Positions 1 through 64,000 of a DNA stretch of 64,000 nucleotides are shown piece after piece (positions within the stretch are counted from its first letter, which is position 1; the number at the start of each line of letters is the position of its first letter). The DNA lies in NCBI GenBank assembly GCA_021805205.1, contig JAJZFV010000043.1, forward strand, positions 62,001-126,000, given 5' to 3'. This stretch comes from Actinomycetes bacterium. GTDB taxonomy: Bacteria; Actinomycetota; Acidimicrobiia; Acidimicrobiales; Acidimicrobiaceae. The notes below the pieces were generated by a model that saw only the letters and a list, made by a program, of their open reading frames with translations, searched no databases and was not told the DNA's origin. A program made the translations under genes and the position numbers.

Positions 1-1493
1 AGAGGCGTGTAGTAGTAGATCGCACCAAAGAACGCGAAGATAACTCCACCCATGATGGTGTAGTGGAAGTGAGCCATAACGAAGAACGAACCGTGAACTG
101 TTACGTTGATCGGTACGTCCGACACGTACACGCCTGTAACTCCACCAAAGAGGAAGTTGAAGTATACGCCCAACATAAAGAGCATTGGCACGGTCAAACG
201 AATACGCGCACGCCAGAGAGTACCCATACCAACAAGGTAAATAAAACCAGTCGGGATAGAGATCAACTCTGTTGTAAGCATAAACAAAGGACGCATGTCA
301 GGGTTCATACCGCTCTGGAACAAGTGGTGCTGCCATACGAAGAAGCTCAAAATAGCGAGCCCGATCATACCAGCGGCCGCCGTCTTGTAACCGAAGACCG
401 GCTTACGCGCGAACACCGGAACTATTTCCGCGACCATTCCAAAGCCTGGGATTGCCAACAGATAAACCTCGGGGTGTCCGAAGAACCAGAAGAGATTCTC
501 CCAGAGGAACGATGAACCTCCGTGGGCACCATACAGAAGCGAGGTTTGCGCGGTGCGGTCCAAAGTCAGTACGTACAAACCATCAATTAGCACTGGAACT
601 GAAAGGATCATCGTGAACCCCAGGGAGACCATAGACCAACCCATGACGTTCAAGCGACCCCAAGTCATACCCGGAGCTCGGTAATTGATGATAGTAACGA
701 CGATATTGGTACCCGCGCATATCATCGAAAGGCCCTGTAACCCAAATCCGAAGATATAACCGTCTTGGCCCACCCCCTGCTGAACGGAGAGAGGAGCATA
801 GGAGGTCCAACCAGATTGAAAACCACCTTGCCACAGCGCCGACAAAAGGATGAAGTAGGAGATTGGAGTAAACCAGAAAGAAGCCGCCTCGAGACGAGGA
901 AATGCAACTTTCTTGGAGCCAATCATCAACGGGATGACGTAGTTACCGAATGGTCCGAGAACCACCGAAGTCATCATCATCATCATCATGGTACCGTGCT
1001 CACCAACGATTTCGAGGTAAGTATCTGGACCCCAGATGTGGTGAGTTGGCGAAAGCAACTCAGTTCGAATCGCTAGAGCCAACAAACCGGCGGTGAAGAA
1101 GTAGACCAACATACCAAAGAGGTACTGCACACCAACGACCTTGTGGTCGGTGGTATAACGGAAGTACTTGCCCCAACCTGGCTCAGAGATGTGCTCCACA
1201 TTCTCCGGCTCAAATCCAAGCATCTTCTTCAAAGGATAATTCAGAGCGCCTAGGCCGGCGAACCAACCTACAACAGCGAACAAGTACCCGAGCACGATTG
1301 CAATGTCATTTTGACCGCTACCGACAACTTGCTGGTATCCGCCACCAATAGCGTTTCCAGCCCAGTGGCCGAATAGGAAGCCAAGTCCACCGCCAACCAT
1401 ACCAGTAATGATACTGGGCTGGAAGATGCTCGACTTGTGAGCTGCCGCCCCTGAAGACCCGCTTTTCGTTTCTTGCGAAAAGTCAATTGCCAT
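1..1493 (-). CDS. ctaD: Cytochrome c oxidase subunit I (3' part outside window)
   Basis: Catalytic haem-copper subunit of an aa3-type terminal oxidase in the cytoplasmic membrane; 497 codons are present and the C-terminus lies beyond base 1. Seen: haem a ligands H166 and H477, CuB ligands H340 (in HPEVY, with cross-linked Y344), H389 and H390, haem a3 ligand H475, and E342. The usual first helix motif begins only near residue 110, so there is an N-terminal extension of about 107 residues with one or two extra hydrophobic segments. Odd: IGSKKVAFPR replaces IGAPDMAFPR (D-pathway Asp is K195), PTGFI replaces PTGVK (K-pathway Lys is I418), HG replaces the Mg-site HD, and six consecutive Met codons follow H166. 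It is last of three genes with the cupredoxin and ctaC. Confidence 0.95.
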   Translation of the reverse strand, partial: MAIDFSQETKSGSSGAAAHKSSIFQPSIITGMVGGGLGFLFGHWAGNAIGGGYQQVVGSGQNDIAIVLGYLFAVVGWFAGLGALNYPLKKMLGFEPENVEHISEPGWGKYFRYTTDHKVVGVQYLFGMLVYFFTAGLLALAIRTELLSPTHHIWGPDTYLEIVGEHGTMMMMMMTSVVLGPFGNYVIPLMIGSKKVAFPRLEAASFWFTPISYFILLSALWQGGFQSGWTSYAPLSVQQGVGQDGYIFGFGLQGLSMICAGTNIVVTIINYRAPGMTWGRLNVMGWSMVSLGFTMILSVPVLIDGLYVLTLDRTAQTSLLYGAHGGSSFLWENLFWFFGHPEVYLLAIPGFGMVAEIVPVFARKPVFGYKTAAAGMIGLAILSFFVWQHHLFQSGMNPDMRPLFMLTTELISIPTGFIYLVGMGTLWRARIRLTVPMLFMLGVYFNFLFGGVTGVYVSDVPINVTVHGSFFVMAHFHYTIMGGVIFAFFGAIYYYTP

Positions 1494-1543
1494 TAAGCAA
1501 ATCCTCCAAGGAAATTACCAAATAAAAATAAAAGGACATACAA

Positions 1544-2458
1544 CTACAGGTTTGCATTCGGATCGACGTTGGTGTTGTAATACCCACCACCGGCGCCGGA
1601 ATAGCTAGGAGTGTAGGTCAGCGAGTACTTCGGCAGAAGCTTCGTCACAGGAGCATTTTGCTGCTCCATGTTGGTTGCCCACTGCTCGAACTGCTGCTGG
1701 CTTACGACCTTACCGTAGTTGAACATTGCACCATGCCAGATTCCGCATAGCTCGTCACAACGCACGGTGAAGTTACCTGTTGCCAAGGTCTTAGTGAACG
1801 CTACGTTGTTGTAGTCAGGATTCGCGTCCGCCTTGACGCCAAGCTGATATGCCCAGAAGTCGTGGATTACGTCGAGACTCGTAACGTTGAATTGAATTTC
1901 GGTGTTCACTGGAAGTTCAATACCAGTGGTTTCCATTCCACCGAATTGAGGCCAGCGGTAGGTAAAGCGCCATTGCTGAGCAATTACCTGCACCTGTAGA
2001 AGCTTGGTGGTTCCTGGTGTCCAAATAGGACTTGCACCCTCTCCACCACCAGCGCCTGCTGGGGCAATCAAGAAGTAGGTTCCGAAAGCAGCTAGACCGA
2101 GAACCAAAGTAGTGGTAATTATGTACCATGCTCCTTGGGCCTTCGAGTTACCGCTAATGTTCGCTGCCGGTAGCGTACCGTCCTCACCTGGACGAACGCG
2201 CCACTTCATGATCGAATATCCAAAGAAGAACCAGACGAACAGGAGAACAGGTACTACGAGTGTCGACACAAACTTGATATCAAACTGCGCACCCTGAGCC
2301 TGATCGGTCATTGTTCCCGGCGCCAAGTGAGGTCCTAAAACGAACCACACCAAAGCCATTCCAATTATCGATACAACGATCCACACAGAGAGAATCTTGA
2401 CAAGAGCGCTCCTGCCGGCTTCCTCGCTGCGCGAATCCTCAAGAACGAATTTAGCCAA
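1544..2458 (-). CDS. ctaC: Cytochrome c oxidase subunit II
   Basis: CuA-bearing subunit that accepts electrons and passes them to subunit I. 304 residues. Hydrophobic segments lie near residues 22-43, 70-92 and 112-134, one more than the usual two. The CuA site is complete: the His in DVIHDFWAYQLGVKAD and the C-x-E-x-C-G-x2-H-x2-M motif (CDELCGIWHGAM). The aromatic patch QQWRFTYRW matches the electron-entry tryptophan region. The start is TTG, one base after the stop of the upstream cupredoxin gene, with AAGGTGG of that gene serving as ribosome-binding site, so the two are probably translationally coupled. ctaD follows after 50 bases. Confidence 0.95.
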   Translation of the reverse strand: MAKFVLEDSRSEEAGRSALVKILSVWIVVSIIGMALVWFVLGPHLAPGTMTDQAQGAQFDIKFVSTLVVPVLLFVWFFFGYSIMKWRVRPGEDGTLPAANISGNSKAQGAWYIITTTLVLGLAAFGTYFLIAPAGAGGGEGASPIWTPGTTKLLQVQVIAQQWRFTYRWPQFGGMETTGIELPVNTEIQFNVTSLDVIHDFWAYQLGVKADANPDYNNVAFTKTLATGNFTVRCDELCGIWHGAMFNYGKVVSQQQFEQWATNMEQQNAPVTKLLPKYSLTYTPSYSGAGGGYYNTNVDPNANL

Positions 2459-2459
2459 C

Positions 2460-3149
2460 TTATACCACCTTCAAAAATCCAGCCATGTAACCCAAATTTT
2501 GCATTGGGCCACCATTTCCCTCGAGGTAGCCAAGTCCGCAAGGAACAAAGCACTGCCAGCGGAATATGCCGGCGCCACCTGTGTGGAAGGAGAATGTGAT
2601 GGTATTGTGAGCCTGCGATGTATTGCAGGGTCCGGTGCTGCAGAAGTTCTTAGCGCTGCCAGAAACTCCATACATAGGAACATTGATACCCAACGCAGGA
2701 ACGTTGAAGGTATGGGCAATTCCGTTACCGGTATTTGTATTTGGATTTACGACGCTCTCAGCTGTTCCGTTGATGTAAGCAACTCCACCAGCCGTACCCT
2801 CGATCTTAGACCATGCGCTGTTGCGTAGGTTTCCACCTGAGTCGTACTCGTAAAGTGTCACATGAACGTCAGTGTTTTGTGGCAACTGTATGAGAGTTGT
2901 CTGATGCCATGCACCGCTCGCGTCCTGAACGAAGTAACCCACCCAACTTGGATGAGGTCCTACTCCTACAGCACCGTCAGTTTGCATGACAAGATTCACT
3001 GAACCAGAAGAAGATGCGCCGACTGAAACGGTTGGAGGCGACGTTCTGAGATAGCCTGCTACAGCAAAGATCAAAAGACCAATCAATGCGGCGAAGCCAA
3101 ACAGCAGAGCGCCAGCCCTTGCTCCTTTCGACAATCTAACCCCTTTCAT
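2460..3149 (-). CDS. Membrane-anchored cupredoxin-like protein, CuA-like motif
   Basis: 229 residues: a short positive N-terminus, one membrane anchor (about residues 12-33) and an extracytoplasmic domain. The C-terminal half resembles the subunit II fold: HTFNVPALGIN parallels the CuA His segment and WQCFVPCG parallels C-x3-C-G. The position of the second CuA His is Tyr and the candidate Met sits further on, in GGPM, so the site could be mononuclear or altered. A second cysteine pair (FCSTGPC) may be a disulfide. First gene of the oxidase operon with AAGGTAG upstream of its ATG. Likely an electron donor to, or extra subunit of, this oxidase (inference). Not recognised as rusticyanin, which has C-x4-H-x4-M. 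Confidence 0.7.
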   Translation of the reverse strand: MKGVRLSKGARAGALLFGFAALIGLLIFAVAGYLRTSPPTVSVGASSSGSVNLVMQTDGAVGVGPHPSWVGYFVQDASGAWHQTTLIQLPQNTDVHVTLYEYDSGGNLRNSAWSKIEGTAGGVAYINGTAESVVNPNTNTGNGIAHTFNVPALGINVPMYGVSGSAKNFCSTGPCNTSQAHNTITFSFHTGGAGIFRWQCFVPCGLGYLEGNGGPMQNLGYMAGFLKVV

Positions 3150-3357
3150 TAACTACCTTGAAGACTACTGATGACGCTTCCCATGGGACGCACCCACTTT
3201 TGGCGCCATCTATCACCTTCAGACAAGAATTTACTATGGATAAAGCGTTACTGTGTTTCGGCTGAGAGAAAAAAACAGGAAATAGTAAAGTTTTGTTCGC
3301 CTATCTACCCCAAAGCAATGAATATGAGATTTGACCAATACCAGATTTGAAAAACAA

Positions 3358-3388
3358 GAAGGGCCAACCCGATCGAAGTTGGCCCTTC
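3358..3388 (-). terminator. Rho-independent terminator of the tlpA-like gene
   Basis: Perfect 11-bp stem (GAAGGGCCAAC with its complement) and 9-base loop. On the minus strand the stem is followed by TTGTTTTTC. It lies 36 bases past the stop of the thioredoxin-like gene, so it ends the ctaB-tlpA transcript before the oxidase operon. Confidence 0.8.
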
Positions 3389-3423
3389 AACAACTATCAC
3401 GGTCGCCGCAAACGGCGAACTTA

Positions 3424-4029
3424 CTAGAGAGACGAAGTTCTCGAAATTAACTCGCTCTTCGTAATTGCTCCAGCGACGTATCCCTTTACCACACCGTTAC
3501 TTCCAACGAATACAGTTACGGGTACCCCCGGAAGTAAATAGGTGCCTATTAGAGCACCGTTGGCATCTATGACAGTCGTATACGGAAGATGAAATGAATC
3601 CACGAATGCCCGCGCAACAGAGGCAGTAGATGTCTCGTCGACTCCAATAAAGTTGATCTTTCCTTTGAAGGAATTTCCTAATTTGGCAAACGTAGGCATC
3701 TCTTCTCGGCAAGGTACGCAAGCTGGAGAGAAGAAGTTTATGACCGTTGGCTTTCCCAGAAACGATGAGAGCGAGACCTGACGGGAGGTATTGTGCAGAT
3801 CAGGAAGAGTAAATACCGGAGCACTTTGACCAATTAAGGGCGAGGTGGTTATCAGTCCGCCCCCGGTCAAGTTGGCAACTTTCGTAGCAGTAGAAGCCTT
3901 TGATACCGCCACTGCAACTAGGGCCACAATAAGAACCAGGGCCCCTACGACCGCAAGCTTTACTGCCTTGGGAGAACTTTCGAAACGTCTCGATCCGGAT
4001 CGATTAGTGGTGGAAGACAAGGGTATCAA
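3424..4029 (-). CDS. TlpA/ResA-family membrane-anchored thioredoxin-like protein
   Basis: 201 residues: N-terminal anchor (residues 22-43) and a redoxin domain facing outward. The active site is C104-V-P-C107 in SPACVPCREEMPTF, with a cis-proline region LLPGVPVTVFV near residue 168, as in ResA/TlpA/CcmG proteins that reduce disulfides of apocytochrome c or of copper-site cysteines. The gene starts with TTG inside the 3' end of ctaB (26-base overlap), which suggests coupling and a role in oxidase assembly, for example keeping CuA cysteines reduced (inference). No CcdA is visible in the window. The start is uncertain because the only nearby ribosome-binding sequence is a G-run. Confidence 0.8.
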   Translation of the reverse strand: MIPLSSTTNRSGSRRFESSPKAVKLAVVGALVLIVALVAVAVSKASTATKVANLTGGGLITTSPLIGQSAPVFTLPDLHNTSRQVSLSSFLGKPTVINFFSPACVPCREEMPTFAKLGNSFKGKINFIGVDETSTASVARAFVDSFHLPYTTVIDANGALIGTYLLPGVPVTVFVGSNGVVKGYVAGAITKSELISRTSSL

Positions 4030-4909
4030 CCCCCATTGCTAGAAAGAGCAGCGTTAAGTACGTAATCGAGAAGCTAAATACCCGCATCGCAACTTTGGGA
4101 CTTTGAGTAGATCGAAGACGTAACGAGTAGTAGATGAATCCCGCACCGAGTACAGCTGCACTGATATCGTAGATAATTCCAAGCTTTGCGACTGGCCCCA
4201 TTACTAGGGTAGATGCCACGAGTACAAAGGTGTAAATTACGATCTGGTTCGCTGTCTTCTTGAAAGTTGCTACTGAAGGAAGCATCGGTACTCCGGCGTT
4301 GGAGTAATCGTCCTTGTACTTGAACGCGAGCGCCCAGAAGTGCGGTGGTGTCCACAGAAAGATGATTCCAAACATCAAGATTCCGGCCCATGAAACGTTA
4401 TTTTGAATAGCAGCCCAACCCACGAGGACAGGGACTGCTCCAGCGGCTCCGCCAATAACAATGTTTTGAGAGCTAGAACGCTTTAGCCACATCGTGTAGA
4501 TAAAGATATAGAAGAGAGCTGCTCCGAGGGCTAGAACTGCGGAAAGAAGGTTGTCAAACTTCCACAAAATTGCGAAGGCAATTGCCTCAATAACAATTGC
4601 AAATATAAGTGCGGCACTTGGTGAAACATCACCAGTAACCAAAGGCCTACTCTTGGTTCGCTTCATTATGGAATCAATATCGCGGTCATACCACATATTG
4701 ACTGCATTGGCGCCACCAGCACTGAGTGTGCCTCCTGCTAGAGTGATCAAAATCTTCCCTACTGAAGGAAGGCCCCTCTCGGCAACAACCATGGCAGGAA
4801 GAGTGGTAGTAAGAAGCAACTCTATAATCCGCGGCTTCATTAGTGCCACGTAGGCCTTTACCGTACGAAGACCTGTAGCTGGACGTAACGTCGCTGAAAC
4901 TGAATTCAT
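4004..4909 (-). CDS. ctaB: Protohaem IX farnesyltransferase (haem O synthase)
   Basis: UbiA-superfamily integral membrane prenyltransferase that adds a farnesyl group to haem B to make haem O, the precursor of haem A for aa3 oxidase. 301 residues, about nine hydrophobic segments. The first Asp-rich motif is seen as N71-x3-D75-x3-D79 (NMWYDRDID) followed by MKRTKSRPL, which is typical of CtaB. The second loop carries WTPPHFWALAFKYKDDY. ATG start at 4909. It is upstream of and overlaps the TlpA-like gene and is transcribed towards the oxidase genes. Confidence 0.95.
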   Translation of the reverse strand: MNSVSATLRPATGLRTVKAYVALMKPRIIELLLTTTLPAMVVAERGLPSVGKILITLAGGTLSAGGANAVNMWYDRDIDSIMKRTKSRPLVTGDVSPSAALIFAIVIEAIAFAILWKFDNLLSAVLALGAALFYIFIYTMWLKRSSSQNIVIGGAAGAVPVLVGWAAIQNNVSWAGILMFGIIFLWTPPHFWALAFKYKDDYSNAGVPMLPSVATFKKTANQIVIYTFVLVASTLVMGPVAKLGIIYDISAAVLGAGFIYYSLRLRSTQSPKVAMRVFSFSITYLTLLFLAMGVDTLVFHH

Positions 4910-5133
4910 CCGTAGCTTTCTCTGAGAACTAAACGCGTAAAAGTAAAAGTGCTTTTATAAACAACAGTAAAAACTTAGCGGAAAGTCCGACCTTTTGTAG
5001 CATCACCTATAGTAGATCTTCACTATCGCCCAAAAGGCATAAAAATGCTTCGGTATACTTTTGATCGTCGGTCAGCACGCCATAAGCACTTCTCAGGTGT
5101 TAAATTGAGCGCCAAGCATAGAGGTAGTTCGGA
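4910..5133. promoter_or_regulatory. Divergent promoter region ctaB / M24 peptidase
   Basis: 224 bases between two divergent genes. AT-rich, with a TATACT hexamer at about 5053 that could be a -10 element for the peptidase operon and a small AAAAG/CTTTT inverted repeat around 4942-4956 on the ctaB side. No -35 element could be assigned with confidence. Confidence 0.4.
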
Positions 5134-6219
5134 ATGAAAATGGTCCAAAGGGTCCTTCGGGTAGCAGACGAACTTCGCAAATTTCGCAGCGAAGAATCCT
5201 ATTTTGCGCTAATTGATAACCCGACGTACGCACAATACCTCTTTGGGATCGATTCGAGTAACGTAATGATCCTGTTTGACGTCGCAGATCAAGAGCTTTC
5301 GATAGCTATATACACCGATCCACGGTACAGCGAAAAGTTTCAAAGCATCATCAAACCAATGACCGACCTTCGAATCGAGGTCAACTCAGACAAACCCCTA
5401 AATCTCGCCAACGCCAAACGTCCGATTTACATCGACTCAGCTCATATGACTGTGGCAAACTTCAATTCAATTTTCGAGGGAGGAGAATCGAATCTGCAGA
5501 CTTTCGACGCCGGTAAGGTTCTCCAGTCAATTCGATCAATAAAGGACGACGATGAAATAGAGGCACTTGAGCGCGCCACAGCCATCGCTGACGATGCCCT
5601 TTTGGCATTGCTAAAGAGGGGAATAGTTGGCAAGAGTGAAATCGAGGTCAAACGCGCCATGGATCAATTGTTGCTTCAATTTGGCGCGGACGAACCCTCA
5701 TTTTCGACCATAATTGCGTCGGGTCCAAATGGGTCAGTTCCACATGCAACCCCTTCTGACAGGGTGATAGAAGGGAACGATCTCGTTATCATCGACTATG
5801 GTGCAACCTACAAAGGATACCACAGCGATACTACGAGAACCGTAAAGGCTAACAACCGCCAATTTGACGCAAATGAGTCGTCGACCATTGAATCAGTGCT
5901 AGCGGCGCATCAATACGGCGTAACTAAGGTCATTTCAGGATCGATCGGCAACGAGGTAGATAAAAGCGTTCGAGAGTTCTTCAGCGAAGACGAACGGAAA
6001 AACTTCATTCATGGACTCGGTCATGGCGTTGGACTCGAGATCCACGAATATCCATTTCTAATACCAGGCTCAAACGACGTCATATCGGACAGAAACGTCG
6101 TTACCGTAGAACCTGGCCTCTACTATCCAGGAATGCACGGCGTTAGAATCGAAGATTGTTACGTGGTCCAATCGGGCGAAAAAACGAAACTTTCTTCGCT
6201 CCCTCTAGTTATCTCATAG
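5134..6219 (+). CDS. pepQ: M24-family Xaa-Pro peptidase
   Basis: Cytosolic dinuclear-metal peptidase releasing the residue N-terminal to proline. 361 residues with a creatinase-type N-terminal domain (1-130) and a pita-bread catalytic domain. All five metal ligands are seen: D221 (IIDYGA), D232 (HSDTTRT), H297 (HGLGHGVG), E326 (TVEPGLYY) and E340 (GVRIED). ATG start preceded by AGAGGT at 5120. It lies directly before efp and nusB, the usual arrangement in Gram-positive bacteria. Whether it is a dipeptidase (PepQ) or an aminopeptidase (PepP) cannot be decided from sequence. Confidence 0.9.
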   Translation: MKMVQRVLRVADELRKFRSEESYFALIDNPTYAQYLFGIDSSNVMILFDVADQELSIAIYTDPRYSEKFQSIIKPMTDLRIEVNSDKPLNLANAKRPIYIDSAHMTVANFNSIFEGGESNLQTFDAGKVLQSIRSIKDDDEIEALERATAIADDALLALLKRGIVGKSEIEVKRAMDQLLLQFGADEPSFSTIIASGPNGSVPHATPSDRVIEGNDLVIIDYGATYKGYHSDTTRTVKANNRQFDANESSTIESVLAAHQYGVTKVISGSIGNEVDKSVREFFSEDERKNFIHGLGHGVGLEIHEYPFLIPGSNDVISDRNVVTVEPGLYYPGMHGVRIEDCYVVQSGEKTKLSSLPLVIS

Positions 6220-6295
6220 TCATCGAATTCTCCAAAATCCAACTAGGCTATTTTGGGTTAATCTACCTTCCACGTAATTTTCTGGAGATAATGAT

Positions 6296-6862
6296 ATGGG
6301 CGTTCCAACGTCGACAAACGATTTCAAAAATGGCATGACACTCGAGCTCCCAGACGGGCTCTTCTCAATTGTTGAATTTCAACATGTCAAGCCAGGCAAA
6401 GGCGGAGCTTTCGTCCGAACCAAACTACGCAACGTGCGGACAAAAGCTGTAATAGACCGCACCTATCGAGCCGACGAAAAGGTCGAGCAGGCGATCATTG
6501 AAAAGAAAGAGATGCAGTATCTCTACCGCGACGGAGACAATTACGTATTTATGGACAACGTTTCCTACGACCAAATCACAGTAGACCCGACCGACCTAGG
6601 GAATTCTGCAAACTTCATCAAGGAAGGTGATACCGCTTCGGTCTCCTTACACGACGAAACCGTTGTAGGAGTCGAGTTGCCTGCATCAACCGCACTCACT
6701 GTTGAAATCACAGAACCAGGGATACAGGGCGATCGAGTTAGCGGAGCGCGAAAGCCCGCAACTTTGGAAACAGGTTACGTTCTCCAAGTGCCTCTCTTCA
6801 TTGAGCAGGGAGAAAAGATAATTGTAGATACTCGCACCGGCGACTACATCTCAAGAGCGTGA
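6296..6862 (+). CDS. efp: Elongation factor P
   Basis: Three-domain translation factor that relieves ribosome stalling at polyproline. 188 residues, the usual length. The domain I loop that reaches the peptidyl-transferase centre reads KPGKGGAF with K35 at the tip, so a lysine-type (or unmodified actinobacterial-type) EF-P is expected rather than an arginine type. The C-terminal signature GDRVSGARKPATLETG and the ending IVDTRTGDYISRA are typical. ATG at 6296 has CTGGAG eight bases upstream. The stop overlaps the GTG start of nusB by four bases. Confidence 0.97.
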   Translation: MGVPTSTNDFKNGMTLELPDGLFSIVEFQHVKPGKGGAFVRTKLRNVRTKAVIDRTYRADEKVEQAIIEKKEMQYLYRDGDNYVFMDNVSYDQITVDPTDLGNSANFIKEGDTASVSLHDETVVGVELPASTALTVEITEPGIQGDRVSGARKPATLETGYVLQVPLFIEQGEKIIVDTRTGDYISRA

Positions 6863-7317
6863 CCCAAATAGTGGAATTCGAGCCCAAGCAACCTTCCCAT
6901 GCTTTCAAAAGGTCAACTAAGCCGCTTTCTCGCCGGGATGCGCGCGTTAGTGCGATTTCGATTTGCTATGAGGCATCTATGAAAAATTTGCTTCCAATCG
7001 AGATTGCTCAAGCTATCGGCACAGAATCACTCGATCCTTTGACAGTTGCGATAGTTCGTGGCGTTTCAGATGAGTTCAATTCGATAAATGAGATGATCTC
7101 AGACCACTCAGTTCGCTGGGAAAGTTCACGCCTTCCGATTGTCGAGATATGCATCCTTCAATGTGCGATCTTTGAACTTTTAGGTGGCGAAAACAGCGTC
7201 GGAACCGTGATAAACGAGGCAGTGGAGCTAACCAAACACCTAGCGCTCCCCGAATCAACTAATTACATAAATGGAATACTTTCAGCAATAGCCAAAGAGT
7301 ACGTCAACAACCAATGA
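6859..7317 (+). CDS. nusB: Transcription antitermination factor NusB
   Basis: All-helical RNA-binding protein that, with NusE (S10), binds boxA in rRNA leaders. 152 residues. Family features: SRRDARVSAISICYEASM near the start and the C-terminal NEAVELTKHLALPESTNYINGIL segment. The GTG start overlaps the efp stop (GTGA), giving translational coupling. There is an N-terminal extension of about 20 residues relative to many NusB proteins. A strong terminator follows at 7364. Confidence 0.93.
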   Translation: MTQIVEFEPKQPSHAFKRSTKPLSRRDARVSAISICYEASMKNLLPIEIAQAIGTESLDPLTVAIVRGVSDEFNSINEMISDHSVRWESSRLPIVEICILQCAIFELLGGENSVGTVINEAVELTKHLALPESTNYINGILSAIAKEYVNNQ

Positions 7318-7363
7318 CTATTCCAAGGCAACAAACGCCTTGAAGTAAGCGATGACAAAAAGT

Positions 7364-7395
7364 AGGAGGGCAGTTTCAAGTTAAACCGCCCTCCT
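7364..7395. terminator. Bidirectional terminator between nusB and a convergent gene
   Basis: Stem AGGAGGGC / GCCCTCCT with an inner GTTT/AAAC stem, followed on the plus strand by a pyrimidine run ending CTTTTT. It lies between nusB (plus) and the convergent hypothetical gene ending at 7425. Confidence 0.85.
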
Positions 7396-7424
7396 TTCCC
7401 CTTTTTGACAAATTGGCCGTAGCC

Positions 7425-8057
7425 TTAACCGAAGATCGAAGATGGGAGCGAATTGATCGTCGGAAGATTGAGATTCTGTGTCGGGATTCCAAACTTCGCC
7501 GAATTGGAGTTCATCAGCGCTTGGGCCTTGCTGTAAAGTGCGTCCATAATTCGCTGATGAGACAGGATGTCCGACTTCAATGCTTGATTTGTAGGATCTG
7601 TTAGAAGCTGAGCAAGGTCGTCAAGGACTGCCTTGGCGTTTGGAAATGCCCAAGTATACAGATCCGAGATGATGGTGTTGACCTTGTAATTTAGTAGTAT
7701 ATTTGGAACCTCAATCGACTCCATATCTAACAAGTCGCCGTTACCTACGATTGTGCAGTTTGGAATGGCATTCTTGACGATCGACTGAGCCGTTGCCATC
7801 TGATTAGTTATCTTGTTAACAATTTCAGTTACCGCAGTCGTAGAGTCGGTAATTGAGGCGGAGCACGACTGCATGTCCGTCCAAATTTCCTTTTGTATTA
7901 GCGAATACTGACTCTGAAGGTCAGCTTTGGAAACGCTTTTGGGGTAATCAGAGATAACCATGACTGCAATTGCCAAAAGCATTACAGGTATTATGAGAAT
8001 TGGCCGGCGATACCACTGCTTTTGCTTTGACGCATAAATCGTCGGGCTTGAATTCAA
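7425..8057 (-). CDS. Hypothetical membrane-anchored protein
   Basis: Not recognised. 210 residues: basic N-terminus (KQKQWYRRP), one anchor at about residues 19-36, then a mostly helical extracytoplasmic domain with two cysteines (in MQSCSAS and IPNCTIV) that could form a disulfide. TTG start at 8057 preceded by AAGGAG at six bases, a strong ribosome-binding site. It is the last gene of the minus-strand run that includes aroB and aroC, about 110 bases beyond the aroB stop's far side, so it may have its own promoter. Confidence 0.65.
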   Translation of the reverse strand: MNSSPTIYASKQKQWYRRPILIIPVMLLAIAVMVISDYPKSVSKADLQSQYSLIQKEIWTDMQSCSASITDSTTAVTEIVNKITNQMATAQSIVKNAIPNCTIVGNGDLLDMESIEVPNILLNYKVNTIISDLYTWAFPNAKAVLDDLAQLLTDPTNQALKSDILSHQRIMDALYSKAQALMNSNSAKFGIPTQNLNLPTINSLPSSIFG

Positions 8058-8167
8058 ATCATTCTCCTTATCGGTCTGCGGCCGACAACTGCACTATATC
8101 GAGGCAGTGTGTCTCTCGCAATTAACGCTTTAGTCTTTATTAATAAGTTAAGACTACACCAGCTATC

Positions 8168-9199
8168 TTATGAATATCGATGCAGTGCTTGAAGCGCAGC
8201 CTCGAGATCGTTGGTTGAAATATCCCTTACCACACTAGGCTCGCCGTGACTTTGCGCGAGAACAAAGGTAATTGACCCTCGACTTTTCTTGTCCCGAACT
8301 ATAAAGGGAAGAACTTCATCGATGGTTACGCTCATTGGTATCGATATATCTAAAGAAAACTTAGAAAGAACTTCATAGTGTTCGTCTAGACCACGATCAT
8401 CAATCCGTCCTAAAAGGTGTGCCAAATGGGCGGCAAAACGAATACCCTTCGCCACCGCCTCGCCGTGAGTAATACGATCGATGGCTCCCAAAATACCCAA
8501 AGACTCAAGCGCGTGTCCAAATGTGTGACCGTAGTTCAAGAGCGCCCTCCGACCACCTTCTCTCTCGTCCTCCTTGACAAAATCAGCTTTTAATGAAACG
8601 CATCTTGCAATGGAATCTTCAAGTGAAGTCAAGCTCAAACCTGACGCCCCGAGAAATTCGTATTTGACCATCTCGCCTAAACCCGATTTAAATTCACGTT
8701 CGTCAAGCGAATCCAACATCGCGGTGTCGCAATACACCGATGAGGGGTGCCAGAAAGACCCCACAAGATTTTTACCTGTGGGAAGGTTGACTCCGGTCTT
8801 TCCACCTATGGATGCATCAATTTGACCCAACAAAGTGGTTGATATGGTCTGATACCGAATTCCACGTAGATATACGCTCGCGACAAAGCCGCCTAAATCA
8901 CTCACCACCCCTCCACCTATCGCCAAAACTAGGTCATTGCGTCCCAGACTAAGTTTTGACATTTGCTCAAGGAGGTTTCCAGCTACAGATAGCGATTTAG
9001 CAGCCTCTCCATTTTCGACATACGAGAAAAAGACGTCGGCATCTAAAGAAAGGTCAACCCGAGGGATATTTTCTTGCGAAACTACAAAAACCTTGCTTAC
9101 ACCTTCTGGAACACTTTGGTTCACAAGGAGTGATGAATCTCTACCGACATGGACATCGTAAGGGAGGGCAGAGGGAGGTTCAACTCTTAAAGAGATCAA
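8168..9199 (-). CDS. aroB: 3-dehydroquinate synthase
   Basis: NAD- and Zn-dependent enzyme converting DAHP to 3-dehydroquinate, the second shikimate step. 343 residues. Motifs seen: AIGGGVVSDLGGF (NAD-binding), QIDASIGGKTGVN, SGLGEMVKYEFLG, and the metal ligands in LNYGHTFGHALE and THGEAVAKG. TTG start chosen; GGTGG lies seven bases upstream. It is 62 bases downstream of aroC and probably co-transcribed with it. Confidence 0.95.
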   Translation of the reverse strand: MISLRVEPPSALPYDVHVGRDSSLLVNQSVPEGVSKVFVVSQENIPRVDLSLDADVFFSYVENGEAAKSLSVAGNLLEQMSKLSLGRNDLVLAIGGGVVSDLGGFVASVYLRGIRYQTISTTLLGQIDASIGGKTGVNLPTGKNLVGSFWHPSSVYCDTAMLDSLDEREFKSGLGEMVKYEFLGASGLSLTSLEDSIARCVSLKADFVKEDEREGGRRALLNYGHTFGHALESLGILGAIDRITHGEAVAKGIRFAAHLAHLLGRIDDRGLDEHYEVLSKFSLDISIPMSVTIDEVLPFIVRDKKSRGSITFVLAQSHGEPSVVRDISTNDLEAALQALHRYS

Positions 9200-9261
9200 A
9201 TTAGTACCACCAGTGAGGATCAGAGGTATACACCATTTTCGTGCAATATAAGGAGCTCACT

Positions 9262-10491
9262 CTATTGCAGGTCGACGACAACTCCAGGATTTCCTTCGAA
9301 CTCCGCCTGAACATTGCCAAGTGGACCAGAGAGGGACTGTCCTAAGTTCTGCAAAAACCCGTCAAAATTTCGCTTCAACTCTGCCACTGAATCGCCGCCG
9401 AACTTTCTTAGAAGTTCATCAGCCAAAACGAGCGCTACCATCGTCTCGGCAACAACTCCCATGGCTGGAACAGCAGTTACGTCAGTTCGCTCTTTAAAGG
9501 ATACGGTTGCCTCTTTGGTCTCGGTATCTACAGTTGCGAGCGAGGGACGATTCAAAGTTGCAAGGGGTTTCATCCACGCCGTGAGAGTAATCGGCGAACC
9601 TGTAGTCATCCCTCCTTCTATTCCTCCGGCTCGATGGGTCTCCCGAAAGTATGTCTCCTCAACTTCATTCCAAAAGATGGCATCGTGGGCTTGAGATCCA
9701 GGACGGTACGAGATGTCAAGACCTTCTCCAATTGAAACTGCTTTAACAGCCTGGATCGATAAGATCGCTTGACCCAAAATTCCATCCAAACGACGGTCCC
9801 AGTGGACGTGAGAGCCCAGTCCTACTGGAACTCCGTATGCGATTACTTGAACCGAACCTCCGAGCGAATCTCCGACCTTGGCGGCAGCTTTGATCTCGGC
9901 GATCATTGCTGATTCAGCATCGGTGTCAAAGCAGCGAACTTCGGAAGAATCGATGGCTTCCAGATCGCTAAGGTCAGGGAGATCGTCCCCCTTTATCGAA
10001 ACAGAACCAATCGAAGTTACGTGCGACAAAATGCCTATTCCAACTTGCGCAACAAGCTTTTTTGCTACCGTTCCAGCTACCACCCTTGCAGCTGTTTCGC
10101 GAGCGCTTGAACGCTCAAGCACATCGCGAGCATCGTCGAATCCGTATTTGAGCATTCCAGCTAGGTCGGCATGACCTGGGCGTGGCTTATGAAGAGGCTT
10201 GCTTGGGGCTCCAGGCGCTGGGGACATCTCCGCCTCCCACTTTGGCCACTCCGTATTACCTATTTCAACCGCAATTGGAGAACCGAGGGTTCGACCATGG
10301 CGGACCCCAGCCAAAATTTGAATCTGATCCTTCTCAAAGCGCATTCGTGGTCCACGCCCGTATCCAAGGCGACGCCGTGCCAACTCACCCTGGATCTCTT
10401 CTTCTAGAAGTTCAAGTCCAGCAGGAACACCTTCAATTACAACGACGAGGCTTTTGCCGTGCGACTCACCAGCAGTCAAATAACGAATCAT
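9262..10491 (-). CDS. aroC: Chorismate synthase
   Basis: FMN-dependent lyase forming chorismate from EPSP, last step of the common aromatic pathway. 409 residues from the ATG at 10491; this start is chosen because the protein then begins MIRYLTAGESHGK as in the family, although the frame stays open 16 codons further. Signatures: GESHGKSL near residue 8, RRLGYGRGPRM, RSSARETAARV and RAGGIEGGMTTG. It lies upstream of aroB and 106 bases after the pilP-like gene. Confidence 0.96.
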   Translation of the reverse strand: MIRYLTAGESHGKSLVVVIEGVPAGLELLEEEIQGELARRRLGYGRGPRMRFEKDQIQILAGVRHGRTLGSPIAVEIGNTEWPKWEAEMSPAPGAPSKPLHKPRPGHADLAGMLKYGFDDARDVLERSSARETAARVVAGTVAKKLVAQVGIGILSHVTSIGSVSIKGDDLPDLSDLEAIDSSEVRCFDTDAESAMIAEIKAAAKVGDSLGGSVQVIAYGVPVGLGSHVHWDRRLDGILGQAILSIQAVKAVSIGEGLDISYRPGSQAHDAIFWNEVEETYFRETHRAGGIEGGMTTGSPITLTAWMKPLATLNRPSLATVDTETKEATVSFKERTDVTAVPAMGVVAETMVALVLADELLRKFGGDSVAELKRNFDGFLQNLGQSLSGPLGNVQAEFEGNPGVVVDLQ

Positions 10492-10597
10492 GACTCTAAG
10501 CCTAATTGCCCAAATCAGATTTCGAAGAGCACTAAACAACCGGTCGAGTTGTACGGTTTCAACTACGGAGAGAACGCTTTCGGTTTTCTCAATCTGG

Positions 10598-11212
10598 CTA
10601 CTTCACGATCGCTTGATTTAGGCAAACTTGGAACGGTGAACCACCGCCATTGGTGAACGTTGCGCAACCCGTTGATTGATTGATTGAAGTAATCGTATAA
10701 GAAGAGAAGCTTTGGCCCGAAGTCAGACCTGAATAGATCGTTCCGTTTACTGACACCTGAGCTGCCGCCGGCTGCCCTACCGGAGAAACAGATATCAGAG
10801 CCAATTGACTTGGCGAAGCAGTTGTCGTGGTTGAGAGCGAAACTAATGTTGTTGAAGTAGCACCTCCGACCGACGCGACGCTCGAAGTGGAGGTGGTAGA
10901 AGCAGCCATCGTGGTTGTCGTTGTCGAGGCTACTTGCGATATAAACGGATCCTTTTGGCCAAAGTTCAATCCGGTAGTTGTTGTCGATAGTGGCGTCGTG
11001 GTCTGTGTCGTTGATGGAGTAACAATTAGAGGTGCAGTTGATCCTGCGGTCGATGAACCACTCCCCCTGAGAAATACAAGCGCACCCACCACAATAACCA
11101 CAGCTACTACCGAACCTAGGATTATGTACTGTTGGCGCTTCTTAGAAGGTCCTGGACCTCCTCCCCTAGATAATCCCGACCGACTCAAAAGCGAGGATGC
11201 CTTTTTAGCCAT
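10598..11212 (-). CDS. PilP-like pilus assembly protein
   Basis: 204 residues: cytoplasmic basic N-terminus, anchor at about 29-48, a long Ser/Thr-rich linker (50-130) and a small C-terminal beta domain with a probable disulfide (GCATF and QVCLNQ). KDPF at about residue 87 matches the (R/K)DPF motif of PilP/GspC-type proteins. It follows pilO in the same operon with AGGAG upstream of ATG, which supports the assignment. Classical PilP is a lipoprotein; this one has a transmembrane anchor instead, so it is a positional and structural analogue more than a clear orthologue. Confidence 0.65.
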   Translation of the reverse strand: MAKKASSLLSRSGLSRGGGPGPSKKRQQYIILGSVVAVVIVVGALVFLRGSGSSTAGSTAPLIVTPSTTQTTTPLSTTTTGLNFGQKDPFISQVASTTTTTMAASTTSTSSVASVGGATSTTLVSLSTTTTASPSQLALISVSPVGQPAAAQVSVNGTIYSGLTSGQSFSSYTITSINQSTGCATFTNGGGSPFQVCLNQAIVK

Positions 11213-11244
11213 TTAAACCATCTCCTAAATGCAAATTTGTCAAG

Positions 11245-11982
11245 TTATCCCGCTGCCGTCGTTGAAACAGGGCTTGAGGGAGGTGCAAGTTTTACAGCCG
11301 CACCGGCCGGATTGGTCGATGGAGCGCCGGGCTCGCCTACGGGCGCCGCTTGAGAAAAAATGGTCAACTTGAGTGACGCCGAAAGTTGGGTTCCTGAATT
11401 TGCAGCAACGGTAGCAAGGGTGGACGACTGCGACGACGAGGAACCGTTTGAAGCAGTTAGATTCACCGCATTTACAACAACTAGCCGCGGTAGGTGGTCG
11501 AGGCGATTTATAAAGTCAAGGACTTGGAAGTAGCCGCCATCGACTTGAAGCGAAACTTGAACCTGGTACAAATTCGATCCGGTCGCAGTCGCAACTGTAT
11601 TGGTAGTGCTGCCAGATGACGATGTCGAACTCACCGCAATTGCCTGCGACGGAGAAATCGACAGAAAGGTGATCCCACTCTTTTGAGAGATCGTATTCAA
11701 TGCAAGAATAAAGCTGGGGAGATCAGGAGTCGTCGGAACAGCGCTAGATAGTCGATTCGCTTCGGCTTGCGCTGCTGGAAGTTGTTCCTGAAATGACTTC
11801 AGCGAAGAAATCTGTCCATCCAACGTCGTCAACTGCTGCTGAGCTTGGGTCAGGGCTCCGCCCTCGATCGCAATCTTGTTCGAGGTCGGCTTCCAAAGAA
11901 GAAAGTAGAACGCAATCAAAATGAGTACGCCAATCGCTATGGTTGATCCAAATATTCGCTGTCTGAGTGTCAAATTTTTCAC
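11245..11982 (-). CDS. pilO: PilO-like type IV pilus assembly protein
   Basis: Inner-membrane alignment-complex protein. 245 residues: anchor at about 14-30, coiled coil 38-78 (GALTQAQQQLTTLDGQIS), then a ferredoxin-like domain in which VDGGYFQVLDFINRLDHLPR is a PilO/GspM-type signature. The C-terminal 60 residues are low-complexity. GTG start overlaps the pilMN stop by four bases (GTGA) with AGGGGAT eight bases upstream. Confidence 0.85.
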   Translation of the reverse strand: MKNLTLRQRIFGSTIAIGVLILIAFYFLLWKPTSNKIAIEGGALTQAQQQLTTLDGQISSLKSFQEQLPAAQAEANRLSSAVPTTPDLPSFILALNTISQKSGITFLSISPSQAIAVSSTSSSGSTTNTVATATGSNLYQVQVSLQVDGGYFQVLDFINRLDHLPRLVVVNAVNLTASNGSSSSQSSTLATVAANSGTQLSASLKLTIFSQAAPVGEPGAPSTNPAGAAVKLAPPSSPVSTTAAG

Positions 11983-13910
11983 TGTGATATCCCCTGACCT
12001 GTCAAATACTCTTGGAATCGCGACGGAGTTGGATTATTAGCTATGGTTGCCGTCGAATTAAACGAGACCGTTGGAGCTGGGGCACCGTTGACCAGCGGAG
12101 CATTGACGCAACTCGACGATTGATTTGCAACAGATGAGGATACCCATGGATCTAAAATGTTATTCAGGGTTCCCAAGGCGTTCAGCCAGTGAGCCGGTGC
12201 TTGCTGCGAACACCCAGCCGCACCGAAAGTAATCGAACCGTTTGTGGTACCTGATGGGGCGACACCTGAAAAATTGGTCCACCAAACGTCAGAGGGAGTT
12301 GCTGCATTGAGTTGGTTGATGAGCACCGGCCAAGCGACATCACTAGCAAGAATGCCTGACAGCTGTTGTTCTTGAGCAGCTAAAGCACTCCTTGTTTTAG
12401 CGACACTTGAAAGCTGGGAAAGGCTACTCTGAGCCGAATTTACCTCCGCATTAACCGAAGTTAACTCGTTATTGAGATTGTTTTCGTTTCGAACGTGCAG
12501 GTAATCCAAAGCACCGAATACCAAAAGGCCGACCAAAAATCCACTTAGGGCAATCGTTAAGTCCCTCTTGGCTTGACGCCGCTTCAGAACTTCGTCACCC
12601 TGTAGATTTATGACATGGCGCCCATTGTCGGCAAAATACATCCCCAACGCCAACGACAAGGCATCAGGCATGACCGCAGATATTCGATCCCTCTCCGCCG
12701 CCGAAAGATCTGGCATATCAAAATCGATCGTTTCAAAGAGCTCTAATCTCTCAACTCTTCGATCAGCTCCAAGAGCTTCATTGAGGGAGTCAAGCAGTCC
12801 AGTCGTGAGCGAACCTCCACCACCGATGAAAATTCGAAGTTCACCCTCACCCCCTCTCGAAAAGAGATAGGAATTCAAGGTATTCACAATCGCCTCAACC
12901 AACTGAGCTACTTGTGATCGGACGATTTCACTGAGACGCCTGCCATCTACATCGCCATCAAATTCAACTTGATCACCTCCGCTTTCTCCAAGTGACCTCT
13001 TCAAACCTTCCGCATCGGATACCGCTACATTGAGCTCTTCAGAGATCGCTCTAGTAATAGCGTCGCCACCTTGCGCATCGATGCTCCGAGACACAGTAAG
13101 CACGCCGTCCTCGGCAATTCCCACTGTTACCCTGTTGGCCCCAACCATTACAAGCGCAACGACCTTTGACTGGCTGGTGCCCTCGAGAGATACGAGTTCC
13201 TGAGTCTCTTCAGAACCCTCTGAGATCTGACTACTCGGTTCAACCTCTACCTCGGATTCGTCTCGCTGCCGCTTGCCCAACCTTCCCTTCCAAGAAGATC
13301 GTACTTCCTGAGGGGCTGGTTCAACGGTTGGAGAAGTCGACTTTACCGAGATCACAGGTAAATCCAAAATTCCGATATCGGTATTTAGCCAAACCCCTCG
13401 AAACAGGGCCATCACAGACGAGTCGATACCTACGATCTCCAAACCGGCTTCCCGAACGATTGATTGAAGATCGCTTACTATCGAAATATCGACTGCAACC
13501 AAATGAACCTCGCCGCTAGCACCTGAGTCATCAGGTTCTGGCAGCATCCTTCGCTCATAATCGATTCGATAATCGTCAATCGAACCAGGTAAAAACTCCA
13601 TCGCCTCCGTCGCGATAACGCTTTTCATTTCGCTATCTGGAATGACGGGCAAGGTACTCTCACGAATGAACGTTCCATCCCCCGAGGTTCCAATGACCAC
13701 ATCCTTCGTAGCGAATTCAGCTCTTGTCCAAAGTCGCTTGAGTGCTTTCACCAAGATTTCAGGTTCAATACGCGCTCCGCTTGCCATCGCTCCAGATGGC
13801 AAAGTTACCAAGCCAAAATTTGTTACCTTCGGCTTTCCCTTGCGATCCCATGCAATTTCAACAGCCTTTATCGAGAAAGAGCCAATGTCAAGACCAACGA
13901 CGCGTTTCAA
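11979..13910 (-). CDS. PilM-PilN fusion, type IV pilus inner-membrane platform
   Basis: 643 residues. Residues 1-430 are PilM-like (actin/FtsA fold): MKRVVGLDIGSFSIKAVEI is phosphate-1, and GGGGSLTTGLLDSL is the adenosine-binding loop; an acidic insertion lies at about 195-260. Residues 432-643 are PilN-like: HVINLQGDE corresponds to the INLLP segment that normally docks into a separate PilM, then an anchor at 452-472, coiled coil and a periplasmic-type domain. The start is TTG at 13910: it gives the canonical PilM N-terminus, overlaps the HTH gene stop as TTGA, and has GGAGG nine bases upstream. An ATG at 13967 is in frame but lies inside the HTH gene. Confidence 0.85.
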   Translation of the reverse strand: MKRVVGLDIGSFSIKAVEIAWDRKGKPKVTNFGLVTLPSGAMASGARIEPEILVKALKRLWTRAEFATKDVVIGTSGDGTFIRESTLPVIPDSEMKSVIATEAMEFLPGSIDDYRIDYERRMLPEPDDSGASGEVHLVAVDISIVSDLQSIVREAGLEIVGIDSSVMALFRGVWLNTDIGILDLPVISVKSTSPTVEPAPQEVRSSWKGRLGKRQRDESEVEVEPSSQISEGSEETQELVSLEGTSQSKVVALVMVGANRVTVGIAEDGVLTVSRSIDAQGGDAITRAISEELNVAVSDAEGLKRSLGESGGDQVEFDGDVDGRRLSEIVRSQVAQLVEAIVNTLNSYLFSRGGEGELRIFIGGGGSLTTGLLDSLNEALGADRRVERLELFETIDFDMPDLSAAERDRISAVMPDALSLALGMYFADNGRHVINLQGDEVLKRRQAKRDLTIALSGFLVGLLVFGALDYLHVRNENNLNNELTSVNAEVNSAQSSLSQLSSVAKTRSALAAQEQQLSGILASDVAWPVLINQLNAATPSDVWWTNFSGVAPSGTTNGSITFGAAGCSQQAPAHWLNALGTLNNILDPWVSSSVANQSSSCVNAPLVNGAPAPTVSFNSTATIANNPTPSRFQEYLTGQGISQ

Positions 13911-14083
13911 TTTGCCGAACCTCCACGCCTTAGATATAGATCGACATCCCCTCGGCGGATACGCCATGCTTTTCCAACACGCGTCGCCGGAATCTCATCT
14001 TCGGCGATTAGGCGGTAGATGGTCGTCGTAGAGACCTTCATTAGGTCCGCAACTTCCTTTACGCGCATTAACTCATCATCCAT
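13907..14083 (-). CDS. Small excisionase/MerR-type helix-turn-helix protein
   Basis: 58 residues. The sequence MRVKEVADLMKVSTTTIYRL followed by IAEDEIPATRVGKAWRIRR is a textbook HTH_17 (excisionase-family) winged-helix DNA-binding domain, with almost nothing else. It begins with ATG at 14083 with GGAG eight bases upstream, and its stop overlaps the pilMN start. As the first gene of the pilMN-pilO-pilP operon it may be an autoregulator of pilus expression (inference). It is not part of an excision module; no integrase is nearby. Confidence 0.85.
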   Translation of the reverse strand: MDDELMRVKEVADLMKVSTTTIYRLIAEDEIPATRVGKAWRIRRGDVDLYLRRGGSAN

Positions 14084-14356
14084 TTTGGCAGCTCCGAGGG
14101 TTGTGTGTGAAGTGTTCCTTCACCAACTTGAAGATTTTGAAGAACATGAACAACTTCTACAACTCCAACACTTGCAACAAGTTCAACTTTCACCATATCG
14201 GCAACAATAACAAAAAGTTGAAGAATTTCATTAAAAGTTACAGCAAATATAAATTACATTTGTGTAACTACAAATAATAAATTTCTTGTCATTTAGATTA
14301 TAAAAATCGGATCGTGAATTAAAAAATAAGCACTAATCAACAACCTTTAGGGGCTT
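14084..14356. promoter_or_regulatory. AT-rich leader of the pilus operon with inverted repeats
   Basis: Non-coding between the HTH gene and the prepilin peptidase gene. It holds a perfect 9-bp inverted repeat (TTCAACTTT at 14182-14190, complement at 14214-14222) and a 5-bp one, ACTTG-CAA-CAAGT at 14170-14182, plus several CAACTT copies. These are candidate binding sites for the small HTH protein. A 42-residue reading frame (14068-14196, minus) overlaps here but has no ribosome-binding site. Confidence 0.45.
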
Positions 14357-15133
14357 TTAGCCGAGGATGTGTATTGAGTTCAGTAGCATCAATCCGAAAT
14401 ATGCACCTATCGCCATAAAAGGTCCGAATGCAATTTTCGTCTTGCGCCCACCTTTAGAGCGAATAATCAGGACTAGACCGTAAAGTGCTGCCGATGCGAA
14501 GGATAGGTAAAAAAAATCAATAACTGGTTGATATCCATAAATTCCAACTGCAAATCCAATTAGGAATGATAAGCGAACGTCTCCAAATCCAATAGAGTTC
14601 TTTGAAAAAACGAAGATACTAAAAAATATCAAAAACGATATAGTGCCAAGAAGTAGAGAGCGCCAAAGTACGTTGTAATCCCGCCTGAAAATCGAATCTG
14701 CCGAGGTAAGGAGAACGACCATTGTTATGCCGAGGTATATGACCGTGCGAGGGATGGTTCTTGTTTTGATATCAATTACACTACCAGCTAGCAGTACTGA
14801 TGAAAATATTGCCTCAATCAAGGTTGTAAAGGTCAACCCCAATCGCGCTAAAAGGCTCGCCCATAGGAAGAGATTTAGCGCCTCTACCACAACATATGAG
14901 ACACCAAAACGAACACCGCAACTCCTACATCTGCCGCGTAGCAAAAAATAGGAAAGGATCGGAATGTTATCCCAGGGCTTTAGCTGATACCCACAGTTAC
15001 TGCATCGAGATGGCGGAGAGATCACCGACAATCCTCGCGGTACCCGATAGATTACAACGTTCAAAAACGAGCCGATTGCAAGGCCGGCAAAGAGATATGC
15101 GGTGACAATTACTGTGATTATTGCGCCACTCAA
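14357..15133 (-). CDS. pilD: Prepilin peptidase / N-methyltransferase
   Basis: Bifunctional membrane aspartic protease that cleaves type IV prepilins and methylates the new N-terminus. 258 residues, about eight membrane segments. Both domains are visible: the cytoplasmic zinc loop with two CxxC pairs (CSNC and CRSC) and the catalytic aspartates in VIDIKTRTIPR and GFGD. TTG start overlaps the stop of the upstream membrane-protein gene (TTGA). Its presence together with pilMN, pilO and pilP-like genes supports a type IV pilus system; no pilin, PilB or PilC is in the window. Confidence 0.93.
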   Translation of the reverse strand: MSGAIITVIVTAYLFAGLAIGSFLNVVIYRVPRGLSVISPPSRCSNCGYQLKPWDNIPILSYFLLRGRCRSCGVRFGVSYVVVEALNLFLWASLLARLGLTFTTLIEAIFSSVLLAGSVIDIKTRTIPRTVIYLGITMVVLLTSADSIFRRDYNVLWRSLLLGTISFLIFFSIFVFSKNSIGFGDVRLSFLIGFAVGIYGYQPVIDFFYLSFASAALYGLVLIIRSKGGRKTKIAFGPFMAIGAYFGLMLLNSIHILG

Positions 15134-16509
15134 TTGTCAGCGCCTCCACCAATTCCCCTTGGAGGAACAGCATCGAGGTTGATTGCAGCTTCATCTTTGA
15201 CTACTCCAAACCGACTTCTTCTTTCATAGTGGCTGACCTCATCTTCTAAATCTCTATCCGCGCCAAAGTGGTAGGGTTCAATCGCTCTGCGCAGGACCTC
15301 TGATTCAAGTGAGTATCGAATGAACCAAAGGGAGGTTGACGATGAGACCAAAAGTGTTCCGACGTAAAGGCAGGCTGAGTAACTCAGGGCGCTCATCTTG
15401 GTAGAAGCAAGGTACAAGATAATCGCCGAGGCGAAAAGCATCGCAAGTGATCGAATTTTGAGTTGACTGTCAAAGAAAATTCCAGACAGAATGAGGTAGG
15501 CGAGGGTAGGAACAATGTAGTAGGGGACCATGACCGGCTCAAAAAATATTCTCGCAGCAGAAATAAGGGAAACAATTAGAAAGACCTCACCATAACTGCG
15601 GATAGACGGTCGCCTTGCGTAGCGAATGCAGAGAGAGATACCTACCGTCAGGAGAACTAGCAACAATCTTGGGGGCCCAGCGGCTATCACCTTCGAACGT
15701 CCCTCGATGGACAGACCCACCACTGTCAGATGGTCCACAGAGGGATAGTTGTTCTGATGCATCAACGTATGCAACGTAGATGTAGGTGAAGTTATCAATA
15801 GAGGGAAATATACAACAAATGTTGGAATGGCGGCCCGAAGAAGCGCGATGACACTCTCGCGACCACTTCGTACCAGAATCAAAATCGATGGAACGACGAA
15901 GAGTAATGCGAATGGCTGAAATGCAATTGCGACTCCAAAAAGGTAGGAGGAGCTCCTGTAGTTAGCCTTAGATAAAGAAACGAAACCCAACAGCACAAAT
16001 GCCATCGCCGCAACGTCTTCGATGTGCCCCCACGGCATTAGGGTAAACGACGCCACAGTCGTCGCTATCAATTCGAGCATCAGACTCTTAGTGGTACCGA
16101 ACCTTGCTGTAAACCTCCGTGCTGCATAGAAGAAAAGTGTGGCGAATAAAGCGAAGTATGGGATTGCAATGAACATTACTGAGGGATTAACAAGTGGATA
16201 AGGGAAGGGCTCGACGAGTCCCAACATAGACGAAAGGGCAGCTAAGGGAGTTAAGGAGAGCGGGCCTAAGGGTGGGACCACAAGTCCGGTTCCAGAGCTA
16301 TAAAGAAGTTGATAGCCACCCCATGTAATCAGATGAGCATCTCGCATCTCCGCGAAGAAGTCCATTGAGTACATCCACATGTGGTGCTTGACAAACAAGG
16401 GATTAACAACCATCGAAACAAAGAAGAATAAAAGCGTAAAACCCGCGTAAACAGGCAAGTAGAGCTTCCAGTTACTTTGACGAACAGCTACCAAAGACCT
16501 TTTGAGCAC
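15130..16509 (-). CDS. Polytopic membrane protein, possible GT-C glycosyltransferase
   Basis: 459 residues with about eleven hydrophobic segments and a charged cytoplasmic tail of roughly 60 residues. An early outward loop with MDFFAEMRDAH carries acidic residues where GT-C/GT87-type lipid-linked sugar transferases have their catalytic Asp, but no diagnostic motif was recognised. GTG at 16509 is preferred over the TTG at 16530 because GGGAG lies six bases before it. It overlaps prepilin peptidase by four bases, so it is probably first in the pilus transcription unit; a role in modifying pilin is possible (inference). Confidence 0.6.
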   Translation of the reverse strand: MLKRSLVAVRQSNWKLYLPVYAGFTLLFFFVSMVVNPLFVKHHMWMYSMDFFAEMRDAHLITWGGYQLLYSSGTGLVVPPLGPLSLTPLAALSSMLGLVEPFPYPLVNPSVMFIAIPYFALFATLFFYAARRFTARFGTTKSLMLELIATTVASFTLMPWGHIEDVAAMAFVLLGFVSLSKANYRSSSYLFGVAIAFQPFALLFVVPSILILVRSGRESVIALLRAAIPTFVVYFPLLITSPTSTLHTLMHQNNYPSVDHLTVVGLSIEGRSKVIAAGPPRLLLVLLTVGISLCIRYARRPSIRSYGEVFLIVSLISAARIFFEPVMVPYYIVPTLAYLILSGIFFDSQLKIRSLAMLFASAIILYLASTKMSALSYSACLYVGTLLVSSSTSLWFIRYSLESEVLRRAIEPYHFGADRDLEDEVSHYERRSRFGVVKDEAAINLDAVPPRGIGGGADN

Positions 16510-16704
16510 AAAAATCTCCCAATGCCACAAGCTTCACTACTATCGTTATCGGTACAGCGTCGGCATCCCTAAACCGATACCGATGGACTTCGTTCATTTA
16601 CCTACTCTTCACTTGACACGGCTATTATCAGAGATGATTGAGTGGGCAACAAGATCTCCAAGTCCAACTTTGATAATCGAGGCCCGGTACTTCAAAGGAC
16701 GTAT

Positions 16705-17460
16705 ATGGATTACACCTATAATGAAACCCTTCGCATTAATCTCGAAGGTTCGTTCAACCTCCGCGAAATTAGCGGCTACAACGGTCCGCTTGGAAAGATC
16801 GCCCCAGGTCTCATTTTCAGATCCGACCACTTAGGAAGACTTACCGAATCTGACATTGAGCTGGTAAAGGGGCTAAACATTAAGTCATTTATCGATTTAA
16901 GAACGGATAAGGAGGCGACCAACCAAGGGACCTATCCAGATGAATTGCTCGCAGAAGCTACTCGACACCATATTTCTATGATTGACATATCGGCTAACTA
17001 CGAACTTGCTCGAGGCGAAGCAGGAAAAGAGTACATCTATAATCGCTACGTCGAAATGCTGACCTTTGGCAAGGACAATATCGCACGTGTGTTCAAAACC
17101 ATCGCAGGCCACACCGAGGGAGCGCTCTTATTTCACTGCGCTGTCGGAAAGGACCGAACGGGGATCATAGCAGCACTTCTACTCGAAGCTCTCTCGATCG
17201 AGAGACTACAGATCATTGCAGACTACGCCGCTACTAAACGAGCAATGGAAAATTTTCAAATGTGGCTTCAAGAGGTCGCTCCCGACGAACTTGAAAAGAT
17301 TAGGGACGTTGCACCGATCATTTTGGGATCTAGAGAGGAAGACATGGATCGCACGTTGATCTTTTTAGACAAAAATCATGGGGGAGCGGTCGCCTACCTC
17401 AACGAAATTGGAATTGAAGAAGCTGAGATCGACGTCATACGCGACCGTTACCTTCTCTAA
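16705..17460 (+). CDS. Tyrosine-protein phosphatase (IphP/DSP-like)
   Basis: 251 residues. The phosphatase loop is H144-C145-A-V-G-K-D-R151-T-G, with C145 as nucleophile and R151 for phosphate binding. It has the extended GKDRT form seen in IphP and in actinobacterial PtpB-type enzymes that act on phosphotyrosine and sometimes phosphoinositides. FNLREISGY and FRSDHLGRLT are further family marks. ATG at 16705 is chosen (AAAGGA five bases upstream) over the longer frame from 16642. It converges on, and overlaps by 26 bases, the 3' end of aroK. Confidence 0.88.
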   Translation: MDYTYNETLRINLEGSFNLREISGYNGPLGKIAPGLIFRSDHLGRLTESDIELVKGLNIKSFIDLRTDKEATNQGTYPDELLAEATRHHISMIDISANYELARGEAGKEYIYNRYVEMLTFGKDNIARVFKTIAGHTEGALLFHCAVGKDRTGIIAALLLEALSIERLQIIADYAATKRAMENFQMWLQEVAPDELEKIRDVAPIILGSREEDMDRTLIFLDKNHGGAVAYLNEIGIEEAEIDVIRDRYLL

Positions 17461-17941
17461 GATGCATTAGGAGAGCAGCGGCAATCTGATCTGTCGTCAT
17501 ACGATCGGCATCGTAAGTGACGTCGGCCCACTTACTATATGCACCAAGGCGGCGTAGGTATCTGCTCTCTAGCTCCTCTGACTGAACAAGGGGTCGATTC
17601 ACATCACCTTTAATTCGATCCATGGATACACAAAATGAAACGTCCAAGTAAGCGACGAATAGGTTTTGAAGGAGCGACAACGTTCCTTCGTTTTCGAGTG
17701 AGCCACCGCCAAGTGCGATAACGGCACTCTCCTCTTGCAGAAGTCTTTCGATAGTGTCAGCTTCAACCTTCCGAAAATAATGCTCTCCATGACGTCGAAA
17801 TGCATCCGCAATGGTCATACCTAGCCGCTGCTCAACCTTTACATCTGAATCGATAAAGTTCGTGCCTAGGAAGCGTGCCAATTTTCGCCCCACGGAACTC
17901 TTACCAGAACCCATGAAACCCACAAGTACAACGATCGGCAA
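17435..17941 (-). CDS. aroK: Shikimate kinase
   Basis: Phosphorylates shikimate with ATP, fifth step of the pathway. 168 residues. Walker A GFMGSGKS at residues 8-15, the shikimate-binding DSD (FIDSDVKVE), RRHGEHYFRKVE, GGGS and the lid arginine in NRPLV are all seen. TTG start with GGAGG just upstream. It is separated from aroC and aroB by the pilus genes and an opposite-strand phosphatase, so it is probably expressed on its own. Confidence 0.94.
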   Translation of the reverse strand: MPIVVLVGFMGSGKSSVGRKLARFLGTNFIDSDVKVEQRLGMTIADAFRRHGEHYFRKVEADTIERLLQEESAVIALGGGSLENEGTLSLLQNLFVAYLDVSFCVSMDRIKGDVNRPLVQSEELESRYLRRLGAYSKWADVTYDADRMTTDQIAAALLMHLREGNGRV

Positions 17942-18028
17942 CAGACCTCCAGGTTTTTCAAAGGCTTTCGAAAGCTTTGAAACTCTAACTCAGATTAGTC
18001 ATCGAGCAAATGCAAAACAACGGGACCA

Positions 18029-20047
18029 TTGACAAAAAGAGTGGATCGAAACAATATCCGCCTCCCAACTGCACTACTTTCGGCTTATGAAGCAATTGCG
18101 TCCGTCTTTCTCTCTGCCACGTTAGACTCAGATTCGATTAAATTGAAGCGAAAACACTCCCGAGGATCAAAGTTCCTTACAAAGATTAACTTGACAGTCC
18201 TTGTGGTCTTGACCGCCATTATCTCGGTGTCTTCCTATATCGGTACCAGCCTGCTGCAAAGGTCAACATCTACCGCAGCAAAAAGAACTCAACACCTAGC
18301 AAAGATCTCGGTAGCTAAGTCGAGCACAACTACAACGAATTCAATAAATGGAAATAGCTTCCCTTCCCTTGCTCCGGGAAGTCTCTATTCGAGTGCCATA
18401 CAGCACGAAAATTCACTTCCTGGCACATCGCAATGGAAAATTTCAAATGCCGGGGCTCCCGGGGATATCGAAGGCTTTGCCTCATCGACGTATGCGCAAA
18501 TTGGTGATAACTTACGCCTTTTCGTCTCAACCATAGCCCCCACATTTCAAGTTCAAGCTTTCAGAATGGGTTGGTACCAAGGGAAACTTGGACGGCTGAT
18601 ATGGACCTCATCGACAATAAGTGGAGTGGTCCAACCAAGGTGCCTGATCACTTACACCACCAACACTACTTCTTGCACCAATTGGCAAGTTTCAACCGCG
18701 ATTAAAATCAATTCAACCTTTGTTCCAGGTGATTATCTCCTGAAACTCGTAGCCAGCACTGGTCCACAACAGTACATTCCACTTCAAGTTGTCGATCCGA
18801 ACTCCAATGCCGCGATCGTAGTTGATAATGCAGTTACGACTTGGCAGGCTTATAACGCCTACGGGGGTTATTCGCTCTACCACGGACCCGCCAACGCCAA
18901 TAGCGATCGCGCTACCAAGGTATCTTTCGATCGACCCTACTCATATTACTTTGGTTTGGGTTCAGGAGATTTCTTGGGCAATGAATTGCCCCTAGTGGCT
19001 CTCGTTGAGAAACTTGGCTTGAATGTAACGTACGTAAACTCGATCTACCTAGATCTTCATCCGAGTCTTACGTTAAACCACAACGCTTTTGTAAGTCTTG
19101 GACACGATGAGTACTACTCCCCTACGATGCGAAATGCGCTCCAAAATTCCATATCTCAGGGCCACAGCATTCTCTTTCTGGGAGCAAATGCGATCTTTAG
19201 AAGAATACGTCTCGAACCGAGTCCACTAGGTCCCGATCGAATTGAAGTCAACTACCGCATAGCCTCTCTAGACCCACTGTATGGCAAAAACAACGCTCTT
19301 GTCACAACTAACTGGCCATCTCCACCTGATCCCCAGGACGAAAGTTCACTAACGGGACTTCAATACCAGTGCAACCCAGTAAACGCCCCTATGGTCGTTG
19401 TCAACCCCAACTCATGGATATTCGCCGGGACTCTCGCACGCTTCGGAACCACAATTCCCCATTTGATAGGCTCCGAATTCGATCAATACCTTCCCTATGC
19501 ACCCCATCCTTCCAACGTAGAGATTCTTTCGCATTCGCCCCTGCTTTGCAGAAATGTACCCTACTTTTCTGATATGGTCTACTACTCGACACCAAGCGGA
19601 GGAGGCGTATTTTCTACCGGAACAAACTACTGGGTAGTCACTCTTCAAGGAGGATGCCCTCCATTTGCAGGAGAGTGTCCCGATCCTTTCACGGACCAGG
19701 TGACAACTAACGTTTTAGAGGCATTTGGGAGTGGGGGCGTCGGTTATTCGCATCCCTCGGTCCCCAATGCAAACCAAATCTTCTATCATCCACCCTTTGG
19801 ACCACTAACTCCTATTGCAACTACTACGACTTCATCTTCCACCACAACATCATCGACCACAAGTAGTACCACTTCAACGACTATGCCCGAGAAGGCTACA
19901 ACCACTTCGCAAGTTGTACCGCCCAATAGTTCCGTCACAACCACAGCGGCAACTACTACAACGTCGACGACGAACGTTGTTACTACAACCTCGGAGACAA
20001 TAACAGGAGCGACCCCGAGTGGCTCATCTCCTTCTCCTGTTGGCTAG
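18029..20047 (+). CDS. DMFA2_C-domain (N,N-dimethylformamidase beta-like) surface protein
   Basis: 672 residues: cytoplasmic N-terminus, one anchor near 52-74, Ser/Thr linker, a large domain (about 115-585) and a low-complexity Thr/Ser tail. The domain has the marks of the C-terminal module of N,N-dimethylformamidase large subunit: TTWQAYNAYGGYSLY, VSFDRPYSYY, VSLGHDEYYSP and LGANAIFRRIR. Such proteins are common as secreted actinobacterial proteins of unknown substrate; no small DMFase subunit is nearby, so the enzymatic name should not be taken literally. TTG start is uncertain; GTG at 18041 is an alternative. Confidence 0.82.
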   Translation: MTKRVDRNNIRLPTALLSAYEAIASVFLSATLDSDSIKLKRKHSRGSKFLTKINLTVLVVLTAIISVSSYIGTSLLQRSTSTAAKRTQHLAKISVAKSSTTTTNSINGNSFPSLAPGSLYSSAIQHENSLPGTSQWKISNAGAPGDIEGFASSTYAQIGDNLRLFVSTIAPTFQVQAFRMGWYQGKLGRLIWTSSTISGVVQPRCLITYTTNTTSCTNWQVSTAIKINSTFVPGDYLLKLVASTGPQQYIPLQVVDPNSNAAIVVDNAVTTWQAYNAYGGYSLYHGPANANSDRATKVSFDRPYSYYFGLGSGDFLGNELPLVALVEKLGLNVTYVNSIYLDLHPSLTLNHNAFVSLGHDEYYSPTMRNALQNSISQGHSILFLGANAIFRRIRLEPSPLGPDRIEVNYRIASLDPLYGKNNALVTTNWPSPPDPQDESSLTGLQYQCNPVNAPMVVVNPNSWIFAGTLARFGTTIPHLIGSEFDQYLPYAPHPSNVEILSHSPLLCRNVPYFSDMVYYSTPSGGGVFSTGTNYWVVTLQGGCPPFAGECPDPFTDQVTTNVLEAFGSGGVGYSHPSVPNANQIFYHPPFGPLTPIATTTTSSSTTTSSTTSSTTSTTMPEKATTTSQVVPPNSSVTTTAATTTTSTTNVVTTTSETITGATPSGSSPSPVG

Positions 20048-20074
20048 GTAATTTTGTACTCCCTAGAATGACTA

Positions 20075-20581
20075 TCATTCACCGAAACAGGGTTCGGGAC
20101 TTTGATCATCAGTCATTACCTTGTCCAGAAGTCTTTTGAGAGGCTTTGAGACTAGCTCGCCAAGTTCTTTGACCTCATCGTCATCCAATTGATCCAAGAA
20201 ATACTCCCTCACGCCAAGTAGGTGTGTCGGAGCTGCAACTCGAATCTTGTCAAGACCCTTTGCAGTTAGAACTGCATTCATTCCACGACGATCTGAAGGA
20301 CATGTCTTCTTTACTACCATGCCAGCGCGAATAAGGGAATCAAGTCGTCTCGTCAAACCAGATCGAGACACGTTGCACAGTTCGGCGAGAGAGGACATTC
20401 TCAAGGTGTAGTCGACAGCTTCACTCAAGTGAACGAGCACCTCATACTCGGCGAGGGTCAAGCCATGATTTGAGATAAGGTCACTATCGAGTTTAACTCC
20501 CAGCAACGCATTGAGGCGAAGGAACGATCTCCAGGTATTTGATTCACTAGCATTCAACCATCGCACTTTACTATCGTTCAT
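20075..20581 (-). CDS. MarR-family regulator, divergent to yceI
   Basis: 168 residues with a winged-helix core: MSSLAELCNVSRSGLTRRLD (helix-turn-helix) followed by LIRAGMVVKKTCPSDRRGMN (wing with the usual DxR). ATG at 20581 is chosen because it gives a normal MarR N-terminus; the frame is open 15 codons further but that would cover the operator. It is divergent from the YceI gene with a perfect palindrome between them, so autoregulation and control of yceI are likely. Confidence 0.88.
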   Translation of the reverse strand: MNDSKVRWLNASESNTWRSFLRLNALLGVKLDSDLISNHGLTLAEYEVLVHLSEAVDYTLRMSSLAELCNVSRSGLTRRLDSLIRAGMVVKKTCPSDRRGMNAVLTAKGLDKIRVAAPTHLLGVREYFLDQLDDDEVKELGELVSKPLKRLLDKVMTDDQSPEPCFGE

Positions 20582-20614
20582 ATAAACCACTTTATCTTGA
20601 ATTGACGGAATTAT

Positions 20615-20643
20615 TTGCGTACGCAACTATGTTTAAATATAAG
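20615..20643 (+). promoter_or_regulatory. yceI promoter overlapping a MarR-type operator
   Basis: Perfect 12-bp palindrome TTGCGTACGCAA at 20615-20626. Its left half doubles as a -35 element (TTGCGT), followed by a 17-base spacer and a -10 element TATAAG at 20638-20643. Binding here would block RNA polymerase at yceI; the repressor gene starts 34 bases away on the other strand. Confidence 0.75.
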
Positions 20644-20674
20644 CGTAACAGTACAACGTCGAAAGGTAAAAAAT

Positions 20675-21232
20675 ATGTCCACAACTACTGCATCAGCCCT
20701 AGGCCTAAAGACCGGTGTTTGGGAGATCGACCCAATTCACTCCACAGTTGAGTTCCTGGTAAAGCACTTGGTTGTATCCAAGGTACGTGGCCGTTTCAAC
20801 GAATTCTCCGGCTCAATCACGATTAACGAGAACCTTCTTGATTCCCAAGTACTTGCTACCATTGCAACCGCAAGTATCTTCACCAACCAAGAGGCACGCG
20901 ATAACCACCTTCGCTCAGGCGACTTTCTCGACGCTGAGTCATTCCCTACCATTACCTTTACCTCTACCTCAATCAATAGCGATGGCAGTGACTTCAAGCT
21001 CAATGGTGATCTAACCATGCACGGTGTAACCAAAGGTGTAACACTAGACCTTGAGTTCAATGGTGTTGCGGCTCATCCGATGGGCGGGGTTCGCGCAGGT
21101 TTTACCGCAACCGGAACCATCTCCAGGAAAGACTTCGGCATGGAATACAACGCACCGCTAGAGGCTGGTGGAGTTCTCCTATCCGACAAGATCACAATCG
21201 AACTAGAGATCCAAGCTACTCAGCCTGAATAA
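20675..21232 (+). CDS. YceI-family lipid-binding protein
   Basis: 185 residues forming the YceI lipocalin-like beta barrel that holds a polyisoprenoid chain. Seen: WEIDPIHSTVEFLVKHL at the start and the C-terminal RKDFGMEYN motif, with GDLTMHGVTKGV in between. No signal peptide, so cytoplasmic. ATG at 20675 with GAAAGG eight bases upstream; the longer frame from 20615 would include the promoter. It is typically stress- or MarR-controlled, in line with the operator here. Confidence 0.92.
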   Translation: MSTTTASALGLKTGVWEIDPIHSTVEFLVKHLVVSKVRGRFNEFSGSITINENLLDSQVLATIATASIFTNQEARDNHLRSGDFLDAESFPTITFTSTSINSDGSDFKLNGDLTMHGVTKGVTLDLEFNGVAAHPMGGVRAGFTATGTISRKDFGMEYNAPLEAGGVLLSDKITIELEIQATQPE

Positions 21233-21328
21233 TCCTAATTAGAACGAAACAACCGCTGCTAAAGGATTAGAACCTACTAGAGCAGTCAGAGTATCTAGTA
21301 CTTACGGAAAGTGAACTGCTCAAAGCAG

Positions 21329-21382
21329 AAAATTAGATGGGGTTTCTTTTGAAATATTTCAAAAGAAACCCCATCTAATTTT
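21329..21382. terminator. 54-bp perfect palindrome, bidirectional terminator
   Basis: Uninterrupted inverted repeat with 27-bp arms meeting between 21355 and 21356, with AAAATTAGATGGGG at the left end and its complement at the right. The arms end in A- and T-runs, so a terminator forms on either strand. It lies between the converging yceI and nfuA-like genes. Confidence 0.85.
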
Positions 21383-21456
21383 AGATGCACACTTTTAGCG
21401 TACCATTGAAACAACTGAAGAACCGCAACGGTACGTCCAATCGTGGGCCTTGCTTT

Positions 21457-22086
21457 CTACTTCTTAGATGCCTGGTAGAAGGGGTTAGTTCCCGAAAGAT
21501 GGTCGGTAACGTCCACCACCTTCGTGATGGACGGAACGGCTTCTTTAATTGCAACTTCGATACCTTGCGACAAAGTTACGGCAGCGAGACCACAACCCTG
21601 ACATCCACCCGAGAGTCGTACAAATGCCTTATCATCGGTCACTCCAACCAAATCAGCCCTTCCACCGTGGCTTGCGATCGCGGGATTGATTTCATCTTGC
21701 AACAGTTCGATTATGGTTCGAGCAATAGCTGAGTCAAGAGTTGCATCTTCAAGACCAGCTGGGGCCTCACTCATAGAAGATGGGGTGTTGGGGTTGGTAA
21801 TCACAAGTCCACCATCGGCCTCGGGCAAATCTAGAGTTGAGCCAGACAACTGATCGATACTTGCCTTTGGAACTACAACTGTAATTCCATCCTCAGAGGC
21901 TACGTAATCTGCTATCTCAGCGTCGAACTTCGACTGAAAGTAGACATCATAAGTAAACGCGTTACCATTCGTTCCGGAGACTTCAATCCAAAGAGCAATC
22001 TCCGATGCATCTTCCTCACCTGCGGCTACTTCTGCCACAAACTTTGCAGCACTGGGAGTGACCGATATTACCTTGTCCACGTCCAC
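21457..22086 (-). CDS. NfuA-type Fe-S cluster carrier
   Basis: 209 residues: an N-terminal HesB/A-type domain that has lost its cysteines (residues 1-105) and a C-terminal NifU-like domain with C162-x2-C165 in SGGCQGCGLAAVTL. Two subunits together hold a [4Fe-4S] cluster that is passed to client enzymes. GTG start at 22086 (a second GTG two codons later has GAGGTGG in front and may be the real start). It is divergent from the ATP-grasp/radical SAM operon, where an Fe-S carrier would be useful (inference). Confidence 0.9.
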   Translation of the reverse strand: MDVDKVISVTPSAAKFVAEVAAGEEDASEIALWIEVSGTNGNAFTYDVYFQSKFDAEIADYVASEDGITVVVPKASIDQLSGSTLDLPEADGGLVITNPNTPSSMSEAPAGLEDATLDSAIARTIIELLQDEINPAIASHGGRADLVGVTDDKAFVRLSGGCQGCGLAAVTLSQGIEVAIKEAVPSITKVVDVTDHLSGTNPFYQASKK

Positions 22087-22224
22087 CTCAAAAATCTCAT
22101 TGTCTTCACCGTTAAGCCTAATCGCATAATTGTATAAGCGCCAAGATCACTTTAAACTTCCTGATCGGTGTCGTTTAGAATGGAAGTTGCAACAGCAGAA
22201 GCAGATCATAGTCCGAGGTCATCA

Positions 22225-23466
22225 ATGAAAATACTTCTCATAGTTCCTGAGAACTCCTATCGCATCAAAGAATTCTTGGACGCAGCCCTCACTCTTGGAC
22301 TAGAGGTTTACATAGCTACCGATTCAACATTTGCTCCGCCCGATCTAAACGATCGAGTTTTCGATTCAATAGAGTTTTGCAACCCTGAATCTGCAGGGAA
22401 CACGGTCAATGCGATCGTCGAAAGCGTTGGAATTGACACCGTTGTAGCAATAGACGAAGGTGGTATCGAAATACTTGAATGGGCTCGAGCTCTGAAAAAT
22501 GGCCTCGTCGAGCCACCGGAGCACTCTTTAGCCCTAAGAGACAAACTTCTGTTGCGTTCGGTACTAAAAGACGTGGTACCTCAGCCAAATGTTTTCGCGA
22601 GAGACTTCGGATCCATTCAATTCGGTGCTGGAATTATTGTAAAACCATCAAAGGGAAGCGCATCGATAGGGGTTACCCGGGTGAGCACTATAGACGAGCT
22701 CAAATCGGCAGTTGCTTTCATCGATACCCACCTAAAACAGCACGGTGTAGCAATAATAGAAGAGTACATCGAAGGAACCGAGCATGCGTTCGAAGGGGTA
22801 GTAGTAAACGGTAGCTTGGTCGAGCTGGCCATTTTCGACAAACCTCACCCGCTCACCGGACCTTACTTTGCAGAGACGATCTACATAACACCTACAAGCC
22901 TTGACGAATACCTCAGAAAAAGAGTTCTTCAATGCGTTGAAGCCGCAATAAACGCCCTTGAAATAGAAAACGGACCTATTCACGTCGAAGTAAGGGTGGC
23001 CAACGATGGCACAGTATTCATAATTGACTTTGCAAACCGATCGATAGGAGGGCGATGCTCCTCCGCCCTTTCATTTATTGGAGATCGCACGTTGGAGGTA
23101 GTGCTCCTTGAAGCAATCACAGAAGGTGATGCCTCGCACGCACACCGAGAAAATCAATATTCTGGGGTGTACATGATTCCGACTTCCGAAAGCGGAGTCT
23201 TGCATAACGTACAAGGAATCGAAGAGGCTAGAGAGATACCTTTCGTCACGGATGTAGTTATCGACGCCAAGATTGGGAAAAGGTACGAAACTCTCCCCTC
23301 TGAGGGAAATTACATGGGTTTTATCTACGCCAAGGCGCCAACGAGGTCACTTTGCATTGAGGCACTCGAAAAGAGCTTCAATGAAATCGTCTTCGACATC
23401 GCCGTTGACAAAGACCATATTAAACAGCTCAACCGTGTCGACCACTTCTCCGCCGTTGAGCGCTAG
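22225..23466 (+). CDS. ATP-grasp ligase of a radical SAM cluster
   Basis: 413 residues. ATP-grasp features: GIIVKPSKGSASIGV (ATP-binding Lys strand), IIEEYIEGTEHAFEG (adenine/hinge), and HVEVRVANDGTVFIIDFANRSIGG with the metal-binding E and N. The N-terminal pre-ATP-grasp domain begins MKILLIVPENSYR, which fixes the start at 22225 (CGAGGT five bases upstream) rather than at 22168. ATP-grasp enzymes join a carboxylate to an amine or thiol through an acyl phosphate. The substrate is unknown. The radical SAM gene follows directly. Confidence 0.85.
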   Translation: MKILLIVPENSYRIKEFLDAALTLGLEVYIATDSTFAPPDLNDRVFDSIEFCNPESAGNTVNAIVESVGIDTVVAIDEGGIEILEWARALKNGLVEPPEHSLALRDKLLLRSVLKDVVPQPNVFARDFGSIQFGAGIIVKPSKGSASIGVTRVSTIDELKSAVAFIDTHLKQHGVAIIEEYIEGTEHAFEGVVVNGSLVELAIFDKPHPLTGPYFAETIYITPTSLDEYLRKRVLQCVEAAINALEIENGPIHVEVRVANDGTVFIIDFANRSIGGRCSSALSFIGDRTLEVVLLEAITEGDASHAHRENQYSGVYMIPTSESGVLHNVQGIEEAREIPFVTDVVIDAKIGKRYETLPSEGNYMGFIYAKAPTRSLCIEALEKSFNEIVFDIAVDKDHIKQLNRVDHFSAVER

Positions 23467-23542
23467 ATTAAAATAGCAAATGCGACGTTCGCCTTCAGGC
23501 CTTTCATTCGCAAAATCTCCAATTCTTCAAGGAAGAACAGCT

Positions 23543-24979
23543 TTGACCAACGCACTTCTAATCTCGCTATACGACTTGGGCCATCAACCCTATGAGATAC
23601 TGCAGCTCGATGCAGCCCTAGTTCAAGCAGGAATACCCTCATCCATTGTGGATCTATCGATTACCGAAGAAGCAGAGTTACACAGCTACGATCTGCAGGA
23701 AACTTACGTCGTAATCTCAGTTCCGATGCACACAGCAGCGCGACTTGCGCTTTCGGTTCTAGATGGGCTTAGCGGATGGCAAAATAACCCAAAGATAATT
23801 CTGATGGGCCATTATGCAGAAGCGCTTGCGACCCTCCCCATTCCCGTTCCGATCGCAATGTTGGCCTCGGGCGAGTCTGTCGATTCAATCGTTGACTTTA
23901 TCTCTATCGGTAACGATGCCTCACTACCGATAGAGAGCAACTCCGCGATAATCAAGGTCAACTCAACAAAAGCCAGTAGTCGAATCAAGCTGATCAACTC
24001 CCCCCTACATCGAGATAAACTGCCTTCCCTATCCCGCTATACAAGCTACATAGATGGGGAAAAAATGGAGCTTGCTGGCTACGTTGAAGCTAGCCGCGGC
24101 TGCCTTCACCTTTGCACCCACTGTCCCGTAGCTGCAACTTACGGCGGACGAATTCGGATCAACTCGGTTGGGTCGGTAATTAGGGAGATAGAGAATCTTT
24201 ACGAATCTGGCGCCCGTCATATCACATTTGGCGACCCCGACTTCTTTAACGCTCCAATCCACTCCATAAAGACGCTAGAGCAATCGAATACAATCTTTCC
24301 TGACCTTACTTTCGATGCGACAATCAAAGTCTCACATATCCTCAAGTACAGAGACCTAATCCCAAAACTCTCCGAAAATAACGTCACCTTTATTGTTAGT
24401 GCCTTTGAACATACATCACTCGAGGTGTTGGATGCGCTCGAAAAGGGACATAATACCGAGGACATGGTCGAGGCGTTACGGATAGTTCGAGAGAACGGCT
24501 TCGAAATAAGGCCCTCTCTGCTTCCATTTACCCCCTGGACGACACTCGATTCGATGGTAGAACTTTTAGATTTTGTAGTAGACCAAGACCTTATTGATGC
24601 AATCGATCCCGTTATGTACTCAATTCGGCTACTGGTACCTTCAACATCACTGACATACAAGAGGTTTCCATACCTCTTTAAAGACGGCCGAGACGGAGGA
24701 TTGAACCTCGAGTGGTCGAGTGCAATTACGGAGCTCGATAATCTCCAACTTGAAATCTCAAACATCGCCGAAAATGCAGGCGACGCCAACAACCTAGAAA
24801 TCTTCTCAAAGATCTACGCAGCGGTTGCAGCTACCGCCGGAAAAGAATCTCGCGATGGCTTCTTCAGCCTCAACCGAAATGTCCCCAGACTCACAGAGAG
24901 CTGGTACTGTTGTGCCGAGCCTACAAATTCTATGACAACCGCAGTGGCAACTGAAACATCTCGAGGCTCCTGCTGCTAA
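23543..24979 (+). CDS. CCAEP-tail radical SAM protein
   Basis: 478 residues from TTG at 23543 (AAGGAAG seven bases upstream; family-like N-terminus MTNALLISLYDLGHQP). An ATG at 23480 is in frame but lacks a ribosome-binding site. Order: B12-binding-like or Rossmann-type N-terminal domain, then a radical SAM barrel with C-x3-C-x2-C at C187, C191, C194 (RGCLHLCTHC). Near the C-terminus WYCCAEP has vicinal cysteines C456-C457, and the protein ends RGSCC. From memory this matches the group named CUAEP/CCAEP-tail radical SAM (seleno)proteins, in which one Cys may be selenocysteine; here both codons are TGT (24908-24913). Its reaction is not known. Confidence 0.85.
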   Translation: MTNALLISLYDLGHQPYEILQLDAALVQAGIPSSIVDLSITEEAELHSYDLQETYVVISVPMHTAARLALSVLDGLSGWQNNPKIILMGHYAEALATLPIPVPIAMLASGESVDSIVDFISIGNDASLPIESNSAIIKVNSTKASSRIKLINSPLHRDKLPSLSRYTSYIDGEKMELAGYVEASRGCLHLCTHCPVAATYGGRIRINSVGSVIREIENLYESGARHITFGDPDFFNAPIHSIKTLEQSNTIFPDLTFDATIKVSHILKYRDLIPKLSENNVTFIVSAFEHTSLEVLDALEKGHNTEDMVEALRIVRENGFEIRPSLLPFTPWTTLDSMVELLDFVVDQDLIDAIDPVMYSIRLLVPSTSLTYKRFPYLFKDGRDGGLNLEWSSAITELDNLQLEISNIAENAGDANNLEIFSKIYAAVAATAGKESRDGFFSLNRNVPRLTESWYCCAEPTNSMTTAVATETSRGSCC

Positions 24980-27033
24980 TGAGCGCTTCCCTAAGCCACC
25001 TCACCCAGGAACAACACGATGCAGTAACATCGCCTGCGAAGTTGTTGTGTATCGTTGCGGGGCCAGGAAGTGGCAAAACCACAGTGCTAACTCATCGAAT
25101 CGCCTACATGATGGACAATGGCGATGTGCCAGGTAGAAACTTCGCAGTAATAACTTTTACCAATGCCGCTGCTGAACAGCTAAAAAGCCGCTTAGCCGCG
25201 CTCAGCAGCAGCGATATCCCCTGGGTAGGAACGTTTCATTCCTTTGCAATGTCGATCCTTAGGCGCTTTTACGAGACGATTAACAAGCCTCTTCCTCGAC
25301 TGATGACTTCGAGATTTCGCCTAATAGAGAAGGCCGCGACCTCGATTTCCAGCTTGAAAGAGTTGAAGGAAAACGAGATCAAGTGGAATTCAACGATCTC
25401 AAATACCGTACGGGAGATTGAGGTCGCTAAGTCGAAGGGGGTGCGGTGGTATGCGTTTGAACAGTGGCGCTCAACGCAACCAGAGACCGCAGCGATCCCT
25501 ATTTCAACGTTGAGCCAAATCTACAAGAATTACGAAGACCTAAAGGCTTCCGAGGGGAAGATCGACTTCGATGATCTCATCTTTGAAGCGTTCGATCTTT
25601 TGGCTGAAAGAAATGACTTTGCGGCAACAATTAGATGGTACTACCGCTCACTCTTTGTAGACGAATACCAAGATGTGAACAAGCCTCAGGTGGACCTAAT
25701 TAGGGCTTTGCTAACCGAGGGGCACCGCTTGACTGTCGTTGGCGATCCTAAACAATCGATCTACACTTGGAACGGAGCTTCTCCCAACTTTATAAACCAC
25801 TTCGAGTACGACTTCCCCGGCGCCCAATTTTTACAACTCACCAATAACTTCAGGTCAACGCCTGAGATTGTCAACGTTGCTAACAAAATTGCAGACTCAT
25901 TCTCAAAGGACGTTCAGGGGAGATTCAAACCACACATAATCTCAAATCGAGAGAGTTGGGTAATTCCCCGCTTCAATGAATTTGAAAATGCAGTCGACGA
26001 GGCCGAAACTATCGCTACAGAGATAGCACGGTTCATCTCCCATGGCGAACGGCCAGATGAAATTGCAATAATCGCGCGAATAAACTCCCTATTGCCCCTA
26101 TACGCTGGATCTCTTTCAAAGGCAGGCGTGAATCATCAGATTATCGGTTCGGAGAACATCTCTTCTTCACCGGTCGTTAAGGCTGCCGTAAATCGCATAA
26201 CCGCAACGGTCGGCTTGCGTGGTTCACTTCCTGACGCTCTGTCAGAGATCGACAAGATCACCGAATCCATCGAAGGTTCGGCAAATGAGGGCGACTCTTA
26301 CAATCAGCTTGCCCTCGAGTTTGTTCGATCATTTATAAATGAGAGCATTCGATCCGGCTTCAAGGGGGACTTTGGATCCTTAATAAGTTACTTCAAAGTT
26401 CGTACAACCGAATTCCAACTCATGAAGAAGGCCGGCGTAACCCTGATAACCGCACACAAATCTAAAGGACTCGAATGGGATCGAGTCTATGTAGTCGGCG
26501 TCGAGCAAGGGCTCATTCCTCATGCGAAGTCAACCAGCGCTGAATCTTTTGAAGAAGAGCGCCGTCTCCTGTATGTAGCGGTTACTCGAGCGAGAAGCGA
26601 ACTATCTATCTCGTACGCCAAGCGACGCGGAAACAGCGATCAACTTAGGTACGCCTCCGACTTCTTGATTGGCCTAGAGCCCCACCTAAAAGAGGGGCTA
26701 CACAAGCGCCTATCACCAGAAGAAGCTGCCGCTGAGATAAGAAGGTCAAGAGATCTCCTAAATGGCTCAACGCCCACCGCCTCCGACCCTGAACGCGCCC
26801 TTTTGATTTTAGAAACATGGAAGCGCGAGATAACTCCATCCATTGGCGTCCGTTCACTACGTCTTACCGACGCCTTGCTCGAACTCGTCGCTAAAGCTCT
26901 CCCACTCAGCGTACACGAGCTAAAGCTCCTTGATGGCGGAGGAGACTTAGCGCCAGAGATCGCTAGGGAGATGGTAAAGATTTGCCGCCGGATCAGACTG
27001 ATGGAAGGCAGGGGTAATAACCATCTCGGTTGA
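24979..27033 (+). CDS. UvrD/PcrA-like SF1A DNA helicase
   Basis: 684 residues. All SF1 motifs are present: I GPGSGKTT (28-35), Ia TFTNAAAEQLKSRL, II VDEYQDVNKP, III VVGDPKQSIYTWNG, IV LTNNFRSTPEIVN, V LITAHKSKGLEWD and VI LLYVAVTRAR. The C-terminus (ALLELVAKALPLSVHELKLL) resembles a partial HRDC-like domain. Its ATG overlaps the radical SAM stop (TAATG), so the three genes form one transcript. Some UvrD-like proteins also carry a RecB-type nuclease; this one does not. Confidence 0.9.
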   Translation: MSASLSHLTQEQHDAVTSPAKLLCIVAGPGSGKTTVLTHRIAYMMDNGDVPGRNFAVITFTNAAAEQLKSRLAALSSSDIPWVGTFHSFAMSILRRFYETINKPLPRLMTSRFRLIEKAATSISSLKELKENEIKWNSTISNTVREIEVAKSKGVRWYAFEQWRSTQPETAAIPISTLSQIYKNYEDLKASEGKIDFDDLIFEAFDLLAERNDFAATIRWYYRSLFVDEYQDVNKPQVDLIRALLTEGHRLTVVGDPKQSIYTWNGASPNFINHFEYDFPGAQFLQLTNNFRSTPEIVNVANKIADSFSKDVQGRFKPHIISNRESWVIPRFNEFENAVDEAETIATEIARFISHGERPDEIAIIARINSLLPLYAGSLSKAGVNHQIIGSENISSSPVVKAAVNRITATVGLRGSLPDALSEIDKITESIEGSANEGDSYNQLALEFVRSFINESIRSGFKGDFGSLISYFKVRTTEFQLMKKAGVTLITAHKSKGLEWDRVYVVGVEQGLIPHAKSTSAESFEEERRLLYVAVTRARSELSISYAKRRGNSDQLRYASDFLIGLEPHLKEGLHKRLSPEEAAAEIRRSRDLLNGSTPTASDPERALLILETWKREITPSIGVRSLRLTDALLELVAKALPLSVHELKLLDGGGDLAPEIAREMVKICRRIRLMEGRGNNHLG

Positions 27034-27040
27034 TAAAAAA

Positions 27041-30000
27041 TCATCCGAATCCGACACCATAGCCAAATGGTAACCCCACTTTTACTCCGGAATTCGACGA
27101 CATATCATCAGAACCAATAGTCGCCTCAATTCTTCGAACGATCCAGTCAACAAATGGTCTTCCAGACTCACGCCTCTCGTTGACACCCCCATCCTCGTGG
27201 GAGAGGGCATGTAGCGCAAAGGCTTCATCGTCACCGAATGCTATTTCATAGAGGTAGGCCGATACCGGACAGCTCGGTAACGATGAAAGCTCGTAGATCA
27301 CTTCTCCATACATGTACGCCAAATGCCACGCCAGTGCTGAAAGGTCAGAGGTAACCCTATTTGGAATGGGAGGCACCCACGATCCCTGTGACCAGGTGGG
27401 AATGGCAGAGGCTTTCATTGGCTTAGCTATTCCATAACCTTGACCATAGACCCCACCCAAAATAGTGACAGCTTCAATGATCGATCTATTTTCAAGGCCT
27501 TCAACCACCACTCGGCGTTTCAAATCTTGACCGATCTGGGTAAGCGTATGGACCAAACTTAAAGTAGTAAATGGGTCTTGGTTCGCATGTCTAACTATCG
27601 ACTGATCTACCTTTATTACATCAAATGGAAGACTGGCCAGACGCATCAAACTCGAATAACCAGAGCCTAAATCATCTATTGCCAGGTGGATTCCCTTTCC
27701 AACAAGCGTCGTAACAATTTCCTGTGTTGATTCGGAACTTAAATCTTCAGTTTCCACCAACTCTAGAGTCAATCGAGAAGGATTGACTTCGAAACGATCA
27801 AGCGCCTCCACTATCCAGTCGACTGACTCCTTCTTCGAGATCGTCATCGGTGATATGTTTATAGTAAGATCCACAAAGAGTCCCTCATCGTCCCACTGTC
27901 TTAGGGCTTGAAGACTTTTACTAAGACCGTAGCGAAATAATAGATCTATTTCGATTTCACGAAGGACCGGCAGAAATACACCTGGTGAGACTAGTCCCCA
28001 CTCCGTCGTCTCTAAACGGGCTAGCGCTTCTACTTTGGCAAGTCGGCCGGTTCGCAAGTCAACAATCGGCTGCATGTACATCTCAAAGTCGCCATCGCTG
28101 ATCATGGTTCGCATCTTTATCGCATCTGCGAGTGAGCCACTTGTGAGATTACGCCTTGGTGCGAGGACCAATCTCTCCCATCGCGACTTTAGGGCAGATG
28201 CAAAGGCGTTCATCCACCCACTTGCAAACTGGGATGGAAACGAGCCCTGAATCAAAAGAACAAAGTCGACACTGCTATCGCGAGTAATCGGAATGGCCAA
28301 CATCGATGCGCACCAATCATCACCGAGATCCCGTCTCCAGAGTTCACACCTAGGATCGTTTACAAAGTCATCTACCCGTGTGATCGAAAAGCTCCTCCAA
28401 GCCTCTTCTATCACACCACTCGAAAGTCCTTCTTGTGGAACTAATGGATCGATCTCCTCGCCACTTAAAAGGCAGTCAAGATCACGAGACCTGTCTCCGG
28501 AAGATGCAAGGGGAACGAAACGGCCCCCAACCTCCGGATATAGCAATTCAGCACCCAAAATTCCAGGAAGAAGGCCGACTAAATCGATCTCCTCTTTTGC
28601 GATCGCCGACCACTCCTCGTAGCTATCAGGAAATGGCCGACCAACTGTAACCTCAAAGGCGCGCACCACTTGACTCATTGCGTTGAGGTGTTCACTTAGA
28701 GCCTTTTCTACACGAGTTGTAATGGCCTCAAGCACCAAATACCTATCGACAGAGTCAGGAAGATCGGTCTCCAAGCCTTCAATCAGCCTGCGACGTAAAG
28801 TGGAGGCGACTTGAGAAATCCATTTTGCATTAAGTCCAATAAGCCCTGAAGCTTCGCCCTCTTCTCTAGATCTAATCAAAACTGATTCGAACTCAACATT
28901 GGGAGTGAACATGTATCTAAAAAATTCAAAGAACTGCTTCGTGACAAATTGACGGAAGGTCTCTGAAAGATTGGAGATACCGGAGTAAATATCTGAAACC
29001 TCTTCTAAATCGCGATAGAAACCCGCCTCAAATATTTCGGAGTTCTTAGCGATCCAGCGATAAATCTCAAGTATAACGAGTTCATAGCGACCATCTGGTT
29101 CGTCTTCGGAGCTCAAAGCTGGCTCATTGCTAACCCGGTTAGCCATCTCCCACCATCGCCCACTAGTATTCCGCCTTCGCTTCGCCCTAAAAAGCGCTAG
29201 GTCCGCTCTTCTAAGCCAGGCATCCGAGTCGCTGTCTGGTTCAACCACAACAGCTACGCCCATCGTCATGCCAATCTCGATGCCTCGCACTCCGGCGACA
29301 TCAAATGGGCTCTCGCAGATACAGTGGAGTCGTTCAAAGATATTATCTAAATTTTTTACCAGGTTTCCACCCTCGACATCCTCGAGGATAACCACGAACT
29401 CGTCGCCACCGATCCGTCCAGCAAAATCGGTCGGACGCATAGATTCGCGCAACCGCTGAGCAAACTTTTTGAGGAGTTCATCGCCTACACCATGGCCGTA
29501 CTTCTCATTTACCGGTTTGAAGTAGTCAAGGTCTATCACACCTATGACAACGCTTCGCTGACTGCGTCGCCCGCGGGCAAGTGCCGCATCAAAGTGAAGC
29601 TTTATTGCTCGCCGATTTGGAAGATCTGTAAGAGGATCAAAGTTCGCTTGTCTTCGCAGCTCCTCTTCCAATTGAAATTGTTTTGTAACTTCAATCGACG
29701 TCCAGACAATAACTGGGTGTTCAGGATCCCCACCATCGACCCGTCGACCATGCATGTCCACATAGATCATCTCACCATTTCTGCGTCTGATTCGAAGATT
29801 TGAGATGCTACCGGAGCCAACCCGCAACACGCTCTCGGCCAAAAGTGCCATGCGTTCGTTTTCGTCAGCCACCGAATAGAAATGTGTAGTGCTACGCCCT
29901 ATTAATTCGGATCGATCCTCGTACCCTAAAAGTTCTAAAAAACTCTGATTCGCGTCAATAATTACCCTCTCTGGATATTGCACTAGGTCAATACCGGCCA

Positions 30001-31078
30001 CAGTATTCGAAAGAAGGGCATCTCGCATAACAGAGAGCTCGTCGATTGCCTTCTGTTGCTCGATTCTCTCAGTGACATCGACCTGAGTCCATACGATCCT
30101 GTCGATACCATCGGAGCTGGGGAGTCGAGTTCCAGAGATATCGAGATAGATCAATGATCCATCTTTGCGAATAAATGGGACCTCTCTGGCTGTACCGCTG
30201 CCATCATTGAGGATCTTCTCAGAAAGTCGCAGTACCCTATCTGCCGAAGCAGGGTCCGCATAAAGAGTAACGGTTTGCGATCCCACCAATTCTGATTCAC
30301 CGCTGACTCCAGCGATCTGCGCTAGAGCGCGGTTGACGCGCTCCATAATTCGCTCCGGATAACGAGTCACGTTGACTCCCACCGTCAATGACTCGAGCAA
30401 CGTTCCATTAAATTCATTCGCAAGCGACTCTCGACGCCTTAGCTCTAATCTATCTAAACCTCTCGAGATCTCGTCGCAAAGCTCCTCTAGCAATGTGGTA
30501 AGGACCGGATCAAACTTCTCCATCGACGAGGTGTAGAAGGTTATAACTGCCCAAGGCTCGCCATCGCGATAGATGGGAAAATTGGCACTTGACCCTATTC
30601 CAAACTTTTTGGCATGCTCTCTCCAGGGAGTCAACCGCGAATCGTCTTTGAAACTGGCTATAACCGGCCGCGCTTCACGCCAACATCGAGCAGTCGGCCC
30701 ATTTCCTTCTGGAGAAGCTGGATCTGTAGTGATTCGAATTCCATCAAGATAGTTAATAGCTTCACCAGCAGCTGCGACCAAGTAAAAGTCACCGCTGGGA
30801 GAAGGACGACTTATCCATGCGAGCACCACGCCCGTCTCTTCAATGGCGGAATTGCAAATCGCCTGAAGCAGCGTATTGTCGTCGGAGACCGACATAAACA
30901 TTTGATGGACCCGAGATGTAAGGGAATAGAAGCGCGAAAGTCTCTCATAGTTAAGCAGCGAACGGCGTTGCCGAGCCAGAAATCGTAGCGTCACCAAAAT
31001 CGCGATCAACGCAATCATTACACCGGAGACACCAAAGACGTTACCGACGTCTAAAGCGCCATGAACAATTAGCTCCAA
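27041..31078 (-). CDS. Membrane GAF-PAS-PAS-GGDEF-GAF-EAL c-di-GMP protein with CZB-like C-terminus
   Basis: 1345 residues. Anchor 17-35, GAF 50-210, PAS 220-340, PAS 348-468, GGDEF 475-640 with intact GGDEF (557-561) and an inhibitory site RxxD at 548-551, a helical region of unknown type (about 655-850), a GAF-like domain (about 855-1005) and EAL. The EAL catalytic set is seen: VEALARLE, NISP, LVETED, AIDDLGSGYS, IKVD, VVEGLE and GQGYGIAKP, so both synthesis and breakdown are possible. The end has H1252-x2-Y, C1270 and H1290-x3-H1294, like a shortened chemoreceptor zinc-binding domain. TTG start with AAGGAGGTGG upstream. Confidence 0.9.
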   Translation of the reverse strand: MELIVHGALDVGNVFGVSGVMIALIAILVTLRFLARQRRSLLNYERLSRFYSLTSRVHQMFMSVSDDNTLLQAICNSAIEETGVVLAWISRPSPSGDFYLVAAAGEAINYLDGIRITTDPASPEGNGPTARCWREARPVIASFKDDSRLTPWREHAKKFGIGSSANFPIYRDGEPWAVITFYTSSMEKFDPVLTTLLEELCDEISRGLDRLELRRRESLANEFNGTLLESLTVGVNVTRYPERIMERVNRALAQIAGVSGESELVGSQTVTLYADPASADRVLRLSEKILNDGSGTAREVPFIRKDGSLIYLDISGTRLPSSDGIDRIVWTQVDVTERIEQQKAIDELSVMRDALLSNTVAGIDLVQYPERVIIDANQSFLELLGYEDRSELIGRSTTHFYSVADENERMALLAESVLRVGSGSISNLRIRRRNGEMIYVDMHGRRVDGGDPEHPVIVWTSIEVTKQFQLEEELRRQANFDPLTDLPNRRAIKLHFDAALARGRRSQRSVVIGVIDLDYFKPVNEKYGHGVGDELLKKFAQRLRESMRPTDFAGRIGGDEFVVILEDVEGGNLVKNLDNIFERLHCICESPFDVAGVRGIEIGMTMGVAVVVEPDSDSDAWLRRADLALFRAKRRRNTSGRWWEMANRVSNEPALSSEDEPDGRYELVILEIYRWIAKNSEIFEAGFYRDLEEVSDIYSGISNLSETFRQFVTKQFFEFFRYMFTPNVEFESVLIRSREEGEASGLIGLNAKWISQVASTLRRRLIEGLETDLPDSVDRYLVLEAITTRVEKALSEHLNAMSQVVRAFEVTVGRPFPDSYEEWSAIAKEEIDLVGLLPGILGAELLYPEVGGRFVPLASSGDRSRDLDCLLSGEEIDPLVPQEGLSSGVIEEAWRSFSITRVDDFVNDPRCELWRRDLGDDWCASMLAIPITRDSSVDFVLLIQGSFPSQFASGWMNAFASALKSRWERLVLAPRRNLTSGSLADAIKMRTMISDGDFEMYMQPIVDLRTGRLAKVEALARLETTEWGLVSPGVFLPVLREIEIDLLFRYGLSKSLQALRQWDDEGLFVDLTINISPMTISKKESVDWIVEALDRFEVNPSRLTLELVETEDLSSESTQEIVTTLVGKGIHLAIDDLGSGYSSLMRLASLPFDVIKVDQSIVRHANQDPFTTLSLVHTLTQIGQDLKRRVVVEGLENRSIIEAVTILGGVYGQGYGIAKPMKASAIPTWSQGSWVPPIPNRVTSDLSALAWHLAYMYGEVIYELSSLPSCPVSAYLYEIAFGDDEAFALHALSHEDGGVNERRESGRPFVDWIVRRIEATIGSDDMSSNSGVKVGLPFGYGVGFG

Positions 31079-31619
31079 TTCCCACCTCCTTCACCACATG
31101 TTCGCTGGTTCGTTTTCAAATGAAACTAAATATCGCCAAAGATAATTTTATCTTCAGCAAATGTCAGTAACATCTAAAGAACTTCTTATGTACACACCTA
31201 TATTACGAGTAGTAGAGCCAAAAGAAAAGCTTCAAATTGTATAACTACCATATTGAGCAACATACAAAAAATATTTCTGCCATTACTCTGGGGTATCGAC
31301 CAGCACCTTCTTGGCTGCCAACCAGAGCGTATAAATACCTTGGCCATAGGCAAGTGACTCTTCCGCCCGTCAATCTTTCTATCGGCGAACTCCCGTTAAC
31401 TAATAAGCACTCATAACTTAAGGTAGCTCAACTAATTTCGGCAACGTAGAGTCTAAAGTCAAAAATAATACGGGAAAAAAAGTTAGCAAATAATAATAAG
31501 TCCCGCTTAAGCGGGACTTATTATTTATAAAAACACATTTTTACAATTACTTCTAAATATTTAGCGTTTCAGTAAAGGACCACAAAAAGCTACTAGCGAC
31601 GTCGAAAGATAACGATCAT
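31079..31619. other. Gene-free stretch upstream of the large GGDEF-EAL gene
   Basis: 541 bases, AT-rich. Contents: an AAGATAA-TT-TTATCTT inverted repeat at 31139-31154, about 60 bases before the GGDEF-EAL start and so a possible operator, and the palindromic terminator at 31492-31525. No reading frame with a ribosome-binding site and no RNA family was recognised. Confidence 0.5.
31492..31525 (-). terminator. 34-bp perfect palindrome ending the fabZ-xthA-thioesterase operon
   Basis: 17-bp arms without a loop gap, core GTCCCGCTTAAGCGGGAC with A/T-rich outer parts. It lies about 95 bases past the thioesterase stop on the minus strand; a run of seven T residues follows a little further on (31474-31480). 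Confidence 0.8.
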
Positions 31620-32333
31620 CTACCCTTTTGCACTTCCATCAGCATCTTCGTTTTCGCGCTTTGCAGCGAGTTCCGCAAGAGAAGTAAAATCTACCGAGAT
31701 AAAGAGTGCATCTGCTTCAGCCGTCATTATGCCATTAGCGAAGCACTTTCCTTCGGTGAAGACCTTTCTCCCCTCACGACGCGAGATCCTCGCCTCGAAT
31801 CGAAGTAGTTGATGTAGTGGGGTAGGTTTCCGATAGTTGACCGTAAGGCGCGCGGTCATCCCTGGAGATCCCGAAAGGGATTGCGCGAGGCCCAAGACCT
31901 CGTCAAAAGCGGCGGCCAGGTGACCTCCGTGCACACACCCTGGAGGACCTTCGTATGCTCCATTAAAGGTAACCTCGCCCACAATCATGGAAACACCGTC
32001 TTCATCTTGGGCAACCGACAGCCTCACTGGAGCCGCTATCGGGTTGGCCTCTCCTGAAATCGGAGAGAAGTCCATAAAGCTAGCATTTCCTCCTGAGTTA
32101 GCTGCCTCGGCAAAACCTTCATAGACACGGCCACGTGGATACTTCTCGATTCGGGTGGCCACCTCCTCGATCTCGTCTGCCAAACGAGCTAGCTCGTCCG
32201 TCGGAGCCTTCGACGCAACGACTGATTCGATAATTCGCCGAGTTGCCATACCAATACGGGCAAACTGACTCCTTCTAGGAACATCCACTCCATCGAATGC
32301 ACCCCGAACACTATCTAGCCATAGGTTGGCCAT
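31620..32333 (-). CDS. PaaI-like hotdog-fold acyl-CoA thioesterase
   Basis: 237 residues: a helical N-terminal part (1-85) and a hotdog domain with GPPGCVHGGHLAAAFDEVLG, where the HGG and the Asp/Glu of the long helix are the PaaI/acyl-CoA thioesterase signature, followed by VNYRKPTPL. Cytosolic. ATG at 32333 with GAGGAG upstream. It follows xthA by 15 bases and fabZ lies before that, so it may share a lipid-related regulation; the exact acyl substrate cannot be read. Confidence 0.85.
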   Translation of the reverse strand: MANLWLDSVRGAFDGVDVPRRSQFARIGMATRRIIESVVASKAPTDELARLADEIEEVATRIEKYPRGRVYEGFAEAANSGGNASFMDFSPISGEANPIAAPVRLSVAQDEDGVSMIVGEVTFNGAYEGPPGCVHGGHLAAAFDEVLGLAQSLSGSPGMTARLTVNYRKPTPLHQLLRFEARISRREGRKVFTEGKCFANGIMTAEADALFISVDFTSLAELAAKRENEDADGSAKG

Positions 32334-32348
32334 AAAAGCTCCTCTACT

Positions 32349-33131
32349 CTAAATCTCAAAGGTGGCGATGAGGGGAGCGTGATCACTCGGACGTTCCTCT
32401 TTACCTCCGCCCTTTCGTTCATTCCTATCCACAAAAACACTACTTAGTCCGCTCAAGACGTGCCGATTACCAAGAAGGAGATCTATCCGCATACCTTGAT
32501 TCTTGTGGAATGCTCCGTTCCGATAGTCCCACCACGTAAATACCGTTTCATCAGGGCTAACTGCTCGATATAGGTCGTAGAGACCCAACTGCTCCAGGAC
32601 CAGTAGGCGATTGCGCTCTTCCGGGCTAACGTGAGTCATACCCTCAAATACTGACTCGTCGTAGACATCTGCTGAAGATGGAGCAACGTTGAAGTCTCCT
32701 CCAACAATAAGAGGAAGCTCGGGATTCGAGATTTGACTTTTAACCTCACCTATCAGCCTATCAAGGAACTCTAGCTTGTAACGGTAGTGGTCGTTGTCAA
32801 GAGATCTACCGTTCGGTATGTAAAGTGAAAAGACTCGAACTCCAGCAATTAAAGCGCTTATAGCCCTCGCCTCATCAAAGGTCTCGCCTAGCAAACCATA
32901 CCGCACTTCGTTAATCTCATGACGCGACAGAATTGCCACGCCATTCCATTGCCCCTGGCCAAAGTGAGCTGAATGGTAGCCTATCTCTTCAAAGCGATCC
33001 AAATAAAATGCACCATGCTTTAGCTTGGTCTCTTGAATCAGAAGTACATCCACCTGGTTCGCATTAAGCCAATCAACTACCCTGTTGATCCTTGCCTTAA
33101 GGGAGTTGACGTTCCATGTAGCTACTTGCAC
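32349..33131 (-). CDS. xthA: Exodeoxyribonuclease III / AP endonuclease
   Basis: 260 residues, the usual size for an EEP-family Mg-dependent nuclease that cuts abasic sites and trims 3' ends. Catalytic elements: WNVNSLKARI (Asn), LLIQETKL (Glu), YIPNGRS (Tyr), GGDFNVAP (Asp and Asn) and SDHAPLIA (Asp-His). GTG start with GGAG five bases upstream. Second gene of the fabZ-xthA-thioesterase set. Confidence 0.95.
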   Translation of the reverse strand: MQVATWNVNSLKARINRVVDWLNANQVDVLLIQETKLKHGAFYLDRFEEIGYHSAHFGQGQWNGVAILSRHEINEVRYGLLGETFDEARAISALIAGVRVFSLYIPNGRSLDNDHYRYKLEFLDRLIGEVKSQISNPELPLIVGGDFNVAPSSADVYDESVFEGMTHVSPEERNRLLVLEQLGLYDLYRAVSPDETVFTWWDYRNGAFHKNQGMRIDLLLGNRHVLSGLSSVFVDRNERKGGGKEERPSDHAPLIATFEI

Positions 33132-33176
33132 AACGTCTCCAAGTCAACTGGGTGCAAGGAAAAACAACCCTCGCAA

Positions 33177-33596
33177 CTATGCATCGGCAATGATAAACAT
33201 AATGTCGACTTCAGTGGCCTTAGCGCCGTTGATTGATGCGGTGCCATGTCCTTTTCCAGCTCTAGCCGATAGTTGAACCAACTCCACTTCAAGTTCCAAA
33301 ACATCCCCTGGAACAACTTGCTTTCTAAAGCGCGCCTTATCAATACCCCCAAAAAGAGGAAGCATCCCTTTGTATCGGTCATCCGCCAACACGATGCACG
33401 CTCCCAGTTGGGCCAAGGATTCCACTTGCAAGACACCTGGTAAAGTCGGTCGACCTGGAAAGTGTCCTCCAAAGAAATCCTCTTTACCTGTGAGTCTCCA
33501 AATTCCTTTACCGTATTCACCGGGCCTTATCTCAATAATCTCGTCAAGTAAAAGAAACGGAGGACGATGCGGGATCAATTCGTATGGGTTGTACAT
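33177..33596 (-). CDS. fabZ: 3-hydroxyacyl-[acyl-carrier-protein] dehydratase
   Basis: 139-residue hotdog enzyme that removes water from 3-hydroxyacyl-ACP in fatty acid synthesis. Signatures: IPHRPPFLLLDEI, GHFPGRPTLPGVLQVESLAQ with catalytic His and Glu, and FRKQVVPGDVLELEV. ATG at 33596 without a clear ribosome-binding site, so a short leader or an alternative start is possible. The rest of the fab genes are not in the window. Confidence 0.93.
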   Translation of the reverse strand: MYNPYELIPHRPPFLLLDEIIEIRPGEYGKGIWRLTGKEDFFGGHFPGRPTLPGVLQVESLAQLGACIVLADDRYKGMLPLFGGIDKARFRKQVVPGDVLELEVELVQLSARAGKGHGTASINGAKATEVDIMFIIADA

Positions 33597-33611
33597 GATT
33601 ATTTGATCTTA

Positions 33612-33657
33612 GTAGAACACCACCGCCCCAGGAATACCTGGGGCGGTGGTGTTCTAC
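33612..33657 (-). terminator. Long perfect hairpin after kgd
   Basis: 21-bp perfect arms (33612-33632 and 33637-33657) around an AATA loop, very GC-rich in the middle (CACCGCCCCAGG). It begins 30 bases past the kgd stop. Neither strand has a proper T-run after the stem, so it may work as an RNA-stabilising or rho-assisted end rather than a classical intrinsic terminator. Confidence 0.7.
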
Positions 33658-33687
33658 AAATTAGCATCTCAGAAAAAACCAGGGTAC

Positions 33688-36600
33688 CTACTGGTGGTTT
33701 CTTGCCTTCATCTCCATGGCTTCGGCCACAGTCAACTCAACCGCCCTATGAAGTAGATCTGACTGCTCCAAAGCGTGCATTGCAGCGGAACCCGTAGCTG
33801 GAGATCCGGAAGGGACTCGAGAAACATGTCGCAGTTGGAAGTCTTCGCGAAGGAGTGAATGCAACTGTGAATGGACAAAGAACCATGCACCCTGATTCTC
33901 CGGCTCTTCTTGTAGCCATACCACTTCACGCGCGTTACGGTACTTGGACAGTATCGCTGACAATTCAACAACCGGCCAAGGATATAGCTGCTCAACTCGA
34001 ACAATCGCCGAGGTGTTGCGGCTTGTTTCGTCTAATAGTTGATCTCTTTTAGCCATAGCCTCATAGGAGATCTTCCCAGAACAAAGGACAACTCTTTCAA
34101 CCGACTCTGGGGCGCGGCCGCCGTTGATTGAAAATAATGGGTCATCAAGGATCGGCATAAATGTGCCATCGGTTAGATCTGAAACAGGAACCCGCGTACT
34201 CTTGGCCCGCAGCAACGACTTCGGCGCAAACAGGACTACTGGTCGAGGCCTATTTCTCTTCACCTGACCCCTAAGCATATGAAAGTATTGTCCAGCGCTA
34301 GAGAGGTTCATAACCGCAATATTTTCTCCCGCCGCGACTTGCAAAAAGCGCTCTAGTCGCCCTGAGGAGTGCTCCGGACCTTGCCCCTCATAACCATGTG
34401 GCAAGAGCATCACAAGTCCAGATTCCTGCTCCCACTTATCGTGAGCAGCACTTATGAACTGGTCGATAATTATCTGTGCCCCGTTGGCAAAATCTCCGAA
34501 TTGAGCTTCCCAAATTACGAGAGCGTCCTTACGAACTGTTGAATATCCGTACTCGAAACCAAGTGCCGCATATTCCGACAGAAGCGAATCAAATATCATG
34601 AAACGACCGTTTTCATCGCCGTCGGTAAATTCATTCAAGTGCTCAAGGGGGATATAGTTATCTCCATTGCGATAGTCGATAAATGCCGCATGTCTATGGG
34701 AGAACGTTCCTCGACGAGAATCCTGACCGGCCATCCTGATGTCATGACCTTCGAGCATCAATGATCCGAAGGCAAGTGCTTCGCCTAAAGCCCAATCCAC
34801 TTCGCCTGAGGTAAGGGTCTCCTTGCGCGTCTCCATCTGCTTTGCAAGCTTTGGATGGACCGTAAAGCCAGCGGGCCAAGTGTGAAGAACTTCGCCTAGC
34901 AGGTCAATATCACGCTTTGTAATCCTTGTGTCAACCACTGACATTGGAACGTTATGTTGTGGAGCTCGCGGAAGTTCCGTTGGCTTCGGAGGCGCACTCT
35001 GTCGTGTTTCGTCTAGAGCGTTTTGGAGGCGAGAAAGAAAGTCATCCAGACTCTTTTCAGCCTCTTCCATCGTTATGTCGCCACGAGATACGAGTTGCTC
35101 GGTGTACAGCTTTCGCACTGAACGCTTTGCCTCAATTACCTCATACATCTGTGGCTGGGTGTAACTCGGCTCGTCACCTTCATTATGGCCAAATCTACGA
35201 TAACAGACCATATCGATAACTACGTCGCGATGGAACTCCTGACGGTAGTCAGTAGCTAGGCGAGCAACGGTAGCTACCGCCTCTGGGTCATCGCCATTCA
35301 CATGAAAGACCGGAGCTTGAACCATCTTTGCCACATCTGTGGCGTACTTTGAAGAACGAGCTTGGTCTGGATTCGTGGTAAAGCCAACTTGGTTGTTGAT
35401 CACCAAGTGGATTGTCCCTCCGGTGCGATATCCTCCAAGCTGTGAAAGGTTCAGTGTCTCCGCTACGACACCTTGTCCAGCAAATGCAGCATCGCCGTGG
35501 AGCAGAATGGGTAAGACTGGAAAGTCAGTTCTGTTTCGCGTTATGTCTTGCTTCGCCCGAACCATACCTTCAACGACAGGATTTACAGCTTCGAGGTGAG
35601 ATGGATTTGATGAAAGTGATACCTCGATCGGAGTCCCTGACATTCCTACGTACTCACCGCTATAGCCCTTATGGTACTTTACGTCGCCGGATCCTTGAAC
35701 GCTGGAAGGATCGAGGTTGCCCTCAAACTCTTCAAAGATATCCTTGTACTTCTTGCCTACAACGTTGGTGAGAACATTTAGTCGACCTCGGTGCGCCATA
35801 CCTATTACGGCCTCTTGGATTCCAGATGTCGCCGCTCGATCCAGCACTTGGTCGAGAAATACGATCGCCGACTCGCCACCCTCAAGCCCAAATCGCTTTT
35901 GTCCAATGTAGCGAGTGTGTAAAAATCGCTCGAAGGCTTCAGCAGCGTTTAAGCGACCTAGGAAGTGTAACTTCTCTTCAACTGTGTATTTTGGTATGGA
36001 TCCCTCAACACGCCGTTGAATCCAATTCTTTTGATCTGGCTCTTGGATATGCATGTACTCTAAGCCAATAGTCCTACAGTAAGTATCTCTCAATAAGCCG
36101 AGTATCTGACCGAGAGGCAAAGAGTCGCGTCCCGTCAACCCACCACTGAAGAACTCTCTATCTAGATCCCATAGAGTCAAGCCGTAATTTGCGGGGTCTA
36201 GCTCAAGTGGCATCGCCGGTGATTTTGCCGAAAGTGGGTCTAAACGGGACATTAAATGACCACGGGAGCGATAGGTATCGATGAGTTGGTTAACCATCGC
36301 CTGCTTACGCAGCTTGACCATATCGGCTGAGTCGCCTTCGGTGTGATCCCTCTGCCACGCAACCGGTGGATAGGGTACGCCCATCGAGTCGAAGATCTCT
36401 TCGTAGAAACCGTGCTTACCAGTTAGGAGATCAGAGATATAGCTTAGGAAAAGCCCAGACTCTGCACCTTGAATGACTCTATGGTCATAAGTTGATGTCA
36501 AGGTTACAGTTCTTGAAACGCCAAGATCTACGAGAAGATTCGGATCAGCAGAGGCCAAGCCGGTTGGGTAGGAGATTGACCCAACGCCGATTATTGCACC

Positions 36601-37434
36601 CTGTCCCCTCATTAGCCTTGGAACAGAGTGGCTCGTTCCAATGGTTCCGGGGTTCGTTACCGAAATAGTTGCTCCAGCAAAGTCGTCTGGAGAGAGCTTA
36701 TTGGTTCTAACCTTGCGAATAACAGCTTCGTATTCTTTGAAAAATCCGAAGAAACTTAAGTCTTGTGAGTTTTTGATTACCGGAACTAAAAGAGACCTCG
36801 AACCATCTGACTTTTCAAGATCCACGGCTATGCCAACGTTAATCTCCTTGGCTCTTTGCACGCCAGGAGTTCCCTTTTCGTCCACCGAATCAATGAAGAC
36901 CGAATTCATCACTGGATATGCATGAATTGACTTTACAATCGCAAATGCAATTATGTGAGTAAACGAGACCTTCTCCCCACTTGTTCTAGCCAAGTGGTTA
37001 TTTATAATGCCTCGATTCACCTCAAGTAATTTGGCTGGGATCTCACGCACAGAGGTAGCAGTCGGAACCGAAAGTGAGTACTCCATATTGGTAACGATCT
37101 TGGCGGCAACACCGCGCAAAGGTAGAACCTCCGCCCCAACCAATGGAACCACCGGAGGTAGATCTGTGCTTTTCCTAACAACCGTAGGAGATGCTACCTG
37201 TTCTACCTTCGCTGCTACTTCTACCGGGGCCGTCACCGTAGCCTTAACTTCTTCAACCGCGTTTCCGTTCGAATGAGCCGCTCCAGGATCACCGTTATAG
37301 TCCCCGAAGAAGTCGCGCCAAGATTCAGGGACGGAGTTGGGATCACGACGGTATGCGTCGTAGTACTCATCAACCAGCCAAGAGTTGGGTCCGAAGGTGT
37401 TTATCTCATCATGGTGTTTGTCAGTCACATTCAA
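33688..37434 (-). CDS. kgd: Multifunctional 2-oxoglutarate decarboxylase / dehydrogenase E1-E2
   Basis: 1248 residues with the actinobacterial Kgd/OdhA layout: short N-terminal OGDH segment (FGPNSWLVDEYYDAYRRDP), Ala/Val-rich linker, an E2o catalytic domain (about 100-335) with TYDHRVIQGAESG, then the thiamine-diphosphate E1o domains with GMAHRGRLNVL, HGDAAFAGQG, NNQVGFTTNP and CYRRFGHNEGDEPSYTQP. It decarboxylates 2-oxoglutarate in the TCA cycle together with E2p and lipoamide dehydrogenase. TTG at 37434 or GTG at 37428 is the start; neither has a good ribosome-binding site. No GarA-type regulator is in the window. Confidence 0.95.
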   Translation of the reverse strand: MNVTDKHHDEINTFGPNSWLVDEYYDAYRRDPNSVPESWRDFFGDYNGDPGAAHSNGNAVEEVKATVTAPVEVAAKVEQVASPTVVRKSTDLPPVVPLVGAEVLPLRGVAAKIVTNMEYSLSVPTATSVREIPAKLLEVNRGIINNHLARTSGEKVSFTHIIAFAIVKSIHAYPVMNSVFIDSVDEKGTPGVQRAKEINVGIAVDLEKSDGSRSLLVPVIKNSQDLSFFGFFKEYEAVIRKVRTNKLSPDDFAGATISVTNPGTIGTSHSVPRLMRGQGAIIGVGSISYPTGLASADPNLLVDLGVSRTVTLTSTYDHRVIQGAESGLFLSYISDLLTGKHGFYEEIFDSMGVPYPPVAWQRDHTEGDSADMVKLRKQAMVNQLIDTYRSRGHLMSRLDPLSAKSPAMPLELDPANYGLTLWDLDREFFSGGLTGRDSLPLGQILGLLRDTYCRTIGLEYMHIQEPDQKNWIQRRVEGSIPKYTVEEKLHFLGRLNAAEAFERFLHTRYIGQKRFGLEGGESAIVFLDQVLDRAATSGIQEAVIGMAHRGRLNVLTNVVGKKYKDIFEEFEGNLDPSSVQGSGDVKYHKGYSGEYVGMSGTPIEVSLSSNPSHLEAVNPVVEGMVRAKQDITRNRTDFPVLPILLHGDAAFAGQGVVAETLNLSQLGGYRTGGTIHLVINNQVGFTTNPDQARSSKYATDVAKMVQAPVFHVNGDDPEAVATVARLATDYRQEFHRDVVIDMVCYRRFGHNEGDEPSYTQPQMYEVIEAKRSVRKLYTEQLVSRGDITMEEAEKSLDDFLSRLQNALDETRQSAPPKPTELPRAPQHNVPMSVVDTRITKRDIDLLGEVLHTWPAGFTVHPKLAKQMETRKETLTSGEVDWALGEALAFGSLMLEGHDIRMAGQDSRRGTFSHRHAAFIDYRNGDNYIPLEHLNEFTDGDENGRFMIFDSLLSEYAALGFEYGYSTVRKDALVIWEAQFGDFANGAQIIIDQFISAAHDKWEQESGLVMLLPHGYEGQGPEHSSGRLERFLQVAAGENIAVMNLSSAGQYFHMLRGQVKRNRPRPVVLFAPKSLLRAKSTRVPVSDLTDGTFMPILDDPLFSINGGRAPESVERVVLCSGKISYEAMAKRDQLLDETSRNTSAIVRVEQLYPWPVVELSAILSKYRNAREVVWLQEEPENQGAWFFVHSQLHSLLREDFQLRHVSRVPSGSPATGSAAMHALEQSDLLHRAVELTVAEAMEMKARNHQ

Positions 37435-37826
37435 ATGCTACCGAAGATTGGGGCAAATGTTAAATTTCGATCACATAAATTTTTCCACCCCTTCCGTAAA
37501 GATGATCAACAATCGATAACTAATGAAGTTACAAAAGATAAAACTCCTGTACGAAGATGTACGTTCCTTTAAAAAACCGAGCCGCTGCAGCCGTATTTCA
37601 CCTCATCGCCAATGTTTGATCGCAAATGCCTAATGTATGAAAATAAAGCGAAAAGTATTTCGTAAATATGGATAAGACCACCATTTGCTGCGATTAATTT
37701 ATCCATAAGAGCCTGCAGTTTCTATGATTGCCCCAATTGGTACCGACTAACAACAGACGATCATTGACCAAATCTCGAGCTAAGATAATTGAGATTGAAA
37801 GCTATGCAACGATGGAGGGCTTACTC
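37435..37826. other. Gene-free stretch upstream of kgd
   Basis: About 390 bases, AT-rich, between divergent kgd and a small membrane-protein gene. Likely holds both promoters; no palindrome longer than a few bases and no recognisable RNA were seen. Confidence 0.45.
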
Positions 37827-38144
37827 ATGCGCCTTAGGACCTTGAGAACTGTCGTCGGTGCCAACAGCGTAGTTGCAATAGCTGGAATGATCATTTCGGC
37901 GATTCTGAACCATATCGGATCGGTAATAGCGTTCGGCTCAATCGGCGCTATTGGAATTTTGGTAATGATCGCCTCCACCACCACCAATGCTGACTCAAAG
38001 TCGCACGCCTCTGGAGATGACTCAATCTCCGGGGATGAATTAGAAGCTGAAGTTGCACATTTGGTGACAAAATACGCTGTCCCCGAGGAGGAAGTGCGGG
38101 GTCTAATTCGCAGATCGGTCACTCTAGCTCGTAAAAATAGTTAA
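37827..38144 (+). CDS. Small two-helix membrane protein
   Basis: Not recognised as a named family. 105 residues: two adjacent hydrophobic segments (about 13-30 and 34-50), an acidic linker (SGDDSISGDELEAEV) and a C-terminal amphipathic helix (KYAVPEEEVRGLIRRSVTLARKNS). ATG at 37827 is chosen since GGAGGG lies seven bases before it; the frame is open further upstream. It is followed after 48 bases by a small zinc-finger-like protein gene. Confidence 0.6.
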   Translation: MRLRTLRTVVGANSVVAIAGMIISAILNHIGSVIAFGSIGAIGILVMIASTTTNADSKSHASGDDSISGDELEAEVAHLVTKYAVPEEEVRGLIRRSVTLARKNS

Positions 38145-38192
38145 CCCTTTTTTGCTCTAAAATTAAAGGGTCCTTATGTACAGGTCGATTCT

Positions 38193-38426
38193 ATGTGTAT
38201 GACAATTGTTACGCCTAGCAAAAGTCGAGCCGTTTTACGTGCCGTTGACCCTGGTTCTATGTCCGACTGTGCCCTATGCGGGCAACACATACGCTTTTCT
38301 GCCAAGATTCGGCCCAAGCAAGTTATCGCAAACGTCTATGAGGACGGTAAGTGGCAGCGAGTTGAATACTACCACGCTGACTGCTATTCCGACGCAGGGC
38401 GTCCGTATGGAGATCCAACTAATTAG
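38193..38426 (+). CDS. Small CxxC/HxxC putative zinc-binding protein
   Basis: 77 residues. C26-A-L-C29 and YYHADCY give a C-x2-C...H-x2-C set that could bind one zinc ion, in a compact domain with VIANVYEDGKWQRVEYYH between. Two possible ATG starts (38193 and 38199). Function unknown; it may be a nucleic-acid or protein-binding adaptor. Confidence 0.6.
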   Translation: MCMTIVTPSKSRAVLRAVDPGSMSDCALCGQHIRFSAKIRPKQVIANVYEDGKWQRVEYYHADCYSDAGRPYGDPTN

Positions 38427-38440
38427 AGCTCCTATGCGAT

Positions 38441-39304
38441 TTGGCAAAGACAGAGTTAAATCTTTCGAATACTGTCGTTAGGGTGACAGATCACGAGAAC
38501 GCTCAAACTGAGTCAACCACAACAATTGCCGGACTAAAAGTCTACGAATACCTGCCAACTCTACCTACAACCGACATGACGGTAACGCTCGTTCACGGAG
38601 GAATGGATAGGGGTAGATCTTTTAGGCGTCTGGCAAACCAACTCGCCAACCGGGGCGTCCGCGTCGTAACCTACGATCGTCGCGGATATGGAGACTCGCT
38701 TTCCGAAAGCTACAAATCGCTCCATGAGGCACCAACCTTCGAAGAGCACATATCTGATCTTTCAGAAGTTATAGGTAAATCTCGCGGAATTCTATTCGGT
38801 CACTCCATAGGTGGAACCATATCACTTGCCGCAACCGCGAAGGCAATGGTGAATCCATTGGCGCTAGTGACCTATGAGGCTCCCCTTCCTTTCATGGAAT
38901 TTTGGCGCCAAAACGGTCCCTACGCCTTCAATCGAGAGGAACTCGACCTTCAATACGCAGCTAGCTTTGCCAAAGAGTTCATGATCCGAATGGTTGGGGA
39001 GGAGGTTTGGAATAGACTTCCACCTTCTACTCGGGAAAGGCGCATCGCGGAAGGCCCGACCCTAGTCTCTGAGATGTCAACGGCGGCTCACTATCATTCT
39101 TTTAAACCCTCAGCCATAACGACACCTACCCTTATTTGCTGTGGATCAATTGCACCTAAGCGTCATCTTCAGGCCACTCAATATCTGGCTAGCACCATTG
39201 AAAGTGCCAAAGCTGAAATCATTGACGGCGCCGATCACGGAATTCATCTATCACGCCCATCGATAATGGCAGAGGTTTTATCAAACTTGCTAGCCAAGCT
39301 GTAA
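38441..39304 (+). CDS. Alpha/beta hydrolase
   Basis: 287 residues. VTLVHGGMDRGRSF holds the oxyanion HG, GHSIGG the nucleophilic serine elbow, and DGADHGIHLS the catalytic His; the Asp is probably in the segment after TPTLICCG. A lid region follows residue 155. Likely an esterase or C-C hydrolase of unknown substrate. TTG at 38441 is the longest start; GTG at 38483 would remove 14 residues that do not look like part of the fold. Confidence 0.8.
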   Translation: MAKTELNLSNTVVRVTDHENAQTESTTTIAGLKVYEYLPTLPTTDMTVTLVHGGMDRGRSFRRLANQLANRGVRVVTYDRRGYGDSLSESYKSLHEAPTFEEHISDLSEVIGKSRGILFGHSIGGTISLAATAKAMVNPLALVTYEAPLPFMEFWRQNGPYAFNREELDLQYAASFAKEFMIRMVGEEVWNRLPPSTRERRIAEGPTLVSEMSTAAHYHSFKPSAITTPTLICCGSIAPKRHLQATQYLASTIESAKAEIIDGADHGIHLSRPSIMAEVLSNLLAKL

Positions 39305-39403
39305 AGCGAAACTGCTATGGCAACGGTAAAAGCTTCTAAATTACTGTCGTGATGATGCAATAGCCGAGCCTCTTCGACGGTTGAAGACCTAGAAGGAGTA
39401 TTT

Positions 39404-40153
39404 ATGGCCACAAAAGTTCTTGTCCTCGGCGCAACGGGTGCCGTAGGTCGTTCTACATCAAATTACCTAAGTAATTCCGGTTATCAAATCTTTGGTGCTG
39501 CTCGAAATCTCAACGATCTCCATGGGGTCGAGGGTCTATCTGAGAGATCGGGCCACGAGCTCGATATAAGGTCCTCTGCCTCGGTTGCCAACGTGATCAC
39601 CGAAGCCAAAGGGGCGCTAGGAGGCCTTGACGCGATAGTTAATTGCGTGGGCTCACTTCACCTCAAATCGCCAGAACGTACCACCGACGAGGAGTTCGAC
39701 GAGGTTATTTCGGTCAATCTCACCGGAAACTACTACGTGGTACGTGAAGCAGCTAAGGCTCTTAGATCTACCGGCGGAGCCGTGGTACTCTTTTCGTCAG
39801 CTGCGGCCCAGATTGGACTTGCAAACCATGAGGCCATTGCAAGCGCCAAGGCCGGAGTTGAGGCCATGGTCAGAAGCGCTGCGACGACCTACGCTAGAAA
39901 CAATATTAGGTTTAACGCCATCGCACCCGGTTTAACTGAGTCCAAAATGACCTCAAACATCTTCACTGATGAAGTTGCTCGACGCATGTCACAGGAGATG
40001 TGCTCCTCGCCGAGGCTTGGCGAGGGAGAAGACATGGCGCGAGTAGTCGAGATCCTTATAAATCCTTCAAATCAATTCATGAATGGCGCAGTGGTAAATG
40101 TAGATGGTGGCCTCGCAACTACCAAACCACGCCCAGTGATGATCAGAAAATAA
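39404..40153 (+). CDS. SDR-family protein lacking the catalytic tyrosine
   Basis: 249 residues with a Rossmann fold: GATGAVG (cofactor loop), LDIRS, NCVGSL and the C-terminal GAVVNVDGGLA typical of classical SDR enzymes. The active-site segment reads SSAAAQIGLANHEAIASAKAG: the Ser and Lys are present, but Ile stands where YxxxK has tyrosine, and His-Glu precede it. ATG with AGAAGGAG nine bases upstream. It forms a pair with the downstream epimerase gene. Confidence 0.85.
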   Translation: MATKVLVLGATGAVGRSTSNYLSNSGYQIFGAARNLNDLHGVEGLSERSGHELDIRSSASVANVITEAKGALGGLDAIVNCVGSLHLKSPERTTDEEFDEVISVNLTGNYYVVREAAKALRSTGGAVVLFSSAAAQIGLANHEAIASAKAGVEAMVRSAATTYARNNIRFNAIAPGLTESKMTSNIFTDEVARRMSQEMCSSPRLGEGEDMARVVEILINPSNQFMNGAVVNVDGGLATTKPRPVMIRK

Positions 40154-40176
40154 CAGAGAAGAAAAAGGAGTTCACA

Positions 40177-41070
40177 ATGCAATGTGCACTCGTGAGTGGC
40201 TCGAATGGCCTAATTGGTCGACACCTTGTCCAAAAACTTTCAGCAGAAGGGGTAAAAGTAATCCGCCTTGTTCGAAGCGGCAAGCCAAATCCTTCAACTG
40301 CTGTTTGGAACCAATCTAACGGAACTATTCAAGGTCCAATTGATGAGGTAGATACCCTCTTTCACCTAGCCGGAGCGGGTGTGGCTGACAAGAGGTGGAG
40401 CGAATCTTGTAAACGCGAAATTCTCACATCGAGGACATTAGGTACCCACCAAGTCGTCTCGGCACTTTCACGGGAATCTAAAGTAAACAGGTATGTAATT
40501 GGTAGCGCCATCGGATTTTACGGTTCAAACCAACCTGATCTTTGTGACGAAGAGGCTCCCCAAGGTACCGGTTTCTTGGCAAAAGTTGTCTCTGAGTGGG
40601 AAAATAGCGCCTTGAGTGCAACCGGCGCCCATGGCAATATAGTTTTAGCTCGCACTGGGATCGTTCTAGCTAAAGATGGCGGAGTTCTGAAGAAGCAGTT
40701 ACCCCTCTTCAAGGCTGGCCTCGGAGGAAAGATAGGCGATGGATCGTCATATCTGAGCTGGATACACATAGACGACGAGGTAAGCGCTTTGTTTCATCTT
40801 GCTCGCTCCAACGCATTTGGCCCCATAAACCTCGTTGCGCCGAACCCAATAACCAATGGTGAGTTCACCAAGGCGCTCTCCCAATCACTGAAAAAACCAG
40901 CATTCCTAACCGTGCCTCGAGTCGCGCTTGAAACCCTTTTAGGAAAAGAGATGGCCACCGAAACTGCCCTATCGAGCACCAATGTGTCGGCTCAAAAGCT
41001 AATCTCAACCGGATTCAACTTCAGATACTCCAACATCTACGAGGCGTTGAAGCAGATCGTTACAAACTAG
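40177..41070 (+). CDS. TIGR01777-family NAD(P)-binding epimerase-like protein
   Basis: 297 residues. Extended SDR: GSNGLIGRHLV at the N-terminus, LFHLAGAGVADKRWSESCKREIL (family signature), then GSAIGFYGS and a C-terminal TLLGKEMATE segment as in YfcH/SDR39U1 proteins, whose role is still unclear. ATG at 40177 is chosen because AAAAAGGAG lies seven bases upstream; the open frame reaches back to 40000 inside the preceding gene. 23 bases separate it from the SDR gene. Confidence 0.87.
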   Translation: MQCALVSGSNGLIGRHLVQKLSAEGVKVIRLVRSGKPNPSTAVWNQSNGTIQGPIDEVDTLFHLAGAGVADKRWSESCKREILTSRTLGTHQVVSALSRESKVNRYVIGSAIGFYGSNQPDLCDEEAPQGTGFLAKVVSEWENSALSATGAHGNIVLARTGIVLAKDGGVLKKQLPLFKAGLGGKIGDGSSYLSWIHIDDEVSALFHLARSNAFGPINLVAPNPITNGEFTKALSQSLKKPAFLTVPRVALETLLGKEMATETALSSTNVSAQKLISTGFNFRYSNIYEALKQIVTN

Positions 41071-41145
41071 ATATCGAAAAGTGTTTTCCGTAAGTTTGTG
41101 ACCTTTGACACACCTGTGGGCCGAAGTTGACATATCCTTAAATAT

Positions 41146-42783
41146 GTGAAACTGTCATATGCACAAGGAACTACTACCGATCCGCTTCTAAGTGAGACTA
41201 TCGGTGCAAACTTCGAATCGACGGTGGCCAAATTTGTGGACCGCGATGCCGTGGTATCGATTCACCAAGAGGTGCGACTCACCTACGGTCAACTCAACGA
41301 TATGGTCGATTCACTTGCTTCTGGCCTTTTAGAAAAAGGTTATAAGAAGGGTGACCGTATAGGGATCTGGAGTCCCAACCGATACGAATGGGTAGTGGTT
41401 CAATACGCAACGGCCAAGATTGGCGTGATCTTGGTAAACATCAATCCGGCATACCGAACCTCGGAAGTTGAGTACGTACTTCGACAATCAGGTTGTTCCG
41501 CAGTATTTTCGATGGAGAAATACCGAACCAGCCTCTATAAAGATATGCTTGCCCAAGTTATTTCTACCCTGGATAACCCTATCGAGATCTTCATCTTCGA
41601 CGATTCCACGTATAGCAATCTACTGGTAGAAGTAAACGAGGAGAGGCGGCATAAATTAGCTTCGACTCTCTCTTCGTTGGACTTTGACGATCCAATTAAC
41701 ATCCAGTACACATCAGGAACAACCGGGTTTCCAAAGGGTGCAACCCTTTCGCACCACAACATTTTGAACAACGGATACTTCGTCGGTGAGACTTGTGGAT
41801 ACAGCGAGATCGATCGAGTAGTGATTCCGGTTCCCTACTACCACTGTTTCGGAATGGTCATGGGCAATCTTGCTTGCACAACTCACGGGGCAACGATGGT
41901 AATCCCGTCCTACACATTCGAGGCCGAGGCGGCACTTAAAGCAGTTGAAGCAGAGGGTGCAACTTCGCTATACGGGGTTCCTACAATGTTCATCGCCGAA
42001 TTAGCCGATCCCGCACTAGATAAGTACGACATCGGAACACTCCGCACTGGCATAATGGCTGGATCGCCATGCCCGGTCGAGGTGATGAAGCAGGTAGTGG
42101 ATCGAATGAATATGGCCGAGGTTACAATCTGTTACGGAATGACAGAGACCTCTCCGGTCTCAACGCAGACTCGAGTTGACGACGAACTTGAGAAGAGGGT
42201 AACGACCGTGGGTCGGGTTATGCCACATCTTGAGGTAAAAATTGTCGATCCAAATGGACACATTGTTCCAAGAGGCATGCCAGGCGAATTTCTAACTCGA
42301 GGCTATTCAGTAATGCTAGGCTACTGGAACAATCCCGAAAAGACCGCAGAGGCAATCGACCGAGCCAGGTGGATGCACACCGGCGACCTAGCTATCATGG
42401 ACGAGGATGGCTACGTCAATATCGTCGGACGTGCAAAGGACATGATCATCCGCGGTGGCGAAAACGTATATCCGCGTGAAATAGAGGAGTTTCTATACGG
42501 ACATCCTGAAGTCAAAGATGTCTCCGTGATTGGAATCCCAGATGAGAAATTCGGTGAAGAGATAATGGCGTGGGTTATTCTAAAAGAAGGCTCACTCGTG
42601 ACCGAGGAAGATATACGAGATTTCTGCCGTGGAAAGATCGCTCACTTTAAAATTCCAAAAGTGATCAAATTTGTCAAAGAATTTCCAATGACCGTAACTG
42701 GAAAGGTTCAAAAATATGTTATGAAGCAGCAGTCGATTGAGGAGTTGAACCTAGGTGGCGCCGCATCCATCGAACATGCCTAA
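41146..42783 (+). CDS. AMP-binding acyl-CoA synthetase
   Basis: 545 residues, ANL superfamily. It activates a carboxylic acid (probably a medium- or long-chain fatty acid) to acyl-AMP and then acyl-CoA. Motifs: YTSGTTGFPKGAT (P-loop), YGMTETSPVST (A5), HTGDLAIMDEDGY (A7), GRAKDMIIRGGENVYP (A8, hinge) and TGKVQK with the catalytic lysine (A10). GTG start at 41146 without a clear ribosome-binding site; a short leader is possible. Confidence 0.92.
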   Translation: MKLSYAQGTTTDPLLSETIGANFESTVAKFVDRDAVVSIHQEVRLTYGQLNDMVDSLASGLLEKGYKKGDRIGIWSPNRYEWVVVQYATAKIGVILVNINPAYRTSEVEYVLRQSGCSAVFSMEKYRTSLYKDMLAQVISTLDNPIEIFIFDDSTYSNLLVEVNEERRHKLASTLSSLDFDDPINIQYTSGTTGFPKGATLSHHNILNNGYFVGETCGYSEIDRVVIPVPYYHCFGMVMGNLACTTHGATMVIPSYTFEAEAALKAVEAEGATSLYGVPTMFIAELADPALDKYDIGTLRTGIMAGSPCPVEVMKQVVDRMNMAEVTICYGMTETSPVSTQTRVDDELEKRVTTVGRVMPHLEVKIVDPNGHIVPRGMPGEFLTRGYSVMLGYWNNPEKTAEAIDRARWMHTGDLAIMDEDGYVNIVGRAKDMIIRGGENVYPREIEEFLYGHPEVKDVSVIGIPDEKFGEEIMAWVILKEGSLVTEEDIRDFCRGKIAHFKIPKVIKFVKEFPMTVTGKVQKYVMKQQSIEELNLGGAASIEHA

Positions 42784-42809
42784 ACCCATATTGAATCAAC
42801 TAATGTAAA

Positions 42810-45800
42810 TTATTGCTGCGCACCTCTGAGCTCGGCCCCTCGGGATAATTCAAGGGCCTCACCTACACTGAGTGGCTTCGAGAAAAGGTACCCTTGTACG
42901 TAGTCGGTATTTAGCTCAACTACGCGTCCAAGTTGAAGCATCGTCTCCACACCTTCTGCCACGATTTTGAGGTTTGCCGCCTTTGCGATCTCGAATAATG
43001 CGGGCAACATGTCATTGTGCGCACGTTGTTCTACATCAAAGCCTTGCACATAACTCTTATCGATCTTGAGTATCGAAAATGGTAGTTTACGAAGATTATC
43101 AATAGTCGAGTTCCCAACTCCGAAGTCATCGAGCGCCACCTGAAATCCAAGATCAACCGCATGACGCATATGGGCTTGAAACTCAGTACTTTGGAGAGCG
43201 GACGCCGACTCTGTCACTTCTATGATGAGGTCACTTTGGTTTAGCCCTCGTTCCAATAAATTATCGAGTAGCTTCGCGCAAAAGTCTCGTTCAAGAAATT
43301 GAAGTGCCGAAAAATTTACAGAAAAGCGCATAGACACTCCAGCGCTCCTCCAATTAGCAAGTTCGTCGAGGGCCAGCGATACTATCTTCCAACCCAACGG
43401 AATGATGTAGTTATGGCGCTCCGCGGCAGTGATAAATTCATCAGGCCCTACACTTCCTCTGTTGGGACATTGCCAACGGGCCAGAACTTCAAAGAACGCA
43501 ACTTCTTTTCCGGAGGGTGTAAAAACTGGTTGCAACGCTATGTAAAGTTCACTTCGTAATACTGCGTTTCGCAGATCCACGATCATTTGGAGTTCATTTC
43601 TTATATCGTCAACTCGAAGCCCGCCCTCATATGACTCGACCCTAGCCTTGCCAAGGCTCTTCGCCTTGTATGTAGCGCTTTCAGCCATTCGAATCAGACC
43701 TGATGCGTCTGCTCCGTGCGTAGCAGTTGCTACGCCGATACTGGCGGTAATCACCACCATTCCATAACGAGTGGATACGGGCTGAGAGATATCTCCTTTT
43801 AGCTCCTCTGCGATAAGGAGAGGAATTCCAGCTTCATCCACTCGTGGCAAGAAGAGGGCAAACTCATCGCCGCCTATCCGCGCGACAACTTCACCCGGGC
43901 GAGCCTTAGCTCGAATTCTTCCGGCGGTGACATTTAGAATCTCATCACATATTGCTTCGCCATATAGGTGATTGATATTTGCAAACTCATCGACGTCTAT
44001 CACGATCAGCGCAATTGCGCTGTCACTTGAGGAAGCCAGTGCCAAGTCACCCTGCATACGGGAGAGTAGAGCCGTTCTGTTTGCCAACCCCGTCAACGAA
44101 TCTCGAGCCGCTGAATCTCTAATATGGGCAACAAGTTCTCGCCGTTCAGAGATGTCCGTAGCAGATAAAACAAAACCCGATACCGATCCGTCCTGGCCCT
44201 CCATAGGTTCTACGTTTAGCAATATCCAGGCGGGGCGCCCCTTTGACGAGACAATCTTCAGCTCTATTGAGCCAAGGTGATTACGTCGCCCTTCCCTAAA
44301 GCCGCTGATCAAGTTTTCAAAATACGGGATTACCACATCAACTTCGTTAGTATCTAGAAAACTAAATAGGTTCAGTCCTACTAGCTCCTCTTCCTCCAAC
44401 TCGAGGATCTTCGCGACCGATGGCGAAGCATACTCAATGGTTCCAGCCATATCGATGATCCCCACCATGTCGTGGAGGTTTGCAGTTAGAGCCCGAAACC
44501 GTTCAGCCTCAGCCTCGGACGCACGTCGCAGAGAGTCAATTCGATAAAGGCGATCCTGGCTAACTACTATGAAGTTGAGTAACTTCTCGAGCACATTTAC
44601 AAATTTTGCGGTTGGACCCTTTGAACCTCCGAGTGGTCGAGCGCTTATGTCAATAAAAGAGCCACCCTCCCCAAGCAGCTTCATGTCCCTAATTGTCTCT
44701 TGGATAATATTTTCGCTTTCGAAATTTGATTGCCTCGTTGTTCGGGCACGCTGTCCAAAGTCGACATTTGCGAGGTGGACCAGTTCGCCATCCCTCATTG
44801 AAAGTGCAACATCAGCCCCAGCAAATTCGCCATGAAGCTCAAGTGCACCAATGATCAAGTTCGCAATTTCACGAGGTGTCATGTCAAATTTTGCGTTGTC
44901 CACAAAGGATATGAGTGCCTCTAGCTCTACGAATCTACGAGCGACTTTACTTCGAAGTTTAGCCCTTTCAAAGGCAACGGTTGCCGACCTCGCAAAGTGC
45001 ATGAGTATCTCGAGGTCTATCAAGTCAAAGGTCTCAGGAACATCCGACAGAACACCGAGAACTCCAACAACGTCATCACTTTGCCCAAACAAAGGGACTA
45101 CGACTATCGACTCGACGCCAGCAATTACCGACTCGAGGTAAACAAACATTCCATCGAGCTGAGGATAAAATCGCATCGCACTGCGATGAAAGATCAGCGA
45201 TGGCCGCTTATTTGCAGCTACAAATCCAGCTACGCCCTCTCGCGAACTTCTTATCCTGCCTACTTCACCACCCAAAGGACCATAGCTTCCGACTAGGTGC
45301 GAAGTTTCTTCAATTTGATCGATCACAACTATGCGTGCCGAACTTCCCCTGACTAGCGACGATGCGATGCGTGCTATGTCACTGTAGGCAACCGCATCAT
45401 CGTCGTTAAAGACAAGCGATTGCAGGGCATCGCTTAGATATGAGAATCCATCCTTATAGCGATTTGCCTTAAAAGCGTTGTAAGTTGCGTCAATGAAGCG
45501 AGCCATCCGTCTTACGCCAACAAGTTTTATCACTGACCCCAACTCTTGAAGTGTTGCATTAGCTGTGGCTCGAGCAATTAGTACCCCGGAAAGAAGTGGC
45601 GAATCGGAGTGCGCATAAAGTGGAACTAATAAAAATCGCTGCCCGTAACAGTTGTTCGAATCTTGGACGAATTGAATCGACTTGGTGGTTCCTTCATCAA
45701 GAAGGCAAGAGGCGAAATTGCCATCTTCATGAAGAGGCCAGAAATCAGGAAGAAAGTCGTCTTTGCCGATGTCGCTCGAGTCCCTAGCCGAATAGCCACC

Positions 45801-45953
45801 CTTCACAAAAGCGAGGCGATCGGGGTCGTAGCAAAATAACCACACCGCTTCTAGATTAGTATTGTCGGCTAAGGTCGCACAGATATCCTTTGAAACTCCA
45901 AAGAGTTGCTTAGAATCAGTCCATCGCGTGGACAACGCCATCGGTACCCGCAT
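42810..45953 (-). CDS. GAF-GAF-PAS-GGDEF-EAL c-di-GMP protein
   Basis: 1047 residues, soluble. Two GAF domains (about 20-150 and 185-335), a third GAF-like stretch (345-480), PAS (495-610), GGDEF and EAL. The GGDEF motif is intact (ARIGGDEFALFL), but the inhibitory RxxD is RPGE. The EAL signature is EVL (FFEVLARWQ); the other catalytic residues are present (VNFSALQF, IIEVTES, ALDDFGVGNS, LKID, VAEGVET, VQGYLFSKP). Unlike the 27-31 kb protein it has no membrane anchor and no zinc-like tail. ATG at 45953 has only GGAA close by; an inverted repeat lies upstream at 46016-46051. Confidence 0.9.
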   Translation of the reverse strand: MRVPMALSTRWTDSKQLFGVSKDICATLADNTNLEAVWLFCYDPDRLAFVKGGYSARDSSDIGKDDFLPDFWPLHEDGNFASCLLDEGTTKSIQFVQDSNNCYGQRFLLVPLYAHSDSPLLSGVLIARATANATLQELGSVIKLVGVRRMARFIDATYNAFKANRYKDGFSYLSDALQSLVFNDDDAVAYSDIARIASSLVRGSSARIVVIDQIEETSHLVGSYGPLGGEVGRIRSSREGVAGFVAANKRPSLIFHRSAMRFYPQLDGMFVYLESVIAGVESIVVVPLFGQSDDVVGVLGVLSDVPETFDLIDLEILMHFARSATVAFERAKLRSKVARRFVELEALISFVDNAKFDMTPREIANLIIGALELHGEFAGADVALSMRDGELVHLANVDFGQRARTTRQSNFESENIIQETIRDMKLLGEGGSFIDISARPLGGSKGPTAKFVNVLEKLLNFIVVSQDRLYRIDSLRRASEAEAERFRALTANLHDMVGIIDMAGTIEYASPSVAKILELEEEELVGLNLFSFLDTNEVDVVIPYFENLISGFREGRRNHLGSIELKIVSSKGRPAWILLNVEPMEGQDGSVSGFVLSATDISERRELVAHIRDSAARDSLTGLANRTALLSRMQGDLALASSSDSAIALIVIDVDEFANINHLYGEAICDEILNVTAGRIRAKARPGEVVARIGGDEFALFLPRVDEAGIPLLIAEELKGDISQPVSTRYGMVVITASIGVATATHGADASGLIRMAESATYKAKSLGKARVESYEGGLRVDDIRNELQMIVDLRNAVLRSELYIALQPVFTPSGKEVAFFEVLARWQCPNRGSVGPDEFITAAERHNYIIPLGWKIVSLALDELANWRSAGVSMRFSVNFSALQFLERDFCAKLLDNLLERGLNQSDLIIEVTESASALQSTEFQAHMRHAVDLGFQVALDDFGVGNSTIDNLRKLPFSILKIDKSYVQGFDVEQRAHNDMLPALFEIAKAANLKIVAEGVETMLQLGRVVELNTDYVQGYLFSKPLSVGEALELSRGAELRGAQQ

Positions 45954-46538
45954 TTCCGATCAATCTAACCCAAACTCCATAGAATCAAGTCGCGACAAGC
46001 AAAGAAGGTTGCTACTTGAAACCTCTAGTAAGAACTTACTAGAACTTTCAAACAAACCTACTTGATTAAGATAGTTATATCGATGCACGCCACCCAGATC
46101 GACACTTACAACGATGAATAGCTGTCGCTCCAAGTAGCCGAACCTAATCGTACCGCTGCACAAGGCGACTACGAAATCACCTCTGCGCCTGCGGGAGCTC
46201 GAACCTTATCTCAATCACCTAATCGGAGTCGCTACCAGAGTGACTTTTTCCAATGTCGAATTACTAAAAATTATATTTGATAATTCAAGTAATATCAAAG
46301 CTCCTTAGAGGTACCCCTAACTTGTACCTTCACGATGGCCAAAACACCTTAAATTCAACAAAGACTCTCGATCGGGGGGGCGAACCATAGCCGCGAATAA
46401 TACTGCAAGTTTCAGGCGAGATCCTCAATTGGATCAATCAGCTTGAATACCTCGCCACCGGGGCCGATTACCACCCAAGCAAGAACTGTTTATACTCAAT
46501 GAACGTTGCAGCTAGCATCGCCCACAGGAGAAACCACG
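45954..46538. other. Gene-free divergent region with inverted repeat
   Basis: 585 bases between the GGDEF-EAL gene and a membrane-protein gene. The one clear element is the 36-bp inverted repeat at 46016-46051. A run of seven G residues (46374-46380) is also present. No convincing small gene. Confidence 0.5.
46016..46051. promoter_or_regulatory. 36-bp interrupted palindrome upstream of GGDEF-EAL gene
   Basis: Outer arms TTGAAA/TTTCAA and inner arms TCTAGTAAG/CTTACTAGA pair around the centre at 46033/46034; 15 of 18 positions match. It is 63 bases before the gene start, a suitable place for an operator. Confidence 0.55.
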
Positions 46539-47195
46539 TTGATTCAACATTTGAAGAGCGAACCCCGATGGCCCGCAACCGTTGCACTTGGAATCGCTAT
46601 ATCGCTTTACGTGGTTTTACCATCAAAGCTAATCTTCGGCCCAAGATTTATAATTCCACTTCTCGAGGCCGCCCTCTTGATCCCACTTAACATTGCCGTT
46701 CCATTTAGAAATCACACCGAAACAACGATATTTAGAGCGCTTGCCGTGGGGCTCATTCTTCTTATCAACGTCTCCAATCTGACCTCGGTAGCGCTCCTAG
46801 TCAAACAACTTCTAGTAAACAATTCCCTTTCCGGTAAAGTGCTTGTAACAGCAGCTGCGGCAATCTGGTTAACCAATATCTTCGTCTTCGGCCTCTGGTT
46901 TTGGGAGGTTGACAGAGGAGGTCCTGCGAAGCGAGCGATGGCCTTAGTCGATGGAGTCCAACTCCCACCGGACTTCCTGTTCCCGCAGATGTCAATTGAA
47001 CAGCTGCAAAAAATGAATTGGCGCCCTTCATTCTTCGACTATCTCTACCTATCGCTCACAAATGCGACCGCTTTTAGCCCTACAGATACGATGCCGCTTA
47101 CTAAGGTTGCAAAGGCACTCATGGCCTTTGAGTCGCTGGTGTCCATGGTTACCGTTCTAATTGTTGCGGCAAGGGCCGTAAACATATTGCCTTAG
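46539..47195 (+). CDS. Channel-like membrane protein of unknown function
   Basis: 218 residues with about six hydrophobic segments. The C-terminal hairpin reads LSLTNATAFSPTDTMPLT then KALMAFESLVSMVTVLIVAARAVNIL, resembling the pore-helix hairpin of two-TM channels and DUF1345-type proteins, but no TVGYG filter is present. TTG at 46539 is chosen (ACAGGAG eight bases upstream) over 46506. Confidence 0.65.
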   Translation: MIQHLKSEPRWPATVALGIAISLYVVLPSKLIFGPRFIIPLLEAALLIPLNIAVPFRNHTETTIFRALAVGLILLINVSNLTSVALLVKQLLVNNSLSGKVLVTAAAAIWLTNIFVFGLWFWEVDRGGPAKRAMALVDGVQLPPDFLFPQMSIEQLQKMNWRPSFFDYLYLSLTNATAFSPTDTMPLTKVAKALMAFESLVSMVTVLIVAARAVNILP

Positions 47196-47268
47196 GCGCC
47201 GAACCAAAAGGTCCCTTCGACGCAGCCAGTAACAGCAGTCAAATCGATCGTTCCGGTCAAGGGAAAGG

Positions 47269-47712
47269 CTAGATGTTTGCATCTCTCACGCGCCTGCACA
47301 ACTCCTCCAACTCCTCCAACTCTTTCGGTCCAAGCTTTGAGGCAAAGAACTTATTAGCTATCGGATCATGACTACGAAGAGCCTCTTCAATTCGTAGCGC
47401 TCCAATCGAAGTCAACCTAACTAAAGTTGCCCGTCGGTTTGTAGGATCTACCTCACGATCGACAACTCCCGCTGCTTCCATTTTGTCGAGCATCCGACTA
47501 AAAGTGCTCGCTGGAAAGGTTATCTGTTGCGCCAATTCCCCCACTCTCAAGCAATTTAACTCAGAACGATATATTCGAACCATGGTTTCAAACCATGGTC
47601 CAGGCAACCCCGTCGCCTCTTCTAATCCTCGATATAAGTTGCGCTGGAGGTAAGATGCTGCCTCCATGAGAAGTCCGATTCGGTCAAAGAGCTTTGCATC
47701 AAAATTCGTCAC
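47269..47712 (-). CDS. MarR-family repressor of the dioxygenase operon
   Basis: 147 residues from GTG at 47712. Winged-helix core: LRVGELAQQITFPASTFSRML (HTH) and AGVVDREVDPTNRRATLVRL (wing). The open frame extends to 47751, but those extra codons are the operator itself (they encode a PYG repeat), so the shorter start is preferred; a TACAAT hexamer seven bases before the GTG suggests a leaderless mRNA. It is divergent from an extradiol dioxygenase, a layout known from MhqR/YodB-type quinone sensors. Confidence 0.85.
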   Translation of the reverse strand: MTNFDAKLFDRIGLLMEAASYLQRNLYRGLEEATGLPGPWFETMVRIYRSELNCLRVGELAQQITFPASTFSRMLDKMEAAGVVDREVDPTNRRATLVRLTSIGALRIEEALRSHDPIANKFFASKLGPKELEELEELCRRVRDANI

Positions 47713-47719
47713 AATTATT

Positions 47720-47748
47720 ATTGTACCATATGGAATAATTCCATATGG
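47720..47748. promoter_or_regulatory. MarR operator and overlapping divergent promoters
   Basis: Perfect inverted repeat at 47726-47748: CCATATGGAAT, one central base, ATTCCATATGG. On the minus strand it abuts the -10 TACAAT (47725-47720) of marR. On the plus strand TTCCAT (47739-47744) is a possible -35 with TATTAT 17 bases later (47762-47767) for the dioxygenase gene. One bound repressor dimer could silence both. Confidence 0.75.
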
Positions 47749-47799
47749 CATAATTGCTGAATATTATATAAGCAAAGAAGATAGATCGAGGAAACTTTT

Positions 47800-48573
47800 A
47801 TGACAATAACAGCAACCTTCGTGGGCCACGGAAGTCCGATGAATACCATTGAGACCAATAAGTGGACCGATTCCTGGCATAACCTTGGTGAAACATTGGG
47901 AAAACCTCGTGCAATCCTTGCCATTTCAGCCCATTGGTATATAGACGCAACCGCAGTTACGTCAATGGAGCGGCCAAAGGTAATTCATGACTTTTACGGA
48001 TTTCCCCAAGAACTCTCCAACTTTGACTATCCAGCACCAGGTAGCCCCGATCTTGCGCTGAGAGTCGCCGAAATCGCAAAGCCAGAGGTCGTGAGTTTGG
48101 ACGACAAGAGCTGGGGGATCGACCATGGGACGTGGTCGGTACTTGCACATATGTATCCCGAGGCAGACGTTCCCATAGTTCAATTGGCTATCGACGCGCG
48201 AAAGCCAATTGAATACCACATTGATCTCGGAGCAAAGTTGGCTCCCCTTCTCGACGAAGACGTCTTGGTCCTAGCCTCGGGGAACGTAGTGCACAACCTC
48301 CGCCAGATTCAGTGGAAAGCTGAAGATCAAGGGTTTAAGTGGGCATGGGAATTCGACGTCGACGTTGCCTCAACGATTCAAAACCACCCCGAGGAATTGC
48401 GAAACCTGAAGGCTCATGACGCCTATCGTCTTGCCGTTCCAACACCAGATCACTTCCTTCCCCTCGCTTACATAGCCGGAATCGCCGCAGCTAAGGGTCT
48501 CAAATTCGAAAAGGTAATTGAAGGGTGTACCCTAGGTTCACTATCGATGACAACCTACAAGTTGAACAAGTAA
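47800..48573 (+). CDS. LigB/DODA-type extradiol ring-cleavage dioxygenase (YgiD-like)
   Basis: 257 residues, class III extradiol dioxygenase. VGHGSPMN carries the first iron ligand region, AISAHWYI the catalytic His, WGIDHGTWSVL and SGNVVHNLR further conserved His residues. E. coli YgiD opens the ring of L-DOPA; Bacillus MhqO/MhqE-type relatives act in quinone and catechol defence. ATG with GAGGAA seven bases upstream. First gene of a three-gene plus-strand set under the adjacent MarR operator. Confidence 0.88.
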   Translation: MTITATFVGHGSPMNTIETNKWTDSWHNLGETLGKPRAILAISAHWYIDATAVTSMERPKVIHDFYGFPQELSNFDYPAPGSPDLALRVAEIAKPEVVSLDDKSWGIDHGTWSVLAHMYPEADVPIVQLAIDARKPIEYHIDLGAKLAPLLDEDVLVLASGNVVHNLRQIQWKAEDQGFKWAWEFDVDVASTIQNHPEELRNLKAHDAYRLAVPTPDHFLPLAYIAGIAAAKGLKFEKVIEGCTLGSLSMTTYKLNK

Positions 48574-48607
48574 AGAAGACTATTGCCACCAAAGGAAAAG
48601 AGACTCA

Positions 48608-49228
48608 ATGTCAAGTTACAACTTTATAAGTTTTGGAACCACCGATCTTTCAGCTCCGTTAGTAGTCCTGCTCCACGGTCGAGGGGCTAACGAAACTTCT
48701 CTAACCGACCTAGCGCGCAAGCTAAATCCTGAACATCGAGTCATCTCACTCCGAGGACCGATTCAGCTAGCCCCAAGCAGTTACACCTGGTTTCAAAATA
48801 GAGGGATAGGACGACCGATACCCGAATCACTACGGCAATCTCTCGATTGGTTCTACAGTTTCTATGAATCTGCAAATTCAGAGGCAAGTCCAGTGGCGGT
48901 GATCGGATTTAGCGGCGGCGCAGCCTTCGCAGGTGCGATCGCCCTTGACAAGAAGATACCCTTAGCAGGTTCAGCCATCCTCTATGGAACAGTTCCCTTC
49001 GATGCCGGGCTATCAACTGAAAACAACTCGCTCTCCGGTGCACAAATCTTCGCGGCACAGGGTACTCGAGACCAAGTGATGCCACCTGAACTGATGGAAA
49101 AGACTTGGAAGTATCTTCACACCGAATCCGGAGCCACCCTTGAGGCACTCAAGAGCAACGGAGGCCACGAGATTACACCTGACGTCGCAGCCCATTTGAA
49201 GACGTGGATTGACCGTGTCGTCGAATAG
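48608..49228 (+). CDS. Phospholipase/carboxylesterase-type hydrolase (MhqD-like)
   Basis: 206 residues, alpha/beta hydrolase. VVLLHGRGANE (oxyanion loop), IGFSGGAAFA (nucleophile Ser), GTRDQVMPP (Asp) and SNGGHEI (His) complete the triad. Same family as B. subtilis MhqD, which is encoded with a dioxygenase under a MarR regulator and responds to methylhydroquinone. ATG start; 34 bases after the dioxygenase, overlapping the next gene. Confidence 0.85.
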   Translation: MSSYNFISFGTTDLSAPLVVLLHGRGANETSLTDLARKLNPEHRVISLRGPIQLAPSSYTWFQNRGIGRPIPESLRQSLDWFYSFYESANSEASPVAVIGFSGGAAFAGAIALDKKIPLAGSAILYGTVPFDAGLSTENNSLSGAQIFAAQGTRDQVMPPELMEKTWKYLHTESGATLEALKSNGGHEITPDVAAHLKTWIDRVVE

Positions 49229-50266
49229 TCAATTTGAATTTGGCGTATTTACATTCGGAGAGGTGGCGGTTGGTCCAAGCTCAATCGCAACAACGAGTCC
49301 TAAAACTCGTCTAAGGGAAATAATAGAATTGGCAAAGATAGCAGACCAAGCGGGTATCGACGTATTTGGGGTAGGAGAGCACCACAGAAAGGACTTCGCA
49401 ATCTCATCTCCTCCAGTTATTCTCGCCGCGATAGCCGAAGCAACGCGACAGATCTGCTTGACTTCTACCGTTACCGTCCTTTCAACCGCGGACCCAGTGA
49501 AAGTGTATGAGGACTTCGCGTCACTCGACCTAATTTCAGATGGCCGCGCCGAAATAACCGCAGGTCGCGGTGCCTACATAGAATCTTTCCCGCTCTTTGG
49601 ATACGATCTAGCAGATTACGAGGAGCTATTTGATGAGAAGCTTTTGCTGCTGACGCAAATTATCAAAACCGAGAAAGTCGATTGGGCTGGAAAGTATCGT
49701 GCTCCGCTCGACTCGGCGGGAGTCTATCCCAGGGCAACAACGAAGGAATTACCACTTTGGTTAGCTGTTGGGGGAACTCCCCCATCAGTCGTACGTGCTG
49801 CGAAATTCGGACTACCTGTTTACTTTGCGATACTTTCAAATCCAAAGGGATTTGCCGAGCTAGCAACACTATATCGACAAGGCGTGGATCGATTTGGAAC
49901 CCTAAGTAGTGAGAGTCGTATAGGTGTATCGAGCCACTTCTTCACTGAATCAACCTCTCAAGGGGCGAAAGATGCCTTCTACCCTACTACGCGCAGTACA
50001 TAAGCGAGAACATGCCTGGTAAACGAGGTGGACACCTTTCGCGAACCAGCTTCAACGAATGGCTCTCGCCAAGTGGAGCTTTAATGGTAGGAAGTCCCGC
50101 TGAAATAACAGAAAAAATTCTTTGGGAAATCGAAGTATTAGGCAACAGTCGTTTCTTGGCACAAATAGGTCTAGGAGGAGTTCCCCTCAAAGAGACCACC
50201 CGATCGATAGAGCTTCTCGCCACTGAGGTCGTTCCAAACGTTCGAAAGGCTCTATCCAAACCCTGA
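49215..50266 (+). pseudogene. LLM-class flavin oxidoreductase with a frameshift
   Basis: Luciferase-like monooxygenase family. Frame 1 (from GTG 49215, GTGGA six bases upstream) runs through VGEHHRKDFAISSPPVIL, ERAEITAGRG-like GRAEITAGRG and PLWLAVGGTP, then stops at 50003. The expected continuation is in another frame: after FYP at about 49982 the codons TAC TAC GCG CAG read YYAQYISENMPG and go on to 50266 with GALMVGSPAEITEKI. One base is missing in the ACCCTAC stretch near 49982-49986. It is either a recent inactivation or a sequencing/assembly error; both halves are otherwise intact. Confidence 0.82.
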
Positions 50267-51004
50267 ATACCTCAAGGTCATTTAGGGATTAGAAGAACCC
50301 TACAACCGGCAGTCGACGTCTAAGAAAGATCGGTTGGAGCAACCTTGCTTGGACGATCAACAGGAGTTTCGGTCTGATTTGATCTAAGTTGTCCAAATGT
50401 TGATCGATTTGAACTACCACGTTCCTCGAAACGGATCGAAACTTCGATACAGAACCCATCATTTATGCCCATTTCGTCCAAATAAAACGAGAATTGACGG
50501 AAGAACAGACCATAAAACAGGGAATCGAAAATCATTCGCAGACGAATAGGCGAACCACTAAATATGAGCTGTATCAAAACCAACATAACGATCGTCAAGC
50601 CGCTAATAGTTGAACTTCATTGTCTTGCTAATCAAAAGGGGCTCCGGCCCAGCCATAGGTTTCGGAGTAGTCAACTCCACAAGTAGTTTTCTCGGAGTTA
50701 ACTCCCCCCAGCTTACATCTAAGCGATTTCGGCGACTACTACAAAACTTCGCAAGCAAACATCGCACTGGGCGATCCGTATGTAGAGTTCTTACGGCAAT
50801 CCGAGAAACATCTCGACCAAAATTAGAGATTCACTCGGTTCAATGGAGCACCTTATGTCGTCACGAATCCCTTCAACTTACCGACCTATATATAAAACCA
50901 ACTCCCGTGAGTTCACGCTTGTAAAAATCGTCCCGCAGATAAGGGGCGTAATCAAAGCCGATGGTTCAACGATGGTTCAAGTCTAAAAAGTTTTCGCATT
51001 CGAC
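50267..51004. other. Gene-free stretch between LLM gene and chrA
   Basis: 738 bases. Two related inverted repeats, GGAGT-N-AACTCC at 50663-50677 and the 12-bp palindrome GGAGTTAACTCC at 50694-50705, lie 16 bases apart. Reading frames of about 90-100 codons on both strands have neither ribosome-binding sites nor recognisable motifs and are not called. Confidence 0.45.
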
Positions 51005-52147
51005 TCAACCAGGGATCACACCTAGGTAAAAGAGTATTGCGGCGACACATCCTGCACCTAGGATGACAATCACTACACTGATTCGAAAACGCACCAAAAG
51101 AAGCAAGGACAAGAAGAGAAGAACGAATTGCCAAATATGCTTTAAGTCCAGAGTAAGTGGAACTGAAGCTCCCAAAATTGCGCCGATTGCCGCCGGTCCT
51201 ATTCCATCAAGGAAATAACGCATGGCGATGTTTTGCCGTACGCGCGCGAAGCGTTTAGCTCCGAAGATGACAAATATAAAAGATGGGGAAAAGGCAACTA
51301 GAGCTGCAAGCAAGCCTCCTCCGACTCCGGCCGCTGAGTAGCCAACTACAGCTACCGTCTGAACTACGGGTCCCGGAGTAATCTGACCTAAAGCGACAGC
51401 GCTCAGAAACATTTGACTACTCATCCAATGGTAGGTTGTGACAGCGTCACCTCGCATGAGAGGGACGATAATAAATCCACCGCCATAGGAGAGTGCCCCG
51501 ACCTTAAATGCCACCCAAGCCACTTTAACAAAGACTGACGAAATCGCACGGGGTGGAAGAGTTGGAAATAGAGCAATAAGGTTTTGATGGCTCCTAGGGT
51601 AAATGGGTCTTCGCCAAAGAAACTCAACCAACCCACACACAAGCAAGACCAGAACGAGGAATGGGCCAGCGTATATTGCTCCAACTACGCCTGCACCTAC
51701 GTAAGTCACCCATCGAAAAGCGTTGTGCTTCCTCTCCCAGCTTGACGGCAAGAGATTAATTGCTGCCTGTGCAGCGATGGCAGCTACGGTTGCACCTGCC
51801 CCTTCTCCAATTGCGAGGATAATTTTGGGAGTTGATCGCGAGATAAAGACCGATGCCAACGCCAATACAAGAATTAGACCCGGCGCTATGAATAAAAAAC
51901 CGCCCAACAGTGCGCCTAGAGTTCCTCTAACTTTCCATGCTGAATATATAGCAAGCTGCGAAGTAGTGGGGCCAGGGAGAAGATTGCAAGTTGCGATAGC
52001 ATCTTCAAAGTGCTCCGCGTCGATCCACTCTTTCTCAACAACACAAAGTTCGCGCAAGAGCCGGATGTGCGTCGGTGGTCCGCCGAAACTAAATATCCCT
52101 ATCTTTGACCAATTGATCGCTACTTCCTTGAGTGAGGCTTTATACAT
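51005..52147 (-). CDS. chrA: Chromate transporter
   Basis: 380 residues, full-length (two-domain) CHR family protein that exports chromate by proton antiport. Each half carries the signature: GIFSFGGPPTHIRLLRE with CNLLPGPTTSQLAIY in the N-terminal half, and GALSYGGGFIIVPLM with LGQITPGPVVQTV in the C-terminal half. ATG at 52147 is chosen, since the 73 residues of open frame before it do not belong to the family and GAAGAG precedes it by seven bases. Stands alone; no chrB regulator seen. Confidence 0.92.
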   Translation of the reverse strand: MYKASLKEVAINWSKIGIFSFGGPPTHIRLLRELCVVEKEWIDAEHFEDAIATCNLLPGPTTSQLAIYSAWKVRGTLGALLGGFLFIAPGLILVLALASVFISRSTPKIILAIGEGAGATVAAIAAQAAINLLPSSWERKHNAFRWVTYVGAGVVGAIYAGPFLVLVLLVCGLVEFLWRRPIYPRSHQNLIALFPTLPPRAISSVFVKVAWVAFKVGALSYGGGFIIVPLMRGDAVTTYHWMSSQMFLSAVALGQITPGPVVQTVAVVGYSAAGVGGGLLAALVAFSPSFIFVIFGAKRFARVRQNIAMRYFLDGIGPAAIGAILGASVPLTLDLKHIWQFVLLFLSLLLLVRFRISVVIVILGAGCVAAILFYLGVIPG

Positions 52148-53030
52148 TTCCAAGCTCTTCGTCTCCTGAAATTGCGCATCGAGGCGAAATCGTACAAGTA
52201 ATGGATCTAGATTACAGAACGGAGGCGTAACTTTAGCTTCCAGCGCCCAGTTGAAAGGTATACGCACGTGCGCTGCCGATTGAGGTACTCGGATTTGATG
52301 GAAACTTATGAAGCGTTCATAGATTGCGGCAGGAAGGATTTCACATTTGTCAAACCATGGGCCCAACCACCCCTATTAGTTCAAAGTACGGGGCCCACTC
52401 ATCGAGTTATAGGCTTTGACAGGAATGTGCCAGTGGTGGGAGGTGAGCTACCTATTTGCGCGAAAGGCCTATATCGCTTGGGCAAATTCGAACAGAGACC
52501 TTAGGGGCAGTCTCTACTGTAAGCGCAAGGCCATTCGGTACCAATGGAAGAATAAGACTCATAGATCTTCACCAGTAGAACCACAGAGCTAAAAGAGGAT
52601 TATGAGTTCTTTTAGAAAGCCAGCCGAATGCCATTCGGCCTAATTAGCAAAAAGCAATTTTTGATAGTTGCCACTGAAGGAATGTCCTAATCGAGGGCTG
52701 AGATCTGGAGATGCTCGGCCTTTTGAAACCATAGAACCCAGTAGCCTAAGACCAGTAAAACCGTACCTGTCGTTTACTAACTCACCCTAGCGGAATCAGC
52801 TGGGCGGCCAAATCAATGTTTCCGTTTTTCGTTGACCACATAAAGTCGACCTCAACCGGCCAGCCAAAGATTGATTGACGCTTCTCGCATACCGCTTGAA
52901 ATTCGAACATCAGCGGTCGAGTGACTTCCCACTCCTCCAATATGACCTGTTTCTAGATTACGACCGCGAGGAATCCTAGAAGACTATTCGAAACAGTAAC
53001 TTTACTCGCCTGATTGACCATCGAAATTTG
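52148..53030. other. Mostly non-coding stretch upstream of chrA
   Basis: About 880 bases. Apart from one possible 52-residue gene (52782-52940, minus) nothing was recognised: no tRNA, no terminators with T-runs, no long repeats. Confidence 0.45.
52782..52940 (-). CDS. Possible small protein, 52 residues
   Basis: TTG start at 52940 with CAGGT about four bases upstream, stop TGA at 52782. The product begins MEEWEVTRPLMFEFQAVCE and ends IDLAAQLIPLG; it is mixed acidic/aromatic, with third codon positions richer in G+C than the flanking DNA, which is why it is kept. No homologue is recalled. It could also be the remnant of a larger gene. Confidence 0.3.
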   Translation of the reverse strand: MEEWEVTRPLMFEFQAVCEKRQSIFGWPVEVDFMWSTKNGNIDLAAQLIPLG

Positions 53031-53102
53031 TGCCCCCGGCAGGATTCGGACCTGCGCACATGGTTTAGGAAACCACTGCTCTATCCCCTGAGCTACGGGG
53101 GC
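53031..53102 (-). tRNA. tRNA-Arg (anticodon CCT)
   Basis: Acceptor stem GCCCCCG/CGGGGGC, D-arm GCTC...GAGC, anticodon loop TTCCTAA with CCT at 34-36, T-stem GCAGG/CCTGC. No CCA in the DNA. The T-loop reads TCCGAAT, so position 55 is C instead of the nearly universal U. Confidence 0.9.
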
Positions 53103-53251
53103 ATCGTTTCTCATAGACAATTTAGCGTAAAACCGACTGCATCGGGGCAGTGTCACCACTGATGCATCTTTTTAGCACTTTACCCCAATTGATGTTTTGT
53201 GGCTAAGTGCCGGACAAGATCACACCAATCAAACTTCGCCACTTGTATGCC

Positions 53252-53464
53252 TTAGTCGCCCACGGTCGGAAGTTCATCACTCAAGAGATCAGCAATTACC
53301 GCTTCAGTTGCCCTCACCTTTAAATCGCAATACCGAAGAAGCTCTTTAGCTCTCTTCACGTCGTTGACAAGGTTATCGAGTGACTTAGAAGAAGAAATTC
53401 GAGAGAGTATCTGTTCCACCTCCGCGATTGCAGCTTCGAAAGAAATTTCATTTTGATTATCCAC
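53252..53464 (-). CDS. xseB: Exodeoxyribonuclease VII small subunit
   Basis: 70 residues, the usual size, with the family helix pair: SFEAAIAEVEQILSRI and LDNLVNDVKRAKELLRYCD. Several copies bind one XseA to form the single-strand exonuclease. GTG start with AGGAGC upstream; it begins nine bases after the xseA stop. Confidence 0.93.
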   Translation of the reverse strand: MDNQNEISFEAAIAEVEQILSRISSSKSLDNLVNDVKRAKELLRYCDLKVRATEAVIADLLSDELPTVGD

Positions 53465-53473
53465 GCATAGCTC

Positions 53474-54958
53474 CTAAGCACTTCCGTCTTCAATTGCCAA
53501 ATGATCGATTCGGTCAATTGTAGCCAGTGCGACCTTAGACAAGAATTCAACCTCAACAGCATCACCAGCGATGAGTTCAGTTTCGGGGTCGACTAAGGCG
53601 CCACTTTTACGAACCAAAGCGAACCCACGCTTAAGTACGTTGGACGGGTCGTAGGCCTCTACAATATTCTGGGCCGAACGCACATCCTCGCTCGTTCGTT
53701 CCAGAACAGAAAAAGCCGAAGAAGCAAGTTGACTACGAAATCCTTCTATTTGGCGCGCTCGAATCTGAATCATCTCAGAGAAGTCTAGGTTTTTCAAATA
53801 GCTTTTACGCAAATCAACAAACTGGCGACTTTGAATAATACGCGATAAAGCGGCTTCTCCAAGTCTCGCCTTTTGTGAATCAAGAACTGAGTGAAACGTT
53901 CTCAGTATTAGTTCAGTACGCAGCGAGAGGCCACTACCTAACCCACTTAACTCAGACTTATATTTAGAAAAAGAATTATTACTGTAACCAAATAGCGCCG
54001 TCTTCAACTGGACGACGTTACTATTCGAAATCAGCACCTCTTTACGAGCAACTTGTGCCATGGCAGTCTTGAGCTGCGCCACGCGCCCCAGAAAAGCTGC
54101 GACTATCTCGTTGAGCTGGGAGGCAGCATCATTGGGGTTACCTAAAACTCTAGACGCCACTTCATTTACCAGAACGTCGTCCGTTGAATGGCCAATAGCT
54201 GCCCATACGGGGACTCTGCACATTGCAACTGCACGCGTCGGGCCCTCGAGGGAAAAATTGGCCAAGTCGACGAAGTCCCCTCCTCCGCGAGCAAGAACCA
54301 CGATATCGAAACGATCCGCTATTGCATTGACTGAATCTATCGCGTCAGGAATAGAAAAGGCTACATTTTGACCTGAAGTATTTACATAAAAAGCGGTAAC
54401 GGAAAAGTTATACTCACGCAAATTCAAGCGTGTCATAAAATCGCTTTCAGCCGCCGAACCGCGCGACGTTATAAGTGCTATTCGAAGTGGAACAATTGGA
54501 GTTTTTAGTAGGCGATTGCGATCAAAAATGCCTTCCGCTTTTAGCTTACGTCGCACCAGATCCTTGGACTCATCCGCCATGGTTCGGGTCCGCTCAACAT
54601 CAACCGCGGTAACTATGAATTGCATTTTACCGCCAGCCTTGTAGACATCGAGGTAGCCCATGAATACAGCACGGAGCTCTGGCGCGAGCTTCATACCGAC
54701 CCCAGTAAGAGCTGCACGGATTTGCCTAAGTTGAGTGGCGAAGATGACAGCATCTAATTTAGCGATGGGTTTACCTTGTATAACGTCTCGCTGGGGATAC
54801 TGGCAAAGGCTGAAGTAGAGGTGAGGACTGTTCGCCGTCGATTGATTGTATGTTACGAATCCTTCAACACGTACTGGCGCTTTAGTTGAGGCAATTGAAG
54901 CGAGCGCATCCTTCGCTCTATCAATTATCTCCGAAACCGACGCAACTAAAACTTCCAC
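53474..54958 (-). CDS. xseA: Exodeoxyribonuclease VII large subunit
   Basis: 494 residues. An N-terminal OB fold (PVRVEGFVTYNQ, then HLYFSLCQ), a catalytic domain with ALITSRGSAAESDF, VLARGGGDFVDLANF and PVWAAIGHSTDD, and a long helical C-terminus. It degrades single-stranded DNA to short oligonucleotides. GTG start; its leader contains the heptanucleotide repeat array beginning 38 bases upstream, which could affect transcription. Confidence 0.94.
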   Translation of the reverse strand: MEVLVASVSEIIDRAKDALASIASTKAPVRVEGFVTYNQSTANSPHLYFSLCQYPQRDVIQGKPIAKLDAVIFATQLRQIRAALTGVGMKLAPELRAVFMGYLDVYKAGGKMQFIVTAVDVERTRTMADESKDLVRRKLKAEGIFDRNRLLKTPIVPLRIALITSRGSAAESDFMTRLNLREYNFSVTAFYVNTSGQNVAFSIPDAIDSVNAIADRFDIVVLARGGGDFVDLANFSLEGPTRAVAMCRVPVWAAIGHSTDDVLVNEVASRVLGNPNDAASQLNEIVAAFLGRVAQLKTAMAQVARKEVLISNSNVVQLKTALFGYSNNSFSKYKSELSGLGSGLSLRTELILRTFHSVLDSQKARLGEAALSRIIQSRQFVDLRKSYLKNLDFSEMIQIRARQIEGFRSQLASSAFSVLERTSEDVRSAQNIVEAYDPSNVLKRGFALVRKSGALVDPETELIAGDAVEVEFLSKVALATIDRIDHLAIEDGSA

Positions 54959-54996
54959 GACATCACTTTAGTGGAGTAACTTAAACAAGCGCATCC

Positions 54997-55146
54997 GCAG
55001 TTGGCAGTTGGCAGTTAGCAGTTAGCAGTTAGCAGTTGGCAGTTGGCAGTTGGCAGTTGGCAGTTGGCAGTTGGCAGTTGGCAGTTGGCAGTTGGCAGTT
55101 GGCAGTTGGCAGTTGGCAGTTGGCAGTTGGCAGTTGGCAGTTGGCA
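54997..55146. repeat. (GCAGTTG)n heptanucleotide tandem array
   Basis: 21 full 7-bp units plus three bases, head to tail. Units 3, 4 and 5 read GCAGTTA; the rest are GCAGTTG. It fills nearly half of the divergent intergenic region between xseA and a secreted-protein gene. Such a perfect short repeat is prone to slippage, changing the spacing of promoter elements by seven bases per unit. Confidence 0.97.
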
Positions 55147-55278
55147 TATTAATTATTACTGAAAATTATCTGTACGTTTAGCAATTCTTAAGATTATAAG
55201 ACGTAGCATTGGGGATAAACTTTCTGGTAATTTAGACCGATATTAAAGGTACTGCAGTTTTGTAATAAAGGGGATTCC

Positions 55279-55797
55279 TTGACTCTACGATCGAAAATTA
55301 CAACTGCTTCAGCAGCGACTGCATTGGCAGTGATTTCGATTGCAGCATATACGACGGCGCAAAGTCATCGGCAGGCTACCTCAGTTTTAGCTCCAGTGGC
55401 ATCAGTTCGGTCGGTAACGCATAAAACCCACTTCTCTTCAAAGACAAACACCCTCCATTACATGATCAACGGTCGCGTTGCAGTGGGTCAACCCAACTTC
55501 CAAGGGGCACTTTCCGTCGTCTTCTTTACAAGCCGTTCGATCCTTCCACAAGTACACATCGCGATTGATGGAGTTCCTTTACCTGATGGCTCGCTTTCGA
55601 TCCGCGCTTCTATGGCAGACCTTATTCTTACCAACCACGTCGAAATAGTTGGACCAGTTACTTTCTACACTCCGAACGGGATCAGGTTCCGAGCGGTGTC
55701 ACGAAGTGGTTTCTCGTACAACGGCCAAATTGAGCTAAACGTGAATGCGATTACTAACACATTCTCTGGCCAACTCTTGCTTCGCCCAACCCGATAA
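55279..55797 (+). CDS. Secreted hypothetical protein
   Basis: Not recognised. 172 residues: signal peptide (residues 1-28, hydrophobic core TALAVISIAAYTTA, cleavage after AQS likely), then a beta-rich domain with many alternating hydrophobic strands (MINGRVAVGQPNFQGALSVVFF) and an ending IELNVNAITNTFSGQLLLRP that resembles a small beta barrel or lipocalin-like sheet. No cysteines. TTG start with AAGGGG six bases upstream. Confidence 0.65.
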   Translation: MTLRSKITTASAATALAVISIAAYTTAQSHRQATSVLAPVASVRSVTHKTHFSSKTNTLHYMINGRVAVGQPNFQGALSVVFFTSRSILPQVHIAIDGVPLPDGSLSIRASMADLILTNHVEIVGPVTFYTPNGIRFRAVSRSGFSYNGQIELNVNAITNTFSGQLLLRPTR

Positions 55798-56103
55798 TTT
55801 GCAAAGCTTCCCAACCTCGGTCATTCCACCAAGGTCTTGCTTTGGATATGAACTCTAACGAAAACTGCTCTAGGTTGAGTTGAGAAAAACCTTCGAAGAG
55901 ATAAGACAATTCAACGAGGGCATTCCATGATGCTAGCGATAAAAGGTAGGGCCGCCTTTATAAAACTCGGCCGAGATCGGTCGATGGCTAATGTATCGCA
56001 AAACTTCCGAGAATTGATCAAAAAGCGTGTAACGAGATGTGGTTAGTACACACCTAGGGGTCGGGTCGAAATATTCCCAATTGCCCGAGCTGGAAAAACT
56101 TTG
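55798..56103. other. Gene-free stretch before the tRNA cluster
   Basis: 306 bases with no supported gene; a weak AAAGG/CCTTT hairpin near 55943-55960 is the only structure noticed. Confidence 0.4.
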
Positions 56104-56176
56104 CGCCCCCGGCAAGACTCGAACTTGCGACCTGCTGATTAGAAGTCAGTTGCTCTATCCACTGAGCTACAGGGGC
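56104..56176 (-). tRNA. tRNA-Arg (anticodon TCT)
   Basis: Acceptor GCCCCTG/CGGGGGC (one G-T pair), anticodon loop CTTCTAA with TCT at 34-36, T-arm GCAAG-TTCGAGT-CTTGC, discriminator G. No CCA encoded. Confidence 0.95.
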
Positions 56177-56279
56177 GTTTATCAACACTTAAATGATAGT
56201 CAGCGGCATTATTAGCCAATCCCTTCTTGCTCATAATGATCAGATACAGATTCAAAGGCAATTAGACTTCTAATTCCTT

Positions 56280-56355
56280 GGTGGCCGTAGCTCAGCCCGG
56301 TTAGAGCGCCAGGTTGTGGCCCTGGAGGTCGGGGGTTCAAGTCCCCTCGGTCACC
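56280..56355 (+). tRNA. tRNA-His (anticodon GTG)
   Basis: Acceptor GTGGCCG/CGGTCAC with the extra 5' G (56280) opposite discriminator C, as required for HisRS. Anticodon loop TTGTGGC with GTG. CCA is encoded directly after (56356-56358). Confidence 0.96.
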
Positions 56356-56496
56356 CCATCCAAGCCCCGTAAGATCGAATGCACGAGCAATTCGAACGAG
56401 CGGGGCTTTATTCGCTGTTCTGAAACTCCTAAGACACCACAATCACTTTCGATAGGCAGGAAAGCAAAGATCCTGAGGTAAAATAAATAGCCCCAA

Positions 56497-56568
56497 GCGC
56501 TTCTAGCTCAACGGCAGAGCAACGGACTCTTAATCCGCAGGTTCTGGGTTCGAATCCCAGGGGGCGCA
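56497..56568 (+). tRNA. tRNA-Lys (anticodon CTT)
   Basis: Acceptor GCGCTTC/GGGGCGC, D-arm GCTC...GAGC, anticodon loop CTCTTAA with CTT, T-arm CTGGG-TTCGAAT-CCCAG, discriminator A. No full CCA encoded. Confidence 0.95.
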
Positions 56569-57266
56569 CAACTAGATTTTGAGCAATAGTTGATTCATCG
56601 AACTTCAGAGTTTCTGGAACTTCAATCAAGTGCAAAATCGGCGGTTGATTACTAGCTCATCGGACTTCAGCGTGTTTGACGCTTTCGTCAAATCGTTAGC
56701 GTGTTCAGATATCACAATTCAAGTGGCCTCAAGTCGCCGGTCCGCTAGTTGCAAAGATCTCAGTAAAAGTCACAGCTTCCTTGATTTTGAGCGAAATCGT
56801 GGTGACGGCGCCAATATAAAGGTTTGTGAACAAATCAAACAGCGCCGCCTTCACTATCTACAACGCTAATGAAATTTTTGAAGCTCTCGTTGGCCTAAAA
56901 GACGTTCGTGTGATCTCATATCGCAGAGTCGAAATCGACGTCTTTCTCATCATCGAACAGATAGTTACTAACCCTCGATGTCCAAGCTTATAAGATCTAC
57001 CATTGGCACGATTGATGAATTTGGATCTATCGGCCCTTCGTATCGATTTCGTAAAGTATCAATGCGCACCTCTGCATCGGAGTTACATTGCCAGCTATGG
57101 AAATGCAAGTAGCCTGATGTCCAATCATAAAAACCGCAACCAACAGTTCCTAGCGGCAAACGCCTCATATGACGCTCCACGAAAATCCCGATTCGAACAA
57201 TAGATTTCCTCTATTTCAACAAAAAACAGATACTTAGGAACCAAACCACTACATCCACAATCGCGA
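56569..57266. other. Gene-free stretch downstream of tRNA-Lys
   Basis: About 700 bases without a supported gene; small frames of 65-80 codons lack ribosome-binding sites. No duplicate of the tRNA-Lys 3' end (attachment-site signature) was noticed by eye. Confidence 0.4.
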
Positions 57267-58010
57267 CTAACAGAGACCTACCTGCGTCGCACCGTACGTA
57301 GCTTGTGCGACGGTGAACTGACCACCATAGGGAGAATCAAGTTGTTGAATCATTCCGTTACAAGAAAACGACGATACTGCGAGATATGACTTAGCCGCTA
57401 ATACGGCCTGAGCATTCCAGTCAACGTTAAGGCTGTCAACAGCAGCCGTAGCTATTGCTGGCGGATAACCATCGCCGAACGAAGATGACAATTGTTGAAT
57501 TAGTCCCGCCCGAGAGAATCCGTTTCCTAGCGATAGGTATTGCTGTGCCGACTGTATAGCATTCTGCTCCTGAAACGAAATAGCAGCTGTAGTAGTTGGT
57601 GCCGCCGTTGAGGTAGTCGTAGCCGGAGCAGCTGCAGTAGTTGGTGCCGCCGTTGAGGTAGTCGTAGCCGGAGCAGCTGCAGTAGTTGGTGCCGCGGCGG
57701 CCGCTTTAGTGGTCGGTGGCGCAGTTGCAGCAGAAGCAGCAGCCACCGCTGTCGTGGTTGGTGGCGCAGTGGCAGCAGAAGCAGCAGCCACGGCTGTAGT
57801 AGTTGGTGGCGCAGTTGCAGCAGAAACAGCAGCCACGGCTGTCGTGGTTGGTGGCGCAGTGGCTGGAGATACAGTAGTAACTTTGGATGTGGATTTAGAC
57901 GCACTAAAGCTCTTAGATTGCGATGGACCTGAGGCAATATTAGCGACAATACCAATTACAAAAAAACCTAAAACGACGCTTATTATCTTATGTTTGCGAA
58001 TCCAGACCAT
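57267..58010 (-). CDS. Ltp-repeat surface protein with Thr/Ala/Pro linker
   Basis: 247 residues: anchor or uncleaved signal at about 9-26, a low-complexity linker (33-145) made of 15-residue repeats, and a C-terminal pair of Ltp (host cell surface-exposed lipoprotein) repeats: AIQSAQQYLSLGNGFSRAGLI and AAKSYLAVSSFSCNGMIQQL, each followed by a G-rich turn and AAVDSLNVDW- or QVGL-type endings. Ltp repeats occur in actinobacterial and Firmicute surface proteins and in a phage superinfection-exclusion lipoprotein. No lipobox Cys is seen. ATG with AAAGGAGA upstream. Confidence 0.82.
   Translation of the reverse strand: MVWIRKHKIISVVLGFFVIGIVANIASGPSQSKSFSASKSTSKVTTVSPATAPPTTTAVAAVSAATAPPTTTAVAAASAATAPPTTTAVAAASAATAPPTTKAAAAAPTTAAAPATTTSTAAPTTAAAPATTTSTAAPTTTAAISFQEQNAIQSAQQYLSLGNGFSRAGLIQQLSSSFGDGYPPAIATAAVDSLNVDWNAQAVLAAKSYLAVSSFSCNGMIQQLDSPYGGQFTVAQATYGATQVGLC
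57592..57695. repeat. 45-bp tandem repeat, 2.3 copies, in the Ltp gene
   Basis: Copies at 57592-57636 and 57637-57681 are identical, with a partial third to 57695. In frame, each encodes a 15-residue Ala/Thr/Pro unit of the linker. Confidence 0.92.
57706..57863. repeat. 45-bp tandem repeat, 3.5 copies, in the Ltp gene
   Basis: Units at 57706, 57751, 57796 and a partial at 57841, differing at a few positions. In frame, they encode the ATAPPTTTAVAAASA-type linker unit, so copy number changes the length of the stalk without breaking the frame. Confidence 0.92.
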
Positions 58011-59921
58011 GAATTTCTCCTTTACCTTGATGGCAACCGTATCACTGGCATGTTCTAATAAGAACTTCTTATGTATCCGTGTTAGATATTTTCAAAGAAC
58101 AAGGGTTCCCTTCGAAACAAACGCTGGATGAGACGGCGACGCTTTCGACTTCTTGATAAAATAAGCACACATAACCAAATTGGGAAATCACGAATATGCT
58201 CATCAAACAAATTGTCGCTCCTATACCATTGGTCAACAATGCCTTCTACGCCCAACTCAAACAGTCATCTGCATGATCGTTAGAATACATTTCCCGTTGC
58301 GCTCGGAAAATGTATCACTTGGAATCGACAAGAACCCGGATAAAAAGTTACCGCAACTTTATCTACATCAATGGGCTCAGCCAACTTGCTCACCGATTCA
58401 GAAATTAGGAAGATTAAATCGACGGCCATAAAAATGTACATCCCGCGCAACAAACAATTGCTGTGTCAACCTCAAAATGGTCCACCGAATAACAGTCAGA
58501 ACGCAATTTATCATCGGTAGAGATAAAGCAAAAGTACACATAACTAGAAAAATCTCCCGTGCGACTATCGTCAGCAATCCGGAGCACCGATTCATTTGTT
58601 AGAAACGCAAAAATATGTGTGCACGAATAAAGTGCTGATTTCCAAAGTATCCATTAGAGCGAATGGCTATGTACGTACCCTCACTGGGCCTCACGCCTCG
58701 GATCGGTGGAAAGGTATGCATGGCATGGTGGCGCGTGCTTTTACAATTATTTGTGGAACTAGATGCGTTCAAATAGCTACCTAAGTATGATTGAAAACAC
58801 TTATTCGTGCTTCTTTGGCTATTTCAGCCAGTGAAGACACAAGACTATAATGCCAAAGTTGATGTGCCACACACACAAAATATTCACTTCTCAGCACTGC
58901 CTAAGACACACATGCATAGCCACCTAAAACCTCCTAACAAAAATTGAGGACTTCCTTGAATAAGTCGAAATCTTTACGACATTTCGACAAAGTGACATCA
59001 AGGGACTTTTCGAAGCAACTGAGTATACCTCAACTTCCATCCCTGAATTTGACGAGCACAGTTATCCCAGGCAAAAAAATAACGGTCACTTGAATTGTCA
59101 ACTAAATTGACCCGAAAATTTATCTAAAAAGTTACAAAGAACAGCCCGTATTGAAAGATAAAAAAGCCCTAAAACACGTTGACTAAAACAACTGAATTGG
59201 CCGCACTAGTCTATTCAGCTTGCAAAGTCCTAAGAGTTCGTCTCACTACCATGCCATATTGAAACGACCAAATTATCGCCTTCCATATACGAAAATCAAG
59301 TATCTTTAGCCCCGACAGTCTTGAAGATTTGCATTCAGATCGATCCGGTATCCATAGCTTCCTAACAGCACTAGTGGTAGTTTCTTGAACTCATTACGGT
59401 CATCACCCAAAATAACTAACGAACACCGCTAAACAAATCATGAACTAACATCGCTGAAGATATCACTCAAGCCTGAATTTAGGCCAGAGCCCTCCTTCAA
59501 ATTTATAAATCGTTTGCGCGCACCGAATCGATCTTCATCTCTAAAGATCAAATTTATATGGTGGAAGGCTGTCAATTACAGCTTCCGAACTCCACTAGAG
59601 AGTTTGTACGGTTGATTGAACTCCCTCGATAACAAGACTGTCGATCCTCCACCGTCGTCAAGAGGGCGAAGCAGGCTGAATATAGTTTGACTGATTCGAT
59701 CCCGAAGCGCAGAACCACGAAACCGTACCACAAGTCCGCCATCGTAAATTATTTATACAAATCGATAACAATATCTAAAAAATATGTCGAAAAGTTATAA
59801 TATCGAAGATTCTCAGAACGAGATAACCAAAAAAAGCCACCTTTTTTTATGGAATCGTTGAATAGATTGAACTTCTGCGAATGATCGGCTCGAATCTTTT
59901 AATTTTAAGGAATGATTTGCC
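58011..59921. other. Gene-poor 1.9-kb stretch
   Basis: The largest gap in the window, AT-rich, without a frame that has a start, ribosome-binding site and recognisable product. One hairpin with 12-bp arms and one mismatch is at 58285-58315. On the minus strand between 59572 and 59750 two overlapping frames look partly protein-like and may be gene remnants. No IS ends, CRISPR repeats or RNA family recognised. Confidence 0.5.
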
Positions 59922-60962
59922 ATGACGATACCGAAGGAACTCTTCACGCCAGATTTTAGGTTTTTAGATAGTGCTTCCTACGGCCTACTTCCGCATCCTG
60001 CAACCATTGCAATGCATCGCCAGATCGATCTATTTAGCCATGGGCAAGTAGATATCAAGGACTTCGACGCCATCGTCGTTTCTGCATTGGGCCATCTTGC
60101 GACTGCGTATGGCTGTTCCAACGATCATTTTGGAGCGATTGGACAGCTCGCAACCGCGAGCTCCATGGTTGCCCACTCGATACCCGTTGGCTCTAAGGTA
60201 CTCATGGCAAAGGAGGACTTCACTAGCGTTTTATTCCCTTTTCTTGAACGCCAAGCTCAGTCGGAAATCGTTGTCGACTTTGTCCCGGCCAACCAATTGG
60301 TCAATAAGGTCAACCAGACATACACTTTAATTGCTGTTAGCGCAGTTCAATCGGCCACCGGATTTGTCATCGACCTCGACCGCCTTTCCGAAAAGGCAAA
60401 CCGGTTGGGAGTTAAAACTTTCATCGATGCAACCCAAGCTGCAGGATGGCTACCGATGAGACTAGATGACTTTGACGTCGTCGCCGCCTCGGCTTACAAG
60501 TGGCTCCTCTGCCCTCGGGGAAGCGGATTTATACACACTACCGAAGAGGCTAGACATTGGCTCCGACCTACAATGTCATCGTGGTACGCCTCGGACTCGA
60601 TCTGGGACTCGATCTACGGCCCTCCTTTGCGTCTCGCCAACGACGGCAGAAGATATCAGATATCCCCAGATTGGCTCTCGTGGGTTGGAGCCGAGCACTC
60701 CTTAAAGTTAATCTCGGAGATTGGAGTACGCAACATCTACAACCACAATGTCGAACTGATGAAACATTTATGCAAACTATCGAACGTAGAATTCAACGAT
60801 TCATCGATCGTTAGCGTCGAATCCAACCTTGAGCCCGACGATCTGATTAAAAACGGAATCCGCGCCTCTCTCAGAAATGGACGCCTCCGCATCTCAATCC
60901 ACTTATACAACTCTCAGGACGACATTGAGAAGTTGGCATCGCTCCTCAATTCAAAAAAATAG
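59922..60962 (+). CDS. Class V aminotransferase-family PLP enzyme
   Basis: 346 residues, fold type I. The cofactor site shows D169 and Q172 (FIDATQAAGW) and Schiff-base lysine K193 (AASAYKWLLCPRG), typical of the cysteine desulfurase / isopenicillin N epimerase / kynureninase group. It is shorter than kynureninase and lacks the active-site cysteine loop of desulfurases, so a substrate cannot be named. ATG with AAGGA upstream. Confidence 0.85.
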   Translation: MTIPKELFTPDFRFLDSASYGLLPHPATIAMHRQIDLFSHGQVDIKDFDAIVVSALGHLATAYGCSNDHFGAIGQLATASSMVAHSIPVGSKVLMAKEDFTSVLFPFLERQAQSEIVVDFVPANQLVNKVNQTYTLIAVSAVQSATGFVIDLDRLSEKANRLGVKTFIDATQAAGWLPMRLDDFDVVAASAYKWLLCPRGSGFIHTTEEARHWLRPTMSSWYASDSIWDSIYGPPLRLANDGRRYQISPDWLSWVGAEHSLKLISEIGVRNIYNHNVELMKHLCKLSNVEFNDSSIVSVESNLEPDDLIKNGIRASLRNGRLRISIHLYNSQDDIEKLASLLNSKK

Positions 60963-61436
60963 AATTTTCTAGGTACCGCACGCCGAATCTTTGAGTCGAG
61001 AAGTATCGGTTCTACTTAAAGACGATCGTGGAAAAAGTGTGGTAGCAACAAACCATCGAGGTCACATTAGTGCCCTCGATGAGTCGGAGTTAAACCTTCC
61101 CATAGCCTCTTTTTCGTATTTGCACCAAATACCCGAAAACTCGATAAGACCATCTTGAAGGATCTCCCTATGAAGTAGACGTCGTGACATTGCCAAAACT
61201 TTGGGCATCAGACAAACTGTCCAGTCATCTAAAGACCAAGTAACGAGACAACTACTATCGATCGACTCTACGAAGTGTAGATACAACTAATCCGCCAGCA
61301 TATGAGGCACATTTGAAGACCGATCCGCTTGTCAAAGCGCCTTCAACTGCTCGATTTACAACATAGATCGCGCAATAAGTGACCAAAATTTGTGGTTTGA
61401 AAAACCCTCTTGTAGATTCTTAGATTGGGGTACAGC
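60963..61436. other. Gene-free stretch between aminotransferase and methyltransferase
   Basis: 474 bases. A 74-codon minus-strand frame (61062-61286, TTG start) has some protein-like character but no clear ribosome-binding site and is not called. Confidence 0.4.
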
Positions 61437-62192
61437 GTGATAAACGATAATCATTATGAAAGCGAACGCAATAAGCTGGCTAGGAGTTTCGCAAAAATTG
61501 CAAACGACTACGCCCAATCGCGGCCGACATACAGCGATTTAGGGTTGCTCAATGATGTACTAATCGGTCGCGATGTACTCGAGCTTGGAGCAGGAACAGG
61601 CCTCTTCAGCCGTTTGATCAGCTCAAGAAAGACCAAATCATTCTTCGCGACCGATCTATCTTTTGAGATGCTACTAGCTAACCGAGCTGCCCATAGTTCC
61701 AATAAGATCGCAGCGGTCGCCGAAAATCTACCATTTCAAAACGCTACTTTCGACACGGTCGCAGTAGCTCAGGCGGCACACTGGTTCGACCTTTTATCAG
61801 CTCCACAAGAGATTAGACGAATAATGCGCAACGGAGGAACACTCTTAATCATTTGGAATCACCGGGATAGCTCAAAATCCTGGGTACGTGCATTCGATGA
61901 AGCGGTCGACTCATACCAAAATAGGATCGTCACCGATGAGATATTGAAGGGATTCGAAGCGACTTCCCTCTTTGGGAAATTTAGTCACCGCTCTCTTCCT
62001 CTTTTGCACAGGGTTGAAGAAGTTCAGGCAAAACAACTGATTAATTCATTCTCTCCGGTCTCTACTCTCCCCGACAAACAAAGGGAATTGACCATCGAAA
62101 AAGCCCTTACGATTCTCCGAGACGCCCACCCCGGTTCCGCGTACTTTGAAATCCCCTACACAACAAACTATTTTTTTTCGAAAGCGAAATAA
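61437..62192 (+). CDS. Class I SAM-dependent methyltransferase
   Basis: 251 residues. SAM-binding motif I is VLELGAGTGLFSRLI, motif II ATDLSFEML, then AENLPFQNATFDTVAVAQAAHWF as in UbiE/Methyltransf_11 proteins. GTG at 61437 is chosen (GGGG six bases upstream) over TTG 61425. Substrate unknown; no operon partner evident apart from the same-strand aminotransferase 470 bases before. Confidence 0.83.
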   Translation: MINDNHYESERNKLARSFAKIANDYAQSRPTYSDLGLLNDVLIGRDVLELGAGTGLFSRLISSRKTKSFFATDLSFEMLLANRAAHSSNKIAAVAENLPFQNATFDTVAVAQAAHWFDLLSAPQEIRRIMRNGGTLLIIWNHRDSSKSWVRAFDEAVDSYQNRIVTDEILKGFEATSLFGKFSHRSLPLLHRVEEVQAKQLINSFSPVSTLPDKQRELTIEKALTILRDAHPGSAYFEIPYTTNYFFSKAK

Positions 62193-62211
62193 TTCACATA
62201 AAATATAAAAA

Positions 62212-62266
62212 CTGTCTATACAACTTGTTATAATTCAATTTAAGTTGTATAGACAGGATGTATAGA
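62212..62266 (+). promoter_or_regulatory. hut operator-promoter
   Basis: A perfect inverted repeat, CTGTCTATACAACTT at 62212-62226 and its complement at 62242-62256, brackets a TATAAT -10 hexamer (62229-62234). The half-site TGTATAGA also occurs as a direct copy ending at the hutH start (62259-62266). Probable site of the HutC repressor encoded after hutH. Confidence 0.75.
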
Positions 62267-63798
62267 TGATTGAGATTATTCCCGGTGAATTAGAACTTAC
62301 CCACCTTCGATTAATCCATTCGGACCACGTCGAAGTATCTCTGGCGACTTCAGCTCGCGACCTGATCGATAAAAGCGCAGCTGCAGTGGCAGCAATTGCA
62401 CGTAAAGGTGAAGCCGCCTACGGAATAAATACCGGCTTTGGTCGATTGGCGACCACTCATATCCCATTTGATCAGCTTGAACTTTTGCAGCAAAACCTGG
62501 TTCTCTCACATGCGGTAGGTGTTGGTAATCCAATGACCAAAGAGGTGGTAAGGCTGATGATGGTGCTGAAGATAGGTTCCCTCAGCCAGGGCTACTCAGG
62601 AATCCGATATGAAGTTATCGAGGCCCTGATAAGGCTATATAACGCCAACATTCTTCCTGTTATCCCCGAAAAAGGATCTGTCGGAGCTAGTGGCGACCTG
62701 GCACCATTGGCACACTTGGCTGCAGTACTCCTCGGCGTCGGAGAGGTGTACCACAACGATCAGGTCATTTCAGCAACCGAAGGTCTGAAGTTGGCGGGAA
62801 TGACTCCAATTAAATTTGCGCCAAAAGAAGGGCTGGCACTCCTCAATGGAACCCAAGCTTCAACTGCGTTGGCGCTACACGGCCTCTTCCAAGCTGAGAA
62901 CCTCTTCGCTTCGGCCGTAGTATCTGGTTCGCTTTCAGTCGAAGCTGCAGCAGGATCGACGGTTCCTTTTGATGATCGCATTCACAAGATAAGGGGCCAT
63001 CGGGGACAGATTAAAGTCGCTGAGAAGTATCTGAAGATTCTGACTGGATCTGAGATCAACCTTTCGCATCAAGACTGCGAAAAGGTACAGGATCCATACA
63101 GTCTCCGTTGTCAACCGCAGGTAATGGGAGCAATCCTCGATCAGATCAACCATTGCGCCGCAACGCTAGCAACTGAAGCAAATGCGGTTTCCGATAATCC
63201 TCTAGTATTTTCTGAAACCCTCGAAGTGTTATCAGGCGGAAACTTTCACGCTGAACCAGTTGCATTCGCATCTGACATTCTTTCAATCGTTATCAGTGAG
63301 ATCGGCGCCTTGGCAGAGCGCCGAATCGCACTACTTATTGATTCTTCGCTTTCGGGACTACCTCCATTTCTTGTACGTGATGGCGGAGTCAACTCCGGCT
63401 TTATGATCGCCCACGTTACGGCAGCGGCACTGGCGTCAGAGAATAAAACCTTGGCACATCCGGCCTCAATCGATTCATTACCTACTTCCGCAAATCAAGA
63501 GGACCATGTATCAATGGCTACCTTTGCCGCACGCAAAATCACCGATATAGCTGACAACGTAGCAACCATTCTCGCAATTGAATCCCTCGCTGCCATTCAG
63601 GGGATCGAGCTAAGAGCCCCTTTATCGACGACACCCACTCTCTCAAAGGTAGTTGAGATGGTTCGCAAGCTGGTACCTCACTACGCAATCGATCATTACT
63701 TAGCTCCCGACATTGTGGCTGCCAAGGGTTTAGTGGTCAATGGAGATCTTGCTCGAAACTACCCGGGTTGGACTCTGCAGAGTGGTCTCGATGGATAA
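62266..63798 (+). CDS. hutH: Histidine ammonia-lyase
   Basis: 510 residues, the normal length. Non-oxidative deamination of L-histidine to urocanate. The autocatalytic MIO cofactor forms from A141-S142-G143 in GSVGASGDLAPLAHL; YGINTGFG carries the catalytic tyrosine, and QDPYSLRCQPQ-type VQDPYSLRCQPQVMG is the usual signature. ATG at 62266 with AGGA eight bases before. First gene of a hut unit, followed by hutC with an 8-base overlap; hutU and others are not in the window. Confidence 0.97.
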   Translation: MIEIIPGELELTHLRLIHSDHVEVSLATSARDLIDKSAAAVAAIARKGEAAYGINTGFGRLATTHIPFDQLELLQQNLVLSHAVGVGNPMTKEVVRLMMVLKIGSLSQGYSGIRYEVIEALIRLYNANILPVIPEKGSVGASGDLAPLAHLAAVLLGVGEVYHNDQVISATEGLKLAGMTPIKFAPKEGLALLNGTQASTALALHGLFQAENLFASAVVSGSLSVEAAAGSTVPFDDRIHKIRGHRGQIKVAEKYLKILTGSEINLSHQDCEKVQDPYSLRCQPQVMGAILDQINHCAATLATEANAVSDNPLVFSETLEVLSGGNFHAEPVAFASDILSIVISEIGALAERRIALLIDSSLSGLPPFLVRDGGVNSGFMIAHVTAAALASENKTLAHPASIDSLPTSANQEDHVSMATFAARKITDIADNVATILAIESLAAIQGIELRAPLSTTPTLSKVVEMVRKLVPHYAIDHYLAPDIVAAKGLVVNGDLARNYPGWTLQSGLDG

Positions 63799-64000
63799 AA
63801 GGGAAGAATCAAAGACCTTCTATTGTCAGATCAGAGAGTACATATCGAACTCAATCGATTCCGGCACATTTCAACCTGGCCAAAAGATCGACTCTGAGAC
63901 GACGATAGCAAAACAATTCGGCGTAGCTCGAATGACCGCAAACAAGGCAATCAACTCCCTCGTGAACGATGGCGTTTTAGAACGCATCAAAGGTTCGGGA
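63791..64000 (+). CDS. hutC: GntR/HutC-family regulator (5' part)
   Basis: First 70 codons; the gene continues beyond the right edge. YCQIREYISNSIDSGTFQPG then IAKQFGVARMTANKAINSLV and LERIKGSG form a GntR winged helix of the HutC type. HutC represses histidine-use genes until urocanate binds its effector domain (not in the window). The ATG lies inside the last codons of hutH, giving translational coupling, and an operator is upstream of hutH. Confidence 0.9.
   Translation, partial: MDKREESKTFYCQIREYISNSIDSGTFQPGQKIDSETTIAKQFGVARMTANKAINSLVNDGVLERIKGSG

What the first reader, a model, noticed from the sequence alone, without database searches (positions are those of the whole stretch)
22225..27033. 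ATP-grasp / radical SAM / helicase operon of unknown function
Three closely spaced genes (76 bases, then an overlapping TAATG). ATP-grasp plus radical SAM is the signature of modified peptides, cofactors or metalloid/selenium chemistry, but no precursor peptide, transporter or known scaffold gene is visible. A DNA helicase as third member is unexpected and might point to nucleic-acid-linked chemistry or only to shared promoters. An Fe-S carrier gene is divergent next door.
Basis: partly seen in the sequence, partly recalled or inferred. Interest (0 to 1): 0.8.

Follow-up and report, generated by a model that had tools for sequence, protein, structure and literature searches.

The report
Conserved ligase–radical-SAM pathway, product unknown
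Two enzymes, one that joins amino acids and one that does radical chemistry and resembles the enzyme that puts arsenic into a natural antibiotic, travel together through many groups of bacteria and probably make a small molecule not yet described, while the DNA helicase next to them is a local hanger-on.

Summary
The ATP-grasp/radical SAM pair is a functional unit; the helicase is not part of it. In 296 genomes of the class (inferred Acidimicrobiia), the radical SAM family is in 102 and the ATP-grasp in 129; 99 have both. Outside the class the pair is linked, in several arrangements, in Chloroflexota, Nitrospirota, Planctomycetota, Rokubacteria, Proteobacteria and others: 51 of 80 loci; of 25 genomes searched out of the 29 without linkage, 20 hold a clear copy elsewhere. 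An Fe-S carrier (NfuA/NifU) is the third recurrent partner. The radical SAM protein is a sister of ArsL (arsinothricin synthesis): 34 invariant columns, plus a C-terminal Cys-Cys whose second residue is often selenocysteine (25 of 93 and 32 of 80 loci). The helicase is adjacent in 5 of 94 class loci, all of the window's family, and in 7 of 80 named loci. No RiPP precursor was seen; arsenic genes show no association. Most likely an amino-acid ligase product is modified by a SAM-derived radical at a soft element or thiol held by the tail. The chemistry is inferred; the substrate is unknown.

The parts
22225..23466 (+). ATP-grasp ligase, L-amino-acid-ligase type (possible longer start GTG 22168)
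   Evidence: PF13535 99 bits and PF18603 LAL_C2 53 bits; best solved relative L-amino acid ligase BL00235, 3vot, E 8.9e-25, with the family profile E 5.9e-70
23056..23058 (+). codon of Cys278, family-specific cysteine in the R-x-I-G-G-x-C motif of the ligase
   Evidence: C in 47 of 49 sequences (48 named loci plus window), 20 of 20 unlinked class loci, 40 of 41 linked class loci (one gap); absent in 3 of 3 ArsL-cluster ATP-grasps; invariant in the 23 rows of A4
23543..24979 (+). CCAEP-tail radical SAM protein, ArsL sister (alternative start ATG 23480)
   Evidence: NF040546 421 bits, NF040542 ArsL 224 bits; start from ribosome-site-like stretch and homologues; AlphaFold mean pLDDT 89
24101..24124 (+). 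Cx3Cx2C radical SAM cluster motif (C208, C212, C215 in the numbering from ATG 23480)
   Evidence: invariant in A1, A2 and A3
24896..24922 (+). C-terminal tail ESWYCCAEP; vicinal Cys477-Cys478 at 24908-24913
   Evidence: W-[FYW]-C-[CU] found in 93 of 93 class loci not cut by a contig end and 80 of 80 named loci, without choosing them by the motif; CC aligned by MAFFT with the CC of RCCLKC in ArsL
21457..22086 (-). NfuA-type Fe-S carrier, divergent
   Evidence: PF01106 74 bits; same arrangement NfuA (divergent), ATP-grasp, radical SAM in 35 of 94 class loci; beside the ATP-grasp in 16 of 20 loci where the radical SAM is elsewhere or absent
22087..22224 (.). 138-base divergent intergenic region (probable promoters of both directions)
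   Evidence: coordinates; one weak promoter-like match on the - strand, no excess over shuffles in the scanned region
24979..27033 (+). UvrD/PcrA-like helicase, lineage-specific neighbour, judged not part of the pathway
   Evidence: PF00580 210 bits; adjacency in 5 of 94 class loci (all of the window's family) and 7 of 80 named loci; homologues in 31 of 31 relatives searched

Best explanation
The ATP-grasp and the radical SAM enzyme are two steps of one small-molecule pathway, served by an Fe-S carrier (NfuA). Shown by computation: the two genes co-occur and are often linked across phyla; Fe-S/iron-handling genes cluster with them; the radical SAM protein is a sister of ArsL with vicinal cysteines at the C-terminus; the helicase is a passenger. 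Inferred: the ATP-grasp couples two amino-acid-like substrates with ATP, as its L-amino-acid-ligase relatives do. The radical SAM enzyme then modifies that product by breaking SAM in the ArsL manner and transferring its 3-amino-3-carboxypropyl (or another SAM-derived) radical to a soft atom (selenium, arsenic, sulfur or a metal-bound thiol) that the Cys-Cys/Cys-Sec tail binds and delivers. The order, ligase first and radical SAM second, is inferred from nesting: genomes with the radical SAM almost always have the ligase, while about 27 genomes of the class have the ligase alone.
For: Co-occurrence 99 of 102 in 296 genomes, Fisher p 5e-47 (genomes are not independent, so p is too small). Linkage in 41 of 94 class loci and 51 of 80 named loci, with different orders and strands. 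Of 29 named loci without a linked ligase, 25 genomes were searched and 20 hold a clear ligase (best piece 306-584 bits, one of them in several frames; other ATP-grasps score at most 188). NfuA/NifU in 41, YggX in 17, DUF169 in 15 of 80 named loci (families). ArsL sister: 34 invariant columns among 10 CUAEP-type and 4 ArsL proteins, C477-C478 included with Sec read as Cys; ArsL proteins form a separate branch. The Cys/Sec swap at the tail needs 19 changes on the tree, at least 10 forced; 20 of 22 class loci with an in-frame TGA at the motif lie in genomes with SelB. Five of six opened ArsL-type plasmid loci carry an ATP-grasp nearby. Nesting.
Against: The ArsL chemistry is carried over by homology at 26-29% identity; motifs around the active site differ between the families. 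The tail match to ArsL rests on the multiple alignment only: pairwise BLASTP stops before the tail and the ArsL profile match ends at residue 422. The ATP-grasps of ArsL clusters are not the same subfamily: median 65 bits to the CUAEP-linked ligases, which score a median of 301 among themselves. Arsenic genes show no association with the radical SAM: ArsM 27 of 102 against 51 of 194, p 1.0; Acr3 20 of 102 against 47 of 194, p 0.39; neither was found in the window's genome, 89% complete. Three of 25 tested genomes have no ligase hit and two more only a fragment or a weak hit. Thirteen of 80 named loci show none of the partner genes. The ligase also occurs without the radical SAM. No coordinates were available to see whether the tail reaches the active site.
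Confidence: 0.45

Rival explanations
1. It is an arsenic pathway: the radical SAM binds As(III) with its Cys-Cys/Cys-Sec tail, makes hydroxyarsinothricin or a relative, and the ligase turns it into a dipeptide (detoxification or Trojan-horse antibiotic).
For: Sister of ArsL with aligned CC tail. ArsL-type loci on Priestia, Alicyclobacillus, Pantoea and Klebsiella plasmids also carry an ATP-grasp, with ArsM, ArsR, aquaporin or ArsN1 in various sets. Arsenic gene homologues near a few CUAEP loci: arsenite permease in L181, L192, L195; ArsM and ArsR in L179.
Against: No association with ArsM or Acr3 in 296 genomes; 63 of 102 radical SAM genomes have neither at the thresholds used. No arsenic gene among the eight genes scanned in and beside the window's operon. 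The ligase occurs without the radical SAM.
Confidence: 0.2
2. The radical SAM is a sulfur- or selenium-inserting enzyme that sacrifices an Fe-S cluster, as lipoyl synthase does, and NfuA reloads it; the tail cysteines hold that auxiliary cluster or the incoming sulfur/selenium.
For: NfuA/NifU or YggX near 58 of 80 named loci, and NfuA or YggX beside 7 of 20 clear unlinked ligases; NfuA beside the ligase in 16 of 20 class loci without a linked radical SAM. Reloading of lipoyl synthase by NfuA is recalled knowledge.
Against: Only five cysteines are invariant (three of the SAM cluster and two of the tail), few for an auxiliary cluster. ArsL is thought likely to have a single cluster (PMC8552651, passages).
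Confidence: 0.15
3. The tail is itself the substrate (a built-in precursor peptide) that the radical SAM or ligase modifies.
For: The tail is present in 173 of 173 loci checked behind a variable linker; no separate precursor gene in the window's gaps.
Against: Residues after AEP vary freely in length, so there is no fixed C-terminus for a ligase to extend; ArsL has a comparable tail and its proposed product is a free amino acid.
Confidence: 0.05
4. The three genes are a chance neighbourhood or share only a promoter.
For: Fits the helicase.
Against: Does not fit the ligase and radical SAM: they co-occur even where unlinked.
Confidence: 0.02

Closest known systems
ArsL, arsinothricin radical SAM (NF040542, RCCLKC tail)
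   Same: Aligned over most of the length, Cx3Cx2C, 34 invariant columns, vicinal C-terminal cysteines, ATP-grasp neighbour in five of six opened plasmid loci
   Different: Tail is E-x-W-[FY]-C-[CU]-[AS]-E-P and not RCCLKC; Sec common; no ars genes beside it; score 224 against a cut-off of 450
CUAEP/CCAEP-tail radical SAM (seleno)protein, NF040546 (the model names it but gives no function)
   Same: Best family hit, residues 26-484; tail motif
   Different: Window protein scores 421 bits, under the curated 500; 50 of 296 class genomes reach it
L-amino-acid ligases BL00235 (3vot) and BacD
   Same: ATP-grasp plus LAL_C2 domain; nearest solved structures by sequence
   Different: Family-specific Cys278, partner radical SAM and NfuA; BacD equivalog cut-off not reached, 39 against 850
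AprD4 / OxsB / TsrM, radical SAM enzymes with a cobalamin-type N-terminal domain
   Same: Closest solved folds to the model, E 1.9e-16 to 1.4e-15
   Different: 13-15% identity in those matches; different chemistry; absence of an ArsL-like tail there is recalled, not checked
NfuA/NifU Fe-S carriers
   Same: NifU domain
   Different: Here tied to the ligase and radical SAM; NfuA equivalog cut-off not reached (96.6 against 269)

Membership tests
NF040546 CUAEP/CCAEP radical SAM | score above the curated cut-off of 500 bits | tested here: not met
   421.1 bits
NF040546 CUAEP/CCAEP radical SAM | C-terminal C-[CU]-A-E-P tail | tested here: met
   WYCCAEP at 24902-24922
NF040546 CUAEP/CCAEP radical SAM | Cx3Cx2C radical SAM motif | tested here: met
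   C208, C212, C215 invariant
ArsL (NF040542) | score above 450 bits | tested here: not met
   223.8 bits; four plasmid ArsL/RCCLKC proteins score 641-705
ArsL (NF040542) | RCCLKC C-terminus | tested here: not met
   only the CC pair is shared in the alignment
ArsL (NF040542) | 3-amino-3-carboxypropyl transfer from SAM to As(III) | not testable with these tools
   needs an enzyme assay
arsinothricin gene cluster | arsenic genes in the neighbourhood (arsM, arsR, export) | tested here: not met
   none among the eight genes scanned from 18029 to 31078; own genome has no ArsM or Acr3 match at the thresholds used
L-amino-acid ligase type ATP-grasp | ATP-grasp core plus LAL_C2 domain over gathering score | tested here: met
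   PF13535 99.4 against 27, PF18603 53.4 against 29.4
L-amino-acid ligase type ATP-grasp | dipeptide-forming activity | not testable with these tools
   needs an assay
RiPP biosynthesis | precursor peptide gene nearby | tested here: inconclusive
   no convincing peptide among the ORFs of 20 aa or more in two gaps of the window; short ORFs of relatives were not compared
PcrA/UvrD helicase | UvrD N and C domains; equivalog cut-off | tested here: inconclusive
   domains met; pcrA 287 against 911, uvrD 259 against 1144
selenoprotein form | in-frame TGA at the tail with SelB in the genome | tested here: not met
   window has TGT (Cys); best SelB match of G000 E 3.5e-60, not among the over-cut-off matches listed

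The most novel reading that the evidence does not exclude
A widespread, unrecognised metabolite or cofactor of bacteria is made by an amino-acid ligase and a radical SAM enzyme that attaches a SAM-derived aminocarboxypropyl group to selenium, arsenic or a metal-bound sulfur presented by a Cys-Sec (or Cys-Cys) tail. It is kept even by streamlined 1-Mb genomes, and its Fe-S supply comes from genes of the same module.
Probability: 0.3. Interest if true: 0.85.

Novelty: new variant of a known kind. Interest (0 to 1): 0.62.

Why it matters
The radical SAM family has a name but no function that I could find in print (CUAEP, CCAEP, RCCLKC and NF040546 occur in none of the 5.39 million papers searched). 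Finding its near-constant partner (the ligase), the ligase's signature cysteine and the Fe-S partners turns an orphan selenoprotein family into a testable two-enzyme pathway. It also gives a second context, apparently without arsenic genes, in which to study how ArsL-type enzymes choose their SAM cleavage and their substrate.

Tried and rejected
Rejected: helicase as pathway member (adjacent in 5 of 94 class loci, all of one family, and 7 of 80 named loci; 94 of the 105 matches were fetched). The further genomes of the window's family seen were not tested for adjacency. Rejected: ATP-grasp of the window as orthologue of the ATP-grasps in ArsL plasmid clusters (median 65 bits against 301 within the family; the best plasmid hit is a Pantoea ATP-grasp beside an EamA transporter, 111 bits). 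Not supported: arsenic methylation or efflux as genomic companions. Looked for and not found: precursor ORFs in gaps of the window; promoter or terminator signals above shuffles; a paper holding both arsinothricin and ATP-grasp or radical SAM, ATP-grasp and NfuA. The distance from the tail to the cluster could not be measured because the model is not given as coordinates. Neighbour clusters are full of shadow ORFs and were read only after a codon-position filter. In one search five class loci (L051, L054, L056, L057, L125) were read in a wrong frame and L063 is cut by a contig end; the tail was recounted.
Full report
Observation. Three genes lie head to tail at 22225-27033. The ATP-grasp protein (413 aa from ATG 22225) has ATP-grasp_4 and the L-amino-acid ligase C-terminal domain. 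The radical SAM protein is best matched by NF040546, 'CUAEP/CCAEP-tail radical SAM (seleno)protein' (421 bits, curated cut-off 500), and next by NF040542, ArsL of arsinothricin synthesis (224 bits, residues 26-422). The helicase has the UvrD N and C domains. A NifU-domain Fe-S carrier is divergent at 21457-22086.

The pair is real. NF040546 was found in 102 of 296 genomes of the class at E <= 1e-40 and the window's ATP-grasp in 129 of 296 at E <= 1e-15. Ninety-nine genomes have both; three have only the radical SAM, all assemblies in 210-660 contigs; 30 have only the ATP-grasp, one of them (G079) by a weak match. The Fisher p of 5e-47 ignores kinship and is too small. Of the 30, 29 were searched again for the radical SAM at a relaxed threshold: two showed fragments, 27 nothing; 20 of the 29 are at least 90% complete, and one of those 20 had a fragment. 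So the ligase does exist without the radical SAM. Linkage: I fetched 94 of the 105 matches; an ATP-grasp lies in 41 of the 94 loci, 35 of them in the exact order NfuA (divergent), ATP-grasp, radical SAM.

Beyond the class. An ATP-grasp homologue lies in 51 of 80 loci: upstream same strand in 23, downstream same strand in 19, downstream opposite strand in 9. Record titles of such loci include Nitrospira, Manganitrophaceae, Thermogemmatispora, Dehalococcoidia, Planctomycetota, Rokubacteria, Rhodospirillales, Bryobacterales and Ignavibacteriales. Of the 29 loci without a linked ATP-grasp I searched the genomes of 25: 20 have a clear orthologue elsewhere (best piece 306 bits or more; the one in G687 is broken over several frames), one a contig-end fragment, one a weak hit, three none. 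The orthologues share a cysteine in R-x-I-G-G-x-C (Cys278): 47 of 49, 20 of 20 and 40 of 41 sequences in three sets; the three ATP-grasps of ArsL clusters lack it.

Iron-sulfur partners. In the 80 named loci a NfuA/NifU gene occurs in 41, the Fe(II)-trafficking gene yggX in 17, a DUF169 gene in 15 and an IscS-like gene in 2; 58 have NfuA or YggX, and 13 have none of these nor a linked ATP-grasp (families named). In several loci these genes sit between radical SAM and ATP-grasp. In 20 class loci where the ATP-grasp is unlinked or the radical SAM absent, NfuA is beside it in 16. In the 20 clear unlinked ATP-grasp loci of other groups (L264-L283, flanks of 1.5 kb or less) NfuA or YggX is beside it in 7. 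No background rate was measured; with a few such genes per genome I would expect about 1% by chance (inference).

The ArsL link. Ten CUAEP-type proteins and four plasmid ArsL/RCCLKC proteins share 34 invariant columns, among them the SAM cluster cysteines and, with Sec read as Cys, a vicinal pair at the C-terminus. The tail part of that match depends on the multiple alignment; pairwise BLASTP (30% identity over 421 columns) does not reach it. ArsL proteins form one branch in a FastTree tree made without the tail. In PMC8552651 (passages seen) ArsL is proposed to add the aminocarboxypropyl group of SAM; PMC12159101 (passages seen) cites a 2024 JACS paper for the radical transfer to arsenic (the JACS paper itself was not seen). 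I opened 7 of the 17 plasmid hits (L152-L158): one is CUAEP-type (Thermomicrobium, no ATP-grasp nearby); of six ArsL/RCCLKC-type loci five carry an ATP-grasp nearby and the Pseudomonas amygdali arsQ-arsL-arsM locus does not. So amino-acid ligases have joined both sister families, apparently independently.

The tail. Without choosing by the motif, W-[FYW]-C-[CU] follows the radical SAM match in 93 of 93 class loci not cut by a contig end (25 with Sec) and in 80 of 80 named loci (32 with Sec). In a non-redundant set of 137 proteins picked by the motif, 59 have in-frame TGA at the second cysteine. The swap needs 19 changes on the tree, at least 10 forced by well-supported branches. Of 22 class loci with TGA at the motif, 20 are in genomes with SelB over cut-off (for one, G233, I judged from its E-value because its bits were not printed); the two misses are genomes in about 270 and 940 contigs. 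The window's genome has Cys and no over-cut-off SelB. AlphaFold places the tail with pLDDT about 81-88, but distances could not be read. A 2026 review (PMC13188914, passages) says that Sec in some selenoproteins linked to metal or metalloid resistance may act as a metal ligand. A similar Cys-Cys delivery tail in mercuric reductase is recalled, not tested.

What it is not. ArsM occurs in 27 of 102 radical SAM genomes and 51 of 194 others; Acr3 in 20 of 102 and 47 of 194. So these arsenic genes do not travel with the family in this class. The helicase is next to the radical SAM in 5 of 94 class loci, which are the five genomes of the window's family in the class sample, and in seven of 80 named loci, although 31 of 31 relatives searched have UvrD-like homologues.

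Mechanism. I commit to a two-step pathway: ligase product first, then radical modification at a soft atom held by the tail, with NfuA feeding the Fe-S cluster. The pairing is shown; the order is inferred from nesting; the SAM cleavage mode is inferred from ArsL; the element is open. Closest solved folds are AprD4, OxsB and TsrM, consistent with a cobalamin-type N-terminal domain. In a 57-sequence alignment 52 columns are invariant (its tail columns are partly so by selection), so the family is under strong constraint.

Noticed in passing
L047:10349-11194 (+), and the same cluster in L043, L045, L046, L048, L107: A gene family of about 230-280 aa with a GCCSYGAHF stretch (in L047) sits downstream of the radical SAM in six loci of the order; the L047 member has no Pfam match.
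   Followed up: partly
L091-L095, L097, L129-L131: In nine loci of 31-34% G+C genomes of about 1 Mb (probably marine streamlined ones, my guess) the radical SAM is flanked by a flavin-reductase-like gene and a luciferase-like oxidoreductase (the latter my reading); in the two such genomes checked (L239, L240) the ATP-grasp lies elsewhere beside NfuA.
   Followed up: partly
L152:7932-9368 (+): The Thermomicrobium roseum gene is annotated as ending at WFC; the next codon is TGA followed by AEP, so the record very likely misses a selenocysteine and the true C-terminus.
   Followed up: yes
L192:5642-5986 and 16 other named loci: yggX (Fe(II) trafficking) near the radical SAM, often just upstream, in Chloroflexota and some others, with a formyltransferase-like gene close by in 11 of these loci.
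   Followed up: partly
window 27041-31078 (-): Large GAF-PAS-GGDEF-EAL protein of 1345 aa convergent with the helicase.
   Followed up: no
window 18029-20047 (+): Protein with an N,N-dimethylformamidase beta-subunit-like domain and a Ser/Thr-rich C-terminus; a homologue sits upstream of the same genes in L047.
   Followed up: no
L239, L240, L241, L243, L250, L256-L258: A thiamine-pyrophosphokinase-like gene (my reading of the sequence, not scanned) is near the unlinked ATP-grasp in 8 of 20 loci.
   Followed up: no
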